In this document: positions 1-64,000 of the stretch, in pieces | Layout: each line of letters starts with the position of its first letter | Position numbering within the stretch: position 1 is the stretch's first letter | From: Parvibaculaceae bacterium Mf 1.05b.01 | GTDB taxonomy: Bacteria; Pseudomonadota; Alphaproteobacteria; Parvibaculales; Parvibaculaceae | DNA length: 64,000 nucleotides | Assembly (NCBI GenBank): GCA_000509225.1 | Contig: BAOK01000002.1 | Location: 748,496 to 812,495 of the forward strand | Direction: 5' to 3' | Notes under the pieces: generated by a model | Seen by the model: the letters and a program-made list of their open reading frames with translations, nothing else | Told to the model about the DNA's origin: nothing | Database searches by the model: none | Made by a program: the position numbers and the translations under genes

Positions 1-168
1 GCGGCCAGTGGTGCCCTTGGTGTCGGCGTCGGTGCCGTAGCGATGACATCCAGCGCCGCAAATGGCGATGTGCTCACTGGTGCTGACCTACCTGAATACG
101 TCTTTGCGGACGCTCTGGAAGCATCGGGCGCGGCGGGGGAGCAGTGCGAAGTGCATCTGCGCCGCTAA
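1..168 (+). CDS. Phage head decoration / capsid cement-like protein, C-terminal fragment
   Basis: The frame is open from base 1 to a TAA at 166-168 and gives 55 residues, the end of a longer protein. The Gly/Ala/Val-rich stretch followed by GDVLTGADLPEYVFADALEA and a final short beta-strand resembles the C-terminus of DUF2190-type capsid cement proteins, in which a 'G-x-V-L-G-x-A-L-E-A-A' element is common. Its place 34 bases ahead of the major capsid gene fits a decoration protein. The start and most of the protein are outside the window, so the family call is tentative. Confidence 0.5.
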   Translation, partial: AASGALGVGVGAVAMTSSAANGDVLTGADLPEYVFADALEASGAAGEQCEVHLRR

Positions 169-202
169 CTTTTTTTGATCTGCCACACAGGAGACCTTAT
201 CC

Positions 203-1144
203 ATGGCACCGCTTACATCTTCCGGCGCTCGCGTCGTCGATCCCATCCTGACACAGGCCGCGCGTGGGTACACTCATGCAGAGCGTGTGGCGCAACTGCT
301 GTTTCCACGGGTCTCTGTACCGATGCGCGGGTTCAAGCGCATTGAGTTCGGGAAAGAAGGTTTCCGACGCTACAACACCAGGCGTGCGCCAGGCGCTGCC
401 ACCAAAGAGATCGTCTTTGGATATGAAGGCAAGTCCGCCGATCTCAGTCAATACGCGCTTGATGCGCTGGTGCCGCGCGAACATGTGCAAGAGGCTGAGG
501 CTGGTCCGGGCATCAATCTGCAGATGGAGGCCGTCCGGGTCGTCCAAGATGTCATGTCGTTGGATGAAGAAGTGCAGGCCGCGCAACTTGCGACCAATGC
601 AGCGAACTATGCAATCGGCAATAAGGAAACACTCTCAGGTGCAGATCAGTGGGATGACCCGACAGCTGATACCAAGACACAAATCAATGATGCGAAGGAA
701 GCGGTGCGCAAGCGCATTGGCCGCGACCCGAACACCATTGTTATCACCGCGCCTCAGTTCCGGGCGTTGGATAACAACACGGCTATCCTCGAAAAGACCA
801 AGTACACATCAAGCGACAGTATCACGGAAGAACTGCTCGCACGCTACTGGGGTTTTGACAAAGTTGGTGTTGCCCGGTCGGTCTATTCCGAAAGCGACGC
901 AGGCGACTTTGTGGATGTCTGGGGTGACGCAGCTGTCATGGCCTATGTGCCTCAGGGTGAACAGCAGAGCGCACGTGTTCCCTCCTATGGCTACACCTAT
1001 CAGCTTGCCAATCATCCATTCGTTGAAGAGATGGCTTGGGAACGGGGACGCAAGAGCTGGGTTGCCGGTGTCACCGATGAACGCTCACCCGAACTGGTCG
1101 GCGCGGAAGCTGGCTTCCTCTTTAGCGACGTTCTTGCGGGCTAA
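203..1144 (+). CDS. Phage major capsid protein (HK97-fold, E-like)
   Basis: A 313-aa protein that should form the icosahedral shell of the virion. The N-terminal part (VDPILTQAARGYTHAERVAQ, then a segment on 'GFKRIEFGKEGF') and the C-terminal core with 'NTIVITAPQFRALDNN', 'LLARYWGFDKVGVARSVY' and 'VWGDAAVMAYVPQ' match the layout of E-type capsid proteins, where the central domain names a peptide or nucleation point and the end carries the hydrophobic A-domain strands. CAGGAGA about ten bases upstream of ATG 203 sets the start. It follows the decoration protein and precedes small head proteins, the usual head-module order. No separate scaffold or protease is visible here. Confidence 0.8.
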   Translation: MAPLTSSGARVVDPILTQAARGYTHAERVAQLLFPRVSVPMRGFKRIEFGKEGFRRYNTRRAPGAATKEIVFGYEGKSADLSQYALDALVPREHVQEAEAGPGINLQMEAVRVVQDVMSLDEEVQAAQLATNAANYAIGNKETLSGADQWDDPTADTKTQINDAKEAVRKRIGRDPNTIVITAPQFRALDNNTAILEKTKYTSSDSITEELLARYWGFDKVGVARSVYSESDAGDFVDVWGDAAVMAYVPQGEQQSARVPSYGYTYQLANHPFVEEMAWERGRKSWVAGVTDERSPELVGAEAGFLFSDVLAG

Positions 1145-1180
1145 TCCACAAGCGGTCATCAGACTTTAGGAGTTCCCCCG

Positions 1181-1492
1181 ATGGGTAAGACAGCAGACAC
1201 AGAAACCGCCACCTACGACGTTCTCAGTCGATTGCGACATGACGGCAAGCGGTACGGCGTTGGCGAAAGTGTTGAGCTAACTGCGAAGCAACATGCCCAG
1301 GCATTCGCCAGTGGAGCGGTCAGCGAAGAGCCTGTTGATCTATCAGAGGCTGATGGCGACGGCGATGGTGGTGGCGACGATGCCGGCACCAAAGAGACAA
1401 AGCCACCAGCAAAGAAGAAGGCCGTCACCAAAAAGGCGACCACAAAAAAGGCTGCGGTCAAGAAAGCCACGCTGCCAAAACCAGATAGTTGA
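1181..1492 (+). CDS. Small phage head-associated protein with Lys/Ala-rich tail
   Basis: A 103-aa protein in two parts. Residues about 10-45 ('YDVLSRLRHDGKRYGVGESVELT') form a small beta-rich domain often encoded just after phage capsid genes, in which the pattern Y-x-V-L-x-x-L-x-H-D-G-K-R-Y is typical (DUF7210-like). Residues 46-70 are Asp/Gly-rich and acidic; residues 71-103 are a basic Lys-Ala-Thr-Pro repeat, likely disordered and able to touch DNA or the capsid. TAGGAG lies a dozen bases ahead of ATG 1181. Function in the virion is unknown; the location suggests head completion or a minor head component. Confidence 0.6.
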   Translation: MGKTADTETATYDVLSRLRHDGKRYGVGESVELTAKQHAQAFASGAVSEEPVDLSEADGDGDGGGDDAGTKETKPPAKKKAVTKKATTKKAAVKKATLPKPDS

Positions 1493-1543
1493 TTTGGAGA
1501 TTTTGCAGCGGTCCGGCTGGCACGAGCCCGACCGCACAAGAAA

Positions 1544-1636
1544 GGGAGGGGCGAGACAATTGCCCCTCCCACCCGAGATGACCCGCCGACCGATGAAGCC
1601 GAGAGGGGGAGGCAGAAAGCAGAACCTGTCTCCCCC
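1544..1636 (+). promoter_or_regulatory. Two strong GC hairpins between head gene and sponge gene
   Basis: The 221-base gap after the Lys/Ala-rich gene holds two stem-loops. The first pairs GGGAGGGGC (1544-1552) with GCCCCTCCC (1562-1570) over a 9-base loop, a perfect 9-bp stem. The second pairs GGGGGAG (1605-1611) with CTCCCCC (1630-1636). Neither is followed by a T run, so neither is a standard intrinsic terminator. They could slow transcription, protect the mRNA 3' end, or form a small structured RNA. No convincing gene is seen in the gap. Confidence 0.45.
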
Positions 1637-1713
1637 ACCGCCGACAGGACAATGGAATGCATCGCTGGCCCAGCAATATGCCCTTTGGCCCAAAACCAAC
1701 GAGGAAGAATGAC

Positions 1714-1950
1714 GTGACCAAGAAGACACCAATGGACAGCACCTCCGACGAACGGGTGACCAACAACACGCTGCGGCACCAGTACAGGGTTCTGGATGAT
1801 GACGAAAAGGCGCAAATGAGCGCCATCAAAGATGCTGGTCTAGCGCTCCTCGGTGAAATTTCGAGACTCGGCAACTCTCGCGAAACGTCAATTGCCAGAA
1901 CCAAGGTTGAAGAAGCCGTGATGTGGGCTTGCAAAGACATCACAAGCTGA
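1714..1950 (+). CDS. Acb2/Tad1-family hairpin-domain protein (putative anti-CBASS/anti-Thoeris cyclic-nucleotide sponge)
   Basis: A 78-aa all-helical protein. The part from 'YRVLDDDEKAQMSAIKDAG' through 'SRETSIARTKVEEAVMWACK' matches the pattern of the Acb2/Tad1 helical-hairpin domain: Y-R-x-L, an acidic turn, I-K-x-x-G, then S-R-E and A-x-T-K-x-E-E-x-x-M-W. Family members from other phages bind cyclic di- and trinucleotides of CBASS or glycocyclic ADP-ribose of Thoeris as oligomeric sponges and so block these defences; that activity is inferred here, not seen. GAGGAAG at 1701-1707 spaces correctly to GTG 1714, so this start is preferred over an upstream ATG at 1657 that has no ribosome site. 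It lies among head genes, 22 bases before the DUF1320 gene. Confidence 0.75.
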   Translation: MTKKTPMDSTSDERVTNNTLRHQYRVLDDDEKAQMSAIKDAGLALLGEISRLGNSRETSIARTKVEEAVMWACKDITS

Positions 1951-1972
1951 GACAGGAAAACCCAAAGCGGCC

Positions 1973-2401
1973 ATGACTTATGCGTCACAACAGGATTTGA
2001 TTGATCGGTTCGGAGAAGAAGAGCTTGTCCGGCTGACAGACCGTGCCAATCCGCCAACCGATGCCATTGACGCTGACATTGTGACCCGCGCACTGGAAGA
2101 CGCGGATGCCGACATTAACGCCTATCTGACACGGCAACACGCACTCCCCCTCAATCCCGTTCCCAGGCTGGTCTTGAACCTGGCCTGCGATGTTGCACGC
2201 TACAAGCTGCATGCGGAACACGCGCCAGAGCAGGTGGAAGAACGCTACAAAGCGGCACTGAAAATGCTTGGCGATCTGGCGACCGGCAAAGCCTCCTTGG
2301 GTGATGATGATCCAAGTGCTGTCCTGCCGACACAAAGCAGTGGTCCCCAGGTCAACGCGCCAGACCGCACTTTCTCCAGCGATACATTGGAGGGCTACTG
2401 A
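1973..2401 (+). CDS. DUF1320 family phage head-completion protein (Mu gp36-like)
   Basis: A 142-aa protein with the signature start 'MTYASQQDLIDRFGEEELVRLTDR' and 'ALEDADADINAYLTRQHALPL', followed by a helical segment 'VPRLVLNLACDVARYKLH'. This is the Mu gp36 / DUF1320 family, thought to act at the head-tail connector. A disordered Ser/Pro-rich tail of about 30 residues follows. It sits between the sponge gene and the virion morphogenesis gene, with the next ribosome site (GGAGG, 2389-2393) embedded in its own last codons, so the two are likely translated in tandem. Confidence 0.85.
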   Translation: MTYASQQDLIDRFGEEELVRLTDRANPPTDAIDADIVTRALEDADADINAYLTRQHALPLNPVPRLVLNLACDVARYKLHAEHAPEQVEERYKAALKMLGDLATGKASLGDDDPSAVLPTQSSGPQVNAPDRTFSSDTLEGY

Positions 2402-2402
2402 C

Positions 2403-2930
2403 ATGTCCGGTGTGTCGATGGAGATGTCCATTGATGATGCGGCCGTGTTGGCCGGGCTTGATGCCCTGACAGATTTCAGCCGCGATCAGTCTGAGGTCAT
2501 GGACGATATTGGCGCGTCCATGGTGATCTCCACTCAACAGCGTTTCGAGTTGGGTGTCGGTCCTGACGGTACGCCCTGGCAACCTTCAGAGCGGGCGGAG
2601 GAAGTGAGCGGTCAGACACTCATTGATACGGCCCGCCTGGTTCAAAGCATCACCCATGAGGCAGATCCCGGATCGGTCGTCTGGGGCACAGACGTCATCT
2701 ATGCGCTGCCTCACCAGGAAGGCATGACCATTCACGCTAAGGGGGGTGGATCTCTTCGGTTCCGTTTGCCTGGTGGCGGATTTGCCAATGTCTCGTCTGT
2801 TGATCTTCCGGCGCGACCTTTTCTTGGCGTGAACGGTGAAGACGATGCGCTGATTGGCGAGATGTTCATTGAGGCCATTCTCGACAGGTACAACAGCGCG
2901 CCTGGTGGAGCCGGAGGCGCACGGCCATGA
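2403..2930 (+). CDS. Phage virion morphogenesis protein (Mu gpG / tail completion family)
   Basis: A 175-aa protein. 'GASMVISTQQRFELGVGPDGTPW' followed by 'LIDTARLVQSI' and 'VIYALPHQEGMTIHAKGG' is the pattern of the virion morphogenesis family (phage tail S / gpG), small connector proteins at the neck of the virion; the 'RPFLGVNGED' near the end is also typical. ATG 2403 overlaps nothing but starts two bases after the previous stop, with GGAGG nine bases upstream; upstream in-frame codons read into the DUF1320 gene and are not used. The end overlaps the next gene by ATGA. Confidence 0.85.
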   Translation: MSGVSMEMSIDDAAVLAGLDALTDFSRDQSEVMDDIGASMVISTQQRFELGVGPDGTPWQPSERAEEVSGQTLIDTARLVQSITHEADPGSVVWGTDVIYALPHQEGMTIHAKGGGSLRFRLPGGGFANVSSVDLPARPFLGVNGEDDALIGEMFIEAILDRYNSAPGGAGGARP

Positions 2931-3376
2931 CCGAGAACGTCACGCCTGACTTACTCACCATCGCTGAGTACCTGAAGATGAACGTGTCAACGCTTCGCGC
3001 CGTCGATGCCGGATTTGAGGCGGCTGCAGGGGCAGACCGAAATCGCACTTCACCCGCTGCCCTGGTCTTGCCCTCTAGCGCTGGGTATGGCCCGAACAAA
3101 CTAGACGGAGCGGTGCGGCAAGAACGCACGCATGTCTTTTCTGTTGTGCTGTTCTTCAGCGGCGCAGGTGCCAATGGAAAAGCGGCGCTTCTTAAGTTTG
3201 AAGCCGTCAAGAACGGCGTCCTGGATGCCCTGATCGGGTGGCGGCACCCGCTGGCCCATTCCCGTGTCATGGCTGTTGCAGAGCGTTTGCTCAAGTTCGA
3301 CGCCGAGCGACCGCTTGTCATTTACGAAATGCGTTTCAGTCACAGAAGCCACGTTCAAAAGCTCACCGCGAGCTGA
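2927..3376 (+). CDS. Phage tail terminator-like protein (DUF1834/gp37-like)
   Basis: A 149-aa protein starting in an ATGA overlap with the preceding gene, which implies translational coupling. It has an alpha/beta layout with 'HVFSVVLFFSGAGANGKAAL', 'AVKNGVLDALIGWRHP' and a final strand 'RPLVIYEMRFSHRSH'. The order (DUF1320, virion morphogenesis, this protein, tail tube) and the W-x-P turn are as in phage tail-terminator proteins that cap the tail tube and join it to the neck. Family assignment rests on order and general shape rather than a catalytic motif. Confidence 0.65.
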   Translation: MTENVTPDLLTIAEYLKMNVSTLRAVDAGFEAAAGADRNRTSPAALVLPSSAGYGPNKLDGAVRQERTHVFSVVLFFSGAGANGKAALLKFEAVKNGVLDALIGWRHPLAHSRVMAVAERLLKFDAERPLVIYEMRFSHRSHVQKLTAS

Positions 3377-3395
3377 TCACAAAGGAGAGAGCCCC

Positions 3396-3587
3396 ATGCC
3401 AAATGTTGGAGGCCGTTACCAAAAAGAGGAAGACGGCAAGGTCACGCGGACACGCGCGCCGACGGCAAGCCAGGTGCGGAAGTCGAGAAAGAAGACCGAC
3501 CCCGAGCCGGTCCCGTCGAAGCCAACCAAAACCGACATAACCCCCAAGCCCAAACCCACTAAGTCATCGGGCAAGTCACAAGGCTGA
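3396..3587 (+). CDS. Short basic, disordered phage protein
   Basis: A 63-aa protein with AAAGGAGAGA directly upstream of ATG 3396. It is composed mostly of Lys, Pro, Thr, Ser and Arg ('VRKSRKKTDPEPVPSKPTKT') with no hydrophobic core, so it is likely disordered and strongly basic. I recognise no family. It is placed between tail terminator and tail tube genes and is in the same direction and spacing as a true operon member; a role in tail assembly or nucleic-acid contact would be a guess. Confidence 0.6.
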   Translation: MPNVGGRYQKEEDGKVTRTRAPTASQVRKSRKKTDPEPVPSKPTKTDITPKPKPTKSSGKSQG

Positions 3588-3620
3588 CGCGGGTCGGCCT
3601 GAGAACAGGAGCTAATTCCC

Positions 3621-4562
3621 ATGGACTTCATCAAAAAAGACAAGGTCGTGATCCTCATTGATACGGAGGTCACGTATGGCACAGATGTGGTGCCGGTCGG
3701 CGCTAACGCCATTCTGACGCGCGACTTTACGCTCAATCCGATTGAAGGGAGCGAAGTCCAACGGCAGCTGGACCGCCAGGGCATGGGAGCGAGCCCCTCG
3801 CTCTTTGCTGGGAAGCACATCACCTGTTCGTTTAAGGTTGAGGCAGCCCCATCGGGCACGGTGGCTGTCCCGCCTGCGTTCTCCCATGTGCTCACTGCCG
3901 CTCAGATGAGCGAGACGATCACACCGATCTCGGGTCCGGTTGACTATGCGTTTGTGTCGTCTGCCTTTGATAGCGCAACGCTTTACGCAAATCTCGACGG
4001 CATCCTTTACCGTCTTCTCGGCCTTCGTGGTGCGATGGGCATTGAGTTTGAAGGGGGTGGGGTTCCTTATTTTTCATTCAACGGGATGGCTCTGCTGACC
4101 CTGCCAAGTGATACGCCCGCACCTGCAGGTGTCGACTATTCTGCTTTCGAGAACCCGGAACTTGCCGAGGATGACAACACACAAGAAATCCAGCTGAACT
4201 CAGTTGATCTTGTGTTGCGTAGCTTTAGCGCCAATGCACCGGGCAATGTCAATTTCCGCAATCTGCCGGGACAGAAAGAAGTTGTGGTGGCAGGTGACCG
4301 CAACTACCGGTCGCGTCTTGAAGTGATGATGCCGACATTGGCGACGTTTAATCCGGTGGCATTGAAGGACGCGGAGACACTCGTTCCCTTCTCGCTGCTC
4401 CATGGTACGGGCGCTGGGTCGCAATGGCACCTGACATCGCCCAGTGTGCAAGTGGTCGGCGTCACCCAAGGGGAGCATCAAGGCGAACGGACTTGGCAGC
4501 TTGATCTGTTGCACACCGAAAGTGCAGCCGGTGACGATGAGATGCTGCTGAGCTTCCTCTAA
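3621..4562 (+). CDS. Phage major tail tube protein
   Basis: A 313-aa, beta-rich protein. The beginning 'FIKKDKVVILIDTEVTYGTDVVPV' and 'ILTRDFTLNPIEGSEVQRQL' is the pattern of long siphophage tail tube subunits, in which E-x-T-Y-G-x-D starts the tube domain and the ring interface follows. No gene for a contractile sheath is nearby, so the virion should have a flexible non-contractile tail. The gene precedes the frameshifted chaperone and the tape measure, the universal order. AGGAGC ahead of ATG 3621 supports the start. The C-terminal third ('WHLTSPSVQVVGVTQGEHQG') may be an extra outward domain. Confidence 0.75.
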   Translation: MDFIKKDKVVILIDTEVTYGTDVVPVGANAILTRDFTLNPIEGSEVQRQLDRQGMGASPSLFAGKHITCSFKVEAAPSGTVAVPPAFSHVLTAAQMSETITPISGPVDYAFVSSAFDSATLYANLDGILYRLLGLRGAMGIEFEGGGVPYFSFNGMALLTLPSDTPAPAGVDYSAFENPELAEDDNTQEIQLNSVDLVLRSFSANAPGNVNFRNLPGQKEVVVAGDRNYRSRLEVMMPTLATFNPVALKDAETLVPFSLLHGTGAGSQWHLTSPSVQVVGVTQGEHQGERTWQLDLLHTESAAGDDEMLLSFL

Positions 4563-4616
4563 CACCCAATCCCACGTTCCCCCCTCACCCTGTTGTGAGC
4601 AGTCAAGGAGAGAGAC

Positions 4617-4997
4617 ATGTCGAAAGGCCTCAAGTTTGTGATGCGTGATCCGAAGAAGGATCACATTGTTCAATGGCAAGTGAAGTGGCAGATGCCCGAC
4701 GCAGACGGCGAGCTGGTTGAGGTTGGCTTCAAGGGGCATTTCAAGATCCTGCCATCTGATGAAGTGGAAGCACTTTTTGGTGGTGGCGTCTTTGGACGGT
4801 TCGCCAACAATGCCAAAAACCGCGAAGGTCTGGAGAAGGTGTTGGTCAATTGGTCTGGCGTGATGGACCCTGACGGCGGTGGAGAAGCACCCTTCAGCGA
4901 TGAGCGCTTAAAGCAGGTGCTCAACTATGAAGATGCGGTGACAGCCTGCATTCGCGCCTACATCGACTGCCTCCAGGGGCACCACGAAAAAAACTGA
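4617..4997 (+). CDS. Tail assembly chaperone, short (G) product
   Basis: A 126-aa protein translated from ATG 4617 (GGAGAGAG just upstream) to TGA 4995-4997. Its N-terminal beta domain ('HIVQWQVKWQMPDADGELVEVGFKGHFKIL') and helical end ('DAVTACIRAYIDCLQGHHEKN') fit phage tail assembly chaperones, which coat the tape measure during tail tube growth and are absent from the finished virion. The last three sense codons GAA AAA AAC include a canonical -1 slippery heptamer, so part of the ribosomes should continue into the downstream frame to make the longer G-T form. Position between tail tube and tape measure confirms the role. Confidence 0.85.
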   Translation: MSKGLKFVMRDPKKDHIVQWQVKWQMPDADGELVEVGFKGHFKILPSDEVEALFGGGVFGRFANNAKNREGLEKVLVNWSGVMDPDGGGEAPFSDERLKQVLNYEDAVTACIRAYIDCLQGHHEKN

Positions 4998-5057
4998 AGG
5001 AGGCCGCGCGTGCGATTGCTCTCGGCAAGTCAGAGAGAGAAGGCGACACGCGGGGCC
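4988..5057 (+). promoter_or_regulatory. Programmed -1 ribosomal frameshift site with stimulatory stem
   Basis: The heptamer A AAA AAC (4988-4994) stands in the right phase directly before the stop codon of the chaperone gene. After a 7-base spacer, GGCCGCGCGTG (5002-5012) can pair with CACGCGGGGCC (5047-5057): 10 of 11 pairs, one G-G mismatch, with a small inner stem CTCTC (5019-5023)/GAGAG (5033-5037). Slippery site, spacing and stem are all as expected for -1 frameshifting in phage tail chaperone genes. AAGGAGG at 4997-5003 is an additional Shine-Dalgarno-like element that may also slow the ribosome. Confidence 0.8.
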
Positions 5058-5443
5058 GCTTCGGCGCTGATGTGGCTGAGCAGTTGGTCGCGTTTGGCGC
5101 ACCAGCGCATATTGTTGCCCTGGCCTCAGAGAAACCCGCTCCTTCATCTTCGGGGGAGGATGTTGGGGTGGGCGAAGAGGGAGAGAACGTCTTCGTTGTC
5201 GAGGCCGCTAACCAGGACGCGCTCTCTCTCTTCATCCACTCAGAAACTCAATGGCGCTATGTCTCACTTACCACGCTTGAACGCGCGGAGCTTATCCGTA
5301 CGGGGCTGGACTATGCGGCGGTGGAAGCAGCCGCTCATGGGCTGGGCCTCGAATGGTCGGAGGGGCTTGTCAGCGGCATTCGCACAATGGAGCGGGAAAC
5401 ACTCAAGATTGAAGCTGAGCAACGCCGCACGCGGGGCAGGTGA
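4994..5443 (+). CDS. Tail assembly chaperone, frameshifted (T) extension
   Basis: Read in the -1 phase from 4994, the frame is open for 149 residues up to TGA 5441-5443, just before the tape measure. It has no ATG until 5072 and no ribosome site there, while protein-like sequence ('LKEAARAIALGKSEREGDT') extends upstream to the slippery site, so it is best read as the C-terminal part of a G-T fusion of about 275 aa. The late part is helical ('LERAELIRTGLDYAAVEAAA', 'RTMERETLKIEAEQRR'), as in other T domains, which bind the tail tube subunit. Some gene callers may start it at 5072. Confidence 0.75.
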   Translation: MKEAARAIALGKSEREGDTRGRFGADVAEQLVAFGAPAHIVALASEKPAPSSSGEDVGVGEEGENVFVVEAANQDALSLFIHSETQWRYVSLTTLERAELIRTGLDYAAVEAAAHGLGLEWSEGLVSGIRTMERETLKIEAEQRRTRGR

Positions 5444-5446
5444 GCC

Positions 5447-8400
5447 ATGAGTGAAAAGATTGTCAGCGTTCGCCTCACCGCTGATGGCAGGGGCCTGGAA
5501 GCCGTTGTTGATAAGAGCACGCGGAAACTCAAGGGTCTGGGTGGAGAGACACAGAAAACAAGCGACAATCTTAGAGAAGGCGCGCGCGAAGCACAGGGCT
5601 TCGGTCGTGGGATGGGATCGGCTTCCTTGGAAGCAACGGCTATGCGTGCCGCTTTGCGATTGGTGGGACCTGCTGTCGTTGCGATGGGATTGAAGAAAGC
5701 TGCTGATGACGCGCGGTCGTTTTCCGCTGCAATGGCGGAGGTTACAACGCTTGCCGATTTTGCACACCGCGACATCGGCTCCCTTGCAGATCAAGTAAGG
5801 GAACTGGCTGTCCAGTTTAACCAGGCGCCAGAAGCCGAAGCAAAAGCGCTTTATGACATCATCTCTGCTGGTGCCAAGAGTTCCGAAGAAGCAATCACCC
5901 TTCTCACCCAGGCGAACAAACTCGCTGTAGGTGGTGTAACCAGTGTGTCGGTTGCGGCCGACGGTCTGACGTCTGTGTTGAATGCTTATGGTGACGCGGC
6001 CGGTGGTGCCGAGAATGTGTCAGACGCCATGTTTGTCACGATGCGGTCAGGGAAGACCACCATTGCTGATCTATCGGGTGAGATTGGTAAGGTTGCGCCA
6101 TTGGCTTCCTCTACTGGTGTGGAGCTGGAGGCACTGCTTGCTGCGGTAGCGGCACTGACCAAGGGCGGCATCGAGACAAATGTCGCGATCACGGGGTTGC
6201 GGGCAATTTTGGCAGCTGTGGCAAAGCCGTCAGCTGAGGCAGCAGATCTGGCGTCGGAGCTGGGGCTTGAGTTTTCCACCGCTGCTCTGCGGTCGAAAGG
6301 GTTTGTCGAGTTTCTGGACGACTTGGTTGAGAGGACAGGCGGCGCTGATGAACACCTTGCGGTCCTGTTCGGTGGGGTTGAAGCCCTCGTGCCGATCTTA
6401 GCACTAGCGGGGAATGCTGGTGCCGACTTCGCCCAGATAATGGAGTTGATGGCCGAAAAAATTGGCGAAACGGAGAAGTCGGTTTCGAAGATTGCCGGAG
6501 AAGACGGTTTCAAAATCGAGCAACTTTTCCGACGCTTGGCGGATGAGGCGCTGGGCGCAGGTGAGGCGATCAACCAAGGCCTGGCACCCGCCGCCGAAAC
6601 CGTCTTTGAGAATTTCGATGACATCAAAGAGATCGGTCTCGACGTCATTCAGATCATGGGCATCATGGCGACCACGGCAGGGGCTGCGGCCGGGTTCCAG
6701 CTTCTGGCGTCTACCATAAGCCCCGCCATCATTGGACTGCGCATGATGTCGAGTGTCAGCGGAGTGGCGACTGCTCAGCTGTTGGCCCAATCAGCCGCAA
6801 CGGGGGCGCTGGCTGTTGCACAGCGGGCTCTGCTCTTGAGCGGTGGACCTCTCGGCGTGGCGATCATCGCAGCTGGCAGCGCCTATGTGCTCTTTGGTGA
6901 TGCGGTGAGTGCCGCTCAGGCGGCCACCGACAGAATGAGAACGTCAACAGAAAAGCTGACGCGGGAAATCGCAGACGGGATGATCGTCACCCGGAACGCT
7001 GCCGCTGAGAAATTGCGTGTTGCCCAGGCGAACCAGGCGCTTGCGAAGTCGAACCTGGAGCTGCTGGATACTGAACTCGCCCTCAAGGAAGCGCAACAGA
7101 CCGGCGCGTTGGGCGGTCAGCGCTCCGACGCGCTTGACGCGCAGATTTCACGATTGAAGGCACAGCGGGACACGCTGCTGCTTGATATGGATAACACGGC
7201 GGCCAACATCTCGGCGCTTGAAGCCCGCCTGAAAGAGCTGGCTGCTGCTCAAGCCGCTGCCAATGACAATGGGTCGTCAGGTGGGTCTGGCGGAGCAGGT
7301 GGTGGTGTCACGGGTGATCTGGCCGCTGAGCTGGAAGCCGTCCTGAAAGCAGCTGACCCCATCGGGGCTGCTCTCAATGATTATGCTGCTGCGGCGGCGT
7401 TGCTGGATCAGGGCCTCACGTCAGGTCTCATTCCTTCAACGGCAGAACATGCCCGGTTGCAAGAAGGGCTTGATGCGGCGCTCGCTAAGACCTTGGCCAA
7501 GACGCCAGCAGCAAAGATTGAGGAATGGGCGCGGGCGCAGACGAACCTTACCGCCAAGACGCTGGCTCTCAAGGTTGCTGAACAACAGCGGCTGCAGGCG
7601 CGTGAAGAAGGTTCCTTGCTTCTCGACGCTGAAATTGAGGCGATGGCTGAAGAGGTGCGGCTCGCGCGCCTCTCAGAAGAACAGCGCCAGGTCGAGATTA
7701 AGACGCGGGAGATCCTCAACCGGGCGAAGCAAGAAGGCGTCTCGATTTCAGAAGCGGAGGCCCGCGCAGCTGCTGAGGCCGGTGTCGCTGCGCTCAAAGC
7801 AGCTGAAGACCAGCAACGCCACTTCAATCGTTGGCAAAGTCAATTCGAAGCTGTCGCCGCAAATTTCGAAACGGGCTTTAAGGAGGCCTTCAAGGACGCG
7901 TTTAGGGAGACAGGTGGTGGCTTTGATCGCCTGATGGAAGGTTTCGAGCAAGGCTTCCTGGACATGCTGGCTGAGATGGCGTTTCAGGCGCTGGCACGGC
8001 CCGTCATTGTGCCGGTGCTTCAACAAATCGGCACGGGCTTCTTTGGTCTGTCAGGCGGACAAGTCAATGGCGTGCTGAACCAACAAGGTCTTGGCACTCA
8101 GGGCTTGGGTTCGATCAATGGCATAGGTGGTCCGATAAACGCTGGCGGTTCAGGAGGGTTTGACCTCTCCTCGCTGAGCAATCTTTTCTCAGGTGGCGGC
8201 CTTGGCAGCCTCGGCTTCAATGCTGGCGCGGGCAACATTGGTGTTGATATTGCCCAGTTCTTTGGTGCGGGTGCAGAGAGCCAAGCCGCTTTCGGCAATG
8301 CCTTTGCACGGGGCGGGTCGCCCGCTGGTATCGCTGGCGGTTTTGCTGGGAACTTCCTGGCGAACAGCCTTCTGGGAGATCGGGGCATTGGTGCCAACAT

Positions 8401-10726
8401 CGGCGGCAGTATTGGTGCTATCGCCGGATCGTTTATTCCAATCCCCTTCGTCGGTACGGCACTCGGCGCGTTTGCGGGCAACGCCATTGGAGGTCTGTTC
8501 GGCAATAACAAGCCTTCAGTTGGTGAAGTGATCGGCGCACGCTTTGGATCAGATGGCGGCGTCTTGGCAACGGGCACCGACAATGGCGGCAGCGGCTCGG
8601 CTGCGCAGGATTTTGGATCGCAGATCTCCAACATTCTGGGGCGCATTCTCGATGTCACAGGCGCGGCCATTGAAAACGAGTTCGTCATTGAGCAGAGCCA
8701 GCGCAATGGGCTGATGGTCAACCGGTTGGGCGGCCGCGGACATCAGACCTTTGGTGAGGATCTGGTTGCTGCTTTGCAGTTTGCGCTCGAAGGCAATACG
8801 TCCGGCGGCGACCCTGTGTTTCAGAACTTGTTCGCAACAGCAAATGTCGGCAGCGTGGAGGAGCTTGTCGCTCTCCTGGAGAGTGCCGAACAATTCAAGG
8901 AAACCTTGGAAGGGCTCACCGCCGCCAATGACAATCTGACGACTAGCGAACAAGCGATTAAGACCCTCACCGAGCAGATGGAAGCGCTGCGCGAACAAGC
9001 CGTCGCCTTTGGGTTCTCGGTAGCGCAAATCGATGCGGCGGAGGCCATTGCTCAAGACCGGCTGGCGGAAGATTTCAATGAGGGGATCAGCACGGCACTC
9101 CTAAATGCGCTTGATCCGGTGCGCGCTTCAGCTGTTGCCATGATTGAGCAACAAGAGGCCCGTGTGCGTGACACGTTGGCGCTAGGTGGAGATCTGGCAG
9201 CGGTTGAAAAACTGCACCTGTTGCAGCGTCGAGACTTCCTGCGCCAGCTTACTGAAGAGCAACGCGACGGCATCTCAGACCTTATTGATCTAACAGATGA
9301 CTTTGGGGCGTCTCTGGCGGTGGTGGAGCAAGGATTGGCGTCTGCGATCGCTGAGCAGCTGAACGCCTCCAATCAACTGGCCCGTGCCTACATTTCTCAA
9401 GCCAATAATCTACGCCGCGCAGCAGAGGGCCTCAGCGAGACGCGGGTGGACCTTCGCTTCTCTGAGAATTCCACGCTCACACCATTACAGCAGCTGACAG
9501 AAGCGCGCGCTATTGTTGATCAGCTTAAAGTGGACGCCCTTGCCGGAGACGAAGAGGCGCTGGCAGACCTGCCCGATGCGGTGAAACGCTTCATTGAGGC
9601 GAGTGCGGCTTTCAATGCCGACAACGCAGCCTATCAGTCTGACTTTGAAGAGATGCAGGCATTGCTTGCTGACGCAGCGCTCATTGCCACCGACACAGCC
9701 GATAGTGCAGAGACACAAATTGACCTGTTGGCAGAGCAGTCAGACCTGCTCAACGACATTCTGGCCGCTCTATCGTCACCCTCGCCTGATGCAGATCTGC
9801 TGCGCACCCAGCTCACCGAATTGTCAGCGCTCAACTCTCAGCTCGACGCGCCTTTGATGTTTGAAGGCTTTGACACATTCCTGGACGGGCAGACGCGCAC
9901 CGAGGATCTGCTCGGCCAGCTGGTGAGCTTGGCCCAGACGGACCTTAATGCCGAGATAGGCTCCCAGGCAGACACGCTGGCAGCAGAACGCATTGCCGCC
10001 ATTGAAACAGCATCTGCCAAAGCCATTGCGGATGCGCAGGCCGCCGCGCAATCGGAGATCGATGCGGCGATTGCCCGAGCGACGGCAGCGGAGCAAGCTG
10101 CCAGCCAGGCCGACGCCGACGTGAGAGCGCGGTATGAGGAAGGTGTCGCCTCAGCCCTTTCAGTTTCTCAATTTGCTGTTGGCAGAAATGCTGGACGTTT
10201 CACGGCCGACTTCAGGGATGGGATCAGCGCGTTGGAAGCGCAACAGGCTTTGGGTCAGAGTTCCGAAGCCCGCATTCTCGCGTTTCTCAATCCCGAGCGA
10301 CTGCTCGCAATGGCCAATGATGGGAACGCCAGCGCCGGAATTGAGCACTTCCTTCGTGGCCTTGGTGTGCCGGGCTTTGCCCAAGGCGGGCATATCAGGG
10401 GACCAGGCAGCCCGACCTCTGACAGCATTCCAATCATGGCGAGTGACAATGAGTTCATGATCCAGGCGTCGGCTGTTGATCATTTTGGGGTGGATTTCTT
10501 CAACAGCCTCAATCGAGGTGTTGATCCCACAGGTAATGATGCAGCCATTGTTGGCGCGATTGGTCGCCTTGAAGGTCAGCTGGCGAACGTCACCAATGCT
10601 GTGGCGGCCATAGGCGGTGACATTGTTGAGGCGGTGGGTGAAGGGACGGAGGTCAGCGAGCAGTTGGCCCGCGATCTCAACCGCAACACCCGGCTTGCGA
10701 CACGCCAACGGGGGGCGGCGGCATGA
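5447..10726 (+). CDS. Phage tail tape measure protein (TP901-type)
   Basis: At 1759 aa this is the largest gene. Residues about 85-330 contain the TP901 tape-measure core: 'EAKALYDIISAGAKSSEEA', 'LAVGGVTSVSVAADGLTSVL', 'FVTMRSGKTTIADLSGEIG'. Hydrophobic membrane-like segments (about 400-480 and a Gly-rich stretch near 920-1010, 'GGSIGAIAGSFIPIPFVG') may enter the host membrane during DNA delivery; long coiled coils lie between. The end carries 'FAQGGHIRGPGSPTSDSIPI' and 'SDNEFMIQASAV', the usual C-terminal motif of siphophage tape measures. The protein sets tail length. It follows the chaperone by three bases and overlaps the next gene by ATGA. Confidence 0.95.
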   Translation: MSEKIVSVRLTADGRGLEAVVDKSTRKLKGLGGETQKTSDNLREGAREAQGFGRGMGSASLEATAMRAALRLVGPAVVAMGLKKAADDARSFSAAMAEVTTLADFAHRDIGSLADQVRELAVQFNQAPEAEAKALYDIISAGAKSSEEAITLLTQANKLAVGGVTSVSVAADGLTSVLNAYGDAAGGAENVSDAMFVTMRSGKTTIADLSGEIGKVAPLASSTGVELEALLAAVAALTKGGIETNVAITGLRAILAAVAKPSAEAADLASELGLEFSTAALRSKGFVEFLDDLVERTGGADEHLAVLFGGVEALVPILALAGNAGADFAQIMELMAEKIGETEKSVSKIAGEDGFKIEQLFRRLADEALGAGEAINQGLAPAAETVFENFDDIKEIGLDVIQIMGIMATTAGAAAGFQLLASTISPAIIGLRMMSSVSGVATAQLLAQSAATGALAVAQRALLLSGGPLGVAIIAAGSAYVLFGDAVSAAQAATDRMRTSTEKLTREIADGMIVTRNAAAEKLRVAQANQALAKSNLELLDTELALKEAQQTGALGGQRSDALDAQISRLKAQRDTLLLDMDNTAANISALEARLKELAAAQAAANDNGSSGGSGGAGGGVTGDLAAELEAVLKAADPIGAALNDYAAAAALLDQGLTSGLIPSTAEHARLQEGLDAALAKTLAKTPAAKIEEWARAQTNLTAKTLALKVAEQQRLQAREEGSLLLDAEIEAMAEEVRLARLSEEQRQVEIKTREILNRAKQEGVSISEAEARAAAEAGVAALKAAEDQQRHFNRWQSQFEAVAANFETGFKEAFKDAFRETGGGFDRLMEGFEQGFLDMLAEMAFQALARPVIVPVLQQIGTGFFGLSGGQVNGVLNQQGLGTQGLGSINGIGGPINAGGSGGFDLSSLSNLFSGGGLGSLGFNAGAGNIGVDIAQFFGAGAESQAAFGNAFARGGSPAGIAGGFAGNFLANSLLGDRGIGANIGGSIGAIAGSFIPIPFVGTALGAFAGNAIGGLFGNNKPSVGEVIGARFGSDGGVLATGTDNGGSGSAAQDFGSQISNILGRILDVTGAAIENEFVIEQSQRNGLMVNRLGGRGHQTFGEDLVAALQFALEGNTSGGDPVFQNLFATANVGSVEELVALLESAEQFKETLEGLTAANDNLTTSEQAIKTLTEQMEALREQAVAFGFSVAQIDAAEAIAQDRLAEDFNEGISTALLNALDPVRASAVAMIEQQEARVRDTLALGGDLAAVEKLHLLQRRDFLRQLTEEQRDGISDLIDLTDDFGASLAVVEQGLASAIAEQLNASNQLARAYISQANNLRRAAEGLSETRVDLRFSENSTLTPLQQLTEARAIVDQLKVDALAGDEEALADLPDAVKRFIEASAAFNADNAAYQSDFEEMQALLADAALIATDTADSAETQIDLLAEQSDLLNDILAALSSPSPDADLLRTQLTELSALNSQLDAPLMFEGFDTFLDGQTRTEDLLGQLVSLAQTDLNAEIGSQADTLAAERIAAIETASAKAIADAQAAAQSEIDAAIARATAAEQAASQADADVRARYEEGVASALSVSQFAVGRNAGRFTADFRDGISALEAQQALGQSSEARILAFLNPERLLAMANDGNASAGIEHFLRGLGVPGFAQGGHIRGPGSPTSDSIPIMASDNEFMIQASAVDHFGVDFFNSLNRGVDPTGNDAAIVGAIGRLEGQLANVTNAVAAIGGDIVEAVGEGTEVSEQLARDLNRNTRLATRQRGAAA

Positions 10727-12627
10727 TTGAAATTGCCTTTCTTGTCGAGATCCAAGTCACGCCACCTGGCGGCGGTGCGGCCTCATGGCTGTTTCTTGCT
10801 GATACCGCCATCCCGCCCTTTGGTCCCGGCGACCCAGACCGCAAGAACCAGGGATATGACCCACGTGTGAAAGATGCGGGCAATGTGGTGCGCGGGATTG
10901 ACCTGGACAATCTGGACGGTGATCTGGGCGGCGGTGTGATTACCATCTCCAACAATGATGGCGCTATGAGCGCTTATCGGTCTCACCAGTTCGGACAGTT
11001 TGCCATTTACCGGGGCAATGTTGGTGATGTCTTTGCTGACTACGAGCTTCTCTTGTCAGGTCAGTGCGGGACACCTGAGTTTGGCAGATCCTCGACACGG
11101 CCCGACCGACTGCTTGTTCCTGTGTTTGACCCGCGTGCTGATCTTGAAAAGGACATTCAGGAAACCCTCTATGCCGGGACGAACAATGGCGGCGGCAGCG
11201 GGTATGAAGGCACGAGCGGCGATTTGAAAGACAGACCGAAGCCGCTGGCGCTTGGCAATCTGACCAAGGCCAACGTGCCTGCTGTCTGGGCAAATGCAGA
11301 GGATGTGGTCGCACAGGTCCATGATGGTGGCTTTCAGGAACTCAGCGCCATCTATAATGGTGGGGGTGATGCGAACATCACGTCTATTGGCAATTTGACC
11401 GGCACTGATTTTGATAGTGCTGCACCTGGTCCCTCCGAATATGCAGAAGACCGACGGCGGGGCCTTGTGAAATTTGGATCACGTCCGGTCGGCGCGGTCA
11501 CGTTTGACATTAAGGGCGCGACCGTGAGCGGCGCTGAATTGATCCTCAACCATGAGTTTGAAACGGCTTCGCATTGGGCACTGCAAAGCGGATGGTTAAT
11601 CCAGGCAGGCCAGCTCGTCGCCTCAGCGATTGGGAGTTTTGTTTCGGCAACGCAGCAACGGCCGATTGATGTGGCGGTCACCCATGAATGCGTCCTGGAC
11701 ATTGCAGAAGTGACGGCCGGGACGCTTCGTATGGGGTTTTCTGGCGGCACGCCCCAAATCAGCTCGAACTATTCGACCGCAGGGATCAAACTGTTTGAAC
11801 TGACGACGGTTCATGGGAATGACAGGGTTTTTCTAAACTCGGTAAATGCTGAGTTCAGCGGCAAGGTCAATTCTGTTTCGGCAAAGCCGATCTCATATAG
11901 CGAAGATGCGCCCGCTCTGATCCAGCAAGTGCTCGAAAGCGCGGGGATTACTAACTTGTCGCCTGGCATCCTCGCGACGGTGGCCCCTGAGCCGGTCGGT
12001 GTCTGGCTGAGTGAGCCCACCAGTCTTGGCGAGGTGGTTGCTTATCTCGCACGCTCCATCGGGGCTGTGGTGCTGCCGGACCGAATGGGTGTTTGGCAGC
12101 TGATCCAGGTGGCACCGCCCACCGATGCGCCGGTCATCACTTTTGAAGCTGACGACCTGGTGGTGAATGACACGAGCGCCGATCCGCTTGGCACACCCAC
12201 CTGGCGCGTGACCGTCAACTACGCCCGCAACTATTCCGTGATGACGGGGTCTGACTTGCAAGGCTCTGTTGAAGGGACAGAGCGCGAGGGCTTTCTGGCT
12301 CAGGAATGGCGAACGGCCATCGTTGAAGACAGCACAATCAAGGACAGATGGCCCGGCGCGGTGGAGCGCACCATCAATACGGGCCTTGTGAACGAGGGAG
12401 ACGCGGAAGCGCTGGCGACCCGGCTTCTGGACCTATACGGCCCCCGCACCGATGGCAGTGCGCGCGAAGTGGTGGAAATTCAAGTGGCGATGACGGATGT
12501 CACATTGGCGCTTGAGGTAGGGCAGACGGTGCGCCTTGGCGATGGCGTGGACCGGAACTTCATTGTCATACGCACTGAGCCCACCAGGCCCCGCCGCCAC
12601 CTGATCACGCTGGAGCTGTTTGGATGA
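10723..12627 (+). CDS. Phage tail-tip protein with inserted carbohydrate-binding-like jelly roll
   Basis: A 634-aa protein starting in an ATGA overlap with the tape measure. The N-terminal region ('VVRGIDLDNLDGDLGGGVIT', 'FGQFAIYRGNVGDVF') and the C-terminal region ('VEIQVAMTDVTLALEVGQTV', 'RLGDGVDRNFIVIRTEP') look like hub or distal tail folds. Between about residues 268 and 390, 'LILNHEFETASHWALQSGW', 'QLVASAIGSFVSATQ' and 'GTLRMGFSGGTPQIS' follow the pattern of CBM-type beta jelly rolls often inserted in tail tips. It probably forms part of the tail-tip complex; the exact counterpart in model phages is not clear. Confidence 0.65.
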   Translation: MIEIAFLVEIQVTPPGGGAASWLFLADTAIPPFGPGDPDRKNQGYDPRVKDAGNVVRGIDLDNLDGDLGGGVITISNNDGAMSAYRSHQFGQFAIYRGNVGDVFADYELLLSGQCGTPEFGRSSTRPDRLLVPVFDPRADLEKDIQETLYAGTNNGGGSGYEGTSGDLKDRPKPLALGNLTKANVPAVWANAEDVVAQVHDGGFQELSAIYNGGGDANITSIGNLTGTDFDSAAPGPSEYAEDRRRGLVKFGSRPVGAVTFDIKGATVSGAELILNHEFETASHWALQSGWLIQAGQLVASAIGSFVSATQQRPIDVAVTHECVLDIAEVTAGTLRMGFSGGTPQISSNYSTAGIKLFELTTVHGNDRVFLNSVNAEFSGKVNSVSAKPISYSEDAPALIQQVLESAGITNLSPGILATVAPEPVGVWLSEPTSLGEVVAYLARSIGAVVLPDRMGVWQLIQVAPPTDAPVITFEADDLVVNDTSADPLGTPTWRVTVNYARNYSVMTGSDLQGSVEGTEREGFLAQEWRTAIVEDSTIKDRWPGAVERTINTGLVNEGDAEALATRLLDLYGPRTDGSAREVVEIQVAMTDVTLALEVGQTVRLGDGVDRNFIVIRTEPTRPRRHLITLELFG

Positions 12628-13499
12628 CGGAAATTGACTACAAAGCCAAACTCATCAACGAGAACCTGGCGCTCACAGCAGGCTTTAGCGGTGGCACCTG
12701 GGCGGCAGAGTTGCCGCTTGAGAACATGATTGACCGGCGCATTGTGGCCCGGCCTGCACGTTGCGAAACCCCAGGTGCCCTCGCAGCGTCACAATTCACG
12801 GTGACGCTGTTGCGTCGTCGAAACACAAAATTCTTCGGCCTCTTCCGCACTAACCTGTCAGCGATTGCTAAGATCAAAGTCACGTTTGGCAGTGACGCGG
12901 CTTTTACAACAGTGGTTCACCAGATTGACTGGACACCGGTCTATGGGCGCTTCTTTCCGAGCCTAAGCCTTGAGTGGGAAGACGCCAACTTCTGGACAGG
13001 CGGCGCGCAAGAAAGCCAGCTCGATCTTTACGGCCGCTCGCGCTTCTTTCTGTTTGAGGCTGCAGTCTCAAGCCAACATATCCGCGTTGAGATTGATGAC
13101 CCGACCAACCCGGATGGCTATATCGATATTGGCTATCTCTATGTCGGCTCCAACATCTCGACCCGCTTTAACTATCAGCGTGGACGCCGATTGCGGGCTG
13201 TCTCTCGCACCCGGCGCGATGAAACGCCGTCCGGGCACCCCGTTTTTGACCGCCGCCGACCGAAGCGTATCCAAGAGGTGAGCTACCCCTACCTCTATGA
13301 GAATGAACTCACAGCATTCTTTGATGCGGGAATGCAGAACGACATTGTCGATCCTGTTGTCTTCATCCCAGACCCCCAAGACGAACTATCGCAGCAGCGT
13401 GGTGCTTTCCTTGGAACCTTCGTTGACCTGCCAGGTGCGCTTCACCGGTTTGACGGCAATCACCAAAGCAACCTCGCCATAGAGGAGATATTGGCATGA
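12624..13499 (+). CDS. Phage tail-tip/virion structural protein, unknown family
   Basis: A 291-aa, mostly beta protein that starts in an ATGA overlap with the previous tail-tip gene and ends in an ATGA overlap with the fibre gene, so all three are translationally coupled. It has repeated aromatic-rich strands ('RFFPSLSLEWEDANFWTGG', 'YIDIGYLYVGSNISTRFNYQ') that resemble discoidin-like or galactose-binding folds found in tail proteins, but no catalytic motif. Its place between tail-tip protein and fibre suggests an adapter that holds the receptor-binding fibre. Specific function is not recognised. Confidence 0.55.
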   Translation: MTEIDYKAKLINENLALTAGFSGGTWAAELPLENMIDRRIVARPARCETPGALAASQFTVTLLRRRNTKFFGLFRTNLSAIAKIKVTFGSDAAFTTVVHQIDWTPVYGRFFPSLSLEWEDANFWTGGAQESQLDLYGRSRFFLFEAAVSSQHIRVEIDDPTNPDGYIDIGYLYVGSNISTRFNYQRGRRLRAVSRTRRDETPSGHPVFDRRRPKRIQEVSYPYLYENELTAFFDAGMQNDIVDPVVFIPDPQDELSQQRGAFLGTFVDLPGALHRFDGNHQSNLAIEEILA

Positions 13500-14668
13500 G
13501 TTACACAGCTAGCGAACAAGAGGCCATTGATCGCCTCAAGACCAAGTACAATTCCAATGCCTATAATCCGACGACGAACCCAGGTGGGTTTGCGAATGAT
13601 GGGCACCAGGAGAACTTTCCGGATGCGTTGGAAGACACAGGCACGGTCGCGCAGGCTGTAGGCACTAAGGCTGATGAAGCGAATGCGAGCGCTACGGCGG
13701 CCGCAAACAGCGAAACAGCGGCAGGTCAGAGCGAAACCAACGCGGCTGCATCAGCGACAGCAGCTGGCAACTCCGCCACTGCAGCGGCCGCCAGTGAAAC
13801 CGGGGCGGCTGCCCACCTCGCCGCAGCTGGCCTACCAACTCCCATCGTCAATGACCGCCTGTTGATGACGGAAGGTGGGGCGTATGTGTTCAAGGACCGT
13901 CTTGAGGTGATGCGGGCGCTCGGCGGCGTGCCGACATTTGATCTTGTCTATACCGGTGGGACGATCGCTGCAGCTCAGAATGGAAATTCGTATACGATTG
14001 ACGTGTCTACGCACCCAACTTTCAGTGTGGCAGATGCAACAACCCTTCCTGTTGGATGGTCAGTTACGGTGAAAGCCGTTGGTAATCCCACGGGCTATCA
14101 GACCGCATCCATGGCCCTGCCTGTCGGGAATTTTGAGTTTGCAGGCGAAGATCACGGCTTCCTTTTTTATCTGCTGGGAAATGGCGAGAGCTTCCGCCTG
14201 GTCAAAACCGGGGCATCGACAATTCAAGTGATCGCTCTTGGTTCAGCCGCTGACCTCTCAGTGCTTGGTACACTCGCAGGGTCAGGGCAATTGTTCGGCC
14301 CGACTTCGTGGACGTCTGTTCCAGCGGATACGTTTTCCGAAGACACGTTTCTGACACAAGGGACCAATGGCGGAGGCCCCGTCACTGCATCGGGTATCTA
14401 TACAATTGATGTTTCGGTTTACTTCATCGTCACCACCGCCGCCGTCAGCGCACTTGCGTATCTGAACATCATCGCCAAGTCGAAAAATCACTCGTATTGG
14501 TGGGGAAACTTGGCGACAGGTGACGGCTGGCGCGCTAACGCCGTCAACACAATGCGCTTGACGCAAGGTGACGTGGTCAACGCTCAACTCCTAACCGGCG
14601 ACACCAATGTCTTTTATCGGCCGTACGTTGGCGACTCCTCCACCCGCATCTCATTTCTTGGGAGATAA
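13496..14668 (+). CDS. Phage tail fibre / receptor-binding protein
   Basis: A 390-aa protein. Residues about 45-115 form an Ala-Ser-Thr-rich heptad-like repeat ('ASATAAANSETAAGQSETNA') typical of trimeric fibre shafts. The rest is beta-rich, with a domain near 'IDVSTHPTFSVADATTLPVG' common at fibre ends and a final globular part ('YTIDVSVYFIVTTAAV'). It should be the distal, host-binding part of the tail. It is coupled to the preceding gene by ATGA and is followed after three bases by a small fibre-associated gene, an order seen in many Mu- and lambda-like phages. Confidence 0.75.
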   Translation: MSYTASEQEAIDRLKTKYNSNAYNPTTNPGGFANDGHQENFPDALEDTGTVAQAVGTKADEANASATAAANSETAAGQSETNAAASATAAGNSATAAAASETGAAAHLAAAGLPTPIVNDRLLMTEGGAYVFKDRLEVMRALGGVPTFDLVYTGGTIAAAQNGNSYTIDVSTHPTFSVADATTLPVGWSVTVKAVGNPTGYQTASMALPVGNFEFAGEDHGFLFYLLGNGESFRLVKTGASTIQVIALGSAADLSVLGTLAGSGQLFGPTSWTSVPADTFSEDTFLTQGTNGGGPVTASGIYTIDVSVYFIVTTAAVSALAYLNIIAKSKNHSYWWGNLATGDGWRANAVNTMRLTQGDVVNAQLLTGDTNVFYRPYVGDSSTRISFLGR

Positions 14669-14671
14669 GCC

Positions 14672-15214
14672 ATGTCTTGGGACACCTATCTGACAGCAGC
14701 AATTCTTGAAGCACACCCAGGCGCACGACCCGGCTTTGAGTTTACCTGGTCAATGACGGATACAGGCCCTGAAATGCTGGGCTGGGATGAAGCATTTTTT
14801 GGCGGACTCTTTGTCCTGGACGATTGGGAAGCAGCCTGTGTGGCCACCGCGAAGGCCACTGCGGTGACGCGGATCAACGGCCTTCATGAAGCGGTACTAT
14901 GCCGCCTGACGGACGATGCCACAAAAGCGGAACGCGACACGTGGGGCGCAAAAGCTGCTGCCGTGGAAGCTCACGCGGCCAGTACACCTAACGCCGCACA
15001 GACGGCGCTGCTCGAAGGGGAAGCGCTTGCAATGGGAGAGACCGTACAGGCGCAGGTTGACCGCATCGCTGCAAAGTCGCTGGCCTATCATCAAATCGTT
15101 GGTGTGACGTCAGGACACCGCCGCAAGGCCATCGCTGATCTGGAAGCCACGACAACAGTCGAACAGATGGAAGGCATCGTGAGCGCGCTCGGTGCCGTGT
15201 ATGACGCGCTCTAA
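14672..15214 (+). CDS. Fibre-associated protein (DUF4376-like), possible fibre assembly factor
   Basis: A 180-aa protein. The N-terminal part is short and acidic-aromatic ('FEFTWSMTDTGPEMLGWDEA'); the C-terminal half is helical, with 'TPNAAQTALLEGEALAMGET' and 'GVTSGHRRKAIADLEATTT', which resembles the DUF4376 helical region found after tail-fibre genes. It may be a chaperone or minor part of the fibre. GGAGATAAGCC stands directly before ATG 14672. Its TAA stop interlocks with the stop of the opposing membrane-protein gene by four bases, which marks the end of the late operon. Confidence 0.55.
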   Translation: MSWDTYLTAAILEAHPGARPGFEFTWSMTDTGPEMLGWDEAFFGGLFVLDDWEAACVATAKATAVTRINGLHEAVLCRLTDDATKAERDTWGAKAAAVEAHAASTPNAAQTALLEGEALAMGETVQAQVDRIAAKSLAYHQIVGVTSGHRRKAIADLEATTTVEQMEGIVSALGAVYDAL

Positions 15215-15726
15215 GGCAGGGCTGGTGGTTCAGGTGGTGAGAAATAGAAGATGATTTCAATCGGTTGCTCTACGCCTGGACCCGAACTTGGGGAGTAGAA
15301 ACTAAACATAAGCCCAACAAATAGGGCTCCAGTCATTCCGAAGATCATTGTAAAGACGGTGACCGCCCATTCGACGAAAGAACTCTCAGCAGCCTTTGCG
15401 CCGATAGAAGAAATAATCGTAGAGAGCGTCAACAGGAAATAGAATTCGAACATCGAAAGAGCGAAGATGGTTGTTAAAAAACCAAGTTGTGGTGCACCGG
15501 CAGGACTTGCGGCAATTAGCGTGACACTTAGAGCAGCCAGACCTCCCGTTGCGACATAGAACGAACCGATATTGTCGAGGAAAGCTCTAGTGCGCCGAAC
15601 GCTAATTTCGATGTCTTTTTCTGTGTCACCGCTGATCGGTTTTTCGAACAGGTCTTCGGGGTAGCTCGGTTGCATCATCCAAGCGTTGGTCCGTTGAAAC
15701 CAATTTTGCTTTTTTGGGTCCGACAT
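15211..15726 (-). CDS. Three-TM membrane protein of unknown function (prophage cargo)
   Basis: A 171-aa protein in the opposite direction to the late operon. A charged N-terminal segment of about 50 residues ('RRTRAFLDNIGSFYVATGGL' at its end) is followed by three hydrophobic segments near residues 55-75, 82-105 and 118-142, then a short Pro-rich tail. I recognise no family. The length and three membrane spans would allow a holin, but there is no endolysin beside it. GAGGAATTTATG on the minus strand gives a plausible ribosome site. DNA here looks less GC-rich than in the phage genes, in keeping with imported cargo. Confidence 0.55.
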   Translation of the reverse strand: MSDPKKQNWFQRTNAWMMQPSYPEDLFEKPISGDTEKDIEISVRRTRAFLDNIGSFYVATGGLAALSVTLIAASPAGAPQLGFLTTIFALSMFEFYFLLTLSTIISSIGAKAAESSFVEWAVTVFTMIFGMTGALFVGLMFSFYSPSSGPGVEQPIEIIFYFSPPEPPALP

Positions 15727-15972
15727 AAATTCCTCCGTTCGACGGGGGATGGGCGCGCCAACGCCCAGAGCCGCATCGCCGAACGATGCATGACTGAAAA
15801 CCTAGACTAGACAGCCATCCCGATACCGTTCCAGAATGAAGGGTTCAGCATGCAGGGATTCGGCAACCGAAGTCTATCTGGAGCTGCGGGGTGGCAATCA
15901 GTGAGCTTTGTCCGCTAGCGACGATGCAGCGACTGGCTTCGCAATACGGGTTTATCGATAGGTGAAAACGAG

Positions 15973-16896
15973 ATGAACGACAGTAAAGAAGGCTCCGGGC
16001 AGCATAGGTCAGATGGGAATCTCAGTGTATTCACCGAGGTTGCAGATGGCGTAAGCATTCACAATGACTCTCTTAAGCTGGCGACGATCTTTGCTGGTAA
16101 CGGAAATGAGGAAGCTAACCCCCGAACGATCCGACTGGCGAATTTGCCAGAAATTTATGTGCGACAGTGGGACAAACCGCTAAGTGCAGACTCGCTAACC
16201 GGAGAAGACTTTCCTCCAAACCACCACAAACGCGATCAGGCTTTTTCGATGCTTGCCCAGACTGGGATACGCCTCACGAATGAATTTGACAGTGAAGTAC
16301 AGGGCGACGAAAACCAGCTTGTGCTCACTATTCGAAGAAAACCATCTGCTGAAGGTGCAGAACATCTCTCAACTCACATCATGAATAGTGACGTGGCTAT
16401 GGTTTTGTTCAAACGATCGGAGGTCCTTGTCAATGTATATGCAGGTTTCAACGACAACGCGTTGATGGATGGCGCAAAGACTGAACAAGCTGGTGCGCAC
16501 ATACCAGCCAAGGAGCTTGTTATTCGTGTTGCTGAGCAACAGGTTGCTATCAGCAAACTTTGCGAAGATTTCAGAGCTACAAATGATCCGACAAATGACA
16601 TGCAGTTGGAACTTTTCATCCACCTTTTGGAAAGCGCACTCGCCAGACTGAAGCAGATTGACAACGGGATAGGTGACCCTGTTTTTGAACAAGAGCTGGC
16701 GGATTTTTTGACCAAAGAAGGTAGACGCCTCACAAGCGTTGATGATGTTCTGGAGGCTGGCGAGCGGATAGTCAGAAATGTTGATCGCGGTGCGAAACTG
16801 TGGGGACGAGTCCTACAAATAGCTCGAAGACTTTTTGACAGCGGATCAGCATCTGGTCCTGATGGTCCAACTGATGCTGGCGACTATGGTGCGTGA
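15973..16896 (+). CDS. Uncharacterised 307-aa soluble protein (accessory block)
   Basis: A 307-aa protein without signal peptide or membrane segment, with AGGTGAAAACGAG before ATG 15973. The first half is mixed alpha/beta ('IYVRQWDKPL', 'LVLTIRRKPSAEGAEHL'), the middle has 'DVAMVLFKRSEVLVNVYAGF', and the rest is helical ('LFIHLLESALARLKQIDNGI', 'LEAGERIVRNVDRGAKLWGR') with a Gly/Ser-rich tail. I do not recognise it. It stands alone between two minus-strand genes, with 246 bases upstream in which I see nothing definite. Base composition is poorer in GC than the surrounding genes, which suggests transfer. Confidence 0.55.
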   Translation: MNDSKEGSGQHRSDGNLSVFTEVADGVSIHNDSLKLATIFAGNGNEEANPRTIRLANLPEIYVRQWDKPLSADSLTGEDFPPNHHKRDQAFSMLAQTGIRLTNEFDSEVQGDENQLVLTIRRKPSAEGAEHLSTHIMNSDVAMVLFKRSEVLVNVYAGFNDNALMDGAKTEQAGAHIPAKELVIRVAEQQVAISKLCEDFRATNDPTNDMQLELFIHLLESALARLKQIDNGIGDPVFEQELADFLTKEGRRLTSVDDVLEAGERIVRNVDRGAKLWGRVLQIARRLFDSGSASGPDGPTDAGDYGA

Positions 16897-16958
16897 TTGA
16901 CGGCTCGCTGCGGCGCTCGCGTACCGCACTCTCAGGGATGACTTTGGGTAAATGAGTT

Positions 16959-17762
16959 TTAAACCCTACTTGCTTTCCAACAGGGAGGGCCGTGCGGTCC
17001 AGCGGGTTCTGTTTGCGTTAAGACAAATTTTGGCACTTTTGCACTGAAATGACCAAAGGCTTCTAGAACGGACGACGAAAGGAACTCGTTGATGTCCTTT
17101 GCATCGTCCTCAGTCAATCTGATGTTCGTTACATCGAGCAAGGCTGTGATGAACGTTGCTGCTAGGTCTTTGACAACCTTAGATGCCCTTTCATAGGTAT
17201 CTGTTGAATGATCAATTTGGGAATTTGCGAGGAGACACATTTTTATCAGGCCCGGAATGTCATCGACATGCAGACTAGCGAGGTCGCTTGACGCATCTCC
17301 TATCATTCTGAGATGTGAATAAAAACTGACTACAGGACCACTGAATTTGCTTCCAGCCAACGCGATTTTATCGGCGTTCCGTTCATAAATTGGGAAGCCT
17401 GCAGCAATGATTTGCACCTTAATCCGCCACAACCTGACATCATCACCACGCCGCGTCTTTATTGGTACCAAGCCATGCGCTATTTGCTCCACCACCCAAG
17501 ACATTTCCTCGACCAACCCGTCCTTGATAGCAGAAACATTTCGGGTGTGCTTGGCGTAATCGTTGTAGATCACTATGGCTCCAGTTAGTGCACTTGAACC
17601 AATTGCAGCCGCCGACGCTATGAAGGCGCCAAACACGGCCCCTTCTGCATTTGGCAACCAGTCCGCCAACCACAGCCCAGCTAGTGCGATTACGAATCCC
17701 GCTGGGAGTGCCAGTACACTTGGCCAGAGAAAGCGCCAGGTCATCCACTCTTTGTAATTCAT
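16959..17762 (-). CDS. Two-TM protein with helical cytoplasmic domain, unknown function
   Basis: A 267-aa protein with two N-terminal membrane segments (about residues 12-35 and 43-64, 'FGAFIASAAAIGSSALTGAI') followed by about 190 helical, soluble residues. GGAGG five bases ahead of ATG 17762 on the minus strand favours this start over an in-frame ATG at 17795 that lacks a ribosome site. The layout, two TM then a helical effector-like domain, is common in accessory and defence genes, but no known domain is visible. It faces the 307-aa gene tail to tail. Confidence 0.55.
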   Translation of the reverse strand: MNYKEWMTWRFLWPSVLALPAGFVIALAGLWLADWLPNAEGAVFGAFIASAAAIGSSALTGAIVIYNDYAKHTRNVSAIKDGLVEEMSWVVEQIAHGLVPIKTRRGDDVRLWRIKVQIIAAGFPIYERNADKIALAGSKFSGPVVSFYSHLRMIGDASSDLASLHVDDIPGLIKMCLLANSQIDHSTDTYERASKVVKDLAATFITALLDVTNIRLTEDDAKDINEFLSSSVLEAFGHFSAKVPKFVLTQTEPAGPHGPPCWKASRV

Positions 17763-17827
17763 CGCTCCCTCCACACCCCCTGAGACTTTCGTCATATTCT
17801 GTGCGGGAGACTAAGTGTGCAAGGGGG

Positions 17828-18121
17828 CTAGCTGCAATAAGGTAGCACCCTCTCCCAACCTGGCTTTTTGATACCGACGCTGATGATGGTGTGTGTTCTG
17901 TCACGGCGGTGGTGTTTGCATAGCCTGCAGGTAGCGAGAACATCCGCTTTTTTGTGTGCGCGACCGAAGCGACGAATGAGGTCGTATAGGCTGAGGCGAA
18001 CGCGCACTCCCTTCTTTTCGCACGCAGGGTTCCGGCACTCGACAAAAAGACCGAACGCCTGGTCAGCGCGGATCATGTCGTCGACGCCACCGAGCGTCCA
18101 AGGATCGCAATCCAGCTTCAT
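17828..18121 (-). CDS. Small Cys-rich (zinc-ribbon-like) protein
   Basis: A 97-aa protein with C-x4-C ('CRNPACEKKG') and C-x2-C ('CRLCKHH') pairs set about 35 residues apart, a likely zinc-binding ribbon, plus a basic middle ('YDLIRRFGRAHKKADVLAT'). It starts one base after the stop of the next upstream gene, so the two form an operon. I recognise no specific family; the size and pairing suggest a DNA-binding accessory factor. It lies within 700 bases of the likely integration site. Confidence 0.55.
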   Translation of the reverse strand: MKLDCDPWTLGGVDDMIRADQAFGLFVECRNPACEKKGVRVRLSLYDLIRRFGRAHKKADVLATCRLCKHHRRDRTHTIISVGIKKPGWERVLPYCS

Positions 18122-18122
18122 G

Positions 18123-18488
18123 TCACCAGACCCCGAACCAGGGGTTTTCAGCGGGTGGCTTCCTTGGCGTTTGCCCGGGGCAGGGCTTGTCGTCTGTCGA
18201 GGTGGATATGCCGTCTTTCCGGCCGCACTTTGAGCAACGGAGATGCTCGCTCAGATCGGCCAGGGCCGTTGTCTCAGATGGTGGCTTGTGGCGCTGCAGG
18301 AATACGCCCGGGCTCATCACGACAACCCGCTGAGAGCATTGGCAGCGCACAACCACGGCAAAGCCATAATCCAGCGCATCACCCAAGGTGAGGATCGAGG
18401 GTCGCCACCGTTCAATCCGGCCGTCTCTCAGAGTGGCTATTGGCAGCGGGTGGGGATCTGCGGAGACCAGTTTAAGGGGGGTAAACAT
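18123..18488 (-). CDS. Small Cys-rich protein, partner of the downstream zinc-ribbon gene
   Basis: A 121-aa protein with an N-terminal segment rich in basic and hydrophobic residues ('LRDGRIERWRPSILTLGDAL'), a C-x-C pair ('RCQCSQ') and a C-x2-C pair ('RCSKCGRK') that could bind zinc, then a Pro-rich tail ending in 'ENPWFGVW'. It is the first gene of a two-gene minus-strand operon. Function is unknown. The two proteins share a Cys layout though not obvious sequence identity, and may have arisen as a functional pair. Confidence 0.55.
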   Translation of the reverse strand: MFTPLKLVSADPHPLPIATLRDGRIERWRPSILTLGDALDYGFAVVVRCQCSQRVVVMSPGVFLQRHKPPSETTALADLSEHLRCSKCGRKDGISTSTDDKPCPGQTPRKPPAENPWFGVW

Positions 18489-18684
18489 GGGCTGGAACGT
18501 CCATTGAAAGGGTGTTGCAAGGCCGTTGACGATAGCGCCACCTGACCGACATTGGCGAGTCCCAGTCCTTCCCCGACGTCATCTACCGAAGGGTTGTGTG
18601 GCAAATCAGCGCGTTTAGTTAAGGTCGCTGATTGCCTGTTAACCCTCAAATACTGACGATTATTGGGATCTGAAAAATTCGATC

Positions 18685-18739
18685 CATGTGGCGCATCTAA
18701 CCCAAACCATGTGGCGCGCTACACATGTGGCGCGCTACA
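18685..18739. repeat. Tandem 16-bp direct repeats next to the tRNA
   Basis: CATGTGGCGCGCTACA occurs twice with no spacer (18708-18723 and 18724-18739), and its first ten bases occur once more at 18685-18694. The cluster is 40-95 bases from the 3' end of tRNA-Arg. Such iterons close to an attachment site may be arm-type binding sites of an integrase or excisionase; that is inference. The wider gap 18489-18778 holds no gene that I can support. Confidence 0.6.
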
Positions 18740-18778
18740 ACAAAGATCTGCAACATGTCATGGCGTTTTCAGCGTGCG

Positions 18779-18855
18779 TGGTGACCCCGGGTGGATTCGA
18801 ACCACCGACCCTCAGATTAGGAATCTGATGCTCTATCCTGCTGAGCTACGGGGCC
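18779..18855 (-). tRNA. tRNA-Arg (anticodon CCT)
   Basis: The minus strand folds into a complete cloverleaf: acceptor GGCCCCG/CGGGGTC (one G-U), D arm 'AGCTCAGCAGGATAGAGC', anticodon stem TCAGA/TCTGA with 7-base loop TTCCTAA (anticodon CCT, reading AGG), T arm with GGTTCGAATCC, discriminator A and an encoded CCA (18781-18779). The 3' end points left, towards the prophage. Tyrosine integrases often use the 3' half of a tRNA gene, and the integrated DNA restores it, so this is the probable right attachment site. Confidence 0.95.
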
Positions 18856-19183
18856 AAAGATGCCGCAATTCGGATTTGTATAGCAGAGAGCCGCTATGGG
18901 AGGTAGGTCGTTTCCCTGCTGCTTTTGCCCTTTTACGCCGATTGTTTTCAGTCCAGATACAGTCGGTTTCGTAAGGGCGTCTAACATTGCTTTTTCGCTG
19001 CGCTTCTTGGGACCGGTGCCTGCGAAGGCCGCGCATAGTAGTTTTGACTGTATTGTTTTCTCGATATCTATCCGAACGATGGAGGACCTTTGCGATTACA
19101 TGTGAAACAAGTATTCCATCAAGGAGCGACAGGAAACCCTGTTTCTAAAAGGGAAATCAGCGAATTTGAGTGACGCGTCGTCA
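18856..19183. other. Non-coding gap between tRNA-Arg and the LuxR promoter
   Basis: I see no gene with a ribosome site here. The stretch contains a short inverted repeat ACAGG-N4-CCTGT-like element near 19131-19145 and AT-richer DNA towards the promoter at 19184. The tRNA promoter should lie at its left end, on the minus strand. Confidence 0.5.
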
Positions 19184-19212
19184 TTGTCGCAGCCGCAAGT
19201 CTGTTCTATAAT
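19184..19212 (+). promoter_or_regulatory. Sigma70-type promoter ahead of the LuxR gene
   Basis: TTGTCG (19184-19189) and TATAAT (19207-19212) are separated by exactly 17 bases, a near-consensus -35/-10 pair. A transcript would begin near 19219 and leave a leader of about 115 bases before the ATG at 19335. Confidence 0.65.
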
Positions 19213-19334
19213 TCTTGAATTGTTAATTTCACTATAGGACTTCTGTTCCTCATATTGAGGCTGATTGATGAGCCTGGCGGGTCGTTGATTATTGGCTTTT
19301 GAGGAGCAGTGCGCAGGTCGGGGGACTAGGCGTT

Positions 19335-19991
19335 ATGAATTTGGTTGTTGTGAGTGAGCACCCATGCTGCCGCATTGGGTTGGCCACAATTTTGAAGGGT
19401 GTGGATGCGGAGGCGACAATAGTCGAAGTCGCAAACGTTGATGCGCTTATCGAAAGGGTGGGACAGCAGGGCTCTGTTGATCTGGTGCTGATGGAAGGCG
19501 CTTCGCAGATTGGTCGCGAAATGGCTGCCATTTCGCGTCTTCAGGAAACCGAAGGTGTCGGCTCTGTCATTCTGCTTCATGAACAGGATCAGCCTGAGAT
19601 TGTGCGTCGATATCTCGATATGGGCGTTCAGGGCGTTGTGCCAAAAACCACCGAAGCGCCGGTTCTTGTTGGCGCTGTAAAGCTTGTGCTTTCTGGTGGC
19701 CGATATGTTCCGGAGTCTATTCTGTCGAAGGAAGGCAGTGGATTTGGGGAGCCTAATTATTCGTTTGATGCAGCTGGGCTTGACCGTCTCACACGGCGTC
19801 AGATGGATGTGCTGAAGGAACTGGGCCGCGGGGCTTCCAATCAGGAGATCGGCACTCAGCTGGGTATCGCGTTGGCCACGGTAAAGCTTCATGTGAATGC
19901 CATCCTTAATACGCTGGGTGTTCGGAACAGAACCGAAGCGGCGATCATTGCCTACAAGGCGGGTCTCACCGACTTAAACGCGCAGGCCTAG
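19335..19991 (+). CDS. NarL/FixJ-type regulator with degenerate receiver domain
   Basis: A 218-aa protein with an N-terminal receiver-like domain (about 1-115) and a C-terminal LuxR helix-turn-helix ('LTRRQMDVLKELGRGASNQE', 'TVKLHVNAILNTLGVRNRTE'). In the receiver, the acidic pocket is S7-E8 where active members have two acidic residues, and the phospho-acceptor position in 'DLVLMEG' is Glu54 in place of Asp, while the conserved Lys ('VVPKT') is kept. It may thus be independent of phosphorylation or locked active. No histidine kinase lies beside it. ATG 19335 is chosen over 19299 because the receiver begins there. Confidence 0.8.
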   Translation: MNLVVVSEHPCCRIGLATILKGVDAEATIVEVANVDALIERVGQQGSVDLVLMEGASQIGREMAAISRLQETEGVGSVILLHEQDQPEIVRRYLDMGVQGVVPKTTEAPVLVGAVKLVLSGGRYVPESILSKEGSGFGEPNYSFDAAGLDRLTRRQMDVLKELGRGASNQEIGTQLGIALATVKLHVNAILNTLGVRNRTEAAIIAYKAGLTDLNAQA

Positions 19992-20013
19992 TATCGTCGG
20001 TCTCATCACTTCG

Positions 20014-20823
20014 ATGAAACAGATTGCGGGCAAGCTGCTTTGGGTATTTGTTCTATGTACTTTTGCCCCGATGTCGGCTGCTGCGCTCCCCGCTTGCGAT
20101 CTCGAGCGGTCAGAGACAAGCAGGGTCGTGTCGATCGTCGATGGCGACACTGTTGTCTTGCAGGATGGACGGGAAGTCAGGCTGGTCGGACTGCAAGCGC
20201 CTAAACTTGCTTTGGGGCGGCGCAACTTCACCGACTGGCCGTTGGCGGCCGAGGCACGAGAGGTTTTGGCGGCCCTGGTCAAGAATGAAGATGTGCATCT
20301 GTCCTATGGAGGGCGTCGCGAAGACAGGTATGGTCGACAGCTCGCCCACCTGTATCTGGCAGATGGGCGTTGGGTGCAGGGCGCTATGATCGCTAAGGGT
20401 ATGGCCCGCGTTTATTCTTTCCCTGACAATCGATCCTGCGTTGCCGAATTGTTGGGCCTCGAGGGGCGTGCACGAGATGCGCGGCGGGCGATCTGGGGCG
20501 ATCCTTATTATGCGGTTCTGCAAGCTGACCAGCCGACCAATCTGCTTGCCCATATTGACAGTTTTCAGCTGGTCGAAGGTATCGTGCAAGGCGCGGCGCT
20601 GGTCCGCGGCAGGCTCTATCTCAATTTTGGGGATGATTGGCGTGAAGACTTCACTGTGACGATAGCGCCGAAGCATCGCCGGCATTTTTCAGAAGATCTT
20701 GAGGTTTACCGTGATGCGCGCATTCGAGTGCGCGGTTGGATCAAATCCTATAATGGTCCTGAGATCGTGGTGACCCATCCAGAGCAGATAGAGTTTCTTG
20801 ATGGTCCTGGCCGTGCATCTTGA
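20014..20823 (+). CDS. Secreted thermonuclease (SNase)-like protein
   Basis: A 269-aa protein with a signal peptide (about 1-24, 'LLWVFVLCTFAPMSAAAL') and an SNase-type OB fold from about residue 35 ('VSIVDGDTVVLQDGREVRL', 'REDRYGRQLAHLYLADGRW'). Arg residues matching Arg35 and Arg87 of staphylococcal nuclease are present, but the loop that should read D-T-P-E carries 'QAPK', so the catalytic Glu43 and one calcium ligand are replaced. A second domain of about 90 residues follows ('GRLYLNFGDDWREDFTVTIA'). It begins 22 bases after the LuxR gene and may share its transcript. Nuclease activity is uncertain. Confidence 0.8.
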   Translation: MKQIAGKLLWVFVLCTFAPMSAAALPACDLERSETSRVVSIVDGDTVVLQDGREVRLVGLQAPKLALGRRNFTDWPLAAEAREVLAALVKNEDVHLSYGGRREDRYGRQLAHLYLADGRWVQGAMIAKGMARVYSFPDNRSCVAELLGLEGRARDARRAIWGDPYYAVLQADQPTNLLAHIDSFQLVEGIVQGAALVRGRLYLNFGDDWREDFTVTIAPKHRRHFSEDLEVYRDARIRVRGWIKSYNGPEIVVTHPEQIEFLDGPGRAS

Positions 20824-20888
20824 TCTGACATAAAGATGTCGGGCAGGTTGTGACATAGGTTTCAGGTCTCGCCATAGGGATTGGGTGA

Positions 20889-22397
20889 TTGCAGAGAAAT
20901 TGGTTCTTACACGCGATGCGTTCTTGCAGAAGCAGGAAGGGCAGACTGGCGAACTGGGCGCTGGCGCCTTTGGTGGTGGGGATTGCTGCGCAAGTCCTTT
21001 CAGCATGCTCGTTTGATGTTGGACGTTCCGGAGAGTTAGGGTCCGCGTCCCCTCGCGTGGTCGAGCATGTTGCGATCGGCGCTCACGAGCGGATTCTTAA
21101 GTCTCATGGAGGTGTCTATGAAGATGCGGCTCTTAGCGCTTATGTGAACAGCGTGATAGAGCGGCTAGGCGGTCATGGCGATTTGTCGACGACACGCTAT
21201 GACCTGACCATCCTCAACAGTCCATTGGCCAATGCAATGGCTCTGTCGGATGGGCGGGTCTACCTCACCCGAGGGATGCTCGCGTATTTGAATGATGAAG
21301 CAGAACTAGCCGCCGTGCTCGCGCATGAAATGGCACATGTCAGTGCAGGTCATATCGCAAGCCGGAGGGACGTCGCCTCCGACATTGCTCTGCTGGACAA
21401 TCTTGTCGGCGGGCTTGTCGGTTGGGATGAGCGCGCGGGCATTCTGTCGCGCAGCGGTCTGCTCGCAGGATATTCTCGTCTGCAAGAAAGCGATGCTGAT
21501 CGGCTTGCCGTCATCTATTTGGACGCGGCGGGATATGATCCGGCTGCTGTTAGCGATGTACTAGAGGTGATGAATGCCTATACAAAACATCGCGCGCGCC
21601 AGATGGATGTGGCTCTTGGGACCTCTCCAGTCGGATGGTTAGCAAACCATCCAGATACGCAAGACCGTGCCCACCGAACGGCGGAACGGGCCCAGGTGCT
21701 GCGCCTATCTGGTCAGCCCAAGCAAAGGCGGCGAGCGCGATATATGGCTGCGGTTGATGGTTTGCTCTATGGCATGCCGACAGAGCAGGGTTTTGTGCGT
21801 GGCGACCGTTTTGTCCATCTTGTTGAGGGTGTCCATTTCCAGGTGCCAGATACTTTCCAGCTGTTTAATACTGGTGAGGGTGTGTGGGCGCTTGGGCCTG
21901 ACAAAATCATCATGAAATTTGATCGACGTTTGCTGGAACAGAACACCGACCCCCTCGGCTATCTCACGAATGATTGGGCCAGGTCTCTTGCATTGCAGAA
22001 TGTGCGTCAGTTTGATATTGGCGGATTGCCTGCGGCATCTGCGTGGATGCGCTTTCAGGGCCTCAATACGCTAGCAACTGTGATTTTTGCTCGTCCCGGT
22101 AGGGCTTATCGTTTTCTCATCGGTGTGCCACCTCAGGCTGGCGACCAACATCATGATGAGATCCAGGAAATTGTCACCAGTTTCGGACTTGTTGATGAGC
22201 GAGATGCGAATACCGGCCCGCTCCAGATAGGAATTCTGGAAACCTCCGCAAGCGACCGGATGAGCGATGTTGCCAAACAGCTTCAGCTCTCTGGTGAGAG
22301 CGAGGCATTGTTCTTTCTAATTAATGGCAAGCGTGCGGACGACCATGTCGCTGCTGGTACTCTGCTCAAGCGTATTGAAGAAGGGTCTCAGCGTTAG
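20889..22397 (+). CDS. M48 family metalloprotease, lipoprotein (BepA/YfgC-like)
   Basis: A 502-aa protein. A basic N-terminus is followed by a hydrophobic stretch and a lipobox 'VLSACS', so it should be a lipoprotein held at the outer membrane facing the periplasm. The zinc site H-E-x-x-H is in 'VLAHEMAHVSAGH', with the third ligand in 'ESDADRLAV'. The C-terminal part ('RSLALQNVRQFDIGGLPAAS', 'ASDRMSDVAKQLQLSGESEA') is the extra domain of alphaproteobacterial M48 lipoproteins involved in envelope quality control. AGGGA stands eight bases before TTG 20889; an ATG at 20916 is an alternative without a ribosome site. The stop interlocks with that of rpoH. Confidence 0.85.
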   Translation: MQRNWFLHAMRSCRSRKGRLANWALAPLVVGIAAQVLSACSFDVGRSGELGSASPRVVEHVAIGAHERILKSHGGVYEDAALSAYVNSVIERLGGHGDLSTTRYDLTILNSPLANAMALSDGRVYLTRGMLAYLNDEAELAAVLAHEMAHVSAGHIASRRDVASDIALLDNLVGGLVGWDERAGILSRSGLLAGYSRLQESDADRLAVIYLDAAGYDPAAVSDVLEVMNAYTKHRARQMDVALGTSPVGWLANHPDTQDRAHRTAERAQVLRLSGQPKQRRRARYMAAVDGLLYGMPTEQGFVRGDRFVHLVEGVHFQVPDTFQLFNTGEGVWALGPDKIIMKFDRRLLEQNTDPLGYLTNDWARSLALQNVRQFDIGGLPAASAWMRFQGLNTLATVIFARPGRAYRFLIGVPPQAGDQHHDEIQEIVTSFGLVDERDANTGPLQIGILETSASDRMSDVAKQLQLSGESEALFFLINGKRADDHVAAGTLLKRIEEGSQR

Positions 22398-23299
22398 GCT
22401 GATAGGAACGTGGCGGCAACCGGGTCGTCGATTTTTTCGGTAATCGCGGCTTTCATTTTTTCCAATGCGCGGTTTTCGATCTGGCGAACCCGTTCTTTCG
22501 AGATGCCGAATTTTGTCCCCAGTTGTTCCAGAGTGACGGTCTGGTCGCTCAATCGGCGTTCCGAAATGATAGCCCGCTCTCGAGGGTTTAGATGTTCGAA
22601 GGCACCTTCAATCCATTCTCTAACGCGTTCGTTTTTGTTGGTCTCTTCGACCAATTCAGACGGCGTTGGCGCATCGCAAACGAGCAATTCCTGCCAGGTC
22701 GACCCGCCTTCGTCCTCTTGACCGCCCGGCACGACATTTAGCGACCGATCGCTCGCCGACAGCCTGGTTTCCATTTTTTCAACGTCGATAACATTCACGC
22801 CGAGGTTTTCAGCGATCGACTGACGGTCGTCAGGCGTTAGCTTGTCCCGTGTCCCGTTTGCGATGCGGGCTTTCAACCGGCGCAGATTAAAAAACAGAGA
22901 CTTGTGAGCGGCTGTTGTGCCTGTTCGAACAATAGACCAGTTCCGTAGGACAAAGTCCTGAATGGCGGCTCTGATCCACCAACCTGCATAGGTTGAGAAT
23001 CGTACATTGCGATCAGGATCAAAGCGTGCTGCGGCCTGCATAAGGCCTACATTGCCTTCCTGCACAAGATCACTAACAGGCAGGCCATAGTTGCGAAACC
23101 GTGTCGCCATGGAAACGACAAGGCGGATATAAGCGCCGGTCAGTTCATGGAGGGCATTCACGTCTTGGTGGTCGCGCCACCGGCGTGCCAGATCGCGCTC
23201 ATGTTCCTCTGACAGGAGCGGTTTGGTCATGACCTTTTTGATGAAACGGCGATTGGCGCGTTGTGTCTCAGGCGTATCGATAAAAGCTGTAGTAACCAT
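22394..23299 (-). CDS. rpoH: RNA polymerase heat-shock sigma factor RpoH (sigma-32)
   Basis: A 301-aa sigma-70 family factor directing RNA polymerase to heat-shock and envelope-stress promoters. Region 2 is 'LVQEGNVGLMQAAARFDP' and 'VRFSTYAGWWIRAAIQDFVL'; the RpoH box appears as 'HKSLFFNLRRLKARI'; region 4 ends with 'LEQLGTKFGISKERVRQIEN'. AAGGGA six bases before ATG 23299 on the minus strand fixes the start; longer in-frame readings to 23434 run through the carD terminator and are rejected. It follows carD but a terminator separates them. Alphaproteobacteria often have more than one RpoH, so this may be one of several. Confidence 0.9.
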   Translation of the reverse strand: MVTTAFIDTPETQRANRRFIKKVMTKPLLSEEHERDLARRWRDHQDVNALHELTGAYIRLVVSMATRFRNYGLPVSDLVQEGNVGLMQAAARFDPDRNVRFSTYAGWWIRAAIQDFVLRNWSIVRTGTTAAHKSLFFNLRRLKARIANGTRDKLTPDDRQSIAENLGVNVIDVEKMETRLSASDRSLNVVPGGQEDEGGSTWQELLVCDAPTPSELVEETNKNERVREWIEGAFEHLNPRERAIISERRLSDQTVTLEQLGTKFGISKERVRQIENRALEKMKAAITEKIDDPVAATFLSA

Positions 23300-23394
23300 G
23301 ACCGTCCCTTGTCCCCTCGCCCAAGGCTGCAAATGCGGCCTCAAGGCGATTTCTGTGTCATGGGGTATACGGACCTGTTGGCGGGCTGGATCAC

Positions 23395-23423
23395 AAAAAA
23401 AGCCCGCAATGAGCGGGCTTTTT
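23395..23423 (-). terminator. Intrinsic terminator of carD
   Basis: On the minus strand a GCCCGC/GCGGGC stem (23418-23413 and 23407-23402) with a 5-base loop is flanked by a run of A before and seven T after it. It lies 27 bases past the carD stop codon and upstream of rpoH, so it isolates the two genes. The flanking A run would let it act weakly on the plus strand as well. Confidence 0.85.
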
Positions 23424-23449
23424 CTAAATCTCAATTTTTTGGGCGGAAC

Positions 23450-24580
23450 TTAGGCTTCTCCAGCCGCCTCTGCGGCAGCTTCCGCTTCGGCTTCCGCCTT
23501 TTTCTCTGCCTTGCCAGCTGCCGTTACCAGAACGGTCTCAAGCCGGCCGATGGCGGCGGTATCATCCATATTGTCAGCAGCGGCAACTTCGCGGGCCATT
23601 CTATCAATGGCGGCCTCAAAAAGCTGGCGTTCTGAGTAGGATTGTTCCGGCTGTTTGTCGGAACGGAAGAGATCGCGAACAACCTCGGCGATCGAGATCA
23701 GATCACCGGAGTTGATCTTTGCTTCATACTCCTGCGCCCGCCTGCTCCACATGGTGCGCTTCACCTTCGCTTTACCCTTTAGGGTATCGATTGCCTGGGT
23801 GATGACCTTTGGCTCAGACAGTTTCCGCATGCCGACGGCTTCTGATTTGTTTGTCGGAACCCGCAGGGTCATTTTGTCTTTTGCGAAGGTGATCACGTAC
23901 AGCTCTAGCTCGTGACCTGCCACTTCCTGACGTTCAACGGATGTGATCTGACCGACACCGTGTGAGGGATAGACGACGAATTCCTTGTTCTTAAAGTCCA
24001 GTTTGCTCGGCCTTGGGTCTGGCGTTGCTGTGACCTTTGGTTCTGCCTTGGGAATAGGGCGGATCGACGCCGGTTCTGGAATGTCGACTTTCGCAGGGCG
24101 TGCGATGATCGGTGTTGTCCTCGGGACTTTTTTCTCAGGAATGATGTCGAGCTTTGCAGCTTTTTTTGACGTGGCCTTCTTGGCGGCGGTTTTTTTTGTT
24201 GCTGCTTTTGGAGCAGCCTTTTTGGCTCCGGGCTTTTTCGGCGCGGCTTTTTTTGCCGTGGCCTTCTTGGCTGCGGTTTTCTTTGCTGCTGCTTTAGGGG
24301 CGGCCTTCTTGGCAGCCGGTTTTTTCGGCGCTGCCTTTTTGGTTGCTGCTTTCTTTGTCGCCGTCTTTTTGGCCGCTGGCTTAGCAGCCGTCTTTTTTGC
24401 TGCAGCTTTCGGTTTTGCCTTGGTTTTTGCCTTGGCTTTCGCCGGGGCCTTTTTTGCCGCTGTTTTCTTTGCCGCGGCTTTTACCTTGGTTTTGGCTTTT
24501 GGTTTTGCCTTGGCCTTTGCGGCGGCTTTTGTCGCCTTCTTTGCGCTGGTCTTCGTTTTTTTAGTGGCCTTGGCTGCCAT
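23450..24580 (-). CDS. carD: CarD-family transcriptional regulator with histone-H1-like N-terminal tail
   Basis: A 376-aa protein. Residues about 195-350 are a CarD/CdnL-type domain: an RNA-polymerase-interacting fold ('KNKEFVVYPSHGVGQITSVE', 'LELYVITFAKDKMTLRVPTN') and a helical DNA-contact part ('MWSRRAQEYEAKINSGDLIS', 'ERQLFEAAIDRMAREVAAAD'). CarD stabilises the open promoter complex, mostly at rRNA and housekeeping promoters. Residues about 1-150 are an extreme Lys-Ala-Pro repeat ('AAPKKPAAKKAAPKAAAKKT') as in histone H1-like and AlgP-type proteins, which should bind DNA non-specifically; usual alphaproteobacterial CarD proteins are about half this size. GGAG six bases ahead of ATG 24580 sets the start. 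Confidence 0.85.
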   Translation of the reverse strand: MAAKATKKTKTSAKKATKAAAKAKAKPKAKTKVKAAAKKTAAKKAPAKAKAKTKAKPKAAAKKTAAKPAAKKTATKKAATKKAAPKKPAAKKAAPKAAAKKTAAKKATAKKAAPKKPGAKKAAPKAATKKTAAKKATSKKAAKLDIIPEKKVPRTTPIIARPAKVDIPEPASIRPIPKAEPKVTATPDPRPSKLDFKNKEFVVYPSHGVGQITSVERQEVAGHELELYVITFAKDKMTLRVPTNKSEAVGMRKLSEPKVITQAIDTLKGKAKVKRTMWSRRAQEYEAKINSGDLISIAEVVRDLFRSDKQPEQSYSERQLFEAAIDRMAREVAAADNMDDTAAIGRLETVLVTAAGKAEKKAEAEAEAAAEAAGEA

Positions 24581-24987
24581 GATCGCTCCATCTGCTTGCT
24601 GGTCTTGCCAGCATGTGGTTTTAGGCTTTGGGGCGTTGGGTGGATCAAACAGACCAGAAGCGCGGTTCAATTTGTCCGCCACCTTTTGTCCAATTTATCC
24701 GTATGCGTGAAGAGACCGCCAGATGTTGCCCCATTATCGTCAGGAGGCTAGATCGGCTTTTCTTCGGATCCCCTATCTCATCTCCAGGTTTGACCCAGAA
24801 AAGGACCCACGTTGACGGACCGCCTGTTTCCAAGCCTTGCCGCCCAAATTGGTGCCCAAATGTCCCGGTCATCCCTTAACCGGGGCCTAGTTGAATTGCT
24901 TTGGCGAGAGCATATCACAAAAATCGCCTGAAATAAAGATCGGGCGGGGAAAGCTCAGCAAAATCAGACGCATAGAGTGGGGTGAGG
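24581..24987. other. Non-coding gap between carD and fdxA
   Basis: About 400 bases without a convincing gene. It must contain the carD promoter on the minus strand and the 3' end of the fdxA transcript. I see no clear terminator, repeat or RNA fold in it; short reading frames on both strands lack ribosome sites and family features. Confidence 0.5.
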
Positions 24988-25326
24988 TTAATCGCCCTCG
25001 CCAGGCTCTGCGCTGAAATGCTCTTCGAATTTGTTCGCCTTGCCGTCCCATTCTTCCGCATCTGCCGGTTGCTCACCTTTCATGGTGATGTTTGGCCATT
25101 TCGATGCGTATTCCGTGTTGACCTCGAGCCACTTTTCGAGGCCTGGCTCTGTGTCCGCCTTAATCGCCTCCGCAGGGCATTCCGGCTCACATACACCACA
25201 ATCGATGCATTCATCTGGATGGATGACGAGCATGTTCTCGCCTTCATAGAAACAGTCGACCGGGCAGACTTCGACGCAGTCCATGTATTTGCACTTGATG
25301 CAATTGTCGGTCACCAGATAGGTCAT
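24988..25326 (-). CDS. fdxA: 7Fe ferredoxin FdxA
   Basis: A 112-aa ferredoxin carrying one [3Fe-4S] and one [4Fe-4S] cluster. Cysteines at 9, 17 and 50 and at 21, 40, 43 and 46 ('[18 protein letters not shown]', '[17 protein letters not shown]') are placed as in Azotobacter-type 7Fe ferredoxins, and the roughly 40-residue C-terminal extension is typical of alphaproteobacterial FdxA. It carries electrons in the cytoplasm; the partner is not apparent here. GGAG precedes ATG 25326 at good spacing; a further in-frame start at 25362 is not supported. It lies just downstream of a TerB-domain gene and upstream of carD on the same strand. Confidence 0.95.
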
Positions 25327-25387
25327 ATTCAACTCCGAATTCCGCATTGTGCGTGCGGACATTGTGTGTGGTCTAGCCTTTCAGGCC

Positions 25388-25846
25388 TTAGTCCTCGATA
25401 CCAAGTCGGGTGAGTACCCGTTTCCTTGCAAGGCCTGCTTCGCGGTCGGGAACGTATATCAAGCCTACCACCCGCCGCAACAGGCTCGCCTCATAGTCGT
25501 GCAATTCGCCGTCTGCGTAGACAACTTCCCAAAGCTGCTCGATCAACTGGGCGCGTTCTTCTACCTCGTAGGCATCTTTGAGTGTCTGAGCCCAGCGGTG
25601 CAGTCCGACGGCGCGCTGTTCTTCACTTTCAGCGAGACCGATGAGCTCCTCTGTTTCTTCGTCGGACAGTTCAAAGAAGGTTTTCAGAACCTGCCGGATC
25701 GTCGCTTGTTCTGTTTTTCCATAGACTTCGTCCATGGTCGCTGCGCAGACGAATAGGGCTGCTGCTGCGATTTTTACGTCGTCGAAAGTTTTTTCCTCTG
25801 TTTCCTCAGCTGGGCTTTGGAACAGGGCTTGAATCCGCTTGAGCAT
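25388..25846 (-). CDS. TerB-domain (tellurite-resistance-like) protein
   Basis: A 152-aa, wholly helical, acidic protein. 'IAAAALFVCAATMDEVYGKT' followed by 'LSDEETEELIGLAE' and 'LIEQLWEVVYADGELHDYEA' and 'LLRRVVGLIYVPDREAGLAR' is the TerB/DjlA-type fold, in which the acidic D-G-E-L-x-x-x-E helix may bind metal. Its cell role outside tellurite operons is poorly known; no other ter genes are here. It is placed between the S4-domain gene and fdxA on the same strand, 61 bases upstream of fdxA, an arrangement typical of this class. Confidence 0.8.
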   Translation of the reverse strand: MLKRIQALFQSPAEETEEKTFDDVKIAAAALFVCAATMDEVYGKTEQATIRQVLKTFFELSDEETEELIGLAESEEQRAVGLHRWAQTLKDAYEVEERAQLIEQLWEVVYADGELHDYEASLLRRVVGLIYVPDREAGLARKRVLTRLGIED

Positions 25847-25922
25847 GGGTCCGCCGTTAGTTGGTTGGATTTCACTTATAGGTTCAGGAGAACTATTTCA
25901 ACCACATAAATATAATGTGATT

Positions 25923-26321
25923 TTAGTCGAGGCCTCGTTTCAAAGCCGTTGTTTGCCGTCGTTCACGTTTTGTGGGGCGACCGGCGCCGGCCTCTCTTTC
26001 CGCTATTTTTGGTGGTTTATTGGCTGCTTTTCGCGGTTCTGGTGGTGCTTGATCCTCATAAAGCGCCTGTGCCTCGGGAGCTGGCCCGCGACGTGTCCCC
26101 AGTTCAACGACTTTTATGACTCGGACTTGTTTTGCGGCAGGGAAGGTCAGGACGTCGCCGGTTTTTACGGAGTGGCTTGGCTTGCTGACCCGCTCAGCAT
26201 TCACCCGAACTTTGCCAGCGCTGACAATACTCGCGGCAAGGGTGCGGCTTTTAAAAAACCGCGCAAACCACAGCCACCGGTCAAGCCGCTGGGTGTTGGA
26301 ATGTGGCGTTTCTGCTGCCAT
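25923..26321 (-). CDS. S4-domain RNA-binding protein (Hsp15-like)
   Basis: A 132-aa protein. Residues about 11-70 are an S4 fold ('RLDRWLWFARFFKSRTLAAS', 'GKVRVNAERVSKPSHSVKTG') as in HslR/Hsp15, which rescues stalled 50S subunits carrying peptidyl-tRNA; the end is a Lys/Arg-rich tail ('RREPTKRE'-like) that should bind rRNA. It overlaps the stop of the helicase gene (TGATG), so the two are translationally coupled, a pairing usual in alphaproteobacteria and suggestive of joint work on structured RNA. The tail is less conserved than the S4 part. Confidence 0.85.
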   Translation of the reverse strand: MAAETPHSNTQRLDRWLWFARFFKSRTLAASIVSAGKVRVNAERVSKPSHSVKTGDVLTFPAAKQVRVIKVVELGTRRGPAPEAQALYEDQAPPEPRKAANKPPKIAEREAGAGRPTKRERRQTTALKRGLD

Positions 26322-29300
26322 CAGTCCTTCGGTGGTGGGTTTTTGAGCGCCATGAGGGCGGCAAAAGGTGAGTCCGGGTCAATCGGCTTGTCTTTTGGCT
26401 TTGGCTTATGGTGGGTGCGGTTTGCACCCTGGTCTCTCCTTGGACCTTTGCCTTTGTGGTTTCCCGAGCGATTGCCAGGCTTACCGCGCGCCTGTTTGTC
26501 GCCGCCTGCATTTTGCTGGTTCTTGCCCCGATTGCGCTGAGGCCGACCACCCTGGTGGCGCCTTTGTGGCCGCCAGATTTCCAGGTCCGTATCGATAGGG
26601 GCTTCTGCTTCCTGCTCGGTTTCCGGCCGCGTTGTTTCTGGGAATTCGGGTGTTTCTGTCACAGCGTCGGAAATGGCAGCCGCAGGTGTTGCTGGTTCTT
26701 CAGCAGCTTCGGGGTCGGCGGTTGCGCTTTGCTCTTCAGCAATTGGCGCTGTGGTGGGTGCCGGTTCGGGTGTTTCTGGGACTGCGGGTGCAGGCGTTTC
26801 GACCGAAGTTTCTGCAGATGCCTCCGAAACAGCCTCGGATGAGCTTTGTTCCGGTTGCGCCTCCTTTTGTGCCTGCTCGGGGGTGTCCACTTTGTGAGGC
26901 GCCGTTGCCGCGATTTTCTTTGGTGCTTTTGCCGCTGCTATCAGCCGTTCGGCTTCGGCAATTTCTTCTGGGGTAAACTTCTCCGTGCCAACTTTGTAGC
27001 CTAAGCCCTTTAGGATCCCTGCCATTTCTTCGGCGGAGCATCCCATGAGTGACATCATGTCCGGGTCAATCACAAAGCCGCCCTTATAGCGGCGTTCTGA
27101 AATGACCGGCCGGATCACATCTGCCAGGCGTTCAAGCATGTCCCTTCGAACTGCACGAGGCCCGCTTACCCGGAAGCCGATCGCTTCATAAAAGTCGGCA
27201 GACGCATTTTCCGGCACGGTCATAGAGGTGAGACCAGGCGCTGGGGCAGGCGGAAGACCGTCAAACGGGTTGGCATCCTTCTCGTCCATAGGACGGCTTA
27301 GTGTCCAAAGGGTCAGGATCAGGTTTGCCGCTGCTGGTTTCAGCAGGATGGGCATGAAGATGGAGTAAGCGCCGAAGCGCACGCCCTTCTTGCGCAGTTG
27401 ACCACGTGCGTCCTGGTCCAGTGCCTTCACGTCATCGGCAATGCGTTCGCGATTGATTGCGCCCAAATTCTCGACAAGTTGGAATGCAACACCTCGGGCC
27501 AGACCGGTTAGATCTTCGCCTGTGGAAAGAGCAATCAGCGGCTCAAGAGTTTTGGCAATGTGAACCTTGATCCAGCTCTCGAGGCGTTCCTGTGCTTTTT
27601 CTCTGTCCGGACCGTTGAGCTGCTCGCTTGCCAGCAGTTCGACCCTTGGAGCCAATGGGCTCTCGCCAGATGTCAGGCGCCCAACTGCGTGTCCGTCCCA
27701 GATAAACCGTCCCTGGTCGGCAAGTGCAATCTCGCTTGCCGGGGCCCGTGAGAATTTCTCGGCGCGTGCGGCGATTTCACCGGCGAGCGCTTTGTCGGAT
27801 GCTGCGCGGAGCGCTTTGCCATGCACGCCGGTCGCCCTTTCGTCTGGCACAAAGACAAAGCCTTGTAGCTTGCCAACGAATTCCCCTTCGACGAGTACAT
27901 CGCCTTCTTGATTAACCGACGCCATTAATTCCTCGCGTTCTCGCAAGCGCTTCATCAAAACACTGGTCCGTCTATCGACAAACCTCTGGGTCAGGCGCTC
28001 ATGAAGAGCATCTGACAACCTATCCTCTACAGCGCGCGTGCGCTCTTGCCAATGGGCAGAATCGTCCAACCACCCAGCTCGGTTGGCTACATAGGTCCAA
28101 GTGCGCATATGAGCGATGCGATTAGACAATGTGTCTATGTCACCATCGGTCCGTTCATGGCGTTTTACCTGGGTATCCAGCCATGTCTCAGATATGCGGC
28201 CCTCTTCCGACATCAAGCCCGCATAAATGCGTGCAAGAAGGTTTGCATGCTCGCTCGCCATGGTTTTTCGAAAATCTGGTACTTGAGCAACATCCCAAAG
28301 CATGCCGATCGAGGCAGGACCTGCTGCCATGGCCGCTGTTTCTTCGTCTCTTGATAGATGAGTTAACACTTCCAGGTCAGTCGCCATGGGAGCTCTGGTG
28401 AGGCCGCGCCTGTTTGGCGATACTTCGAGAGACCGGATGAGATCTTTGAGCGTGGAATAGTCGAGATCGCTGTTGCGCCAGAAGAAAACCTGTTCGGCGT
28501 CGAATTTGTGATCTTCAATGCGTTCAATCGTTTCCGGATCCAATGAGGGCGCTTCGCCGGTTGTGCCGAAGCTGCCATCATTCATGTGGCGGCCTGCGCG
28601 GCCGGCAATCTGGGCGAGCTCTGCGGCGCGCAAAGGGCGGTGTCGTGAGCCATCAAATTTGGATGTGCTGGCAAAGGCCACATGATCAACATCCATATTG
28701 AGGCCCATGCCGATGGCATCGGTCGCAATGAGATAATCCACATCGCCGTTTTGATAGAGCGCCACCTGAGCATTACGGGTCCTGGGGCTAAGCGCGCCCA
28801 TCACCACGGCTGCACCGCCGCGTTGGCGCCGGATCAGTTCCGCGATGGCGTAAACGCGATCAGCGGAGAAGTCGACAATCGCAGTGCGCCTTGGCAGCTT
28901 GGTGAGCTTTTTCTGGCCCGCATGAGACAGGATTGAGAATCTGGGGCGGTTGGTAATGCTGGCATCCGGCAGCAGCCGTGAGATCAAAGGCCGTGCAGTC
29001 TCGGAACCCAAAAACATTGTTTCTTCTTCGCCGCGAGCGCGCAACAGGCGATCTGTGAAGACATGACCGCGTTCCGGGTCGGCGGCAAGCTGGATTTCAT
29101 CGACGGCCAAAAAGTCGACGGTCTTCTCGAGTGGCATGGATTCTGTCGTGCAGACAAAGTAGCGCGCATGGGGCGGCACGATCTTTTCCTCGCCGGTCAT
29201 CAGAGCGACTTCTGAGGGAGATACGCGCTTTCTGATGCGGTCATAGACCTCGCGGGCGAGCAGCCTGAGAGGTTGTCCGATCATGCCGGTTTTGTGGCCG

Positions 29301-29503
29301 AGCATGCGCTCAACAGCCAGGTGCGTTTTGCCGGTATTGGTCGGTCCCAGAACGGCGGTAATCGTGCTGCCATCGGGGGCGGGAAGGGCGCGGGGAAGGT
29401 CCATGTCGGCGCGCACCTTCGCGGCTCTGGACGCGGAATGCAAGGCCTTGAAATCGGCCGAGCAAAGGCCATCGAAGCATCTGATGGGCGTTAATATTTC
29501 CAC
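26321..29503 (-). CDS. Suv3-type DExH RNA helicase
   Basis: A 1060-aa protein. The N-terminal half contains a superfamily-2 helicase close to mitochondrial Suv3: Walker A 'LGPTNTGKTHLAV', motif II 'VDEIQLAADPERGH', 'TDAIGMGLNMDVDHVAFAST' and the motif VI region 'AQIAGRAGRHM'. Suv3 unwinds RNA for degradation. Residues about 320-800 are helical accessory domains, and the last 200 are Glu/Pro/Ala-rich then Arg/Lys/Gly-rich, clearly disordered and RNA-attracting. The frame opens at GTG 29503 with a poor ribosome site; ATG 29404, just ahead of the helicase domain, is a possible true start. An S4-domain gene follows in a one-base overlap. Confidence 0.85.
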   Translation of the reverse strand: MEILTPIRCFDGLCSADFKALHSASRAAKVRADMDLPRALPAPDGSTITAVLGPTNTGKTHLAVERMLGHKTGMIGQPLRLLAREVYDRIRKRVSPSEVALMTGEEKIVPPHARYFVCTTESMPLEKTVDFLAVDEIQLAADPERGHVFTDRLLRARGEEETMFLGSETARPLISRLLPDASITNRPRFSILSHAGQKKLTKLPRRTAIVDFSADRVYAIAELIRRQRGGAAVVMGALSPRTRNAQVALYQNGDVDYLIATDAIGMGLNMDVDHVAFASTSKFDGSRHRPLRAAELAQIAGRAGRHMNDGSFGTTGEAPSLDPETIERIEDHKFDAEQVFFWRNSDLDYSTLKDLIRSLEVSPNRRGLTRAPMATDLEVLTHLSRDEETAAMAAGPASIGMLWDVAQVPDFRKTMASEHANLLARIYAGLMSEEGRISETWLDTQVKRHERTDGDIDTLSNRIAHMRTWTYVANRAGWLDDSAHWQERTRAVEDRLSDALHERLTQRFVDRRTSVLMKRLREREELMASVNQEGDVLVEGEFVGKLQGFVFVPDERATGVHGKALRAASDKALAGEIAARAEKFSRAPASEIALADQGRFIWDGHAVGRLTSGESPLAPRVELLASEQLNGPDREKAQERLESWIKVHIAKTLEPLIALSTGEDLTGLARGVAFQLVENLGAINRERIADDVKALDQDARGQLRKKGVRFGAYSIFMPILLKPAAANLILTLWTLSRPMDEKDANPFDGLPPAPAPGLTSMTVPENASADFYEAIGFRVSGPRAVRRDMLERLADVIRPVISERRYKGGFVIDPDMMSLMGCSAEEMAGILKGLGYKVGTEKFTPEEIAEAERLIAAAKAPKKIAATAPHKVDTPEQAQKEAQPEQSSSEAVSEASAETSVETPAPAVPETPEPAPTTAPIAEEQSATADPEAAEEPATPAAAISDAVTETPEFPETTRPETEQEAEAPIDTDLEIWRPQRRHQGGRPQRNRGKNQQNAGGDKQARGKPGNRSGNHKGKGPRRDQGANRTHHKPKPKDKPIDPDSPFAALMALKNPPPKD

Positions 29504-29743
29504 CGTTAACTTTCAGATCATTGTGAGAACGAATCACGTCCGAATCGATGACCTGGGGATTTTCCCGATCCGTTCACGGCTAAATCTAGTGTTTGACAGG
29601 GGATGAGAGCGGACGGACGTTAATAAAATCTGTGGATAACTTATCCCCTTACGTAACGTCCCGTCTGGCGCAGGTTGTCCGAGCCTCTATAGTCAATTCC
29701 ATCAAAATCAGCCTTATAAAACTACATCCGGGGAGGATGGCAG

Positions 29744-31039
29744 ATGGATTTCGAGATTCCACAAAAGTTGCGCGACTATTTAGCGGTGCTGGACCAGTTC
29801 ATAGAAGATGAGATCAAGCCGCTCGAGAATAGCGACGACAATATCCGCTTCTTCGATCATCGGCGGGAACATGCGCGCACCGATTGGGACAATGACGGGC
29901 TCCCGCGGGAAGAGTGGGAAGACCTGCTGCGGGAGATGCGCAAAAAGGCGGACGCCGCCGGACATCTTCGTTATGCGCTGCCGGAAGAATATGGCGGGCA
30001 GAACGGCACCAATCTCGACATGGCCGTGATCCGCGAACATCTCGCGACCAAAGGATTGGGCCTTCACAATGACCTGCAAAATGAGAGTTCAATTGTGGGG
30101 AACATGCCGCAGGTTTTGATGTTCCGGGATTTTGGGACACCGGACCAGAAGGATGAGTTTATCGGGGGCATGCTGGCTGGCACCCACAAGGTGGCCTTTG
30201 GTCTGACGGAGCCCGATCACGGATCCGATGCCACATGGATGGAAACCCGCGCGGTTCCTGAAAAACGAGACGGCGTTGATGGCTGGCTGATCAATGGCTC
30301 GAAAATGTGGAACACAGGCCTTCACGTTGCCAATTATGACATGATCTTTGCGCGCACGGCGGGCGATGATGGCGCCGCCCGAGGGATTACCTGTTTCCTC
30401 GTGCCGACAGATGCGGATGGTTTCAAGATTGAAGAATATCTTTGGACCTTCAACATGCCAACGGACCATCCACGCATCTCGCTTACCAATGTCTGGGTGC
30501 CTGATAGTGCCATCCTTGGGCCCCGTGAAAATGGTCTCGCGCTTGCGCAGCATTTTGTGCACGAAAACCGTATTCGTCAGGCGGCATCAGGTGTTGGTGC
30601 GGCGCAGTTCTGCATCAATGAGAGCGTGCAATACGCGAAAGACCGCAAGCCTTTCGGCAAGCCGCTGGCTGCAAATCAGGCGATCCAGTTTCCGCTGGTT
30701 GAGGCACACACAGAATGCGAAATGATCCGCAACCTGGTCTACAAGACAGCCTGGCAGATGGACCAGATGACCAAGCCGGAAGTGACGATCCACCTCTCAG
30801 ACAAGGTCTCTATGTGTAATTACCGGGCAAACCGTCTGGTCTGTGAAGCGGCAGACCTTGCGATGCAGGTGCATGGCGGGATTGGCTATTCGCGTCATAA
30901 GCCGTTTGAGCATATTTATCGGCATCACCGTCGCTACCGGATCACCGAAGGGGCGGAGGAAATCCAGATCCGCAAAGTGGGTGGTCATCTGTTTGGCTAT
31001 ATCAACAAGAATGAAGCGCCTAAGCGGGCTGCGGAATAA
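29744..31039 (+). CDS. Acyl-CoA dehydrogenase
   Basis: A 431-aa flavoprotein that introduces the first double bond in beta-oxidation or related acyl-CoA routes. The N-terminal helical domain, the middle beta domain ('AFGLTEPDHGSDATWMETRA', 'WLINGSKMWNTGLHVANYDM') and the C-terminal helical domain ('MQVHGGIGYSRHKPFEHIYR', 'YRITEGAEEIQIRKVGG') are all present; the Glu of 'ITEG' is a candidate catalytic base. GGGGAGGATGGCAG upstream of ATG 29744 gives a good ribosome site. Substrate is unknown. The 240-base divergent region shared with the helicase gene holds its promoter and a perfect DnaA-box-like 9-mer at 29631-29639. Confidence 0.9.
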   Translation: MDFEIPQKLRDYLAVLDQFIEDEIKPLENSDDNIRFFDHRREHARTDWDNDGLPREEWEDLLREMRKKADAAGHLRYALPEEYGGQNGTNLDMAVIREHLATKGLGLHNDLQNESSIVGNMPQVLMFRDFGTPDQKDEFIGGMLAGTHKVAFGLTEPDHGSDATWMETRAVPEKRDGVDGWLINGSKMWNTGLHVANYDMIFARTAGDDGAARGITCFLVPTDADGFKIEEYLWTFNMPTDHPRISLTNVWVPDSAILGPRENGLALAQHFVHENRIRQAASGVGAAQFCINESVQYAKDRKPFGKPLAANQAIQFPLVEAHTECEMIRNLVYKTAWQMDQMTKPEVTIHLSDKVSMCNYRANRLVCEAADLAMQVHGGIGYSRHKPFEHIYRHHRRYRITEGAEEIQIRKVGGHLFGYINKNEAPKRAAE

Positions 31040-31045
31040 ACGGAT

Positions 31046-31080
31046 GAGGCGGGTCGTGGATCATGTCTAAGACCCGCCTC
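31046..31080 (+). terminator. Terminator-like hairpin enclosing the next start codon
   Basis: GAGGCGGGTC (31046-31055) pairs perfectly with GACCCGCCTC (31071-31080) over a 15-base loop and is followed by TTTCTT. It stands seven bases after the acyl-CoA dehydrogenase stop and would end that transcript; yet the loop contains ATG 31063 of the histidine phosphatase gene. It may act both as a terminator and as a translation gate. Confidence 0.65.
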
Positions 31081-31611
31081 TTTCTTGTTCGTCATGCAGT
31101 TGCTGCTCCGCACCCAAATATTGCTGAGCAGGACTGGCCCCTAACGGATGCGGGCCAGACCCAAGCCCGCAATCTCGCGATCTTGCTTGGCAATGAGCCT
31201 GTCGATGCAATCTGGAGCAGCCCTTATCAGCGATCCGTCGATACAGTGGCGCCCCTTTCCGATCATCTGTCTTGCGATGTGCAAACACATGAGGGGTTGA
31301 GGGAGAGGCGCTGGTCAGATGCCTGGCTCGAAGATTTTCTGCCGTATCTAGAACGATCTTTCAAGGAGCCGGACTTTAAACTGCCCGGTGGAGAGACGGC
31401 TCGGGAAGCGCTCTATCGATTTGAAGCCGCTTTGATTGAAATTGCCATCGCCGTCGATGGGGCACCGACGGTGGTTGGCACCCATGGCAATGTTCTAAGT
31501 CTTTTTCTCCGGTCTCTGGACCCTCGCGTCGATTTTGAGTTTTGGAAAAACCTGCCGCATGCGTCTGTCTTTCGTGTGGACTGGGACGGATGTTTTCGGT
31601 GGCATCGCTAG
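31063..31611 (+). CDS. Histidine phosphatase family protein (phosphoglycerate mutase-like, SixA-type)
   Basis: A 182-aa protein with the phosphohistidine motif 'LFLVRHAVAAPHPNIAEQDW' at residues about 6-11 ('RHA' where classical members have RHG), the second Arg in 'IWSSPYQRSVDTV', 'LRERRWSDAWLEDFLPYLE' and the final catalytic His in 'VVGTHGNVLSLFL'. It should remove phosphate from small molecules or from phosphohistidine; the substrate is unknown. Its start codon lies in the loop of a 10-bp terminator-like hairpin, and the preferred ribosome site (if any) would be in or just before that stem, which could couple its expression to the upstream gene. Confidence 0.85.
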   Translation: MSKTRLFLVRHAVAAPHPNIAEQDWPLTDAGQTQARNLAILLGNEPVDAIWSSPYQRSVDTVAPLSDHLSCDVQTHEGLRERRWSDAWLEDFLPYLERSFKEPDFKLPGGETAREALYRFEAALIEIAIAVDGAPTVVGTHGNVLSLFLRSLDPRVDFEFWKNLPHASVFRVDWDGCFRWHR

Positions 31612-31688
31612 GCGGTCCACGTCTCCCTTGGTCTGATTTTTCGTGTTCTGAGAGCGGAAATGGCCTGTTGACGCGCGCTCATTTTTAT

Positions 31689-31704
31689 ATAACATATTAG
31701 TTAT
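31689..31704. promoter_or_regulatory. Inverted-repeat operator overlapping the ArsR start codon
   Basis: ATAAC (31689-31693) and GTTAT (31700-31704) form an inverted repeat with 6-base spacer, inside ATATAACATATTAGTTATGG. The second arm contains the ATG at 31703. A further GTTATAT lies at 31716-31722. AT-rich palindromes of this kind are typical ArsR/SmtB-type operators, and autorepression by blocking the promoter or start is likely. There is no Shine-Dalgarno sequence before the ATG, so a leaderless transcript is possible. Confidence 0.5.
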
Positions 31705-32068
31705 GGAACGAATTGGTTATATTGAAGCAACGGCCAGTCTGGATGCTGTGTTCTCAGCGCTGGCGGATCCGACCCGGCGCGCAATTCTCTCGCGGCTGGC
31801 GGATGGAGAGGCGTCGGTGAATGAACTGGCTGCTCCTTTCGAGATCAGCCAGCCCGCCATCTCGCGCCATCTCAAAGTGCTGGAAAAGGCCGGGCTTGTG
31901 GAGCGGGATGTCGACCAGCAGCGTCGTCCCGCAAGGCTGAAGGCGGAGACCATGGCTGCGGCGGTCGACTGGCTCACTGAGTTCCAAAAGTTTTGGGGAA
32001 AGAGCTTCGATCAGCTCGATGATCTCCTTGTCCAATTGAAAAACCCAGAAGAAGGAAACACCCCATGA
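31703..32068 (+). CDS. ArsR-family repressor of the SRPBCC pair
   Basis: A 121-aa winged-helix repressor. 'ALADPTRRAILSRLADGEAS' followed by 'VNELAAPFEISQPAISRHLK' and 'VLEKAGLVERDVDQQRRPAR' is a standard ArsR fold with the recognition helix near residue 52. It lacks the Cys ligands of the arsenic- and metal-sensing branch, as do members paired with an SRPBCC gene, so it likely senses an organic ligand or the partner. It overlaps the SRPBCC gene by ATGA, and the AT-rich inverted repeat at its start codon should be its operator. Confidence 0.85.
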   Translation: MERIGYIEATASLDAVFSALADPTRRAILSRLADGEASVNELAAPFEISQPAISRHLKVLEKAGLVERDVDQQRRPARLKAETMAAAVDWLTEFQKFWGKSFDQLDDLLVQLKNPEEGNTP

Positions 32069-32559
32069 GTGAATTGCCAGAATTCGTGACCGACCGAGAA
32101 TTTGATGCGCCGCGCGGGCTTGTGTGGCAGGCCTGGACGGACCCGGAACTGCTCGCCCGTTGGTATGGCCCCAATATTGAGACCGTCATTCACAAATTTG
32201 ATCTGACACCCGGTGGCGTCTGGCTCAATGAAATGAAAATGAAGTCCATGTCTGATCGCAGCATCATGACATTCAAAGAGATCGTGCCGCAGGAAAAGCT
32301 CGTCTGGCACCACGCGTCGGCGGATGAGAACTGGAACCCAATTGCCAATCCGATGATGCCTGATTGGCCACGTGTCCTGCTGACAACGGTGACTTTTGTC
32401 GACGAGAGTGAGAAGACACAGGTGCGCCTCGTCTGGACGCCTTATGAAGCCACAGAGACCGAGATTGCGTGTTTCGCAGGCGCGATGGAAGGTTTTGGCA
32501 GCGGTTGGGGTGCTGGTTTCACCATTATGGACGACATCCTCAAAGAGCTTCAGGCCTAG
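32065..32559 (+). CDS. SRPBCC/AHSA1-domain protein
   Basis: A 164-aa protein made of one helix-grip fold of the Activator-of-Hsp90-ATPase-like (AHSA1) family: 'TDREFDAPRGLVWQAWTDPE', 'LLARWYGPNIETVIHKFDLT' and 'GGVWLNEMKMKSMSDRSIMT', with 'AGFTIMDDILKELQA' as the long C-terminal helix over the cavity. Such proteins bind hydrophobic small molecules. Its start overlaps the ArsR stop by ATGA, so ligand binding and transcription control likely belong to one small regulatory unit. The ligand is unknown. It ends 23 bases before the opposing histidine kinase stop. Confidence 0.85.
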   Translation: MSELPEFVTDREFDAPRGLVWQAWTDPELLARWYGPNIETVIHKFDLTPGGVWLNEMKMKSMSDRSIMTFKEIVPQEKLVWHHASADENWNPIANPMMPDWPRVLLTTVTFVDESEKTQVRLVWTPYEATETEIACFAGAMEGFGSGWGAGFTIMDDILKELQA

Positions 32560-32582
32560 GCTTGTGTTCTCGGGAACTTATC

Positions 32583-34964
32583 TCAAGCAGTTTCGTTGGA
32601 GATCCGGTCCGTCGCCAAGATGAGTCGATGCGGCGGGAAGGTAAAGCTGACTTTCGTACCGATGCCTTCTTTGCTTTCCAGAGCGAAGGTGCCGTTGTGC
32701 ATCTCGACAAGGTGTTTGGTGATTGAGAGGCCTAGACCGGTTCCGTGATGTTTTCCGGTCATGGAGCTTTCGACCTGCACGAAGGGCTCGAGCGTCTCGC
32801 GGACCCTGTCTGGCGGGATACCGATGCCTGTGTCGGTGACGGACACAGTTAGACCATCATGATCATGAACGCCTGCGGTTACCGTGATGGAGCCACCTGC
32901 TTCTGTGAACTTCACAGCGTTGGAGAGCAGGTTTAGCAGAACCTGACGCAGTGCCCGCTTGTCTGCATAGACCAGAGGAAGATCGTCGGGAACATCGAGC
33001 TCCAGTTTGAGATCACCTTCTGCCAATTTGGGTCGGATGAGTTCGGCAGACCATCTGATGACATCATCCACTTCGATATCGCGCTCTTCAAGGTCATAGC
33101 GACCCGCTTCGATCTTAGAGATGTCGAGAATATCATCGATCATGCTGAGCAAATGACGTCCGCTGATCAGAATATCGTTCGTGTAGTCGCGATAGCGGTC
33201 ATTGCCCAGCTCGCCGAACATTTCCTGCTGCATGACTTCTGAGAAACCGATGATCGCATTCAACGGTGTTCTGAGTTCATGGCTCATGGTTGCAAGGAAG
33301 CGCGATTTGGCCCGGTTGGCCATTTCTGCACTTTCACTTGCATCACGCAGCTGCCGTTCTTGTGTCCGTCTGTCTACGGCGATGCCGGCCAAATGAGCGG
33401 CGCCATCAATATAGGTGGTTTCAGCTTCGCTCGGCGCCATCTGTTTGTTGTAGAAAGTGGCCAGAGTGCCGAGAATATGTCCATTGCGAGAGAAAATGGG
33501 CTGAGACCAGCATGCGGCATATCCGATTTCGCCGAGGATGTCGCGATAGTCACTTTCAAGCGGGTCTGTCTCGACGTTTGATACGACGACCCTCTTGCCG
33601 CTCGCAATCGCCGCGCCGCAACAGCTGTCTTCCGGATTTAGGGTGACGCCGACCACCACATGACGCAGGCGCTCGTCTACGCCCGGCCCGACGGCGTCTG
33701 TGACGCAATTGTCTTTGTCGATAAGGAAGATCACCGAATGCCCGCCAGCACCCATGTCATCTACACTGGACGTAATCTTTGCAAGAATTGTGTTGATGTC
33801 GATGCCGCGGGCGAGAGCGTTTAGAACCTCAAGATGGCTGCGCATTTCGTCATCAGCGCGTGTTCGCTCCGTGACGTCTCTGATATTCAGCACCAGGCCG
33901 CCGACGGCCTCGGTGCCGCGTAGGTCAGTCACGGAGGCTTCGATCCAGGCGTCATTGCCGCGCGGTGTCTGAATGTGTTCCTTGAATTCGCGAATGCTTC
34001 CCTGACCATCCTCTTGGATCAAAGATGTCTTGAGCTGGCTGTCACTGTTAATCGGGGACAGCAAATCGGACAGGCGGCGCCCGATTGCCTGGTTGGGCGC
34101 GATATCAAATTGTCGGACGGAAGGTGCCGCGTACCGCACGTAGCCAGCCTCGTCGGTCAGCATGATTGTGTCGTAGGCATTTTCGACCAGTGCGCGAAAC
34201 AGTTCTTCGCGTTCGCGGGCATTCAGGTTTGCTTGTTCAGCGCGTATACGGGCCTGGTCAGATGATTGCTTTTCTTGCGCGAGGTCGGCAATCAGTTCTT
34301 CGTTCCGGAAGCGCACTCGGTACGTGTCGACATTTTGGAACTGTGCAGATCGTGCGACACACCCCAGGAATGTGTAGAAGGCGATCATCAAGATGCCCAT
34401 GACAGGGTAAACCGGCCCACCGGCAAGCAAACAGCCTGCAACGACAGCGGTGATTGGGGCGACGCTGTTGGAAAAATAGATCGCGAAATTGCGGAATGCG
34501 ATCGCGGTCACAGTGACGATGTGACAGATCAAAACCAGAAACAGGAGCATGTTCTGTGTTTCGTTTTCTGGATTCCAGAAGAGCGGCAGAAACAACACCC
34601 AGTTGGCGTTCACCAGCCAATAGATCGCAGCATATTGCTTGATCCATATTTCCGGTTTCGCAGCGGCGTCCGGTGATCGGAAATAAAGCTCCTGAAACGC
34701 GGTTTTGCCTGCATAGGTGCCGAATACGGCAAGAAGCCAGGTCAGCGTCAGCGCTTGCGAATACTGGCTCTCAAAGAAGAGATAGAGAGCTAAGCCAACG
34801 CCGCACATGAGGAATGGGGCCGCACGGTAGGCGCGCGCGATGGAATCGAACTGACTGGCTTTGATTTTTCTTATGCAGTCGGGTGTGAGCGAACTCGCGA
34901 CAAAGGGACCGCGCCAAGCATTGCTGGCCAATTCCCTTATCATTTGCAAACTCTGGCGCACCAC
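32583..34964 (-). CDS. Membrane sensor histidine kinase (TM-PAS-GAF-HisKA-HATPase)
   Basis: A 793-aa kinase. Six hydrophobic segments between about residues 45 and 205 form a membrane module; a coiled coil leads to a PAS domain (about 255-370, 'FRALVENAYDTIMLTDEAGY'), a GAF domain (about 385-545, 'LGTLATFYNKQMAPSEAETT'), a HisKA domain with His near 560 ('ATMSHELRTPLNAIIGF') and an HATPase with 'LLNLLSNAVKF', 'VTDTGIGIP' and 'GTGLGLSITKHLVEM'. No receiver domain is attached and no response-regulator gene is next to it, so it is an orphan. GGGAGA lies before GTG 34964 on the minus strand. Confidence 0.9.
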   Translation of the reverse strand: MVRQSLQMIRELASNAWRGPFVASSLTPDCIRKIKASQFDSIARAYRAAPFLMCGVGLALYLFFESQYSQALTLTWLLAVFGTYAGKTAFQELYFRSPDAAAKPEIWIKQYAAIYWLVNANWVLFLPLFWNPENETQNMLLFLVLICHIVTVTAIAFRNFAIYFSNSVAPITAVVAGCLLAGGPVYPVMGILMIAFYTFLGCVARSAQFQNVDTYRVRFRNEELIADLAQEKQSSDQARIRAEQANLNAREREELFRALVENAYDTIMLTDEAGYVRYAAPSVRQFDIAPNQAIGRRLSDLLSPINSDSQLKTSLIQEDGQGSIREFKEHIQTPRGNDAWIEASVTDLRGTEAVGGLVLNIRDVTERTRADDEMRSHLEVLNALARGIDINTILAKITSSVDDMGAGGHSVIFLIDKDNCVTDAVGPGVDERLRHVVVGVTLNPEDSCCGAAIASGKRVVVSNVETDPLESDYRDILGEIGYAACWSQPIFSRNGHILGTLATFYNKQMAPSEAETTYIDGAAHLAGIAVDRRTQERQLRDASESAEMANRAKSRFLATMSHELRTPLNAIIGFSEVMQQEMFGELGNDRYRDYTNDILISGRHLLSMIDDILDISKIEAGRYDLEERDIEVDDVIRWSAELIRPKLAEGDLKLELDVPDDLPLVYADKRALRQVLLNLLSNAVKFTEAGGSITVTAGVHDHDGLTVSVTDTGIGIPPDRVRETLEPFVQVESSMTGKHHGTGLGLSITKHLVEMHNGTFALESKEGIGTKVSFTFPPHRLILATDRISNETA

Positions 34965-35428
34965 ACATTCTCCCAGCGTCCTGGTGCGACTGCACCTTGG
35001 ACATTTGATCCTTAGTTCTATTTTCCAGCAGGTCTGGAAAAATTGTCTAAATAGGCGGGAAGAACATGGCTGCGTGGACGCAAACGTCCGATCATCCTTA
35101 ATCCTTCGTTACGGGCTTCTCTTCACACACTCGTGCTTGCCTGTGTTTTGTCTCTCTTTGGAACATGCTGAAAAATGGGCCTGTGCACGACGGACTCCCA
35201 GCCTGAGTGCACGTTGATCTGGTGCGGCGCCCCCTAGGTACACCCCTAAGCGCTCTTGTGCCGGATCGCGGCGACGGGTTTGCGTACCCTATGGCCCGTC
35301 GCCGCATTTTTCTTTGCGTTGCCCCAACGTTTGCGTGTGTTTTTGGCTGTTTTTCGGGCTTTGTTGACCGAACGGCGCCGTTCCACGATACTCCGCGCCA
35401 ACTTCTGACCGGTTAGGATTATGGACGC
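34965..35428. other. Gap ahead of the mutase with an orphan intrinsic terminator
   Basis: No gene is apparent in this 464-base stretch. At 35268-35305 GCGGCGACGGG pairs perfectly with CCCGTCGCCGC (35295-35305) over a 16-base loop, followed by ATTTTTCTTT (35306-35315); this is a strong plus-strand intrinsic terminator with no plus-strand gene before it. A GTGCAC repeat pair upstream (about 35183-35215) can fold as well. The stretch may encode a small RNA of 100-200 bases or a conditional leader of the mutase gene 114 bases downstream. Confidence 0.55.
35268..35315 (+). terminator. Strong intrinsic terminator with no upstream gene
   Basis: An 11-bp perfect stem (35268-35278 with 35295-35305) followed by a T-rich tail to 35315. 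It points towards the methylmalonyl-CoA mutase gene, whose start is 114 bases on. Because the upstream neighbour is transcribed away, it should end either a small RNA or a premature mutase transcript. Confidence 0.8.
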
Positions 35429-37594
35429 ATGGGCAGTGACACCCCCCCGATTGAGACTTCGATAGAGACTTGGCGCGCATTGGCTGAAAAGCAGATGAAG
35501 GGCCGCTCCGTGGATAGTTTGACGTGGGAGACGCCGGAAGGGATCGACGTCAAAGCGCTTTATACCGCGGCCGACCTGGAGGCGATTGCTGAAGAAGGGT
35601 ATGACGCCAATTCCATGCCCGGCATGGCGCCTTTTGTGCGCGGTCCCCAGGCAACCATGTATGCGGGACGTCCCTGGACTATCCGGCAATATGCAGGCTT
35701 CTCGACAGCAGAAGAATCAAACGCGTTTTACCGGCGTAACCTGGCGGCAGGTCAGAAGGGGCTATCAGTTGCTTTTGATCTGGCGACGCACCGTGGCTAT
35801 GACAGCGATCATGAGCGGGTGGTCGGTGATGTGGGTAAGGCCGGGGTCGCGATCGATAGTGTGGAAGACACGAAAATTCTTTTCGATCAAATTCCGCTCG
35901 ATGAGATGTCGGTCTCTATGACCATGAACGGTGCGGTCATTCCCAACCTTGCAAATTACATCGTTGCTGCTGAAGAGCAGGGTGTGACGCCAGACAAGCT
36001 GGCAGGCACCATTCAGAATGATATTCTGAAAGAGTTCATGGTGCGCAATACCTATATTTATCCACCTGCACCTTCGATGCGGATCATTGCGGATATTATC
36101 GCCTATTGCTCGGCAAACATGCCGAAATTCAATACGATTTCCATCTCCGGCTATCACATGCAGGAAGCGGGCGCGACGCAGGTTCAAGAGCTTGCCTTCA
36201 CCTTGGCGGATGGCATGGAATATGTCCGGGCAGCTCAAGGGGCAGGTCTTGATGTTGATCAGTTTGCACCGCGGCTTTCCTTCTTCTTTGCGATTGGGAT
36301 GAATTTCTTCATGGAAGTGGCGAAGCTTCGCGCGGCGCGGCTTCTGTGGCATCGGATCATGTCTGAGTTTGGGGCGAAAAACCCGAAATCCCTGATGCTG
36401 CGAACTCATTGTCAGACGTCGGGTGTCTCTCTCACGGAAAAAGACCCCTATAATAATGTGATGCGGACAACGCTCGAAGCGTTGGCGGCCGTATTGGGCG
36501 GCACACAGAGCCTGCATACCAATGCGCTTGATGAAGCCATTGCCCTGCCGACGGATTTCTCGGCGCGCATCGCACGAAATACGCAGCTTGTTATTCAGGA
36601 AGAGACCGGCATTACCAATGTGATCGACCCTCTTGGTGGCTCCTATTATGTGGAAACACTGACCCATTCCATCGCTTCGCAGGCCTGGGCGAAGATCCAG
36701 GAGATTGAAGAGCTGGGGGGTATGACAAAAGCCGTTGAAAGCGGCATGCCGAAGCTTGAGATCGAAGAAGCCGCGGCGCGCAAGCAGGCGCGGGTCGACA
36801 AAGTCGAAGAAGTTGTTGTCGGTGTGAACAAGTACAAGCTTGAAAACGAAGACGATATCGACATTCTGGAAGTTGATAATGCGAAGGTGCGGGAAGCGCA
36901 GATCGCGCGTCTGAAGCAGATCAGGGCTACCCGCGACGAAGCGAAAACGCAGGCGACTTTGAAAGCGCTGACAGAGGGCGCTCGTGGTGACGGCAACCTT
37001 CTGGCCCTTGCCGTTGACGCGGCGCGTGCCCGCGCGACGGTTGGAGAGATTTCCGATGCGATGGAAGAAGTGTTCGGGCGTCACCGGGCGGAGGTGAAGA
37101 CAGTGTCAGGTGTTTATTCCCAAGCCTATGAAGGCGATGGTGGATTTGAGAAAATCCAGACAGAGATTGAGCAGTTTGCAGCAGATGAAGGCCGCCGTCC
37201 GCGGATGCTGGTGGTGAAGGTTGGTCAGGACGGTCATGACCGGGGTGCGAAAGTTGTTGCGACCGCGTTTGCGGATCTGGGTTTTGACGTGGATGTTGGG
37301 CCTCTGTTCCAGACACCGGCTGAGGCGGCACGGGACGCGATCGAGAATGATGTTCATGTGATCGGCATCTCCAGCCTTGCTGCCGGTCACAAGACATTGG
37401 TGCCAGAGATTGTCAAAGCGCTCGAAGCTGAAGGTGCAGGCGATGTGGTCGTGATCTGTGGTGGTGTTATCCCGGCTCAGGATTACGACTTCCTGTACAA
37501 GGCTGGCGCCTCTGCCATTTTCGGTCCGGGCTCGAACATCATTGAATGTGCTGCTGACGTGTTGCGTCTTATTCGGGAAAAACGCTCGGCCTAG
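35429..37594 (+). CDS. scpA: Methylmalonyl-CoA mutase, large subunit type
   Basis: A 721-aa adenosylcobalamin enzyme turning (R)-methylmalonyl-CoA into succinyl-CoA, the end step of propionate, odd-chain and branched amino-acid breakdown. The N-terminal TIM barrel has '[20 protein letters not shown]', '[20 protein letters not shown]' and '[20 protein letters not shown]'; the C-terminal flavodoxin-like B12 domain has '[20 protein letters not shown]' with the axial His near residue 603, and '[20 protein letters not shown]'. Full length for the family. The MeaB chaperone gene follows 2 kb on; cobaltochelatase genes 9 kb on supply the cofactor route. ATG 35429 is the first Met in frame before the conserved N-terminus. 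Confidence 0.93.
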
Positions 37595-37600
37595 ACGCTG

Positions 37601-38497
37601 CTAGTTGATCGCAGGCTGGATCAGGGCTTTGCCGTCAACCTCTGCTGTCGTGAGATGCGCGATGGCATTGACAATGCTTGTTTCAAACATCATGCGGACA
37701 GGCAGAACCAGCGGCTGATTGCCGCTCGGTCCCATTTGCTCGTCAAATCGGGCGAGCCAGACGGTAAACGGCGGAAGCGGGTTTTTCGCGCGTTCAACCA
37801 GAAACTCTCGGGTGAACCCCGCGACCGGATCATAAAGAACACTGCACCTCCATGCTGGACCGGTATACGCCCCGGCACCAATCGGTTGCAGCTCCGTTTG
37901 ATCCAATTCCTTGAATTTCAAATTGAAGATCCGGCGACCATCGAAAACGGGGATGGTTTGGGAGCAGGGGGCTGCGCTGGAATTGATGGCTGTGAAAATG
38001 GAGGCGGTTAGCGGATCAACCTTTCCTTGCACCCTCGATGCAGAGAAGCCCTGTTTGTGAATTCCGTCTTCTGGCTTGGCGGCAACGTTGTATCGGCCGC
38101 TGTCATCCAGGGCCATGGTGATGGAGCGCTCTCCGAACCTGCCGTCATATTCCTGCGAATAGTTGAGAAGCCGGGGGCCCGCAGGCGTCAGGAGCCCGCT
38201 GGCAGTGCTTGAGCCGCGCCCATGGAAGAGGGTGTCCGCAACACCCTCCGTCTGGAATTGAGCGGCGATCTCATAGCGTTCTGGTGTCAGGACAGCCTGA
38301 GTTCCGAAGGAGACAATGTGCAGTCCGCCGCCATAGATTTCGAACGTGAGGTCGACCTGGTTGGCGCCTCCGTCAGGCGCACCCGCCGTCGTGGTTGCTT
38401 CAGTCGCGCTTACGCTATTTGCGTTAAATAACGCACCAGAAAAGATAATACCCGTCATAAGAAGGGTTCGAAGTGATGGTCTTGCGAATGAAGTCAT
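37601..38497 (-). CDS. DUF3108 secreted protein, copy 1
   Basis: A 298-aa protein with a signal peptide (about 1-31, 'LLMTGIIFSGALFNANSVSA') and a beta-rich DUF3108 domain ('DLTFEIYGGGLHIVSFGTQA', 'YEIAAQFQTEGVADTLFHGR', 'RLLNYSQEYDGRFGERSITM'). The family is periplasmic and of unknown function, often linked to the outer membrane or lipid transport. It is a paralogue of the next gene (38595-39437), which has the same domain layout and the same C-terminal 'P-V-R-M' strand, so the pair likely arose by duplication. It lies tail to tail with the mutase gene, seven bases apart. Confidence 0.8.
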   Translation of the reverse strand: MTSFARPSLRTLLMTGIIFSGALFNANSVSATEATTTAGAPDGGANQVDLTFEIYGGGLHIVSFGTQAVLTPERYEIAAQFQTEGVADTLFHGRGSSTASGLLTPAGPRLLNYSQEYDGRFGERSITMALDDSGRYNVAAKPEDGIHKQGFSASRVQGKVDPLTASIFTAINSSAAPCSQTIPVFDGRRIFNLKFKELDQTELQPIGAGAYTGPAWRCSVLYDPVAGFTREFLVERAKNPLPPFTVWLARFDEQMGPSGNQPLVLPVRMMFETSIVNAIAHLTTAEVDGKALIQPAIN

Positions 38498-38594
38498 GCG
38501 GTCCTCGTATCTCCGAGCCGGACGATGAAAATATCATCTCCCTTTCAGAATACGCGGGCAAGGCCCTTTTCGATCACATTTTCTTTTGGTGCGC

Positions 38595-39437
38595 CTATTC
38601 GTTGGAGGCTATTTCAAAGCGTGTGGCCCGCATGACCGCGCCTCCAAAGGGGGTGCGGAGGGTCATTCTGACCGGTATCCAGACATCGCTTCCCTCTAGA
38701 GGGGCGAGCCAAACCCGGATCGAATCCTCGCGTGCGAGCAGCTTAATGAGGGTTTTGCGCTCGTAGCCTGCGACCGGCAGCATGCCCACGGTGCAGCGCA
38801 TGGCGGGGCCGTTATAGGCATTTTCGCCGCCATTTATTTCGGTCATGCCATCTTCGCGCAGCTGCAGGTCATAGCGGCGACGTCCGTCAAAGAGGGGCAG
38901 TGAGCGGTCGCAGGGCGATGCCGTGGCAGTCATTGTTGGTAGAAGGAGGGCACTTATGGGGTCCTGGGTCATCAGGATGTCGTTTAGTTGCACATGAGGA
39001 CCAAAGCCGTCTCCATAGGCGGGCTCTGCAGCCATCACAGGCGCGCCCCGGCTCGGATAGGTAAGTTCCACCCTGCGCGATGAATCTGCGTCCTGATAGG
39101 TGGATATAAAGCGGGCCGGTTTCACACGATTGCCAGAAAAAGAGCCCCGACTTTCCAGCGCGAAGGTGGTTTCAAAAAACTGGTCCGCGATTCCTTCGGT
39201 TTTAACCGTGGCATCGAGCTGGTAAATTCCATCGCCCAGATTTGCCTCCACATCTGCGGTGCCCAGGTTGAAGCCGCCAAGTGCGATGGAATAGTCCACT
39301 TTGAGATTGGTTGGCAGATTGGTGGGGAGGGTTTCCGCCATCGCGGGCGCTGACACAGGACCGGCAAAGAGGCAGAACGCACTGATGAGGGTTGCTGTGG
39401 GCAATGAGGCTTTGGATAGGGGGCTTTTCTGTTTCAT
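38595..39437 (-). CDS. DUF3108 secreted protein, copy 2
   Basis: A 280-aa protein with a signal peptide (about 1-34) and a DUF3108 beta domain: 'LKVDYSIALGGFNLGTADVE', 'YQLDATVKTEGIADQFFETT', 'KPARFISTYQDADSSRRVEL', then 'TASPCDRSLPLFDGRRRYDL'. The matching segment of copy 1 reads 'SAAPCSQTIPVFDGRRIFNL', which shows the duplication directly. Both keep a Cys in this segment and one in 'MRCTVG' / 'WRCSVL', so a disulfide is likely in the periplasm. The two genes are on the same strand, 97 bases apart, between the mutase and meaB genes; a link to that pathway is not established. Confidence 0.8.
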   Translation of the reverse strand: MKQKSPLSKASLPTATLISAFCLFAGPVSAPAMAETLPTNLPTNLKVDYSIALGGFNLGTADVEANLGDGIYQLDATVKTEGIADQFFETTFALESRGSFSGNRVKPARFISTYQDADSSRRVELTYPSRGAPVMAAEPAYGDGFGPHVQLNDILMTQDPISALLLPTMTATASPCDRSLPLFDGRRRYDLQLREDGMTEINGGENAYNGPAMRCTVGMLPVAGYERKTLIKLLAREDSIRVWLAPLEGSDVWIPVRMTLRTPFGGAVMRATRFEIASNE

Positions 39438-39561
39438 AGGGCTATTTTCGTCTGCTCAAATGAACCCTGCCTGAACGCTTATCTGCAGGAATTGCGGCGC
39501 CAGGCACTAAAATCTGGCCAAAAAGCTAGATTGGGCTCGCCTGCTCCGGTATGCAAACGGG

Positions 39562-40593
39562 ATGGCAGGTTTGGGGTCAAAATCAGGAAAATCCGCACGG
39601 TCTGAGCGAACAGATCCGAGTGTTCTCGCGGCAGGCATTCGGGCCGGCGAACGGGGGGCGCTGGCGCGCGGTATTACGCTTGTGGAATCAAGCCGCGCTG
39701 ACCACCAGGAAGCCGCGCAGGACCTGCTCGCCCAAGTGTTGGATCTCAGCGGTAGCGCTGTGCGGATCGGGCTCTCCGGCGCGCCGGGGGTGGGCAAATC
39801 TACCTTCACGGAGGCGTTTGGGCGGTATCTCATTGATCTGGGGCTCAAAGTGGCGGTGTTGGCTGTCGATCCTTCGTCGGCCCGCACTGGCGGTTCTATC
39901 CTGGGCGATAAGACCCGGATGGAATTCCTGGCCCGTGATCCATCCGCCTTCATTCGTCCTTCCCCGTCAGGCGGCACCCTTGGTGGTGTGGCACGTCGCA
40001 CCCGGGAGGCTATGCTGCTCACAGAAGCGGCGGGCTATGACGTCGTCATCATCGAGACCGTCGGTGTCGGCCAGTCAGAAACCGCTGTGGCGGACATGGT
40101 CGACATGTTCCTGCTGCTGCTGTCGCCAGGCGGTGGTGATGAATTGCAGGGCATTAAACGCGGGATTATGGAACTGGCGGACCTGGTGGTGGTTAACAAG
40201 GCGGATGGGGATTTGAAGCCCGCCGCGCGCCGGGCGGCGGCAGAATATGGGGCAGCGCTTCATCTCATGCGGCCCAAGAGCCCCAACTGGACCCCTGCGG
40301 TTGCTCTTGCTTCAGCGTTGAAGAGTGAAGGCCTCGAGGATATTTGGGCGTCCATTCAGGAATTTCGCGAAAAAATGGACGAAACTGGGGAGCTTCAGGG
40401 GCGTCGGGCAGAACAGGCAAAGACCTGGATGTGGACGGAGCTGCGGGAAGGACTCCTCTCCCAGCTTCGCACCCATGCTGAGGCGAGTCGTCTGGTCGGG
40501 GAGCTGGAAAATGAGGTTGCAGCTGGTGGTATGACCCCGACGGCTGCCGCAAACAGACTATTGGCGATTTTGTTCCCGGACAGGCAGGCTTAA
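39562..40593 (+). CDS. meaB: Methylmalonyl-CoA mutase-associated GTPase MeaB
   Basis: A 343-aa G3E-family GTPase (ArgK/MeaB) that guards cofactor loading and reactivation of methylmalonyl-CoA mutase. Walker A is 'LSGAPGVGKSTFTEAFG' near residue 72; then 'LAVDPSSARTGGSILGDKTR', the switch-type 'VVIIETVGVGQSETAVADMV', the base-specificity motif 'VVVNKADGD' and a C-terminal helical dimer arm. The neighbouring mutase gene supports MeaB over LAO/AO transport ATPase naming. It follows the DUF3108 pair divergently and ends before a hairpin (GAGGCTT/AAGCCTC at 40640-40659) that has no T run and thus is a weak terminator at best. Confidence 0.92.
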   Translation: MAGLGSKSGKSARSERTDPSVLAAGIRAGERGALARGITLVESSRADHQEAAQDLLAQVLDLSGSAVRIGLSGAPGVGKSTFTEAFGRYLIDLGLKVAVLAVDPSSARTGGSILGDKTRMEFLARDPSAFIRPSPSGGTLGGVARRTREAMLLTEAAGYDVVIIETVGVGQSETAVADMVDMFLLLLSPGGGDELQGIKRGIMELADLVVVNKADGDLKPAARRAAAEYGAALHLMRPKSPNWTPAVALASALKSEGLEDIWASIQEFREKMDETGELQGRRAEQAKTWMWTELREGLLSQLRTHAEASRLVGELENEVAAGGMTPTAAANRLLAILFPDRQA

Positions 40594-40803
40594 GTCACTG
40601 GGATTAAAGGGCAAAATCGTCACCGCTTTGACCGGTCTGGAGGCTTGACGAGAAGCCTCACCGGCTCTATACCTCCCCGCTCACGAGAGGCGTGAGGCTG
40701 AAAAAACCCGCGCCTTTCTCTACGAGAGTTTACAAAATCCTTTTGCGCTGACCCGAGATGGTCGGGAGCTGGCAGCGAAGGGTGTTCAAGATGGGAAGAA
40801 GCT

Positions 40804-41100
40804 ATGGCACGCCGCTGCGAGCTGACTGGAAAAGCAGTCATGACAGGCAATAATGTGAGCCACGCGAACAATAAGACGCGTCGTCGGTTCCTGCCAAATC
40901 TCTGCAACGTGACTTTGATGAGCGACAAGCTCGGTCGTCAGTACAAGCTGCGGATCAGCGCGCACGCGCTACGCTCAGTTGAGCACCGGGGTGGTCTCGA
41001 CGGATTTCTGCGCAAAGCGCGGGAATCAGAACTGTCGACTAAGGCGCAGCGCATTAAGCGCGAGATCGCCAAAGTAGAGGCAGCTGCAACAGCCAGCTAA
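40804..41100 (+). CDS. rpmB: 50S ribosomal protein L28
   Basis: A 98-aa ribosomal protein. '[20 protein letters not shown]' and '[20 protein letters not shown]' is the L28 zinc-less type N-terminus; the alphaproteobacterial C-terminal extension '[20 protein letters not shown]' is present. It binds 23S rRNA in the large subunit. It stands alone with its own promoter region (40594-40803) and an intrinsic terminator at 41128-41156, the usual single-gene arrangement in this class. Confidence 0.97.
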
Positions 41101-41127
41101 TCGCTGCTGGTCAGTGTGAAAAAGAAG

Positions 41128-41156
41128 GGGCTTCTCATAACGAGAGGCCCTTTTTT
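41128..41156 (+). terminator. Intrinsic terminator of rpmB
   Basis: GGGCTTCTC (41128-41136) pairs with GAGAGGCCC (41142-41150) with one G-U pair and a 5-base loop, followed by six T. It begins 27 bases after the rpmB stop codon. Confidence 0.9.
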
Positions 41157-41360
41157 GTGGCTTATGCTTATCAAACGAGCATTGAGCAGCCGATCTCCAT
41201 CGTTGTTTACGATGTTTTCTGAAGGTGTGTTGCTTCCGCTAGGAGATGACCTCTCGCTCCGCTAACATTCTTCCCGGTATCGTTTGGGCGTTTTGGGGTG
41301 GGCTCGTAGAGCTTGTTTTCTCTGAAATGCGTTGGCACTCATTCGGCGGGGTTGTGAGTG

Positions 41361-41993
41361 ATGCGTGTTTTTTTCAACGCGCTTGGAAGGATGGTTTTGC
41401 CGGTTGCGGCTTTGTTTGGCGTGTTCGCGCTCGCCTATCTTGGCTCGACCCGGTTCGTCACCCAGTTCGATGTCTTCCCGCCTGATCAATGGTACCTCAA
41501 TCCAGGCTACTGGCTCACTTATGGGCATATGGCCCTGCCTCTAATCTTCCTTGTTCTGAATCTGGTGAATCGCAAATATGGACCAGGGACGAGCATCGCC
41601 TCGGTCATCGTCACCTGGGCGCTTGTTGCGGGCATCTTAACCTGGGCCATTACGACTTATGGGCTGGGGACGGTAGAGGGCCAAGTGGCTTCGCTGGGGG
41701 TCATGGCAACCTTTTTTGGGGCGCTTTTTGCCGGGCAACTGGTTTCCATCTATGTGTTCGATCAGGTGCGCGGCATTCCCTGGTGGCGCGCCCCCTTTTA
41801 TGGCGCTCTCTTTGGCGGGCTCATCTTTGCGGGCTTCTTCTACGGACAAATGGCTTATGGGGCAGAGGAGCCCTGGGCAAACCGGCTGGCCGTTATGGCG
41901 GGTATCTATGCCGGGGCGGCTTTTCTAAACGTCTTTATCTATTGGGCGCTCAGAAGCCTCATTCGCCCCCTGCCGGGCTTTGGTGGCGCCTGA
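41361..41993 (+). CDS. VUT-family membrane protein (queuosine precursor transporter YhhQ-like)
   Basis: A 210-aa integral membrane protein with about six hydrophobic segments. 'LVLNLVNRKYGPGTSIASVI', 'FFGALFAGQLVSIYVFDQVR' and 'WWRAPFYGALFGGLIFAGFF' follow the VUT/YhhQ pattern (N-R-x-x-G-P, then a V-F-D-x-x-R with W-W-R-A-P), a family carrying queuosine precursors across the inner membrane. The first charged loop is more diverged than usual and I see no tRNA-modification gene nearby, so substrate is inferred. ATG 41361 follows a GTG one codon earlier. It ends three bases before the opposing phytase-like gene. Confidence 0.7.
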   Translation: MRVFFNALGRMVLPVAALFGVFALAYLGSTRFVTQFDVFPPDQWYLNPGYWLTYGHMALPLIFLVLNLVNRKYGPGTSIASVIVTWALVAGILTWAITTYGLGTVEGQVASLGVMATFFGALFAGQLVSIYVFDQVRGIPWWRAPFYGALFGGLIFAGFFYGQMAYGAEEPWANRLAVMAGIYAGAAFLNVFIYWALRSLIRPLPGFGGA

Positions 41994-41995
41994 GC

Positions 41996-43030
41996 TTAGT
42001 CGCCCAGCGCGAAGACCAGCAGCAGTGTGCGCTGGACCGAATTGAAATTGTCATCTGACACCACATAGAGAAGTGTCCGGCCGTCGTCATCCTGGCGCAC
42101 GGACAGGCCCTCCATATTGTCGATGGAGCGGGTGTGGTTTGCTTCCACGAGAACCTCGCCATCAAGTGGATCCTTTGTCTCAAGCGCGTCGGCCGGAATG
42201 CGGCGCATCATCATGGAGACACCTGCAAGCGCACTATAGTGGCGCTCCAGCGTGATGAGGTCCCCATTAGGGAGAACGTCAATGTCTGTGAGTTGATAGG
42301 GTAGGTGCTGTTTCAGGCGAACGGGTGTCGCGCTGTCTGCCGTGAGCCGTGCGCCGATGATATGGCCATCCTCGTCGAAGGTCTTTTCAGAGAGGGCGAG
42401 GAGGGATCCGTCTGGCAGATAGGTGATGGCTTCCAGCCCACCATTGTTTTCCAGATTGTCGAAGACCCCGAAGTCTTCGATAAGCGTTGCGGATGCCTCA
42501 AACCCAAGACTTGTCAGGTCGTGGCTCTGGAGGCGGTGATTGCGCTCAAAGCCAACAAGTGTTGGACTGTTTCTAGGGTCGGCCCCAAACGCGACGGTCA
42601 GGCTTTCAGCGTCAGTGTTGCGCTTTCCCGAGAGTTGATCGCCGCTCGCATCCAGGATTGGCGCCAATAATGCGTCATCGAGACCTGTTGGACGGTCTCC
42701 GTCTGCCTGAATGTTTGCGGTGAACCAGTTGCCCTGGTCCGTGACTGCAATGAGCGCATCACCGGATTTGCCGACGATCAAGCCGGAGAGGCCGCCAAAG
42801 TCTGGATGGCTCGATGCGAGTTCCAAACCGCCAATATAGGTGAGGCTTCCTGCTTGTGCGTCTCTTGGGTTTTCCGGGTTCCAGACAATGGGGTTTGCAC
42901 TGATTGTGATGGAAGCTGGTTCTGCCAGCGCGGGTCCCGACCCGGTAAGCCAGTAAAGGCTTGCTGCTGCCGCGACTGCAAGAAGTCCTGCAATTGAAGT
43001 GAGAGCGGTGGGCGTGGTGAAACGCTGCAT
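41996..43030 (-). CDS. Phytase-like esterase (PF13449 type), exported
   Basis: A 344-aa protein with an N-terminal hydrophobic segment (about 10-30) serving as signal or anchor, then a beta-propeller-like esterase-phytase domain: 'GGLELASSHPDFGGLSGLIV', 'DALIAVTDQGNWFTANI', 'NGGLEAITYLPDGSLLALSE' and 'SIDNMEGLSVRQDDDGRTLL'. The acidic-Gly motifs D-F-G-G-L-S-G and N-M-E-G-L are the family's metal or phosphate contacts. It should work in the periplasm on phosphate esters; true substrate unknown. It is convergent with the VUT gene and next to a TetR regulator gene, 91 bases downstream of that gene's end. Confidence 0.85.
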   Translation of the reverse strand: MQRFTTPTALTSIAGLLAVAAAASLYWLTGSGPALAEPASITISANPIVWNPENPRDAQAGSLTYIGGLELASSHPDFGGLSGLIVGKSGDALIAVTDQGNWFTANIQADGDRPTGLDDALLAPILDASGDQLSGKRNTDAESLTVAFGADPRNSPTLVGFERNHRLQSHDLTSLGFEASATLIEDFGVFDNLENNGGLEAITYLPDGSLLALSEKTFDEDGHIIGARLTADSATPVRLKQHLPYQLTDIDVLPNGDLITLERHYSALAGVSMMMRRIPADALETKDPLDGEVLVEANHTRSIDNMEGLSVRQDDDGRTLLYVVSDDNFNSVQRTLLLVFALGD

Positions 43031-43121
43031 TGGGAGTCTCCATTTGTCGGGCCCCGCCAGTTTAGCTGAAAGACGTGACAGGATTTGTCAGTAGACTTGT
43101 GAAATTTCAGGTTTCTAAGGT

Positions 43122-43679
43122 CTACGAGGCCTCTTCAACCATGGCGATGAGTTCTTTCACAAAGGCTTTGTCAGAGGGCAAATCCAAAATGCCTGACTGA
43201 TAGAGTGACAGTCCGCCGTGAAGCATCATATGGATTTTAAAGACAGACCGTCGCTTCTCTTCTGTTGGCGCGGCCTGGTCGCTAAAGAGGCGGATCGCTT
43301 CGGTGATGACGAGGTGCGCGGCTTTCTGCAGCTCCGGCTTTTCTTTCATGGTGGCATGAGGACGGCTGGTCATGAGCGCATAGAGGTGTGGGTTTTTCAG
43401 GGCGAACTTCGTATAGGCGTTAACAAAGCTGTCTGTCGTGTCGGCAGTTGCAAGCGCTTTTGCAAACGCTTCATATCCTTCCGTCGCGACGGCATCGAGC
43501 AGGGCATCGCGGTCTTCAAAATGATTGTAGAGAGATCTGTGGGCGATCCCGACCTGATCTGCGACACGCCGGATGCTCAGTTTTTCATAGCCTGACTCTG
43601 CGATCAGGGCGTGCGCCGCGGCAAGTGCGTCTTCTCGGACATTGCCGTGGCGATAGGTTGTTCGGGCGTTTTCGCTCAT
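43122..43679 (-). CDS. TetR/AcrR-family transcriptional regulator
   Basis: A 185-aa repressor. The N-terminal helix-turn-helix is 'AAAHALIAESGYEKLSIRRV', 'ADQVGIAHRSLYNHFEDRDA'; the C-terminal ligand domain is helical ('FVNAYTKFALKNPHLYALMT', 'FSDQAAPTEEKRRSVFKIHM') and resembles the WHG-type family that follows TetR HTHs in many actinobacterial and alphaproteobacterial genomes. It may control the phytase-like gene downstream or the crotonase gene upstream on the same strand (gap 89 bases). No palindromic operator is evident to me. Confidence 0.85.
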   Translation of the reverse strand: MSENARTTYRHGNVREDALAAAHALIAESGYEKLSIRRVADQVGIAHRSLYNHFEDRDALLDAVATEGYEAFAKALATADTTDSFVNAYTKFALKNPHLYALMTSRPHATMKEKPELQKAAHLVITEAIRLFSDQAAPTEEKRRSVFKIHMMLHGGLSLYQSGILDLPSDKAFVKELIAMVEEAS

Positions 43680-43768
43680 GGGGGCACCATAACGCTGTCA
43701 CCCTTTGCCCGCTAGGTCCTGGGAGAGGGTTGGTGGAGACCGGCGGTCATGGTGTTTTCTTTCACCGA

Positions 43769-44488
43769 TCAGCGCGCGTCTACGATGCGTTGAGCGCTTT
43801 CCAAGCTCAGTTCGCTTGCCGCCGCTGCTCTTACGGCGTCGATAGCCGGTGCACGGACGCGCAGTTTGGTCGCCGCATGGTGACCCATGCCAACGTTTTC
43901 TTTCAATTCGAGAGCGGCCTCTTTTGCTGCTTTCATGAGCTCATCTGGCGCAACAATCCTGTCTAGGAAGCCCGCGCGCTGGGCATCTTCGGCGTCGTAA
44001 AGCTCACCGGTCGTTGCTGTGCGGTTGAAGTAAGCAGGTGCCAGGCGATAGCGGGCAAGCTCGGTTGCGAAGTAAGGCAGGGTCATATTGATCCGCACTT
44101 CGTTGAGGCCGATCTGTATGCCGCTGTTCGCACCGATCCGCAGGTCTGATGACAGCAACAGAAAAGCCCCCATGGGGTAGGCACTGCCGGTGCAGGCGGC
44201 GACCACGGGGAAGGGGAAGGAAAGCAGTTTGACTGTGAGGTCTGCGCCCAGCTTCATCATGCTGTGAATGTCCTCGGCGGTTCCTGTTGCGAAGACCCCC
44301 ATGTCGAAACCGGCAGAAAAGACCCGAGCGTTGCTGGACAAAAGGACGACGGCCTTGTCCTTCTCTGCCTGGTCAAAAGCATCGTGTATCGCCTGAAGCA
44401 TCGTCGGGGACATGGCGTTCACTTTGCCATCGTCCATGGCGATATGGGCAACTCCATCTTCGAGTGTGTAAGTCACGGGACTTGTCAT
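43769..44488 (-). CDS. Enoyl-CoA hydratase/isomerase (crotonase) family protein
   Basis: A 239-aa crotonase-fold enzyme. The oxyanion-hole strands are 'NARVFSAGFDMGVFATG' and 'AACTGSAYPMGAFLLLSSDL', the latter where the usual catalytic Glu region has 'RIGANSGIQIGLNEVRINMT', keeping Glu in 'LNEVR'. It should act on acyl-CoA esters in fatty-acid breakdown. The minus strand carries TAGGAG with 8-base spacing to ATG 44488; longer in-frame starts up to 44563 are not supported. The TetR gene downstream could regulate it. Confidence 0.85.
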   Translation of the reverse strand: MTSPVTYTLEDGVAHIAMDDGKVNAMSPTMLQAIHDAFDQAEKDKAVVLLSSNARVFSAGFDMGVFATGTAEDIHSMMKLGADLTVKLLSFPFPVVAACTGSAYPMGAFLLLSSDLRIGANSGIQIGLNEVRINMTLPYFATELARYRLAPAYFNRTATTGELYDAEDAQRAGFLDRIVAPDELMKAAKEAALELKENVGMGHHAATKLRVRAPAIDAVRAAAASELSLESAQRIVDAR

Positions 44489-44679
44489 GGTCATTTCTCC
44501 TAAAAGCATCCAGTGGATGTATTTGGACACATTGACGAAGTGAGACAAGCAGAAACCGCGCAAAGCGCGTTGCGTGAGGCGGTTGACGTGGCGTATTTTT
44601 TGAGAGAGACGCTGGGGAAATTGAGAAATATTCTATGTGACCATCGGGTGCAGGTGCCCGGGAGGTTCCCAATTCTCAA

Positions 44680-44758
44680 GTCATCCTCGTGCTCGATACG
44701 GGGGTCCATTCAAAGTAGAGATGGTGTTTGGACCCTCGGGTCTGGGCCCGAGGGTGAC
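44680..44758. repeat. Inverted pair of REP-like palindromes after cobT
   Basis: Two related elements in opposite orientation: GTCATCCTCGTGCTCGATAC.. (44680-44708) and TGGACCCTCGGGTCTGGGCC.. (44729-44758, which reads GTCACCCTCGGGCCC.. on the other strand). Both are palindromic and end in GGGTCCA / GTCAnCCTCG, the style of the intergenic palindromic repeats common in alphaproteobacteria. They lie 13-91 bases past the cobT stop, where they may also help terminate or protect the mRNA. Confidence 0.7.
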
Positions 44759-44770
44759 AATTGGCGCGCG

Positions 44771-46717
44771 TTAACCGCGCCGGGCAGCGGCGACGTCCTG
44801 GAAACTGGTTTTGCTTAAAGAACTTGGGCCTTTGCCTGAAGGTCTTTTGGCTGCGTTCTGCCGTTCTTGTTTCCGTCCCTTAGGCCCGGTCTTTTCGTCA
44901 AAGAGCTCGGCAAGCTTGTCGGTCATGGCACCGCCCAGCTGTTCGGCATCAATGATGGTGACGGCGCGTTCGTAGTAGCGGGTCACATCATGGCCGATGC
45001 CGATGGCGATCAGTTCAACTGGTGACCGGGTCTCAATGTCTTCGATCACCTGGCGAAGATGACGCTCGAGATAGTTTCCGGCATTCACTGACAATGTGCT
45101 GTCGTCGACCGGCGCCCCATCGGAGATCACCATCATGATCCTACGGTGTTCCGGCCGCGCAAGCAGACGGTTATGCGCCCAAATCAGCGCTTCACCATCA
45201 ATGTTCTCTTTCAGCAGGCCTTCGCGCATCATCAGACCCAGATTGCGGCGTGCGCGGCGCCAGGGGCTGTCAGCAGATTTATAGATGATGTGACGCAGGT
45301 CGTTGAGACGCCCCGGGTTGCCGGGTTTGCCTTCAGAAAGCCATTTTTCACGGGCCTGTCCGCCTTTCCAGGCGCGGGTCGTGAAGCCGAGGATCTCTAC
45401 CTTCACGCCGCAGCGTTCCAGTGTGCGAGCGAGAATGTCTGCGCAAAGAGCGGCGACCGTGATGGGGCGTCCGCGCATGGAGCCTGAATTGTCGAGCAGG
45501 AGGGTCACGACTGTGTCGCGAAACTCGGTGTCGTTTTCCATTTTGTAGGCGAGCGGCATCATGGGATCTGTAATCGCGCGGGTAAGCCGCGCGGCATCCA
45601 GAATGCCTTCTTCCAGATCAAACTCCCAGGTGCGGTTCTGCTTCGCCATCAATTTACGTTGTAGCCGATTAGCCAGCCGTGAGACGACGCCATGGAGTTG
45701 ATGAAGCTGCTGGTCGAGATATTGACGCAGCCGGGTCAGCTCTTCCAGGTCGCACAGATCTTCAGCGCTGATGACTTCGTCATAGGTCTGGGTGAAGACT
45801 TTGTAGGACGGTGCGCGCGCAGCTTCATCCATCCCATCTGGACGCCAGGGCTGGTTGCCGTCGCCCATATCTTCCATATCTTCACCGTCGGCCGGCATGT
45901 CGTCGGCATCGACTTCAACGAGCTGCTCTTCCCCTTCTTCACCGTCGCCTTCAGCCATCTCGGCTTGCTCGGCGCTGGCGCCTTCGGGTTGTTCGGCTTC
46001 GCCAGCCTCGGCGTTGTCGTCGGGCTGATCTTCGCCGCCTTCTTCACCGTCCTGTTCGTCATCGGAATCTTCCGGGCTGTCGCCCAGCTCATCGCCCATC
46101 TCAAGATCGGTGAGGACGTCGCGCATCACTTTGGCGAAGGCTTCCTGATCTTCAAGAACCTCCCCCAGACGCTCAAGATCGCCAGAGGCTTTCTCTTCAA
46201 TCCAGGGGCGCCAGAAATCGACCAGGTTTTGTGCAGCGTCGGGCACAGGCGCACCGGTCAGTTTTTCTCGCGCCATCATAGCGACTGCTTCGGCGAGGGG
46301 GGCTTCGTCTTTGTTTGTGATCTTGTCGTAGCCGCGGGCCTTGCAGCGTTTTTCAAGCGCTGCCGTCAGATTGTCGCCCATGCCAGACATTTGGGTGGCG
46401 CCAATGGCCTCGACCCGGGCCTGTTCAACCGCATCGAAGATGGCGCGGGCATTGCTCCCATCGGGGGCCAGTCTGGAATCGACCTCTGCGTCATGGTGGG
46501 CAAGACGAAGGGCATAGGCGTCAGAGAAGCCGCGGACTTCTGCAACTTCGCCGGCCTCCAGTTCCCGGCTTGGCAAGGGAAGGCGCGCGCGAAGCCCGCG
46601 AAGTCCTGGTGGTTCCGTGCCAAAGGTCACGGCCAGTTCTTCCTGCTCGGCAATGGTCTTCATGGCCGCCGTCAAAGCTCGCTTGAACGGTTCGACCGGA
46701 CCTTCCTTATTTTGCAT
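44771..46717 (-). CDS. cobT: Cobaltochelatase subunit CobT
   Basis: A 648-aa subunit of the ATP-dependent aerobic cobaltochelatase CobNST, which puts cobalt into hydrogenobyrinic acid a,c-diamide in B12 synthesis. The N-terminal part carries CobT-specific helices ('[20 protein letters not shown]'), the middle (about 205-300) is an acidic Asp/Glu-rich linker, and the C-terminus is a von Willebrand A domain with MIDAS '[15 protein letters not shown]' (near residue 412) and '[20 protein letters not shown]'. It follows cobS by 40 bases in one operon. CobN is not in the window. Confidence 0.93.
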
Positions 46718-46757
46718 GGACGCGATCCTTCAGCCCTGGCAGCTCTAAGCGTAGAGC

Positions 46758-47753
46758 TTAGGCCACCATGATTTTTGCAGCACTGTCTGGCAGATCTTCC
46801 CCGAAGCAGCGTTGATAAAACTCGGCAACGGTTGCCCGCTCCAACTCATCGCACTTGTTGAGGAAGGTTACGCGGAAGGCGAAGCCAACATCGTCAAATA
46901 TTTCTGCATTCTCCGCCCAGGTGAGCACTGTCCGTGGGCTCATCACTGTAGAGATGTCACCTTGGATAAAGGCTGCACGGGTCAGGTCTGCAACACGAAC
47001 CATGGAGGACACGATTGCTTTGCCTTCTTCGGTCTTGGCATAGCTCTGCGCTTTCGCGAGAATGATGTCGGTTTCCGCGTCGTGTTCCAGATAGTTGAGC
47101 ACCGTCACGATGTTCCAGCGGTCCATCTGGCCCTGGTTGATTTGCTGGGTACCGTGATAGAGGCCGCTCGTATCGCCAAGGCCGATTGTGTTGGCCGTTG
47201 AGAAAAGGCGGAAATGATCGTTCGGGCGGATCACCTTATTCTGATCGAGCAGGGTGAGCTTGCCTTGCACTTCGAGTACGCGCTGGATCACGAACATGAC
47301 GTCTGGACGGCCAGCATCATATTCATCAAATACGAGTGCGACCGGGTGCTGCAGCGCCCAGGGAAGAAGTCCCTCGCGGAATTCTGTCACCTGTTTGCCG
47401 TCTTTCAGGACAATGGCGTCTTTCCCGATCAGATCGATCCGGCTGATATGGCTGTCCAGGTTTACGCGGATACACGGCCAGTTAAGGCGGGCAGCGACCT
47501 GCTCAATATGCGTGGACTTCCCTGTGCCGTGATAGCCCTGGACCATCACGCGGCGGTTAAAGGCAAAGCCTGCAAGAATGGCCAGCGTTGTTTCGCGATC
47601 GAAAAGATAGTTCTCATCGAAATCAGGCACATATTCGCTGCGCTCTGAAAATGCGGGCACTTCCATATCAATATCAATGCCGAAAGCCTCGCGGACTTTC
47701 ACCGTTGTGTCCGGGCCTTCAACTGACAAATTGCCCTGTACTTCCGCTTCCAT
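46758..47753 (-). CDS. cobS: Cobaltochelatase subunit CobS (AAA+ ATPase)
   Basis: A 331-aa AAA+ ATPase that forms a ring with CobT to drive cobalt insertion. Walker A is '[20 protein letters not shown]' near residue 80, Walker B '[20 protein letters not shown]', sensor region '[20 protein letters not shown]'. The N-terminus '[20 protein letters not shown]' is typical of CobS. ATG 47753 matches the usual length (about 330); the frame is open 33 codons further upstream but that part does not belong to the family. Together with the mutase and MeaB it points to B12-dependent propionate metabolism. Confidence 0.93.
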
Positions 47754-47979
47754 TCTGCTCTTCTCTCTTTCCCATTGTCTGGCCAAAAACAACAAAGCCA
47801 GCCGATAGTATCTCACGTTCAAACGTGTTCGCCCTAGCTTGCAAATTGGCAAGGCAGGCTGCGCTGGCTGTGTGATCTTATAGATCTACAACCGCGCGAA
47901 ACTTTCTATCCTGTCGCATTCGCGGACGGAGCGTCGCTCATGCTTCCCCTGAATTTGCTTCAAAAAGCGCGGCAGGAGA

Positions 47980-48585
47980 TCAGCAGAAGCCACTCTTTTT
48001 CAGGTAGTCGTGTGCCTGGATGACTTTCTGGAGCCGGTCTTCAGCAGCCCGGTCGCCCCCATTTGTGTCGGGGTGAAACTTCTTCACAAGCTCTTTGTAG
48101 CGGGTCTTTATGTCGTTCATCGTGGCGGTCTCGTCAAGACCAAGCTCCAGCAAGGCTTTTTTCTCTGCATTGCGCGGTGGGCGCTTGCGGGTGCCGTCTG
48201 CGTTTTCCTTGTAGGGGTCATTTTCCCCGAAAAACCCAAAAGTGTCGGCGAACGCTGGGTCAGCCTGGAACCTGCCGCCGCCAGACCCTTCGGGATTCAT
48301 CCCCATTTTCCAGGTGGGACGGTGTCCGGTCCGGTTTTGCTCCTGGTATCCGCGAACTTCTTCCTCACTCATATTGGCGAAGAAATTGTAGTTTTTGTTG
48401 TATTCGCGGATATGGCTCTCACAGAACCAGGCATATTGGCCCTCAGAATTGCGGCCTTTAGGCGCGCGGTGAGGTGCCGTTGAGGTGCAATCAGGCCATT
48501 CACAGGGGCGGTTGGCCTTTTTTTCTTTCTTCTTTTTTTGAGGCGCGATCCGGATCGAATCGAAATATTTTGACGTGGAATTCAC
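47980..48585 (-). CDS. J-domain (DnaJ-like) protein with N-terminal Cys motif
   Basis: A 201-aa protein. The C-terminal 60 residues are a J domain ('ALLELGLDETATMNDIKTRY', 'KELVKKFHPDTNGGDRAAED') with the HPD loop that stimulates DnaK ATPase. The N-terminal part has a basic patch 'APQKKKKEKKANRPCEWPDC', a C-x4-C and a C-x2-H ('WFCESHIREYNKNYNFF') that could bind zinc. The same gene beside bolA and cobS is usual in alphaproteobacteria. It should be a DnaK partner for particular substrates, perhaps in Fe-S or cobalamin protein folding, which is inference. Confidence 0.88.
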   Translation of the reverse strand: MNSTSKYFDSIRIAPQKKKKEKKANRPCEWPDCTSTAPHRAPKGRNSEGQYAWFCESHIREYNKNYNFFANMSEEEVRGYQEQNRTGHRPTWKMGMNPEGSGGGRFQADPAFADTFGFFGENDPYKENADGTRKRPPRNAEKKALLELGLDETATMNDIKTRYKELVKKFHPDTNGGDRAAEDRLQKVIQAHDYLKKSGFC

Positions 48586-48683
48586 AGGAGCAGCTCTCGT
48601 TTCAAAACTTCGGACTATATCTGTACTAAATCTATACCAGTGGTGATGTTTCGCACTGTACCAGCACAGAGTTAAGAGGGTGG

Positions 48684-48959
48684 ATGACTATAGCAGAACA
48701 AATCGAGGAAATCGTTAGTGAAGCGCTGCAGCCGGTGAGGCTGGAGGTCGCAGATAAATCTCATCTTCATGCCGGGCACGCCGGCGCTCGGCCTGAGGGT
48801 GAGACACATTTCCATCTGACGATTGTCTCCTCCCTTTTTGAAGGGGAAAACCGGGTGGCGCGCCACCGTCGGGTCAACGCGCTCTTGGCCGATCTTCTCG
48901 CCGACAGGGTACACGCAATGCAGCTGAAAACGCTGACGCCGGATGAGGACCTGGCTTAA
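48684..48959 (+). CDS. bolA: BolA-family protein
   Basis: A 91-aa protein. 'LVRLEVADKSHLHAGHAGAR'-type segment (with His-x-His-x-G-H) followed by 'THFHLTIVSSLFEGENRVAR' and 'HRRVNALLADLLADRVHAMQ' and 'LKTLTPDE' is a full BolA fold. BolA works with monothiol glutaredoxins on Fe-S trafficking and stress response, and may bind DNA. It is divergent from the J-domain gene and its stop codon interlocks (4 bases) with the stop of the CorC-like gene. ATG 48684 with GAGGGTGG nearby is the likely start. Confidence 0.93.
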   Translation: MTIAEQIEEIVSEALQPVRLEVADKSHLHAGHAGARPEGETHFHLTIVSSLFEGENRVARHRRVNALLADLLADRVHAMQLKTLTPDEDLA

Positions 48960-50239
48960 GCAGGTACCATTGTCTTGACGGGCCGGACACGCAACTTCGT
49001 GAGCTGGTTTCGCTGCTTTTCTTCAATGGTGAAGCGAAACCCGTGGAAGGTGAAGGCCTGTCCCTTTTCAGGGATGGTCTGGGCTTCATGGATGACAAGC
49101 CCGGCTATGGTGGTTGCCTCTTCGTCCGGCAGTGTCCAGTCCATATTGCGATTGAGATCGCGGATGGTCACGGTGCCATCGACAAGCACGGACCCGTCGG
49201 CCTCTCGATTGACGTCAATGAAGTCGATGTCATGTTCGTCAGCAATGTCGCCGACGATCTCTTCAAGAATGTCTTCCAGGGTCACGAGGCCCATCAGGCC
49301 GCCATATTCATCAACAACGAGGGCGAAGTGAGTCTTCATGCGCAGAAAGGCATTGAGCTGACCCTGAACGCTGGTGGTTTCGGGTACGAACCAGGGTTTG
49401 GTCGCGAGACTTAAGATGTCGAGCGTGTCGGGATCGGCCTCATCACCGGCAATGGCGCGCAGCAGGTCTTTGGCATGCAAAACGCCGACAATGTTCTCAG
49501 GCTCCCTCTGCCACAGGGGGATGCGGGTATGCGGGCTTTGCATTACTTCGCGAATGATGTCGATGGCGGGCTGATCTGCATCCACCATGATCATGTTTTT
49601 TCGGTGCACCATAATCTCCTCTACCTCAAGCTCGCTGAGATCGAGGATGCCGCCGAGCATGTCCTTGTCGCGCTTGACCACCTGGCCCTCCTGGTGGTGC
49701 AGGTTGATGGCGCCGCGGAGTTCATCATGAACGGAAAGGGCATGGTCGGCACCGTCTGTCGACACGCCGAAAAGGCCAAGCGTTCGTTGCACGATAAAGG
49801 CAATGGTCGTGGTGATGGGTGCGAAGACCCGCACAACAAATCCGATAATCGGCGCGACAGCGAGTGCCATGCGATCCGTGTGAGAGATTGCATAGGTCTT
49901 TGGCATGACTTCCGCAAAGATCAAGACAAGAGCGGTCATTACCAGGGTTGCGTAGACAACACCGGCGTCGCCAAAGAAAAAGATGAGCAGGCTGGTTGCG
50001 AGTGCAGAGGCCAGAATGTTGACCAGATTGTTTCCGAGCAGAATGGCACCGATGAGACGTTCGCGGTCTTCGGTCAGTCGTTGGACGTGCTGGGCCCTCT
50101 TGCTCCCATTTTCGCTCAGATGGTGCATGCGTGCACGCGAGGCAGCCGTGAGGGCTGTTTCAGATCCGGAAAAGAACCCGGATAGGCACAACAGAATAAA
50201 TATGCTGATGAGTGTCAGAATGAGGTCGATGGTGTCCAT
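48956..50239 (-). CDS. HlyC/CorC-family transporter (CNNM-CBS-CorC)
   Basis: A 427-aa membrane protein. An N-terminal CNNM/DUF21 domain with about four hydrophobic segments ('LISIFILLCLSGFFSGSETA' begins it), a pair of CBS domains (about 200-330, 'HRKNMIMVDADQPAIDIIRE', 'VLHAKDLLRAIAGDEA', 'HFALVVDEYGGLMGLVTLED') and a C-terminal CorC/HlyC domain. Bacterial members of this class move Mg2+ or Co2+ out of the cell. Its start overlaps the aroB stop by TGATG, so it is coupled to the shikimate genes, a conserved alphaproteobacterial order. Confidence 0.9.
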   Translation of the reverse strand: MDTIDLILTLISIFILLCLSGFFSGSETALTAASRARMHHLSENGSKRAQHVQRLTEDRERLIGAILLGNNLVNILASALATSLLIFFFGDAGVVYATLVMTALVLIFAEVMPKTYAISHTDRMALAVAPIIGFVVRVFAPITTTIAFIVQRTLGLFGVSTDGADHALSVHDELRGAINLHHQEGQVVKRDKDMLGGILDLSELEVEEIMVHRKNMIMVDADQPAIDIIREVMQSPHTRIPLWQREPENIVGVLHAKDLLRAIAGDEADPDTLDILSLATKPWFVPETTSVQGQLNAFLRMKTHFALVVDEYGGLMGLVTLEDILEEIVGDIADEHDIDFIDVNREADGSVLVDGTVTIRDLNRNMDWTLPDEEATTIAGLVIHEAQTIPEKGQAFTFHGFRFTIEEKQRNQLTKLRVRPVKTMVPA

Positions 50240-51375
50240 CAGACAGCCTTTTGGTCAGTCATAAAGTCGAGCAGATCGTTGCTGCTGACATCGCGGGTAA
50301 TGAAGGCACTGCCAATGCCTTTTGCCAGGATGAAGGTAAGAGTGCCGTCGATAACTTTTTTGTCCTGCCCCATCAATTCGATCAGGCGCTCGGGGCCCGG
50401 CAGGTCGCCTGGAATGTCTGAGAGCTTTGTCGGCAGGCCCGCGGCTTCCAGATGCCGGACGGCGCGAATCGCATCCTGGCCGGAGCAGAGCCCAAGCTTC
50501 GCGGACAGGCTGAAGGCCAGCCCCATGCCAATAGCGACGCCTTCGCCATGGATCAGGCGGTCTGAGAAACCCGTTGCTGCTTCCAGAGCGTGGCCAAAGG
50601 TATGGCCCAAGTTGAGAAGTGCGCGCACGCCGCCCTCGCGTTCGTCCTGTGCGACAATGCGGGCCTTTGACTGGCAACTTTTGACGATGGCCTGGGTCAA
50701 TGCTTGTGGGTCCCCGGCCATCAGTTTTTCGACATTTGCTTCCAGCCAATTGAAGAAGGGAGCGTCGTCAATCAATCCATATTTGACGACTTCTGCGTAG
50801 CCCGCGCGCAATTCACGCGGCGGCAGTGTCTTTAACGCCGAGATGTCAGCAAGTACCAGCCTCGGCTGGTGGAAAGCACCGACCAGATTCTTACCTTGTG
50901 GCACATTGATGCCGGTTTTGCCGCCGACAGAGCTGTCCACTTGTGCGAGCAGGCTTGTGGGGATCTGTGCGAAGTCGACGCCCCGGCGCAGCACGCTTGC
51001 GGCAAAGCCAGTCAGGTCACCGATGACCCCGCCGCCAAGGGCAATGATCAAGTCGCCCCGTTCGACACCCGCGTCAAGCAGGTCGCTCAGCAGGGATTGC
51101 AGCTGATCGAAGTTTTTCGTCTTCTCACCTGCAGGCAAGATGAAAGCCTGTGACTTGACGTCGGCTGCCGCCAGGCTCTTCTCAAGTGTTGCCAGATGAC
51201 GGTCTGCAACATTCTGGTCCGTTACGATGATCACCCGTCCTCGCTTCAGGAGGGGGGCGATATGTGTGCCCGCGTTGGCGATCAGGTCAGGGCCCACAAG
51301 AATATCGTAGGCGCGGTCGCCCAAGTCGACTGTGACCCGGTCGACCGTGACTTTGTCTGCTGTAAGGCTTGTCAT
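50239..51375 (-). CDS. aroB: 3-dehydroquinate synthase
   Basis: A 378-aa NAD-dependent enzyme converting DAHP into 3-dehydroquinate, second step of the shikimate pathway. NAD-binding 'RGDLIIALGGGVIGDLTGFA', metal/substrate-binding 'IPTSLLAQVDSSVGGKTGIN' and 'FHQPRLVLADISALKTLPPR', 'ALLNLGHTFGHALEAATGFS' with the zinc His residues are all present; 'MGQDKKVIDGTLTFILAKGI' ends the helical part. It lies five bases downstream of aroK on the same strand and overlaps the CorC-like gene by TGATG, so the three are one operon. Confidence 0.96.
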   Translation of the reverse strand: MTSLTADKVTVDRVTVDLGDRAYDILVGPDLIANAGTHIAPLLKRGRVIIVTDQNVADRHLATLEKSLAAADVKSQAFILPAGEKTKNFDQLQSLLSDLLDAGVERGDLIIALGGGVIGDLTGFAASVLRRGVDFAQIPTSLLAQVDSSVGGKTGINVPQGKNLVGAFHQPRLVLADISALKTLPPRELRAGYAEVVKYGLIDDAPFFNWLEANVEKLMAGDPQALTQAIVKSCQSKARIVAQDEREGGVRALLNLGHTFGHALEAATGFSDRLIHGEGVAIGMGLAFSLSAKLGLCSGQDAIRAVRHLEAAGLPTKLSDIPGDLPGPERLIELMGQDKKVIDGTLTFILAKGIGSAFITRDVSSNDLLDFMTDQKAV

Positions 51376-51380
51376 TTACT

Positions 51381-52016
51381 CTACGTCTCCGTCCCGCTCG
51401 CCGTCCGGGCGCATTTCAGCTCGATGGCGAGTGCGTGGACAATTTCGTCAACGACCGCGTCGTGGGGACCTTCTTTGCTGTCGATACTCAGATCAGCTGT
51501 CGCATATATAGGGTAGCGCTCATCGATCAAGCGTTTCATGACGGCTTCCGGATCATCATTTTGCAATAGCGGCCGATGAGATCGTCTGGAAACGCGTTTC
51601 ATGAGGACGTCCAGATCCGCTTTTAGCCAGATCGAGATGCCGTTCTCTCGCGTGGCTTCCCTCGTCATAGGGTTCATAAAAGCCCCACCGCCTGTGGCTA
51701 GTATCTGAGGTCCCTCGCCAAGCAAGCGATGAATGACCCGCTGTTCGCCATCGCGGAAATGGGCTTCGCCAAATTCCTTGAATATGTCTGCAATGCTGGA
51801 GCCGGCTGCTTTTTCGATTTCCGTATCGGCATCTACGAAGGGCAGATCCAGGCGGTTTGCCAGGCGGCGTCCGACAGTGGTTTTGCCTGCGCCCATGAGA
51901 CCCACAAGCACAATTGACCGGCTTCCGAGCGCGCTTGCGACGGAAGTGGCTTCCTCAGATTTCCGCGCAGCATCATGGGCTGGCGGTTTGCTTTTCAGCG
52001 GCTGGGTGCCGCTCAT
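51381..52016 (-). CDS. aroK: Shikimate kinase
   Basis: A 211-aa kinase phosphorylating shikimate at O3. Walker A 'LVGLMGAGKTTVGRRLANRL' is near residue 40, the shikimate site 'PFVDADTEIEKAAGSSIADI' with 'EFGEAHFRDGEQRVI', 'ILATGGGAFMNP', and the lid 'RRSHRPLLQN'. About 30 extra residues precede the core, common in alphaproteobacteria. It heads the aroK-aroB-corC operon and is transcribed away from the small membrane-protein gene at 52294; the shared region 52017-52293 holds both promoters and a TCAGACT/AGTCTGA hairpin (52196-52212). Confidence 0.96.
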   Translation of the reverse strand: MSGTQPLKSKPPAHDAARKSEEATSVASALGSRSIVLVGLMGAGKTTVGRRLANRLDLPFVDADTEIEKAAGSSIADIFKEFGEAHFRDGEQRVIHRLLGEGPQILATGGGAFMNPMTREATRENGISIWLKADLDVLMKRVSRRSHRPLLQNDDPEAVMKRLIDERYPIYATADLSIDSKEGPHDAVVDEIVHALAIELKCARTASGTET

Positions 52017-52293
52017 GGGATCACCTGTTGCTTGTAACCTGCCGCGCTGGGGGCGCCGTGGTCATGTTCGTATCTGTCTGCTGAAACCAGACTATTTGGG
52101 CCATCTTAGAGCACTCTGCCAGAGGTTTCAGCCTTCTTTCCCAAATGCTTGAACTTGGCCCATATGCCCTAATTTGGCCAAATGTGCACAATAAGTCAGA
52201 CTGGAAGTCTGAGTGTCTGTCGTTTGCCTGCTAAGCCCTGTAAAGGGTGCTGGTATCTGCCAGGGCCGTGAAGATCAGTTGGAGATGGGGCCG

Positions 52294-52437
52294 ATGAAGA
52301 GTTTTGTTCGAGTGCTGGTGGTCTTGGTTGTCCTGGCGGGCGCCGGGTTCGCGGGTGTCGTGTATCTGGCCCAATCGACGGCGCCGAGTTCAAGCCCGGT
52401 GGAGAAGACGATCTCCAACGACAATTTCCCCCGCTAG
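52294..52437 (+). CDS. Small single-span membrane protein
   Basis: A 47-aa protein with one hydrophobic segment ('VLVVLVVLAGAGFAGVVYLA') after a short basic N-terminus and a Ser/Thr-rich tail ending 'KTISNDNFPR'. GGAGATGGGG spaces correctly to ATG 52294; the upstream frame to 52213 has no ribosome site. It lies 12 bases before the 698-aa exported protein, so both are probably on one transcript towards xerD. I recognise no family; its size would let it escape automated annotation. Confidence 0.6.
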   Translation: MKSFVRVLVVLVVLAGAGFAGVVYLAQSTAPSSSPVEKTISNDNFPR

Positions 52438-52449
52438 GCAACATCCACA

Positions 52450-54546
52450 ATGAAACAAACATGGCAGCTATGGGCGTCGGGCCTTCTGTTTTTTGTCTCC
52501 TGTATGGAACCGGCTGTGGCGGAGGGGCCAACTGACGATTGGCCGTTCGACCGCAATCCCCCTCGAGAACAGAGCTGGCCATTTAATCGTGATGAGGCGA
52601 CAGGCTCTGAAGGGATGCGCCCGGTGGCGGAGCCGGGCGATCCGATCCTGGAGGCCCCGGCGGAATGGGAGGCGGCTGTCGATGCCCCGCTGGAGGAGGT
52701 CCCAACCGCTCCGCAGGTGCAAACTGGTCCCATCCGGATCTTGCCACCAGGTGTCGGCGCGGCGCCCGAGGAGCCGAGTGATTTTGATGCGCCCGCCAAT
52801 GACCCAGTTGCGCTTTTCCCGGCAGGCCCGAGTGCGGGCGGGCGTGGTGATCTTCCCACGCGTGCCGTCGGGGCGCGCCCTGGCGAAGCAGGGACAGGCA
52901 TAGAAGTCGGTGCGCTCGGTAAAGTTGATGAAGCAAGTGTCGGGTTGCTTGATGACAGAAATGGTGGTTTAGGCACGACCATGTGGTCCGGCACGGACCG
53001 ACGGGTTGTTGAGCAGCTGATTGTGCGGGTGCCTGGCCCGACGGATTCATATGTTCTGGGGGCCCTCTCACGACGATTGTTGCTTACAAGCGCACGTCCG
53101 CCCCAGGGGACGAACAGCGGCCCATCTCTGCTCGCCCTGCGGCTGCAACGATTGAATGAGGCTGGGCGCTCTGATGACATTGCGCGCCTCTACGCGCGTG
53201 CCGGCGTTTCGCAGCCGACGCCTGCAGCAGCCATGGAGTTCGCGCTTGCGATGCTGGCGACGGGTGAGAGAGATGCGGCCTGTAATCTGCTTGGCGGTTT
53301 GCCGGTGGGCGGGGACCCTGGAACCGACCCGGTAGCGGCTTTTGCGCTTAAGCTCTCAATCTTTTGCCAGATTTCTGGCGGGATGACGGCGGCGGCAAAC
53401 CTCACCGTTGATCTTGCCCGCGAGCAGGGCCTTGATGCGCCCTATTTCCTGTCATTGGCGGTTGCCGCGACCGACGGGCTTTCATTGGATGCATCTGAGC
53501 CACGCCTGTTTGATCCGCTTACCTATCGGATGATGGGGCTCGCGCAGCGCCCCCTTCCTGGTGACGCTGTGGGGCGTTTGGTGCCAGCCTTGTTGGTGCC
53601 CGTCGCAGAGGATGGCGCCCTTGATCCGGAAGTGCGGATTGCTGCTGCCGAGCGGGCTGCGTCTCTTGGCTTGCTTGATGGGGACCAGATGGCAGCCGCT
53701 TATCTGGCCGTTGCCTATACACGCGAGGACGTGGCTGGGGTGCGTGTTGGTGTTGAACCTGCCTCGCCTTACCGCCGACGGGCCCTGTTTCATCAGGCTG
53801 TACTGGACGAGCGTGTGCCTGCGGGGCGGGCCGATCTATTGGCGATGCTCTTCTTCCGAGAAAAAGGCGGGGAGGCGTATGCGGCTACTCTTGCTGCGCA
53901 TCGCGGATCGCTTGCAAGTGTGCCACCGTCCAATGTGCTGACTTCTTTTGCGCCGCTGGCTGTTCGCGCTTTTGTTGAACTAGGCGACCGTGTACGCGCG
54001 GGGATGTGGCTTTCTGTTCTTGAAGGGTCTGCAGCTGATACCCAACAAGTGCGCGAGCTTCAGGCTGTCCTGCGTCTCATTGATCCCAATACGGTTGCCG
54101 GTGCGGCTCTGCCCCTATTGGCGGACACGAATGCCGACGCCGTTCCAGCGACCCCCATCCCCCCATTTTTGCAACCTGCGCTGAGTGACCTTGCAGCGGG
54201 CGGCGCGGCGCGCGAGTTTGCAGCCCTTGAGATTGTGTTACTGGATGCGCTTGGGCTACCGCTGCCCGCGCCGGTCTGGGATGCGCTGTTGGTCTCCGGC
54301 GGGTTGCCAGGAGGCGAAGTCGCTCCGGTCGCTGTGACCCAGCGGTTGAAACTTGCGAGCAATCAGAAGCGTGTTGGTGAAACTGTGCTTCTCACGTTGG
54401 CTGCGTTGTCTGATAGTGGTGTGGGGCAAGCCCATCCGCAAACCCTGTCAGAAACAGTGAAGGCGCTGCGCCTGGTCGGGCTTGAGCAAGAGGCCCGCAG
54501 GCTCGCTGCTGAGGCCTTGATGGCTCGCGTCGGCGACGGAAGTTAA
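52450..54546 (+). CDS. Exported helical-repeat protein of unknown function
   Basis: A 698-aa protein with a signal peptide (about 1-25, 'LLFFVSCMEPAVAEG'). Residues about 30-170 are Pro/Glu/Gly-rich and likely disordered; from about 215 to the end it is Ala/Leu-rich and helical in repeated pairs ('LLALRLQRLNEAGRSDDIAR', 'LYARAGVSQPTPAAAMEFAL', 'VRIAAAERAASLGLLDGDQM'), the pattern of a TPR- or HEAT-like solenoid. It should be periplasmic. Homologous long proteins stand at this place, between aroK and xerD, in related genomes as far as I recall, but no function is known to me. Confidence 0.65.
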   Translation: MKQTWQLWASGLLFFVSCMEPAVAEGPTDDWPFDRNPPREQSWPFNRDEATGSEGMRPVAEPGDPILEAPAEWEAAVDAPLEEVPTAPQVQTGPIRILPPGVGAAPEEPSDFDAPANDPVALFPAGPSAGGRGDLPTRAVGARPGEAGTGIEVGALGKVDEASVGLLDDRNGGLGTTMWSGTDRRVVEQLIVRVPGPTDSYVLGALSRRLLLTSARPPQGTNSGPSLLALRLQRLNEAGRSDDIARLYARAGVSQPTPAAAMEFALAMLATGERDAACNLLGGLPVGGDPGTDPVAAFALKLSIFCQISGGMTAAANLTVDLAREQGLDAPYFLSLAVAATDGLSLDASEPRLFDPLTYRMMGLAQRPLPGDAVGRLVPALLVPVAEDGALDPEVRIAAAERAASLGLLDGDQMAAAYLAVAYTREDVAGVRVGVEPASPYRRRALFHQAVLDERVPAGRADLLAMLFFREKGGEAYAATLAAHRGSLASVPPSNVLTSFAPLAVRAFVELGDRVRAGMWLSVLEGSAADTQQVRELQAVLRLIDPNTVAGAALPLLADTNADAVPATPIPPFLQPALSDLAAGGAAREFAALEIVLLDALGLPLPAPVWDALLVSGGLPGGEVAPVAVTQRLKLASNQKRVGETVLLTLAALSDSGVGQAHPQTLSETVKALRLVGLEQEARRLAAEALMARVGDGS

Positions 54547-54550
54547 GTCC

Positions 54551-55519
54551 ATGGCGAGGCGTGGACCGGGCAATGATTCTTCCCATCTTCCTGCTGATGC
54601 CTATCGGTTGGAAGCATTCCTTGAGATGCTCAGTGCTGAACGGGGGGCTTCCCAGAACACGCTTGATGCCTATGCTCGAGATTTGAGGGACTTTGGTGCG
54701 GCGCTTAAGGCGCGAAACAAGGTGTTCTCAGCTTTTGATAGCAGCGATGTACGTGCCTATCTTGCGCTGATGGAGCAGGCAGGGCTGGCTGCCTCAACAG
54801 CTGCCCGGCGTCTCTCGTCTATTCGACAGTTCGCACAGTTTCTGATGAGTGATGACGTACGAGCAGATGATCCTTGCGCGATCATTGAAGGTCCAAAACT
54901 GTCCCGACCCCTCCCCAAGACATTGAGTGTCGAAGAAGTTGATCTGTTGCTGCGGGCGACAGAAACCTATGGCGCAGCGATTTCTGATCCTGTGAAAAAG
55001 TCTTATCGGCAGGCTCGTACGCGGTGTCTGATGCAGGTGATCTACGCGACCGGTCTACGGGTGAGTGAGCTTGTTGGGCTTCCCGTCGCCGCGGTTGGCG
55101 GTGCTGAACAAATGCTCGGTGTTAAGGGCAAGGGGGGGCGCGAGCGATTGGTGCCCCTCAGTCAACCGGCGGCGGATGCGATTGCCCACTATCTCGATTG
55201 CCGTAAGGCGGTGCTGGGTGACGCGAAAAGCGCCTTCCTGTTTCCCTCGCGGGGAAAATCAGGCCACCTGACACGACATCGGTTTGCTCAGATGCTGAAG
55301 GAATTGGCGGAGATCGCGCAGATTGACCCAACGCGCCTGTCTCCGCACACGCTTCGACATGCTTTTGCGAGCCATCTTCTGGCAAATGGGGCTGATCTGC
55401 GCTCCGTGCAGCAGCTTTTGGGTCATGCGGATATCTCAACCACACAGATTTATACCCATGTTCTGGAAGAACGGTTGCGAGAGCTGGTGACCAATCATCA
55501 TCCGCTTGGAAAGAGATAG
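54551..55519 (+). CDS. xerD: Site-specific tyrosine recombinase XerD
   Basis: A 322-aa recombinase that, with XerC, resolves chromosome dimers at dif. The N-terminal SAM-like domain ('DAYRLEAFLEMLSAERGASQ', 'DARDLRDF'-type helix) is followed by the catalytic domain with Arg in 'YATGLRVSELVGLP' (near 170), Lys in 'VKGKGGRERLVPL' (near 194), H-x-x-R in 'SPHTLRHAFASHLL' (near 265), His in 'LLGHADISTTQIYTH' (near 290) and the nucleophile Tyr just after. Length and place before accA mark it as the housekeeping copy and not a prophage integrase. It starts four bases after the exported-protein gene. Confidence 0.93.
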   Translation: MARRGPGNDSSHLPADAYRLEAFLEMLSAERGASQNTLDAYARDLRDFGAALKARNKVFSAFDSSDVRAYLALMEQAGLAASTAARRLSSIRQFAQFLMSDDVRADDPCAIIEGPKLSRPLPKTLSVEEVDLLLRATETYGAAISDPVKKSYRQARTRCLMQVIYATGLRVSELVGLPVAAVGGAEQMLGVKGKGGRERLVPLSQPAADAIAHYLDCRKAVLGDAKSAFLFPSRGKSGHLTRHRFAQMLKELAEIAQIDPTRLSPHTLRHAFASHLLANGADLRSVQQLLGHADISTTQIYTHVLEERLRELVTNHHPLGKR

Positions 55520-55655
55520 GCTGACTGGAACCACCATGTTTTTCTCCGAATTCCGCCATTAACCGGCATTCTGTCTGATGGTTGACAAGCGATAGGTAGC
55601 AGGCCAGTGTGCCGCCGCCGATCGCATTTTGGGTGTTAAGTAAACTTAAGAGCGC

Positions 55656-56615
55656 ATGCATACATATCTCGAATTTGAAAAACCGATTGCCGAGCTAGAG
55701 GGTAAAGTTCAGGAGCTGAAGCTCTTGGCGCAGGAAGACCCGACCGCGGGCATTTCCGACGATGTTGCTAAGCTCGAGGCAAAGGCAGCTCAGCTTTTAA
55801 AAGACATGTACGCCAATCTCGATACCTGGCAGAAGACGCAGGTCGCCCGACATCCTAATCGGCCCCATTTCCTCGATTACGCGAAGGCGTTGATCGAAGA
55901 TTTCACGCCTCTTGCCGGTGACCGGAATTTTGGTGAGGACGAGGCCATTGTTGGTGGTCTGGGTCGTTTCCGTGGTCGCTCGGTCGTCATCATGGGCCAC
56001 GAAAAGGGCAATGATGTTGAAACCCGCATGAAGCATAATTTTGGCATGGCGCAGCCGGAAGGTTATCGTAAAGCGGTTCGCCTTATGGAAATGGCTGACC
56101 GTTTCTCCATGCCCGTTATTACCTTGATCGATACGGCTGGTGCTTTTCCTGGTCGAGAAGGGGAAGAGCGCGGCCAGGCAGAAGCGATTGCCCGGTCGAT
56201 TGATACCTGCCTCAGCGTCCAAGTACCATTTGTCTCTCTGGTTATCGGCGAGGGCGGATCGGGTGGTGCACTTGCGATTGCAACCGCAAGTCGGGTTCTG
56301 ATGCTGGAACACTCGATTTATACCGTTGCCTCACCTGAAGCTTCCGCCTCCATCCTTTGGCGCAATTCAGACAAAGCCAAGGATGCTGCGGCTGCCATGA
56401 AAGTTACGGCGCAGAGCCTGCTAGAGCTCGGGGTGATCGACAGAATTCTCCCGGAGCCTGTTGGTGGCGCCCATCGCGAGCGGGCGCAGATGATGGCTGA
56501 TGCGGGTGATGCGATTGAGCACGAATTGCGGGATCTCTCCGGCCTGGATGGAGCGTCTCTGCGCCGTCAGCGGCAGGAAAAGTTTATGGCCATGGGCCGC
56601 GGTGATCTTTCCTAA
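55656..56615 (+). CDS. accA: Acetyl-CoA carboxylase carboxyltransferase subunit alpha
   Basis: A 319-aa subunit of the carboxyltransferase that makes malonyl-CoA for fatty-acid synthesis. N-terminal helices 'LEFEKPIAELEGKVQELKLL', then 'LDYAKALIEDFTPLAGDRNF', 'GRSVVIMGHEKGNDVETRMK', 'FSMPVITLIDTAGAFPGREG' and the oxyanion-type 'LVIGEGGSGGALAIATASRV' are standard AccA. Length matches. AccD is elsewhere, as usual. It follows xerD after 136 bases, with a TTGACA-like element near 55582, an arrangement conserved in alphaproteobacteria. Confidence 0.96.
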   Translation: MHTYLEFEKPIAELEGKVQELKLLAQEDPTAGISDDVAKLEAKAAQLLKDMYANLDTWQKTQVARHPNRPHFLDYAKALIEDFTPLAGDRNFGEDEAIVGGLGRFRGRSVVIMGHEKGNDVETRMKHNFGMAQPEGYRKAVRLMEMADRFSMPVITLIDTAGAFPGREGEERGQAEAIARSIDTCLSVQVPFVSLVIGEGGSGGALAIATASRVLMLEHSIYTVASPEASASILWRNSDKAKDAAAAMKVTAQSLLELGVIDRILPEPVGGAHRERAQMMADAGDAIEHELRDLSGLDGASLRRQRQEKFMAMGRGDLS

Positions 56616-56779
56616 CAAAGCGATCCTGAAAAACCGGCTCTTTTGTCGTTTGAGTTCCTGTTTTCCGGGCAACCTTACCTGTTTTGTGGCTTTTCGATCC
56701 TTGCGCTTCCCTCAGGGAGGTGTAGACCTATCTGCGTAAGGTGCAAAGGTTGGGACGCGGAGGCTGGGAGCAAGGCTCG

Positions 56780-57313
56780 ATGCTGGAATTCCGGAATAAC
56801 GACAGCAAAGTCGTCTACGACTATTGGATGAGTCTGTGCAATGGCACGATGCCGCCCGCTCGGGACTGGGACCCGATCCGGGTTCCAAAACAAATGCCAT
56901 GGTGCACCATTATTGAGCGAGGCGGCCCGACAGGGTACCGCCTGAGATTTGCGGGCACAGCCATCTGCGAATTCTACAATGAAGAAATGACCGGTCAGTC
57001 TATCGGCTATCGAATGGATGATGAGGCGCGTTCCTTCTATTTTGCTCAATTGGAAGAAGTCCTTACCCGTCCGTGCGGCATGTTCTTTGCGACCCATGCA
57101 CGCTCCGATACGGGCCGCGATTGTGTGTTTGACACGCTTGCTCTGCCACTGGCAGATGATGAGGGCGTTGGTGTCCGATTGCTTACCCATCAGGTCATTG
57201 TCGAAGACGCAACCTATGGCGACCCTTCGAGCAAGTTTTCTCTGCCGGAAACGACAGAATGGATCGACCTGGGCGCTGGCGTGCCGCCGACAGGTGTGCC
57301 TGAAGTTCCTTAA
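56780..57313 (+). CDS. PAS-domain protein (PAS_5 / DUF1457 family)
   Basis: A 177-aa single-domain protein. 'VVYDYWMSLCNGTMPPARDW', 'PIRVPKQMPWCTIIERGGPT' and 'GYRLRFAGTAICEFYNEEMT' follow the PAS_5 family, where a W-x-x-L start and an R-F-x-G-T strand are typical. Members are cytoplasmic, of unknown function, and numerous in Rhodospirillales and Parvibaculum-like bacteria. ATG 56780 with GGGAG upstream is preferred over a GTG at 56741. The stop codon interlocks by four bases with that of the epoxide hydrolase on the other strand. Confidence 0.75.
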   Translation: MLEFRNNDSKVVYDYWMSLCNGTMPPARDWDPIRVPKQMPWCTIIERGGPTGYRLRFAGTAICEFYNEEMTGQSIGYRMDDEARSFYFAQLEEVLTRPCGMFFATHARSDTGRDCVFDTLALPLADDEGVGVRLLTHQVIVEDATYGDPSSKFSLPETTEWIDLGAGVPPTGVPEVP

Positions 57314-58509
57314 AGAAGGGACTTAAAGGCGTCTCTGACATCTTCAGAAAACAATTCGGGCTCTTCCATGGCCGCGAAGTGCCCGCCTTTTTCCATCACC
57401 TTAAAATTTTTCAGATTGTAACTGCGTTCCGCCCATGACCTTGGTGTTGTGGGCAGGATGTCCATTGGGTATTCCGAATAGGCGGTTGGCACGGTTACCT
57501 TTTCGCCTGGCTTCAGCAGTGCCGATCCTTCAGCGGGACCTGCTTTGTAAAGCGTATTAGCCGAGTTGATGGTGCCTGTGAACCAGTAGATGGAGAGTTG
57601 TGTGAGGATGGTGTCCATGGGGAAGCGGGCTTCCATGCCTTCCCAGGTGTGCGATTTGTCCGTGTCGCCCAGGCGATAATATTTGTCTGCCAACCAGCCA
57701 GCAAGGCCCGCCGGTGAATCCATCACCGCGTAAGCAAGCGCCATGGGTTTGGTCGACTGGATGGACCGGTAGCCCTCTTCGCCCGCCCACCAGGTCTGCA
57801 TTTCTTTGATCCAGGTGCTTTCTTCTTCCGTCACCGGTGGTTGGCTTTCGTGCCGCAGATTGGGGCGGAGTGGCAACATGGTCAGATGGATTGCGCGGAC
57901 GGCGTCAGCGTGCTGCAGAGCAAGGCAGGAGGTGACGAAGCTTCCCCAGTCGCCTGCCTGGGCACAATAGGTGTCATACCCCAATACGTCGGTCATCAAT
58001 TGATGCCAGAGGTCAGCCATGACGGCTGGGCCTATTGGCTGACGTGGCAGAGATGAAAAGCCAAAGCCAATAAGCGAGGGAACGATCACGTCGAAGGCGG
58101 GGCCTGACCGACCATAGTTTTCAGGATGTGCCAGCCGGTCCACCACATCAAGGAACTCCCGAAAGGTGGACGGCCATCCATGGGTCATGATGAGTGGGAT
58201 CGGGTGTTCTCCAGAACCGCGTTCATAAACGAAGTGAATTTCGTGATCCTGATCGGCCGCGTCGGTCAGGGAGACTTTGTATTGCGGGAAGGAGTTCAAC
58301 CAGGCTTCCTGTTTGCGCCAGTCGAAGTCATCCCGCCAATAGGAGATCAAGCGCTCCATGTAGGACAGGCTGGTGCCATAGTCCCAATGCTCGTTCCCGT
58401 CGGGCTCATTGGGAAGGCGCGTCTGTTCCAGTCTGTGCTTCAGGTCCGCGATCTCGTGATCAGGGACATGAATTTTAAACGGGTCAGCTGGAATGACGGG
58501 CCGGGTCAT
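57310..58509 (-). CDS. Epoxide hydrolase, EHN type (second of tandem pair)
   Basis: A 399-aa alpha/beta-hydrolase with an N-terminal EHN segment ('PFKIHVPDHEIADLKHRLEQ'), typical of microsomal-like and juvenile-hormone-like epoxide hydrolases. Oxyanion motif 'MTHGWPSTFREFLDVV', nucleophile Asp in 'CAQAGDWGSFVTSCLAL' (near residue 186), cap Tyr residues and the final His in 'VMEKGGHFAAMEEPELFSED' (near 376) are present. It should open epoxides to diols. It begins three bases after the paralogous gene at 58513-59700, so both are on one transcript; the layout shows a gene duplication with later divergence. Confidence 0.9.
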   Translation of the reverse strand: MTRPVIPADPFKIHVPDHEIADLKHRLEQTRLPNEPDGNEHWDYGTSLSYMERLISYWRDDFDWRKQEAWLNSFPQYKVSLTDAADQDHEIHFVYERGSGEHPIPLIMTHGWPSTFREFLDVVDRLAHPENYGRSGPAFDVIVPSLIGFGFSSLPRQPIGPAVMADLWHQLMTDVLGYDTYCAQAGDWGSFVTSCLALQHADAVRAIHLTMLPLRPNLRHESQPPVTEEESTWIKEMQTWWAGEEGYRSIQSTKPMALAYAVMDSPAGLAGWLADKYYRLGDTDKSHTWEGMEARFPMDTILTQLSIYWFTGTINSANTLYKAGPAEGSALLKPGEKVTVPTAYSEYPMDILPTTPRSWAERSYNLKNFKVMEKGGHFAAMEEPELFSEDVRDAFKSLL

Positions 58510-58512
58510 GGC

Positions 58513-59700
58513 TTATCCTTTTACCTGTTTTGCGAAGGCTCTGACATCTTCGGCAAAAACGGACCCGGTTTCCAAGGCGGCGAAGTGACCCCCTTTGTCT
58601 GGTTCGGTCCAGTGCACGATGTTAAAGCCTTTTTCGGCGAGCGAGCGGGGCGGAATAGAAATGAACTTCCCTTCTTCGGGCATGCGCATGAAGCCTGTCG
58701 GGATCTCGAGTGTGTCGCCCGGTGCCATGTTGGTGCCACCTTCCTCGAACATGCCCCGATAAAACCAAGTGGCCGTGTTGAACGTGCCTGTCACCAGGTA
58801 GATCATGATGTTGGTGAGCAGCTGATCTTTGGTGTAGGCATTTTCGATATGGGAGCCGGCATCGCCTCTGGTGTCTGACCAGCCGTTGAACTTCTCCGTG
58901 ATCCAGGCGGCGGTGCCAACTGGACTGTCCATCATGGCATAGGAGAGAGACTGGGGCTTGGTCATCTGAAGTCTTAGATAGGCGCCTTCCATCTCTAGAT
59001 CGAAGCCTGCAGCCGCGGCCCAGGCCTGTTCTTCTTCAGTCTCAGGTTTGGTATCCGATCGAAGGCCCCACATGTTCAAATGAACCGCTTTGCAGCCGCC
59101 GCCTTTGTTGGTTCCATGATTGTAGGCCAGCTGGCCGGAGACAATGGACCCCCAGTCGCCGCCCTGAGCGATATAGGTGTCGTATCCAAGGGTGTTGCGC
59201 ATCAGCTTGTCCCAAAGCTCGGCAGTGCGTTTAGGGCCAAGTGGTTTTTTGGGTTTGCCTGAAAAGCCATAGCCAGGGAGCGAAGGGATCACCAGGGTGA
59301 GGCCATCCTCCGCGTCACCTCCATGGTTTTCCGGATGGGCTAGAAGGTCGATCACGTCCAGGAATTCAAAAACGGAGCCGGGCCAGCCATGGGTGAGGAT
59401 CATGGGCTGTGGTGCGGGGCCTGACCCTTCCACGTGGTAGAAGTGGATTTCTTGGGTCTCAATGGTTGCCTTGAACTGAGGAAAGGCGTTGAGTTTTGCT
59501 TCGGCTGTGCGCCAGTCGAACTCATCGACCCAATAAGCACAGAGTTCTTTCATATATTCCATGTCCGCGCCGTAGGCCCAGCGGTCGGCACCTGGCTCGA
59601 TCTCCGGCATTTCATGCCACTGATAGGCTTTTACCTTCGACAGAATGGCGTCAATGGTGGATTGCTCTATGGCAACCTGAAAGGGGGTTGGGGTGCTCAT
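58513..59700 (-). CDS. Epoxide hydrolase, EHN type (first of tandem pair)
   Basis: A 395-aa paralogue of its downstream neighbour. 'PFQVAIEQSTIDAILSKVKA' is the EHN start; 'MILTHGWPGSVFEFLDVIDL' holds the oxyanion loop, 'YIAQGGDWGSIVSGQLAYNH' the nucleophile Asp (near 182), and 'DKGGHFAALETGSVFAEDVR' the catalytic His (near 373). Substrate may differ from that of copy two, as cap sequences differ. GAGAGAG precedes the double ATG at 59703/59700; the longer frame up to 59853 is not supported. An MFS carrier and a GST gene diverge from it, which suggests a detoxification or degradation cluster. Confidence 0.9.
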   Translation of the reverse strand: MSTPTPFQVAIEQSTIDAILSKVKAYQWHEMPEIEPGADRWAYGADMEYMKELCAYWVDEFDWRTAEAKLNAFPQFKATIETQEIHFYHVEGSGPAPQPMILTHGWPGSVFEFLDVIDLLAHPENHGGDAEDGLTLVIPSLPGYGFSGKPKKPLGPKRTAELWDKLMRNTLGYDTYIAQGGDWGSIVSGQLAYNHGTNKGGGCKAVHLNMWGLRSDTKPETEEEQAWAAAAGFDLEMEGAYLRLQMTKPQSLSYAMMDSPVGTAAWITEKFNGWSDTRGDAGSHIENAYTKDQLLTNIMIYLVTGTFNTATWFYRGMFEEGGTNMAPGDTLEIPTGFMRMPEEGKFISIPPRSLAEKGFNIVHWTEPDKGGHFAALETGSVFAEDVRAFAKQVKG

Positions 59701-59841
59701 CATCTCTCTCTGATTTTGTTTTTTTCCATTATGGCAGGGCGGGTCGCCTAAGCAACAAAAGGCCGCATTTGAGGAATTGCTTTGCCGCTTTGGGATGCCG
59801 CCGGTAGGGTGGCGAAAAGAAACTTCACTCCGGGGGGAGAC

Positions 59842-61152
59842 ATGGCTACTCAAGCGGTCGCGGACGCGACGGAATTCACGATGTCGAAGACATATCGGCG
59901 ATATGCGCTCGGCATCCTGTTGCTCGCGTATATTTCAAGCTATGTCGACCGGCAGATTATGGGTGTGGTCCTTCCGGCCATTAAAGAAGAGTTTCTGCTG
60001 GCAGACTGGCAGCTTGGATTTTTGTCAGGGATCGCATTTGCGATTTTCTATGCGACATTGGGTATGCCGATTGCGTTCCTGGCGGACCGGTCTAATCGAC
60101 GGAACATCATTGCCGCTGCTGTGTCGATCTGGAGTCTGATGACGGCGGCCTGTGCGTTTGTTTCCGGGTTCGGCACCCTCGCAATTGCACGGATCGGCGT
60201 TGGTGTCGGGGAGGCCGGGTCGAGCCCACCTTCGCACTCGATGATTGCCGATATGTATCCGCCGGAGGAACGCAGTGGCGCGCTCGCCATTTATGCACTG
60301 GGTGTTTATCTCGGCACCATGATCGCGTTCGCTGTGGGCGCTTTCGTGGTTTCTCAATATGGCTGGCGGGCAGCCTTTCTGCTGGTCGGTCTTCCCGGGC
60401 TGGTGATCGCACTTCTCGTGCGTTTCACGCTTAAAGAACCGCCACGCGGTTTCTCAGAAGGCAGAGCAGCGCCAGAGACCGGTCCCATCGACTGGAGCCA
60501 GGCGCGCGGGCAGATTGCTTCAGGCTTTCGGCATCTCTGGGTTGACCGGGCGTCATTCCACACGGTGATGGGGGTGACGATTATTTCCTTTGTTGGGTAT
60601 GGCGGTGCTGTCTGGGGGTTCTCCTTTTTCATTCGCAGTTTTAAAATGAGCTACGAAGAAACCGGCATCTTTCTTGCTCTTGTGGTCGGTATTTTTGGCG
60701 CAATGGGGGCTATTCTGGGTGGCAAGCTTGCCGACAAAATGGGTGCCAAAGATGTACGCTGGACGCCATGGATTGTGGCGCTAGCAAAAGTGGTTGCAGC
60801 GCCTATTATTCTCGCATTCTTCCTGGTGGAGAAAGAGCTGGCACTCTGGCTCTATGTGCCGATGACCATTCTGGGTGCGTTTTATCTTGGGCCCAGCTTT
60901 GCGCTTATTCAAAGCCGGGCACCGCTGCATATGCGCACCACCATCTCCTCAATCATGCTGTTTATCCTCAACATTATCGGGCTCGGGTTCGGACCGCAGC
61001 TTGTCGGTATTCTGAGCGATGTGCTGGAACCGACATATGGCATCGAGTCTCTGCGTTATGCGCTGTTGCTGATGAGTTTTGTCAGCCTCTGGGGGGCCTA
61101 TCATTATTACCTTGCAGGCAAAGCACTCGGGCATGAGGTTACTGATGGCTAG
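59842..61152 (+). CDS. MFS transporter (Spinster-like)
   Basis: A 436-aa carrier with about 12 membrane segments. The start 'LLAYISSYVDRQIMGVVLPA' and 'LGMPIAFLADRSNRRNIIAA' (the D-R-x-x-R-R motif A) are typical of the Spinster-like branch of major facilitators common in alphaproteobacteria that degrade aromatic or steroid compounds. Substrate is unknown. GGGGGGAG lies just before ATG 59842; a further in-frame ATG at 59782 is not supported. A GST gene follows after 15 bases, so the two are one operon divergent from the epoxide hydrolases. Confidence 0.88.
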   Translation: MATQAVADATEFTMSKTYRRYALGILLLAYISSYVDRQIMGVVLPAIKEEFLLADWQLGFLSGIAFAIFYATLGMPIAFLADRSNRRNIIAAAVSIWSLMTAACAFVSGFGTLAIARIGVGVGEAGSSPPSHSMIADMYPPEERSGALAIYALGVYLGTMIAFAVGAFVVSQYGWRAAFLLVGLPGLVIALLVRFTLKEPPRGFSEGRAAPETGPIDWSQARGQIASGFRHLWVDRASFHTVMGVTIISFVGYGGAVWGFSFFIRSFKMSYEETGIFLALVVGIFGAMGAILGGKLADKMGAKDVRWTPWIVALAKVVAAPIILAFFLVEKELALWLYVPMTILGAFYLGPSFALIQSRAPLHMRTTISSIMLFILNIIGLGFGPQLVGILSDVLEPTYGIESLRYALLLMSFVSLWGAYHYYLAGKALGHEVTDG

Positions 61153-61167
61153 AGTCTGGGGCGATTG

Positions 61168-61833
61168 ATGTCCGGCCTTACTCTCTACGGGCCGGCCTAT
61201 AGCGCCTATACACGTATCGTTCGGCTGGTGCTTGAGGAGAAGGGCGTGCCTTATAAGCTGGAGGAGGTGGATTTCATCTCCGCTGGCATGCCGGCGGCGC
61301 AGAAGGAACGCCACCCGTTTGGCATGGTTCCCACTCTTGAGCATGACGGGCATATGCTTTTTGAAGCAGGGCCCATCTGCTCTTACCTGGATGAGGTCCT
61401 GCCAGGTCCAGCACTCATGCCGGACGGCGCTGAGACGCGGGCCCGCATGGCCGCGACCATCTCGGTTCTCGATAACTATATCTGGCCTGACCTTCGAGAG
61501 CTGGTGACGCAGACGCTCTTCACAGCGCTCGTGGGTGGCTGGCCCGACGATTCCATCAAGGAGCGCATGGTGAAGCGGCTGACTGCATCGCTTGCCATTC
61601 TTGAAGAGAGGTTTGTTGCCGTTGGCGCTTTGAATAGCAATGCGGTCTCACTTGCTGATTTGCACGCAGTGCCGATGATTGCCTATCTGGCTGAGAGTGT
61701 TGATGGCCAGATTCTGCTACAGGCCCTGCCTTCGCTGGCTGATTGGTGGCAGGAGATGAAGGAAAGGCCGTCTGTGGTCGCGACCACTTTTGACCTCACG
61801 GCCTATCCCTGGGCGCAGAGAGAGGCTGAGTAA
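61168..61833 (+). CDS. Glutathione S-transferase family protein
   Basis: A 221-aa protein with a thioredoxin-fold N-terminus ('LYGPAYSAYTRIVRLVLEEK', 'GVPYKLEEVDFISAGMPAAQ', 'HPFGMVPTLEHDGHMLFEAG', with the cis-Pro in 'MVPTL' and the E-x-G-P glutathione contact) and an all-helical C-terminus ('YIWPDLRELVTQTLFTALVG'). It may detoxify electrophiles such as epoxides, in agreement with the neighbouring epoxide hydrolases. ATG 61168 overlaps a TTG one codon earlier. It is joined to the MFS gene by a 15-base gap. Confidence 0.88.
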   Translation: MSGLTLYGPAYSAYTRIVRLVLEEKGVPYKLEEVDFISAGMPAAQKERHPFGMVPTLEHDGHMLFEAGPICSYLDEVLPGPALMPDGAETRARMAATISVLDNYIWPDLRELVTQTLFTALVGGWPDDSIKERMVKRLTASLAILEERFVAVGALNSNAVSLADLHAVPMIAYLAESVDGQILLQALPSLADWWQEMKERPSVVATTFDLTAYPWAQREAE

Positions 61834-61844
61834 AGAGGTCCATT

Positions 61845-62669
61845 ATGACGAAAATAGGTGACTCGACTGAGTCAGAAAAACTCGATGAGAACAGGGTTCG
61901 TATTCCCTGGTTTACAGCTTTGATTGTTGGTCTTGGGTTATGGGCTTTTTTTGGCTTTATTCCACTAGCTCTTGTTCAGGTGAATGCGGTCATGGGGTTA
62001 GTCGGGGTAAGTGACATGCCAGTTGTCGGTACAGTTGGCGATATGTTTGGTTCGGCAAATGCTTTCTTCTCTGGAATGGCCCTTATCGCAATCGCAATAA
62101 CTTTGCGACAACAAGCGGAGGGTCTTGGAATGCAAAAGCAGGAGTTGAGACTTACTCGCGACGAGTTGGCATTGACTCGAAAGGAGCTAAGTGAGTCAGC
62201 CGAAGCGCAGACAAAAATGGCGGACTTACAAGCAAAAGCGATTTCACTTCAGGTGATTCTTCCACTGTTTGACGAGATATCCAGTGAGGATTGGCGGGGG
62301 GCGGCCATTGCGGTCAGCGATTTTAAGCGTCGTTATGGTCCTGACCGATTTTCGGACACCTTCGAACACCTCCTCCAGAAGCGTCAGGAAGGCTCTCTCT
62401 CAGAAGGTGAGGAGAGAGAGCTAACCGAAGTTGATCTTGGCAGGCGAAAAATGGCCATGAGTCTTCAAAAGCTTCACCGTTTGTCTAAGACAGATGTTGT
62501 GGATGACGATCTTGCTCGACTCGTGATGGGTCCTGATCTTGCCGATCTGTACATTGTCACTGTAGAACCGCTGGAAGCTGCTGTCCGACAAAACTACAAT
62601 CGGGACCCATATGATTTTGCACGCCGCTTGTTTTCGGAATCCGAAAGAATGGAGAACGGCCGCTATTGA
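61845..62669 (+). CDS. Two-TM coiled-coil protein, unknown function (defence-type architecture)
   Basis: A 274-aa protein. Two hydrophobic segments (about 22-48 and 72-90), with 'TVGDMFGSANAFFSGMALIA' and 'IAIAITLRQQAEGLGMQKQE', are followed by a coiled coil ('LRLTRDELALTRKELSESAE') and a helical C-terminal domain ('ISSEDWRGAAIAVSDFKRRY'). The F-G-x-x-N-x-F-x-x-G with Q-R-x-E-L repeats resembles the front end of proteins annotated as putative phage abortive infection (PutAbiC-type), but the C-terminus is unlike those I know. AGAGG precedes ATG 61845. DNA is poorer in GC than neighbours, which hints at transfer. Function is not established. Confidence 0.5.
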   Translation: MTKIGDSTESEKLDENRVRIPWFTALIVGLGLWAFFGFIPLALVQVNAVMGLVGVSDMPVVGTVGDMFGSANAFFSGMALIAIAITLRQQAEGLGMQKQELRLTRDELALTRKELSESAEAQTKMADLQAKAISLQVILPLFDEISSEDWRGAAIAVSDFKRRYGPDRFSDTFEHLLQKRQEGSLSEGEERELTEVDLGRRKMAMSLQKLHRLSKTDVVDDDLARLVMGPDLADLYIVTVEPLEAAVRQNYNRDPYDFARRLFSESERMENGRY

Positions 62670-62731
62670 TGCTCAATCAGCTCCGCCCTCGCAGGGACGG
62701 GTATTCTTTGGCTACGATCTACAATAGCTGG

Positions 62732-64000
62732 TTATTTGCCTGCCCAAAAGGCATCTGCTGTTGTTGCAATGAGGTCCGCCAGGTCATTGGTTTTGCCAAT
62801 GTGCGCGGACCCATTGATCGACAAGTGTCCATCATCGCGATAGATCGGCACCCCCTCAATGCTGACCCTACAGGTCTCTGTGGAGTCATCGCTTGAGCAA
62901 ATCAGACTCTTGAGAGAAACGAAGGGCGCGTGCTCTGACAATTGCGACATCAGACGGTAGGCCTGTTGAGAGTCAGCCGACATCTGGTCAGGTGAGAAGT
63001 CGCAGCGCTGTGTGTCTGCCGCGAACAGAAGTGCTCTGGTATAACACCGCCCGATGTCCGCCCCGATATTTGGGGGTGGTGCCACGAATATAGGCTTCTG
63101 GCCGTTCGCACGAATGAGCTCGACGGTGGCCTTCAGGTGATCCAGAGCAATTTTTTCCTTGTCTTCGGTTATCACCTCGCCGTCAGCGGTCAGGAGATCA
63201 AATTTGATGTAGGTGAACGGTGACGCAAGAACCACATACTCAATCGCGTCTTGTGTTGCGAGCCAGTCCAGCACGTGGGTGCCTTGCGCCAGACACCTTT
63301 CAGCGCGTGAGGGGGAGACAACATTGCCGACAATTGATAGGCCGGTGACGGGTATGCAGCTGGACATGGTGTGCTGTCTAAAAGGAATGTCGGTCTCGCT
63401 GTTTTCCAGCGCTGGCGCCAGATGCATGCCGTAGGAGTCTCCCCAAAGGACCAGTCTCGGTGATGGGGAAGTGGTGCACGCCTCAGCCAGTGTGAATTGA
63501 TGATCGCAGGCAGGAGAGAGGCCGTGGTTTGGGGCGAGCATGCGGTCAAAATCTGAAAACGCCAGATCGTCGGTGGCGGACCGACCGGCGAAGCCGTCGT
63601 TAGAGGACAGGATCACGCCGACCAGGATCAGAGCGGCGCTCGCGGCGCCAGACAAGATGAATATCTGTCGTTGTGAGAATTTTTTCTTATCTCGAAAGGG
63701 GCGTTCAACATATCGCCAGCTGACGTAGGCCAAGAATATGGAGAGCCCTGACAGCCCCATCATCAGATCCAGTGATGGGGCATCAAGACTGCGGTGGCGT
63801 GCAAACGCAAACAGGGGATGATGCCATAGATAGGCACTGTAGCTAATGAGACCCAATCCAACGAAGGCTCTGGTGGCCAGCAGGCGGCCAACAATGGTGT
63901 CGGCTTGCGCAAAAAGGATGATAAGGCCGGTACCGATTGTCGGGACCAGTGCGTAGAGACCAGGAAAGGGTGTCGCTTCTGAAAATGCAAACACTGAGAC
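62732..64000 (-). CDS. Acyltransferase-3 / SGNH-domain protein, N-terminus cut by window
   Basis: The visible 422 residues run to the window end without a start. Residues at the left of the fragment are the last membrane segments of an OafA/YrhL-like acyltransferase ('LGLISYSAYLWHHPLFAFAR', 'LAYVSWRYVERPFRDKKKFS'); the following part is an SGNH hydrolase-like domain, with the Ser motif 'LVLWGDSYGMHLAPALE' and the Asp-x-x-His-like 'YRDDGHLSINGSAHIG'. Such proteins O-acetylate surface polysaccharides. A full member has about 650 residues, so some 230 are missing to the right. The gap between it and the two-TM gene is 62 bases, convergent. Confidence 0.85.
   Translation of the reverse strand, partial: VSVFAFSEATPFPGLYALVPTIGTGLIILFAQADTIVGRLLATRAFVGLGLISYSAYLWHHPLFAFARHRSLDAPSLDLMMGLSGLSIFLAYVSWRYVERPFRDKKKFSQRQIFILSGAASAALILVGVILSSNDGFAGRSATDDLAFSDFDRMLAPNHGLSPACDHQFTLAEACTTSPSPRLVLWGDSYGMHLAPALENSETDIPFRQHTMSSCIPVTGLSIVGNVVSPSRAERCLAQGTHVLDWLATQDAIEYVVLASPFTYIKFDLLTADGEVITEDKEKIALDHLKATVELIRANGQKPIFVAPPPNIGADIGRCYTRALLFAADTQRCDFSPDQMSADSQQAYRLMSQLSEHAPFVSLKSLICSSDDSTETCRVSIEGVPIYRDDGHLSINGSAHIGKTNDLADLIATTADAFWAGK

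Follow-up and report, generated by a model that had tools for sequence, protein, structure and literature searches.

A conserved candidate -1 frameshift site with an abutting stop codon in the tail assembly chaperone genes of a probable Parvibaculaceae prophage

The lambda G/GT frameshift is described in passages of PMC5009743, which cites Xu et al. 2004, and Levin 1993 also deals with it. In lambda, the tape measure is bound by the G part of the protein, and the major tail protein by its T part (PMC5009743). The locus reported here shares with lambda the order tail protein, G, T and tape measure, and a T that lies in the -1 frame and is reached via an in-phase heptamer. In contrast, the lambda heptamer is G GGA AAG and its stop comes 5 codons later, whereas A AAA AAC with an adjoining stop is present here. 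This likeness is one of arrangement, in gene order and heptamer. As for rates and spacing, 6-7% frameshifting was measured for two phage genes for tail chaperones resembling those of HK97 (PMC3711429), and for PRFect the mean distance to the stop is given as 26 nt for its SEA-PHAGES training data and as 36 nt for the Xu set (PMC10885494).

Genes 49/50 of Rhodobacter phage RcapMu (JN190960) belong to the same G and T profile family as the present locus, with the same arrangement and a heptamer abutting the stop, and their GenBank record marks the gene pair as 'potential -1 frameshift'. Unlike the present locus, RcapMu has G GGA AAC instead of A AAA AAC, and its sequence is divergent. In the Smarc2 record, G and T are annotated as a frameshift join. 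An AAAAAAC directly beside the stop has been remarked on in gp12/gp13 of Acinetobacter phage Loki (passages of PMC5313236). It is the heptamer-stop arrangement in which Loki resembles the locus. A -1 slippery heptamer with the stop directly next to it also occurs in viral systems, which differ in that they come from eukaryotic viruses and unrelated genes. Rous sarcoma virus and barley yellow dwarf virus naturally have a stop at such a position; with the HIV-1 slippery sequence placed in bacteria without its stem-loop, such a stop reduced frameshifting, and more RF2 abolished the frameshifting at the stop position (excerpts of PMC4373837). The phenomenon is already known and the present site is a conserved, ordinary one of the tail-chaperone kind; its stop codon poses a testable question.

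The window, i.e., the whole stretch of 64,000 nt that was analysed, sits in a 3.8-Mb genome of 2 contigs and starts within phage structural genes, which include a neck-type connector protein besides the head and tail genes of Table 1; from these structural genes at the window start, the host region is taken to be a probable prophage. G and T are placed between the tail tube and tape measure genes, as expected for G/GT chaperones. The G protein matches phrog_569 (E 1.8e-11), a PHROG labelled tape measure, and phrog_313 'Tail assembly chaperone' (E 0.0037). Its match to Phage_TAC_4 (PF08748), at 15.4 bits, is under the cut-off of 21.1, and a family profile of G compared with solved structures gave nothing significant. 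The best hit there, ribosomal protein L10 at E 0.19, was taken as chance and rejected as a structural relative. Both the sub-threshold Phage_TAC_4 match and the lack of a significant solved-structure relative count against the frameshift reading. The T part scores 30.4 bits against DUF1799 (PF08809; E 4.5e-7), above the curated cut-off of 26, and matches phrog_680 at E 2.2e-11. Among 40 aligned family members, 37 match DUF1799, 8 match Phage_TAC_4 at 1e-3 or better, and 13 match phrog_313, the G of the window not being among these 13 at that limit.

Table 1. Positions in the window of the putative frameshift locus, its parts and its neighbours
Feature	Position	Strand	Remarks
Major head protein	203-1144		
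Tail tube protein (upstream neighbour)	3621..4562	+	Phage_tube_2 PF18906, 34.5 bits vs cut-off 27
gpG-like tail assembly chaperone (standard-decoding product)	4617..4997	+	ORF of 126 aa from ATG 4617; matches phrog_569, phrog_313, Phage_TAC_4
Slippery heptamer A AAA AAC	4988..4994	+	in phase with frame 0
T part, DUF1799	4994..5443	+	-1 frame, 149 codons + stop; PF08809, phrog_680
Zero-frame stop TGA	4995..4997	+	abuts heptamer
AAGGAGG	4997..5003	+	overlaps hairpin start
Predicted hairpin	5002..5057	+	5002-5005/5054-5057, 5007-5012/5047-5052, 5013-5014/5044-5045, inner 5019-5023/5035-5039
Predicted gpGT fusion	4617..5443	+	frameshift at 4988-4994; inferred from parts and from aligned fusions of 12 loci
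Tape measure protein (downstream neighbour)	5447..10726	+	PhageMin_Tail PF10145 E 4.9e-27; several tape-measure PHROGs

At the end of G, seven A (4987-4993) are followed by C 4994 and the TGA, and the zero frame finishes GAA AAA AAC TGA; an in-phase X XXY YYZ heptamer is found directly ahead of the zero-frame stop, just as the initial annotation had read it. After a slip, the -1 frame would run CTG AAG GAG GCC and onwards up to TGA 5441-5443. This frame is open from about 4931, and the first ATG, GTG or TTG in it is GTG 5072; the earlier claim of a downstream frame without a start codon is right close to the junction and fails farther on at this GTG. AAAAAAC by itself is not rare in the window, since it occurs 6 times on the + strand and 9 times on the - strand. 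In-phase AAAAAAC or GGGAAAC occurs at 3 of 12550 positions in the upstream part of the family coding sequences. The mismatches that separate the window from L002 (genome G008), its closest relative, concentrate in third codon positions: at positions 1/2/3 they number 25/18/57 in frame 0 before the slip site and 7/9/38 in the -1 frame after it, with zero mismatches inside the heptamer. Together with the alignments and the survey of 94 pairs described below, this codon-position pattern shows the -1 frame to be protein-coding and conserved from the slip site on. Compared with L002 in 60-nt bins, nucleotide identity is 57-60% in 4857-4976 and 98% in 4977-5036, a jump that points to strong constraint on the cassette or, alternatively, to a recombination joint close by.

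The locus is read as a -1 programmed ribosomal frameshift site, comparable to lambda G/GT, that would yield a pair of tail assembly chaperones from a single message, with a probability of roughly 0.93 as judged from sequence. The majority of ribosomes would end at the TGA and release gpG, and a minority would slip one base back on A AAA AAC, aided by the hairpin 7 nt downstream. The slipped ribosomes would continue with CTG AAG GAG and make gpGT, i.e., gpG plus the DUF1799 domain. Decoding of frame 0 by both tRNAs ahead of the slip would give the junction ...EKN-LKEAAR; sites of this type could alternatively give ...EKK-LKEAAR. By analogy with lambda through gene order, binding to the tape measure would fall to the G part and binding to the major tail protein to the T part. 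We infer the occurrence and rate of slippage, the help of the hairpin and the protein roles. In E. coli, A_AAA_AAC is reportedly far less prone to shift than A_AAA_AAG (PMC5009743), which stands against the frameshift reading. The host tRNA genes found by ARAGORN, with the loci of 30 of 40 tRNA matches scanned, include Lys-UUU, Lys-CUU and Asn-GUU, and the second lysine tRNA could lower the slipperiness of AAG relative to AAC.

Relatives were sought in 40 genomes of the order, in 398 of the phylum and in 385 of the class, this last set being searched first with the G protein and then with a fusion profile. Further searches covered 371 and 379 genomes from the orders of two matches, in addition to viral and genome contigs, where the first single-protein scans had given no relatives. 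A pair script sought G and T separately; the heptamer was not required, and T had to be open across the G stop. Because the 12 loci behind the G and T profiles all have an adjacent stop, and an overlap was required, the sample leans to frameshift pairs. The 138 survey loci (L001-L057, L089, L090 and L092-L170; at most 30 loci per whole-genome search, among the matches listed) gave 131 rows and 7 loci without a pair. Removal of 37 repeated junctions left 94 distinct G/T pairs, the pair of the window included, with 83 representatives under 50% identity.

In all 94 distinct pairs, T lies in the -1 frame relative to G, and all 94 carry an in-phase heptamer within the overlap. The heptamer is AAAAAAC in 60, GGGAAAC in 32, AAAAAAT in 1 and AAAAAAG in 1; where G GGA AAC replaces A AAA AAC, tandem slippage is kept. 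The first residue of the -1 frame is Leu in 93 of 94, and AARxWA comes next in the consensus of 40. This comparative result, -1 relation and in-phase heptamer in every related pair, is the evidence that argues strongly for the frameshift reading. Close relatives with both frames intact and no heptamer, which the initial annotation had named among the observations that would speak against it, were not encountered, whether in the two closest, L002 and L003, or in the other 91 of the 94 pairs. Outside the pairs, 6 of the 7 loci without a pair have a heptamer abutting the stop (L027, L032, L036, L040 and L041 by script, L106 by eye) and a weak or missing G or T match. The seventh, L167, has lost the heptamer, reading A AAG AAC TGG on the minus strand near 1415 of the reversed locus, and its T is in another frame. 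It counts against the frameshift reading; it is, however, probably a broken copy. Two kinds of domain variation were noted along the way. The zero-frame ORF before the slip site in L014 (1153-2139) seems by eye to carry two tandem G-like domains, and the T parts of L010 (1683-2252) and L006 (1683-2147) contain short cysteine-containing repeats, ENCLQ-like and QNTC-like, between the T start and the DUF1799-like part.

The 7-base spacer and the stem with a nested CTCTC/GAGAG pairing, both proposed in the initial annotation, are present in the sequence. The spacer covers 4995-5001, the stem 5002-5012/5047-5057 pairs at 10 of 11 positions with a mismatch at 5006/5053, and the inner stem joins CTCTC (5019-5023) with GAGAG (5035-5039). 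The predicted minimum-free-energy fold has both stems, in addition to pairs 5013-5014/5044-5045 and 4995-4999/5059-5063. Compared with dinucleotide shuffles, the fold of 4998-5060 has a z of -3.42 with 0 of 200 shuffles equally good, and that of 4995-5070 a z of -2.35 with 5 of 200. Stimulatory structures of X XXY YYZ sites lie about 5-9 nt downstream, a range that includes the predicted hairpin of the window at 7 nt. Of the first 46 pairs, 23 have their first predicted 3-bp helix starting 5-9 nt past the heptamer; in another 22 it starts closer, and in the remaining one at 17 nt. That only 23 of 46 fall in this range counts against the frameshift reading, as do the p values of the fold under synonymous recoding: taken singly, the window beats its controls by a narrow margin (p 0.045), and p is 0.16 in L002 and 0.255 in L003.

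Across the family, the fold signal is concentrated just past the slip site. In a scan of the first 46 pairs, 60-nt windows placed 0, 3 or 6 nt past the heptamer gave mean z values of -1.50 to -1.62, versus -0.66 to +0.07 at 18 other offsets from -240 to +300. With synonymous controls on all 94 pairs, the 20 codons from the third -1 codon gave a mean z of -1.33 +- 0.13 and 39 of 94 at p 0.05, versus mean z values of -0.19 to -0.36 and 8 to 16 pairs at p 0.05 in four later stretches. From this excess over the later stretches, a hairpin just past the slip site appears, on predicted folds, to be under selection in the family. Together with gene order, domain matches and the heptamer of all 94 pairs, this fold maximum supports the earlier claim that the tail chaperone gene contains a -1 programmed frameshift.

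The window's own stem is less widely kept. L002 folds like the window (z -1.30, 24 of 200 shuffles as good, 76-nt stretch). L003 (genome G032), whose fusion protein is 50% identical to that of the window, has its own predicted hairpin in this position (z -2.23). Counted from the heptamer onwards, a single one of its first 26 letters departs from the window; the 3' side diverges, and the stem, against the frameshift reading, is not kept pair for pair. Covariation of stem pairs, suggested earlier as a check, was rejected as support: the consensus of the three close sequences holds 24 pairs, of which 1 is altered on both sides and 10 are disrupted or meet a gap in one of the sequences, with an unfavourable covariation term. 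A long-loop pseudoknot, also raised earlier, was not supported either, as a comparison of the loop with the bases down to 5200 gave one candidate of at least 6 pairs, which is 6 bp with G-U pairs. The AAGGAGG that had been listed beside the slip site is present, and its role as a working part did not hold up: it sits 3' of the slip site, a similar sequence at most 16 nt after the heptamer occurs in 7 of 94 pairs (three being the window and its two closest relatives), and it is probably merely the -1-frame codons Lys-Glu-Ala. A Shine-Dalgarno-like stimulator upstream was likewise discarded: the window has none, and 5 of the 94 pairs have one at most 16 nt ahead of the heptamer.

In 80 of the 94 pairs, and in 70 of the 83 representatives, the zero-frame stop comes immediately after the heptamer. 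In the other 14 pairs, it follows later by 1, 1, 2, 2, 3, 6, 7, 9, 10, 12, 12, 18, 25 and 32 codons; at 18, 25 and 32 codons, the heptamer named is the one nearest to the stop and is less certain. The adjacent stops are TGA in 60, TAA in 14 and TAG in 6. The stop was also adjacent in 10 of 10 named phages examined. These were chosen out of two tblastn listings with 28 records apiece, and their hosts include Rhodobacter, E. coli, Pseudomonas and Synechococcus; RcapMu and RcWaterboi, both in this set, hardly differ at the junction. Given the leucine codon there and ordinary codon use, adjacency would be expected in about 10%. Moreover, CTA is used at the first -1 codon for 21 of 93 Leu, versus a background of 4.6% elsewhere in T, and where the second -1 residue is Arg, AGR is used in 14 of 20, versus a background of 8.5%. 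These codon statistics cover all pairs, adjacent or not, because AGR in the adjacent pairs (14/14) follows from adjacency itself; as the counts come from related sequences, their p-values overstate independence. Adjacency together with the over-use of rare codons there suggests, at the level of sequence, that the stop is part of the signal.

The reading that we lean towards, with some reserve, is that this adjacency lies outside the mechanism, only keeps gpG short and was inherited from a common ancestor, which would leave the frameshift itself unaffected. In line with it, the 14 pairs with a stop 1 to 32 codons later keep the heptamer, their fold strength (z -1.06 +- 0.34) is not clearly different from that of the 80 adjacent pairs (z -1.38 +- 0.14), and the lambda stop lies at a distance. 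On the other hand, all three stop codons occur beside the heptamer, and adjacency has therefore been kept through changes; the over-use of CTA and AGR at the junction also speaks against this reading. More tentatively, the stop may act as a recoding element, in which the slip would take place with the stop in the A site, and a competing release factor would set the GT:G ratio. The abutting stop may hold the fusion low and release-factor-dependent, or it may simply keep gpG short. Should the stop be a recoding element, a 'heptamer plus stop' element for -1 shifts, selected at the nucleotide level, would be widespread in bacteria, and tail assembly could follow the host's supply of release factor. 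The family, with its three stops and two main heptamers, would then offer natural variants for studying competition between release factor and slippage on bacterial ribosomes. No description of adjacency as a family-wide feature turned up in searches of the open-licence literature.

Annotation often splits or misses the T part at such loci, and the heptamer-stop arrangement, once known, would help annotators to join G and T. In the records of the 10 named phages, T is a separate gene with its own start in 8, HK639 has no T feature and Smarc2 has a join. The records of RcapMu, RcWaterboi and S-CBS1 begin T downstream of the G stop, which would suit an alternative in which T is made separately, either by reinitiation past the TGA helped by AAGGAGG, in itself a good Shine-Dalgarno sequence, or by a start at GTG 5072. 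The GTG that fits AAGGAGG, at 5010, lies in frame 0 and not in the T frame, however, and such a sequence is confined to the few pairs counted above. Since a start at 5072 would drop the conserved T start (Leu, then AARxWA) and a separate start gives no reason for an in-phase heptamer kept in every pair, this alternative is improbable.

Slightly less probable again is transcriptional slippage, in which RNA polymerase would stutter on the A run and some messages would gain or lose one base, fusing the frames. The window does have seven consecutive A, and long A runs are a known cause, with n above 7 in An (parts of PMC3711429). No conserved run of more than 7 was found: among the 62 A-type sites, the run is 6 in 30, 7 in 31 and 8 in 1. 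With runs of 6-7 in 61 of the 62 sites and GGGAAAC, which has no A run, in 32 relatives, such slippage is unlikely, and the downstream fold signal suits ribosomes. A gene broken by an indel or a sequencing error that split one ORF, for which a homopolymer at the break would be typical, is scarcely credible in view of the identical -1 relation in all pairs from different genomes and viral contigs and of a script search (E limit 0.05) that found no G and T in one ORF among the survey loci.

With the programmed ribosomal frameshift as the preferred reading of G and T, two further features of the window may be recorded. A tRNA-Arg (CCT) gene at 18779-18855 (-), ~3.5 kb past the ORF 14672-15214, is a possible integration target of the prophage. 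The ORF 23450-24682 (-) has a long lysine/alanine-rich repeat region, and its C-terminal part presumably resembles CarD-type regulators.
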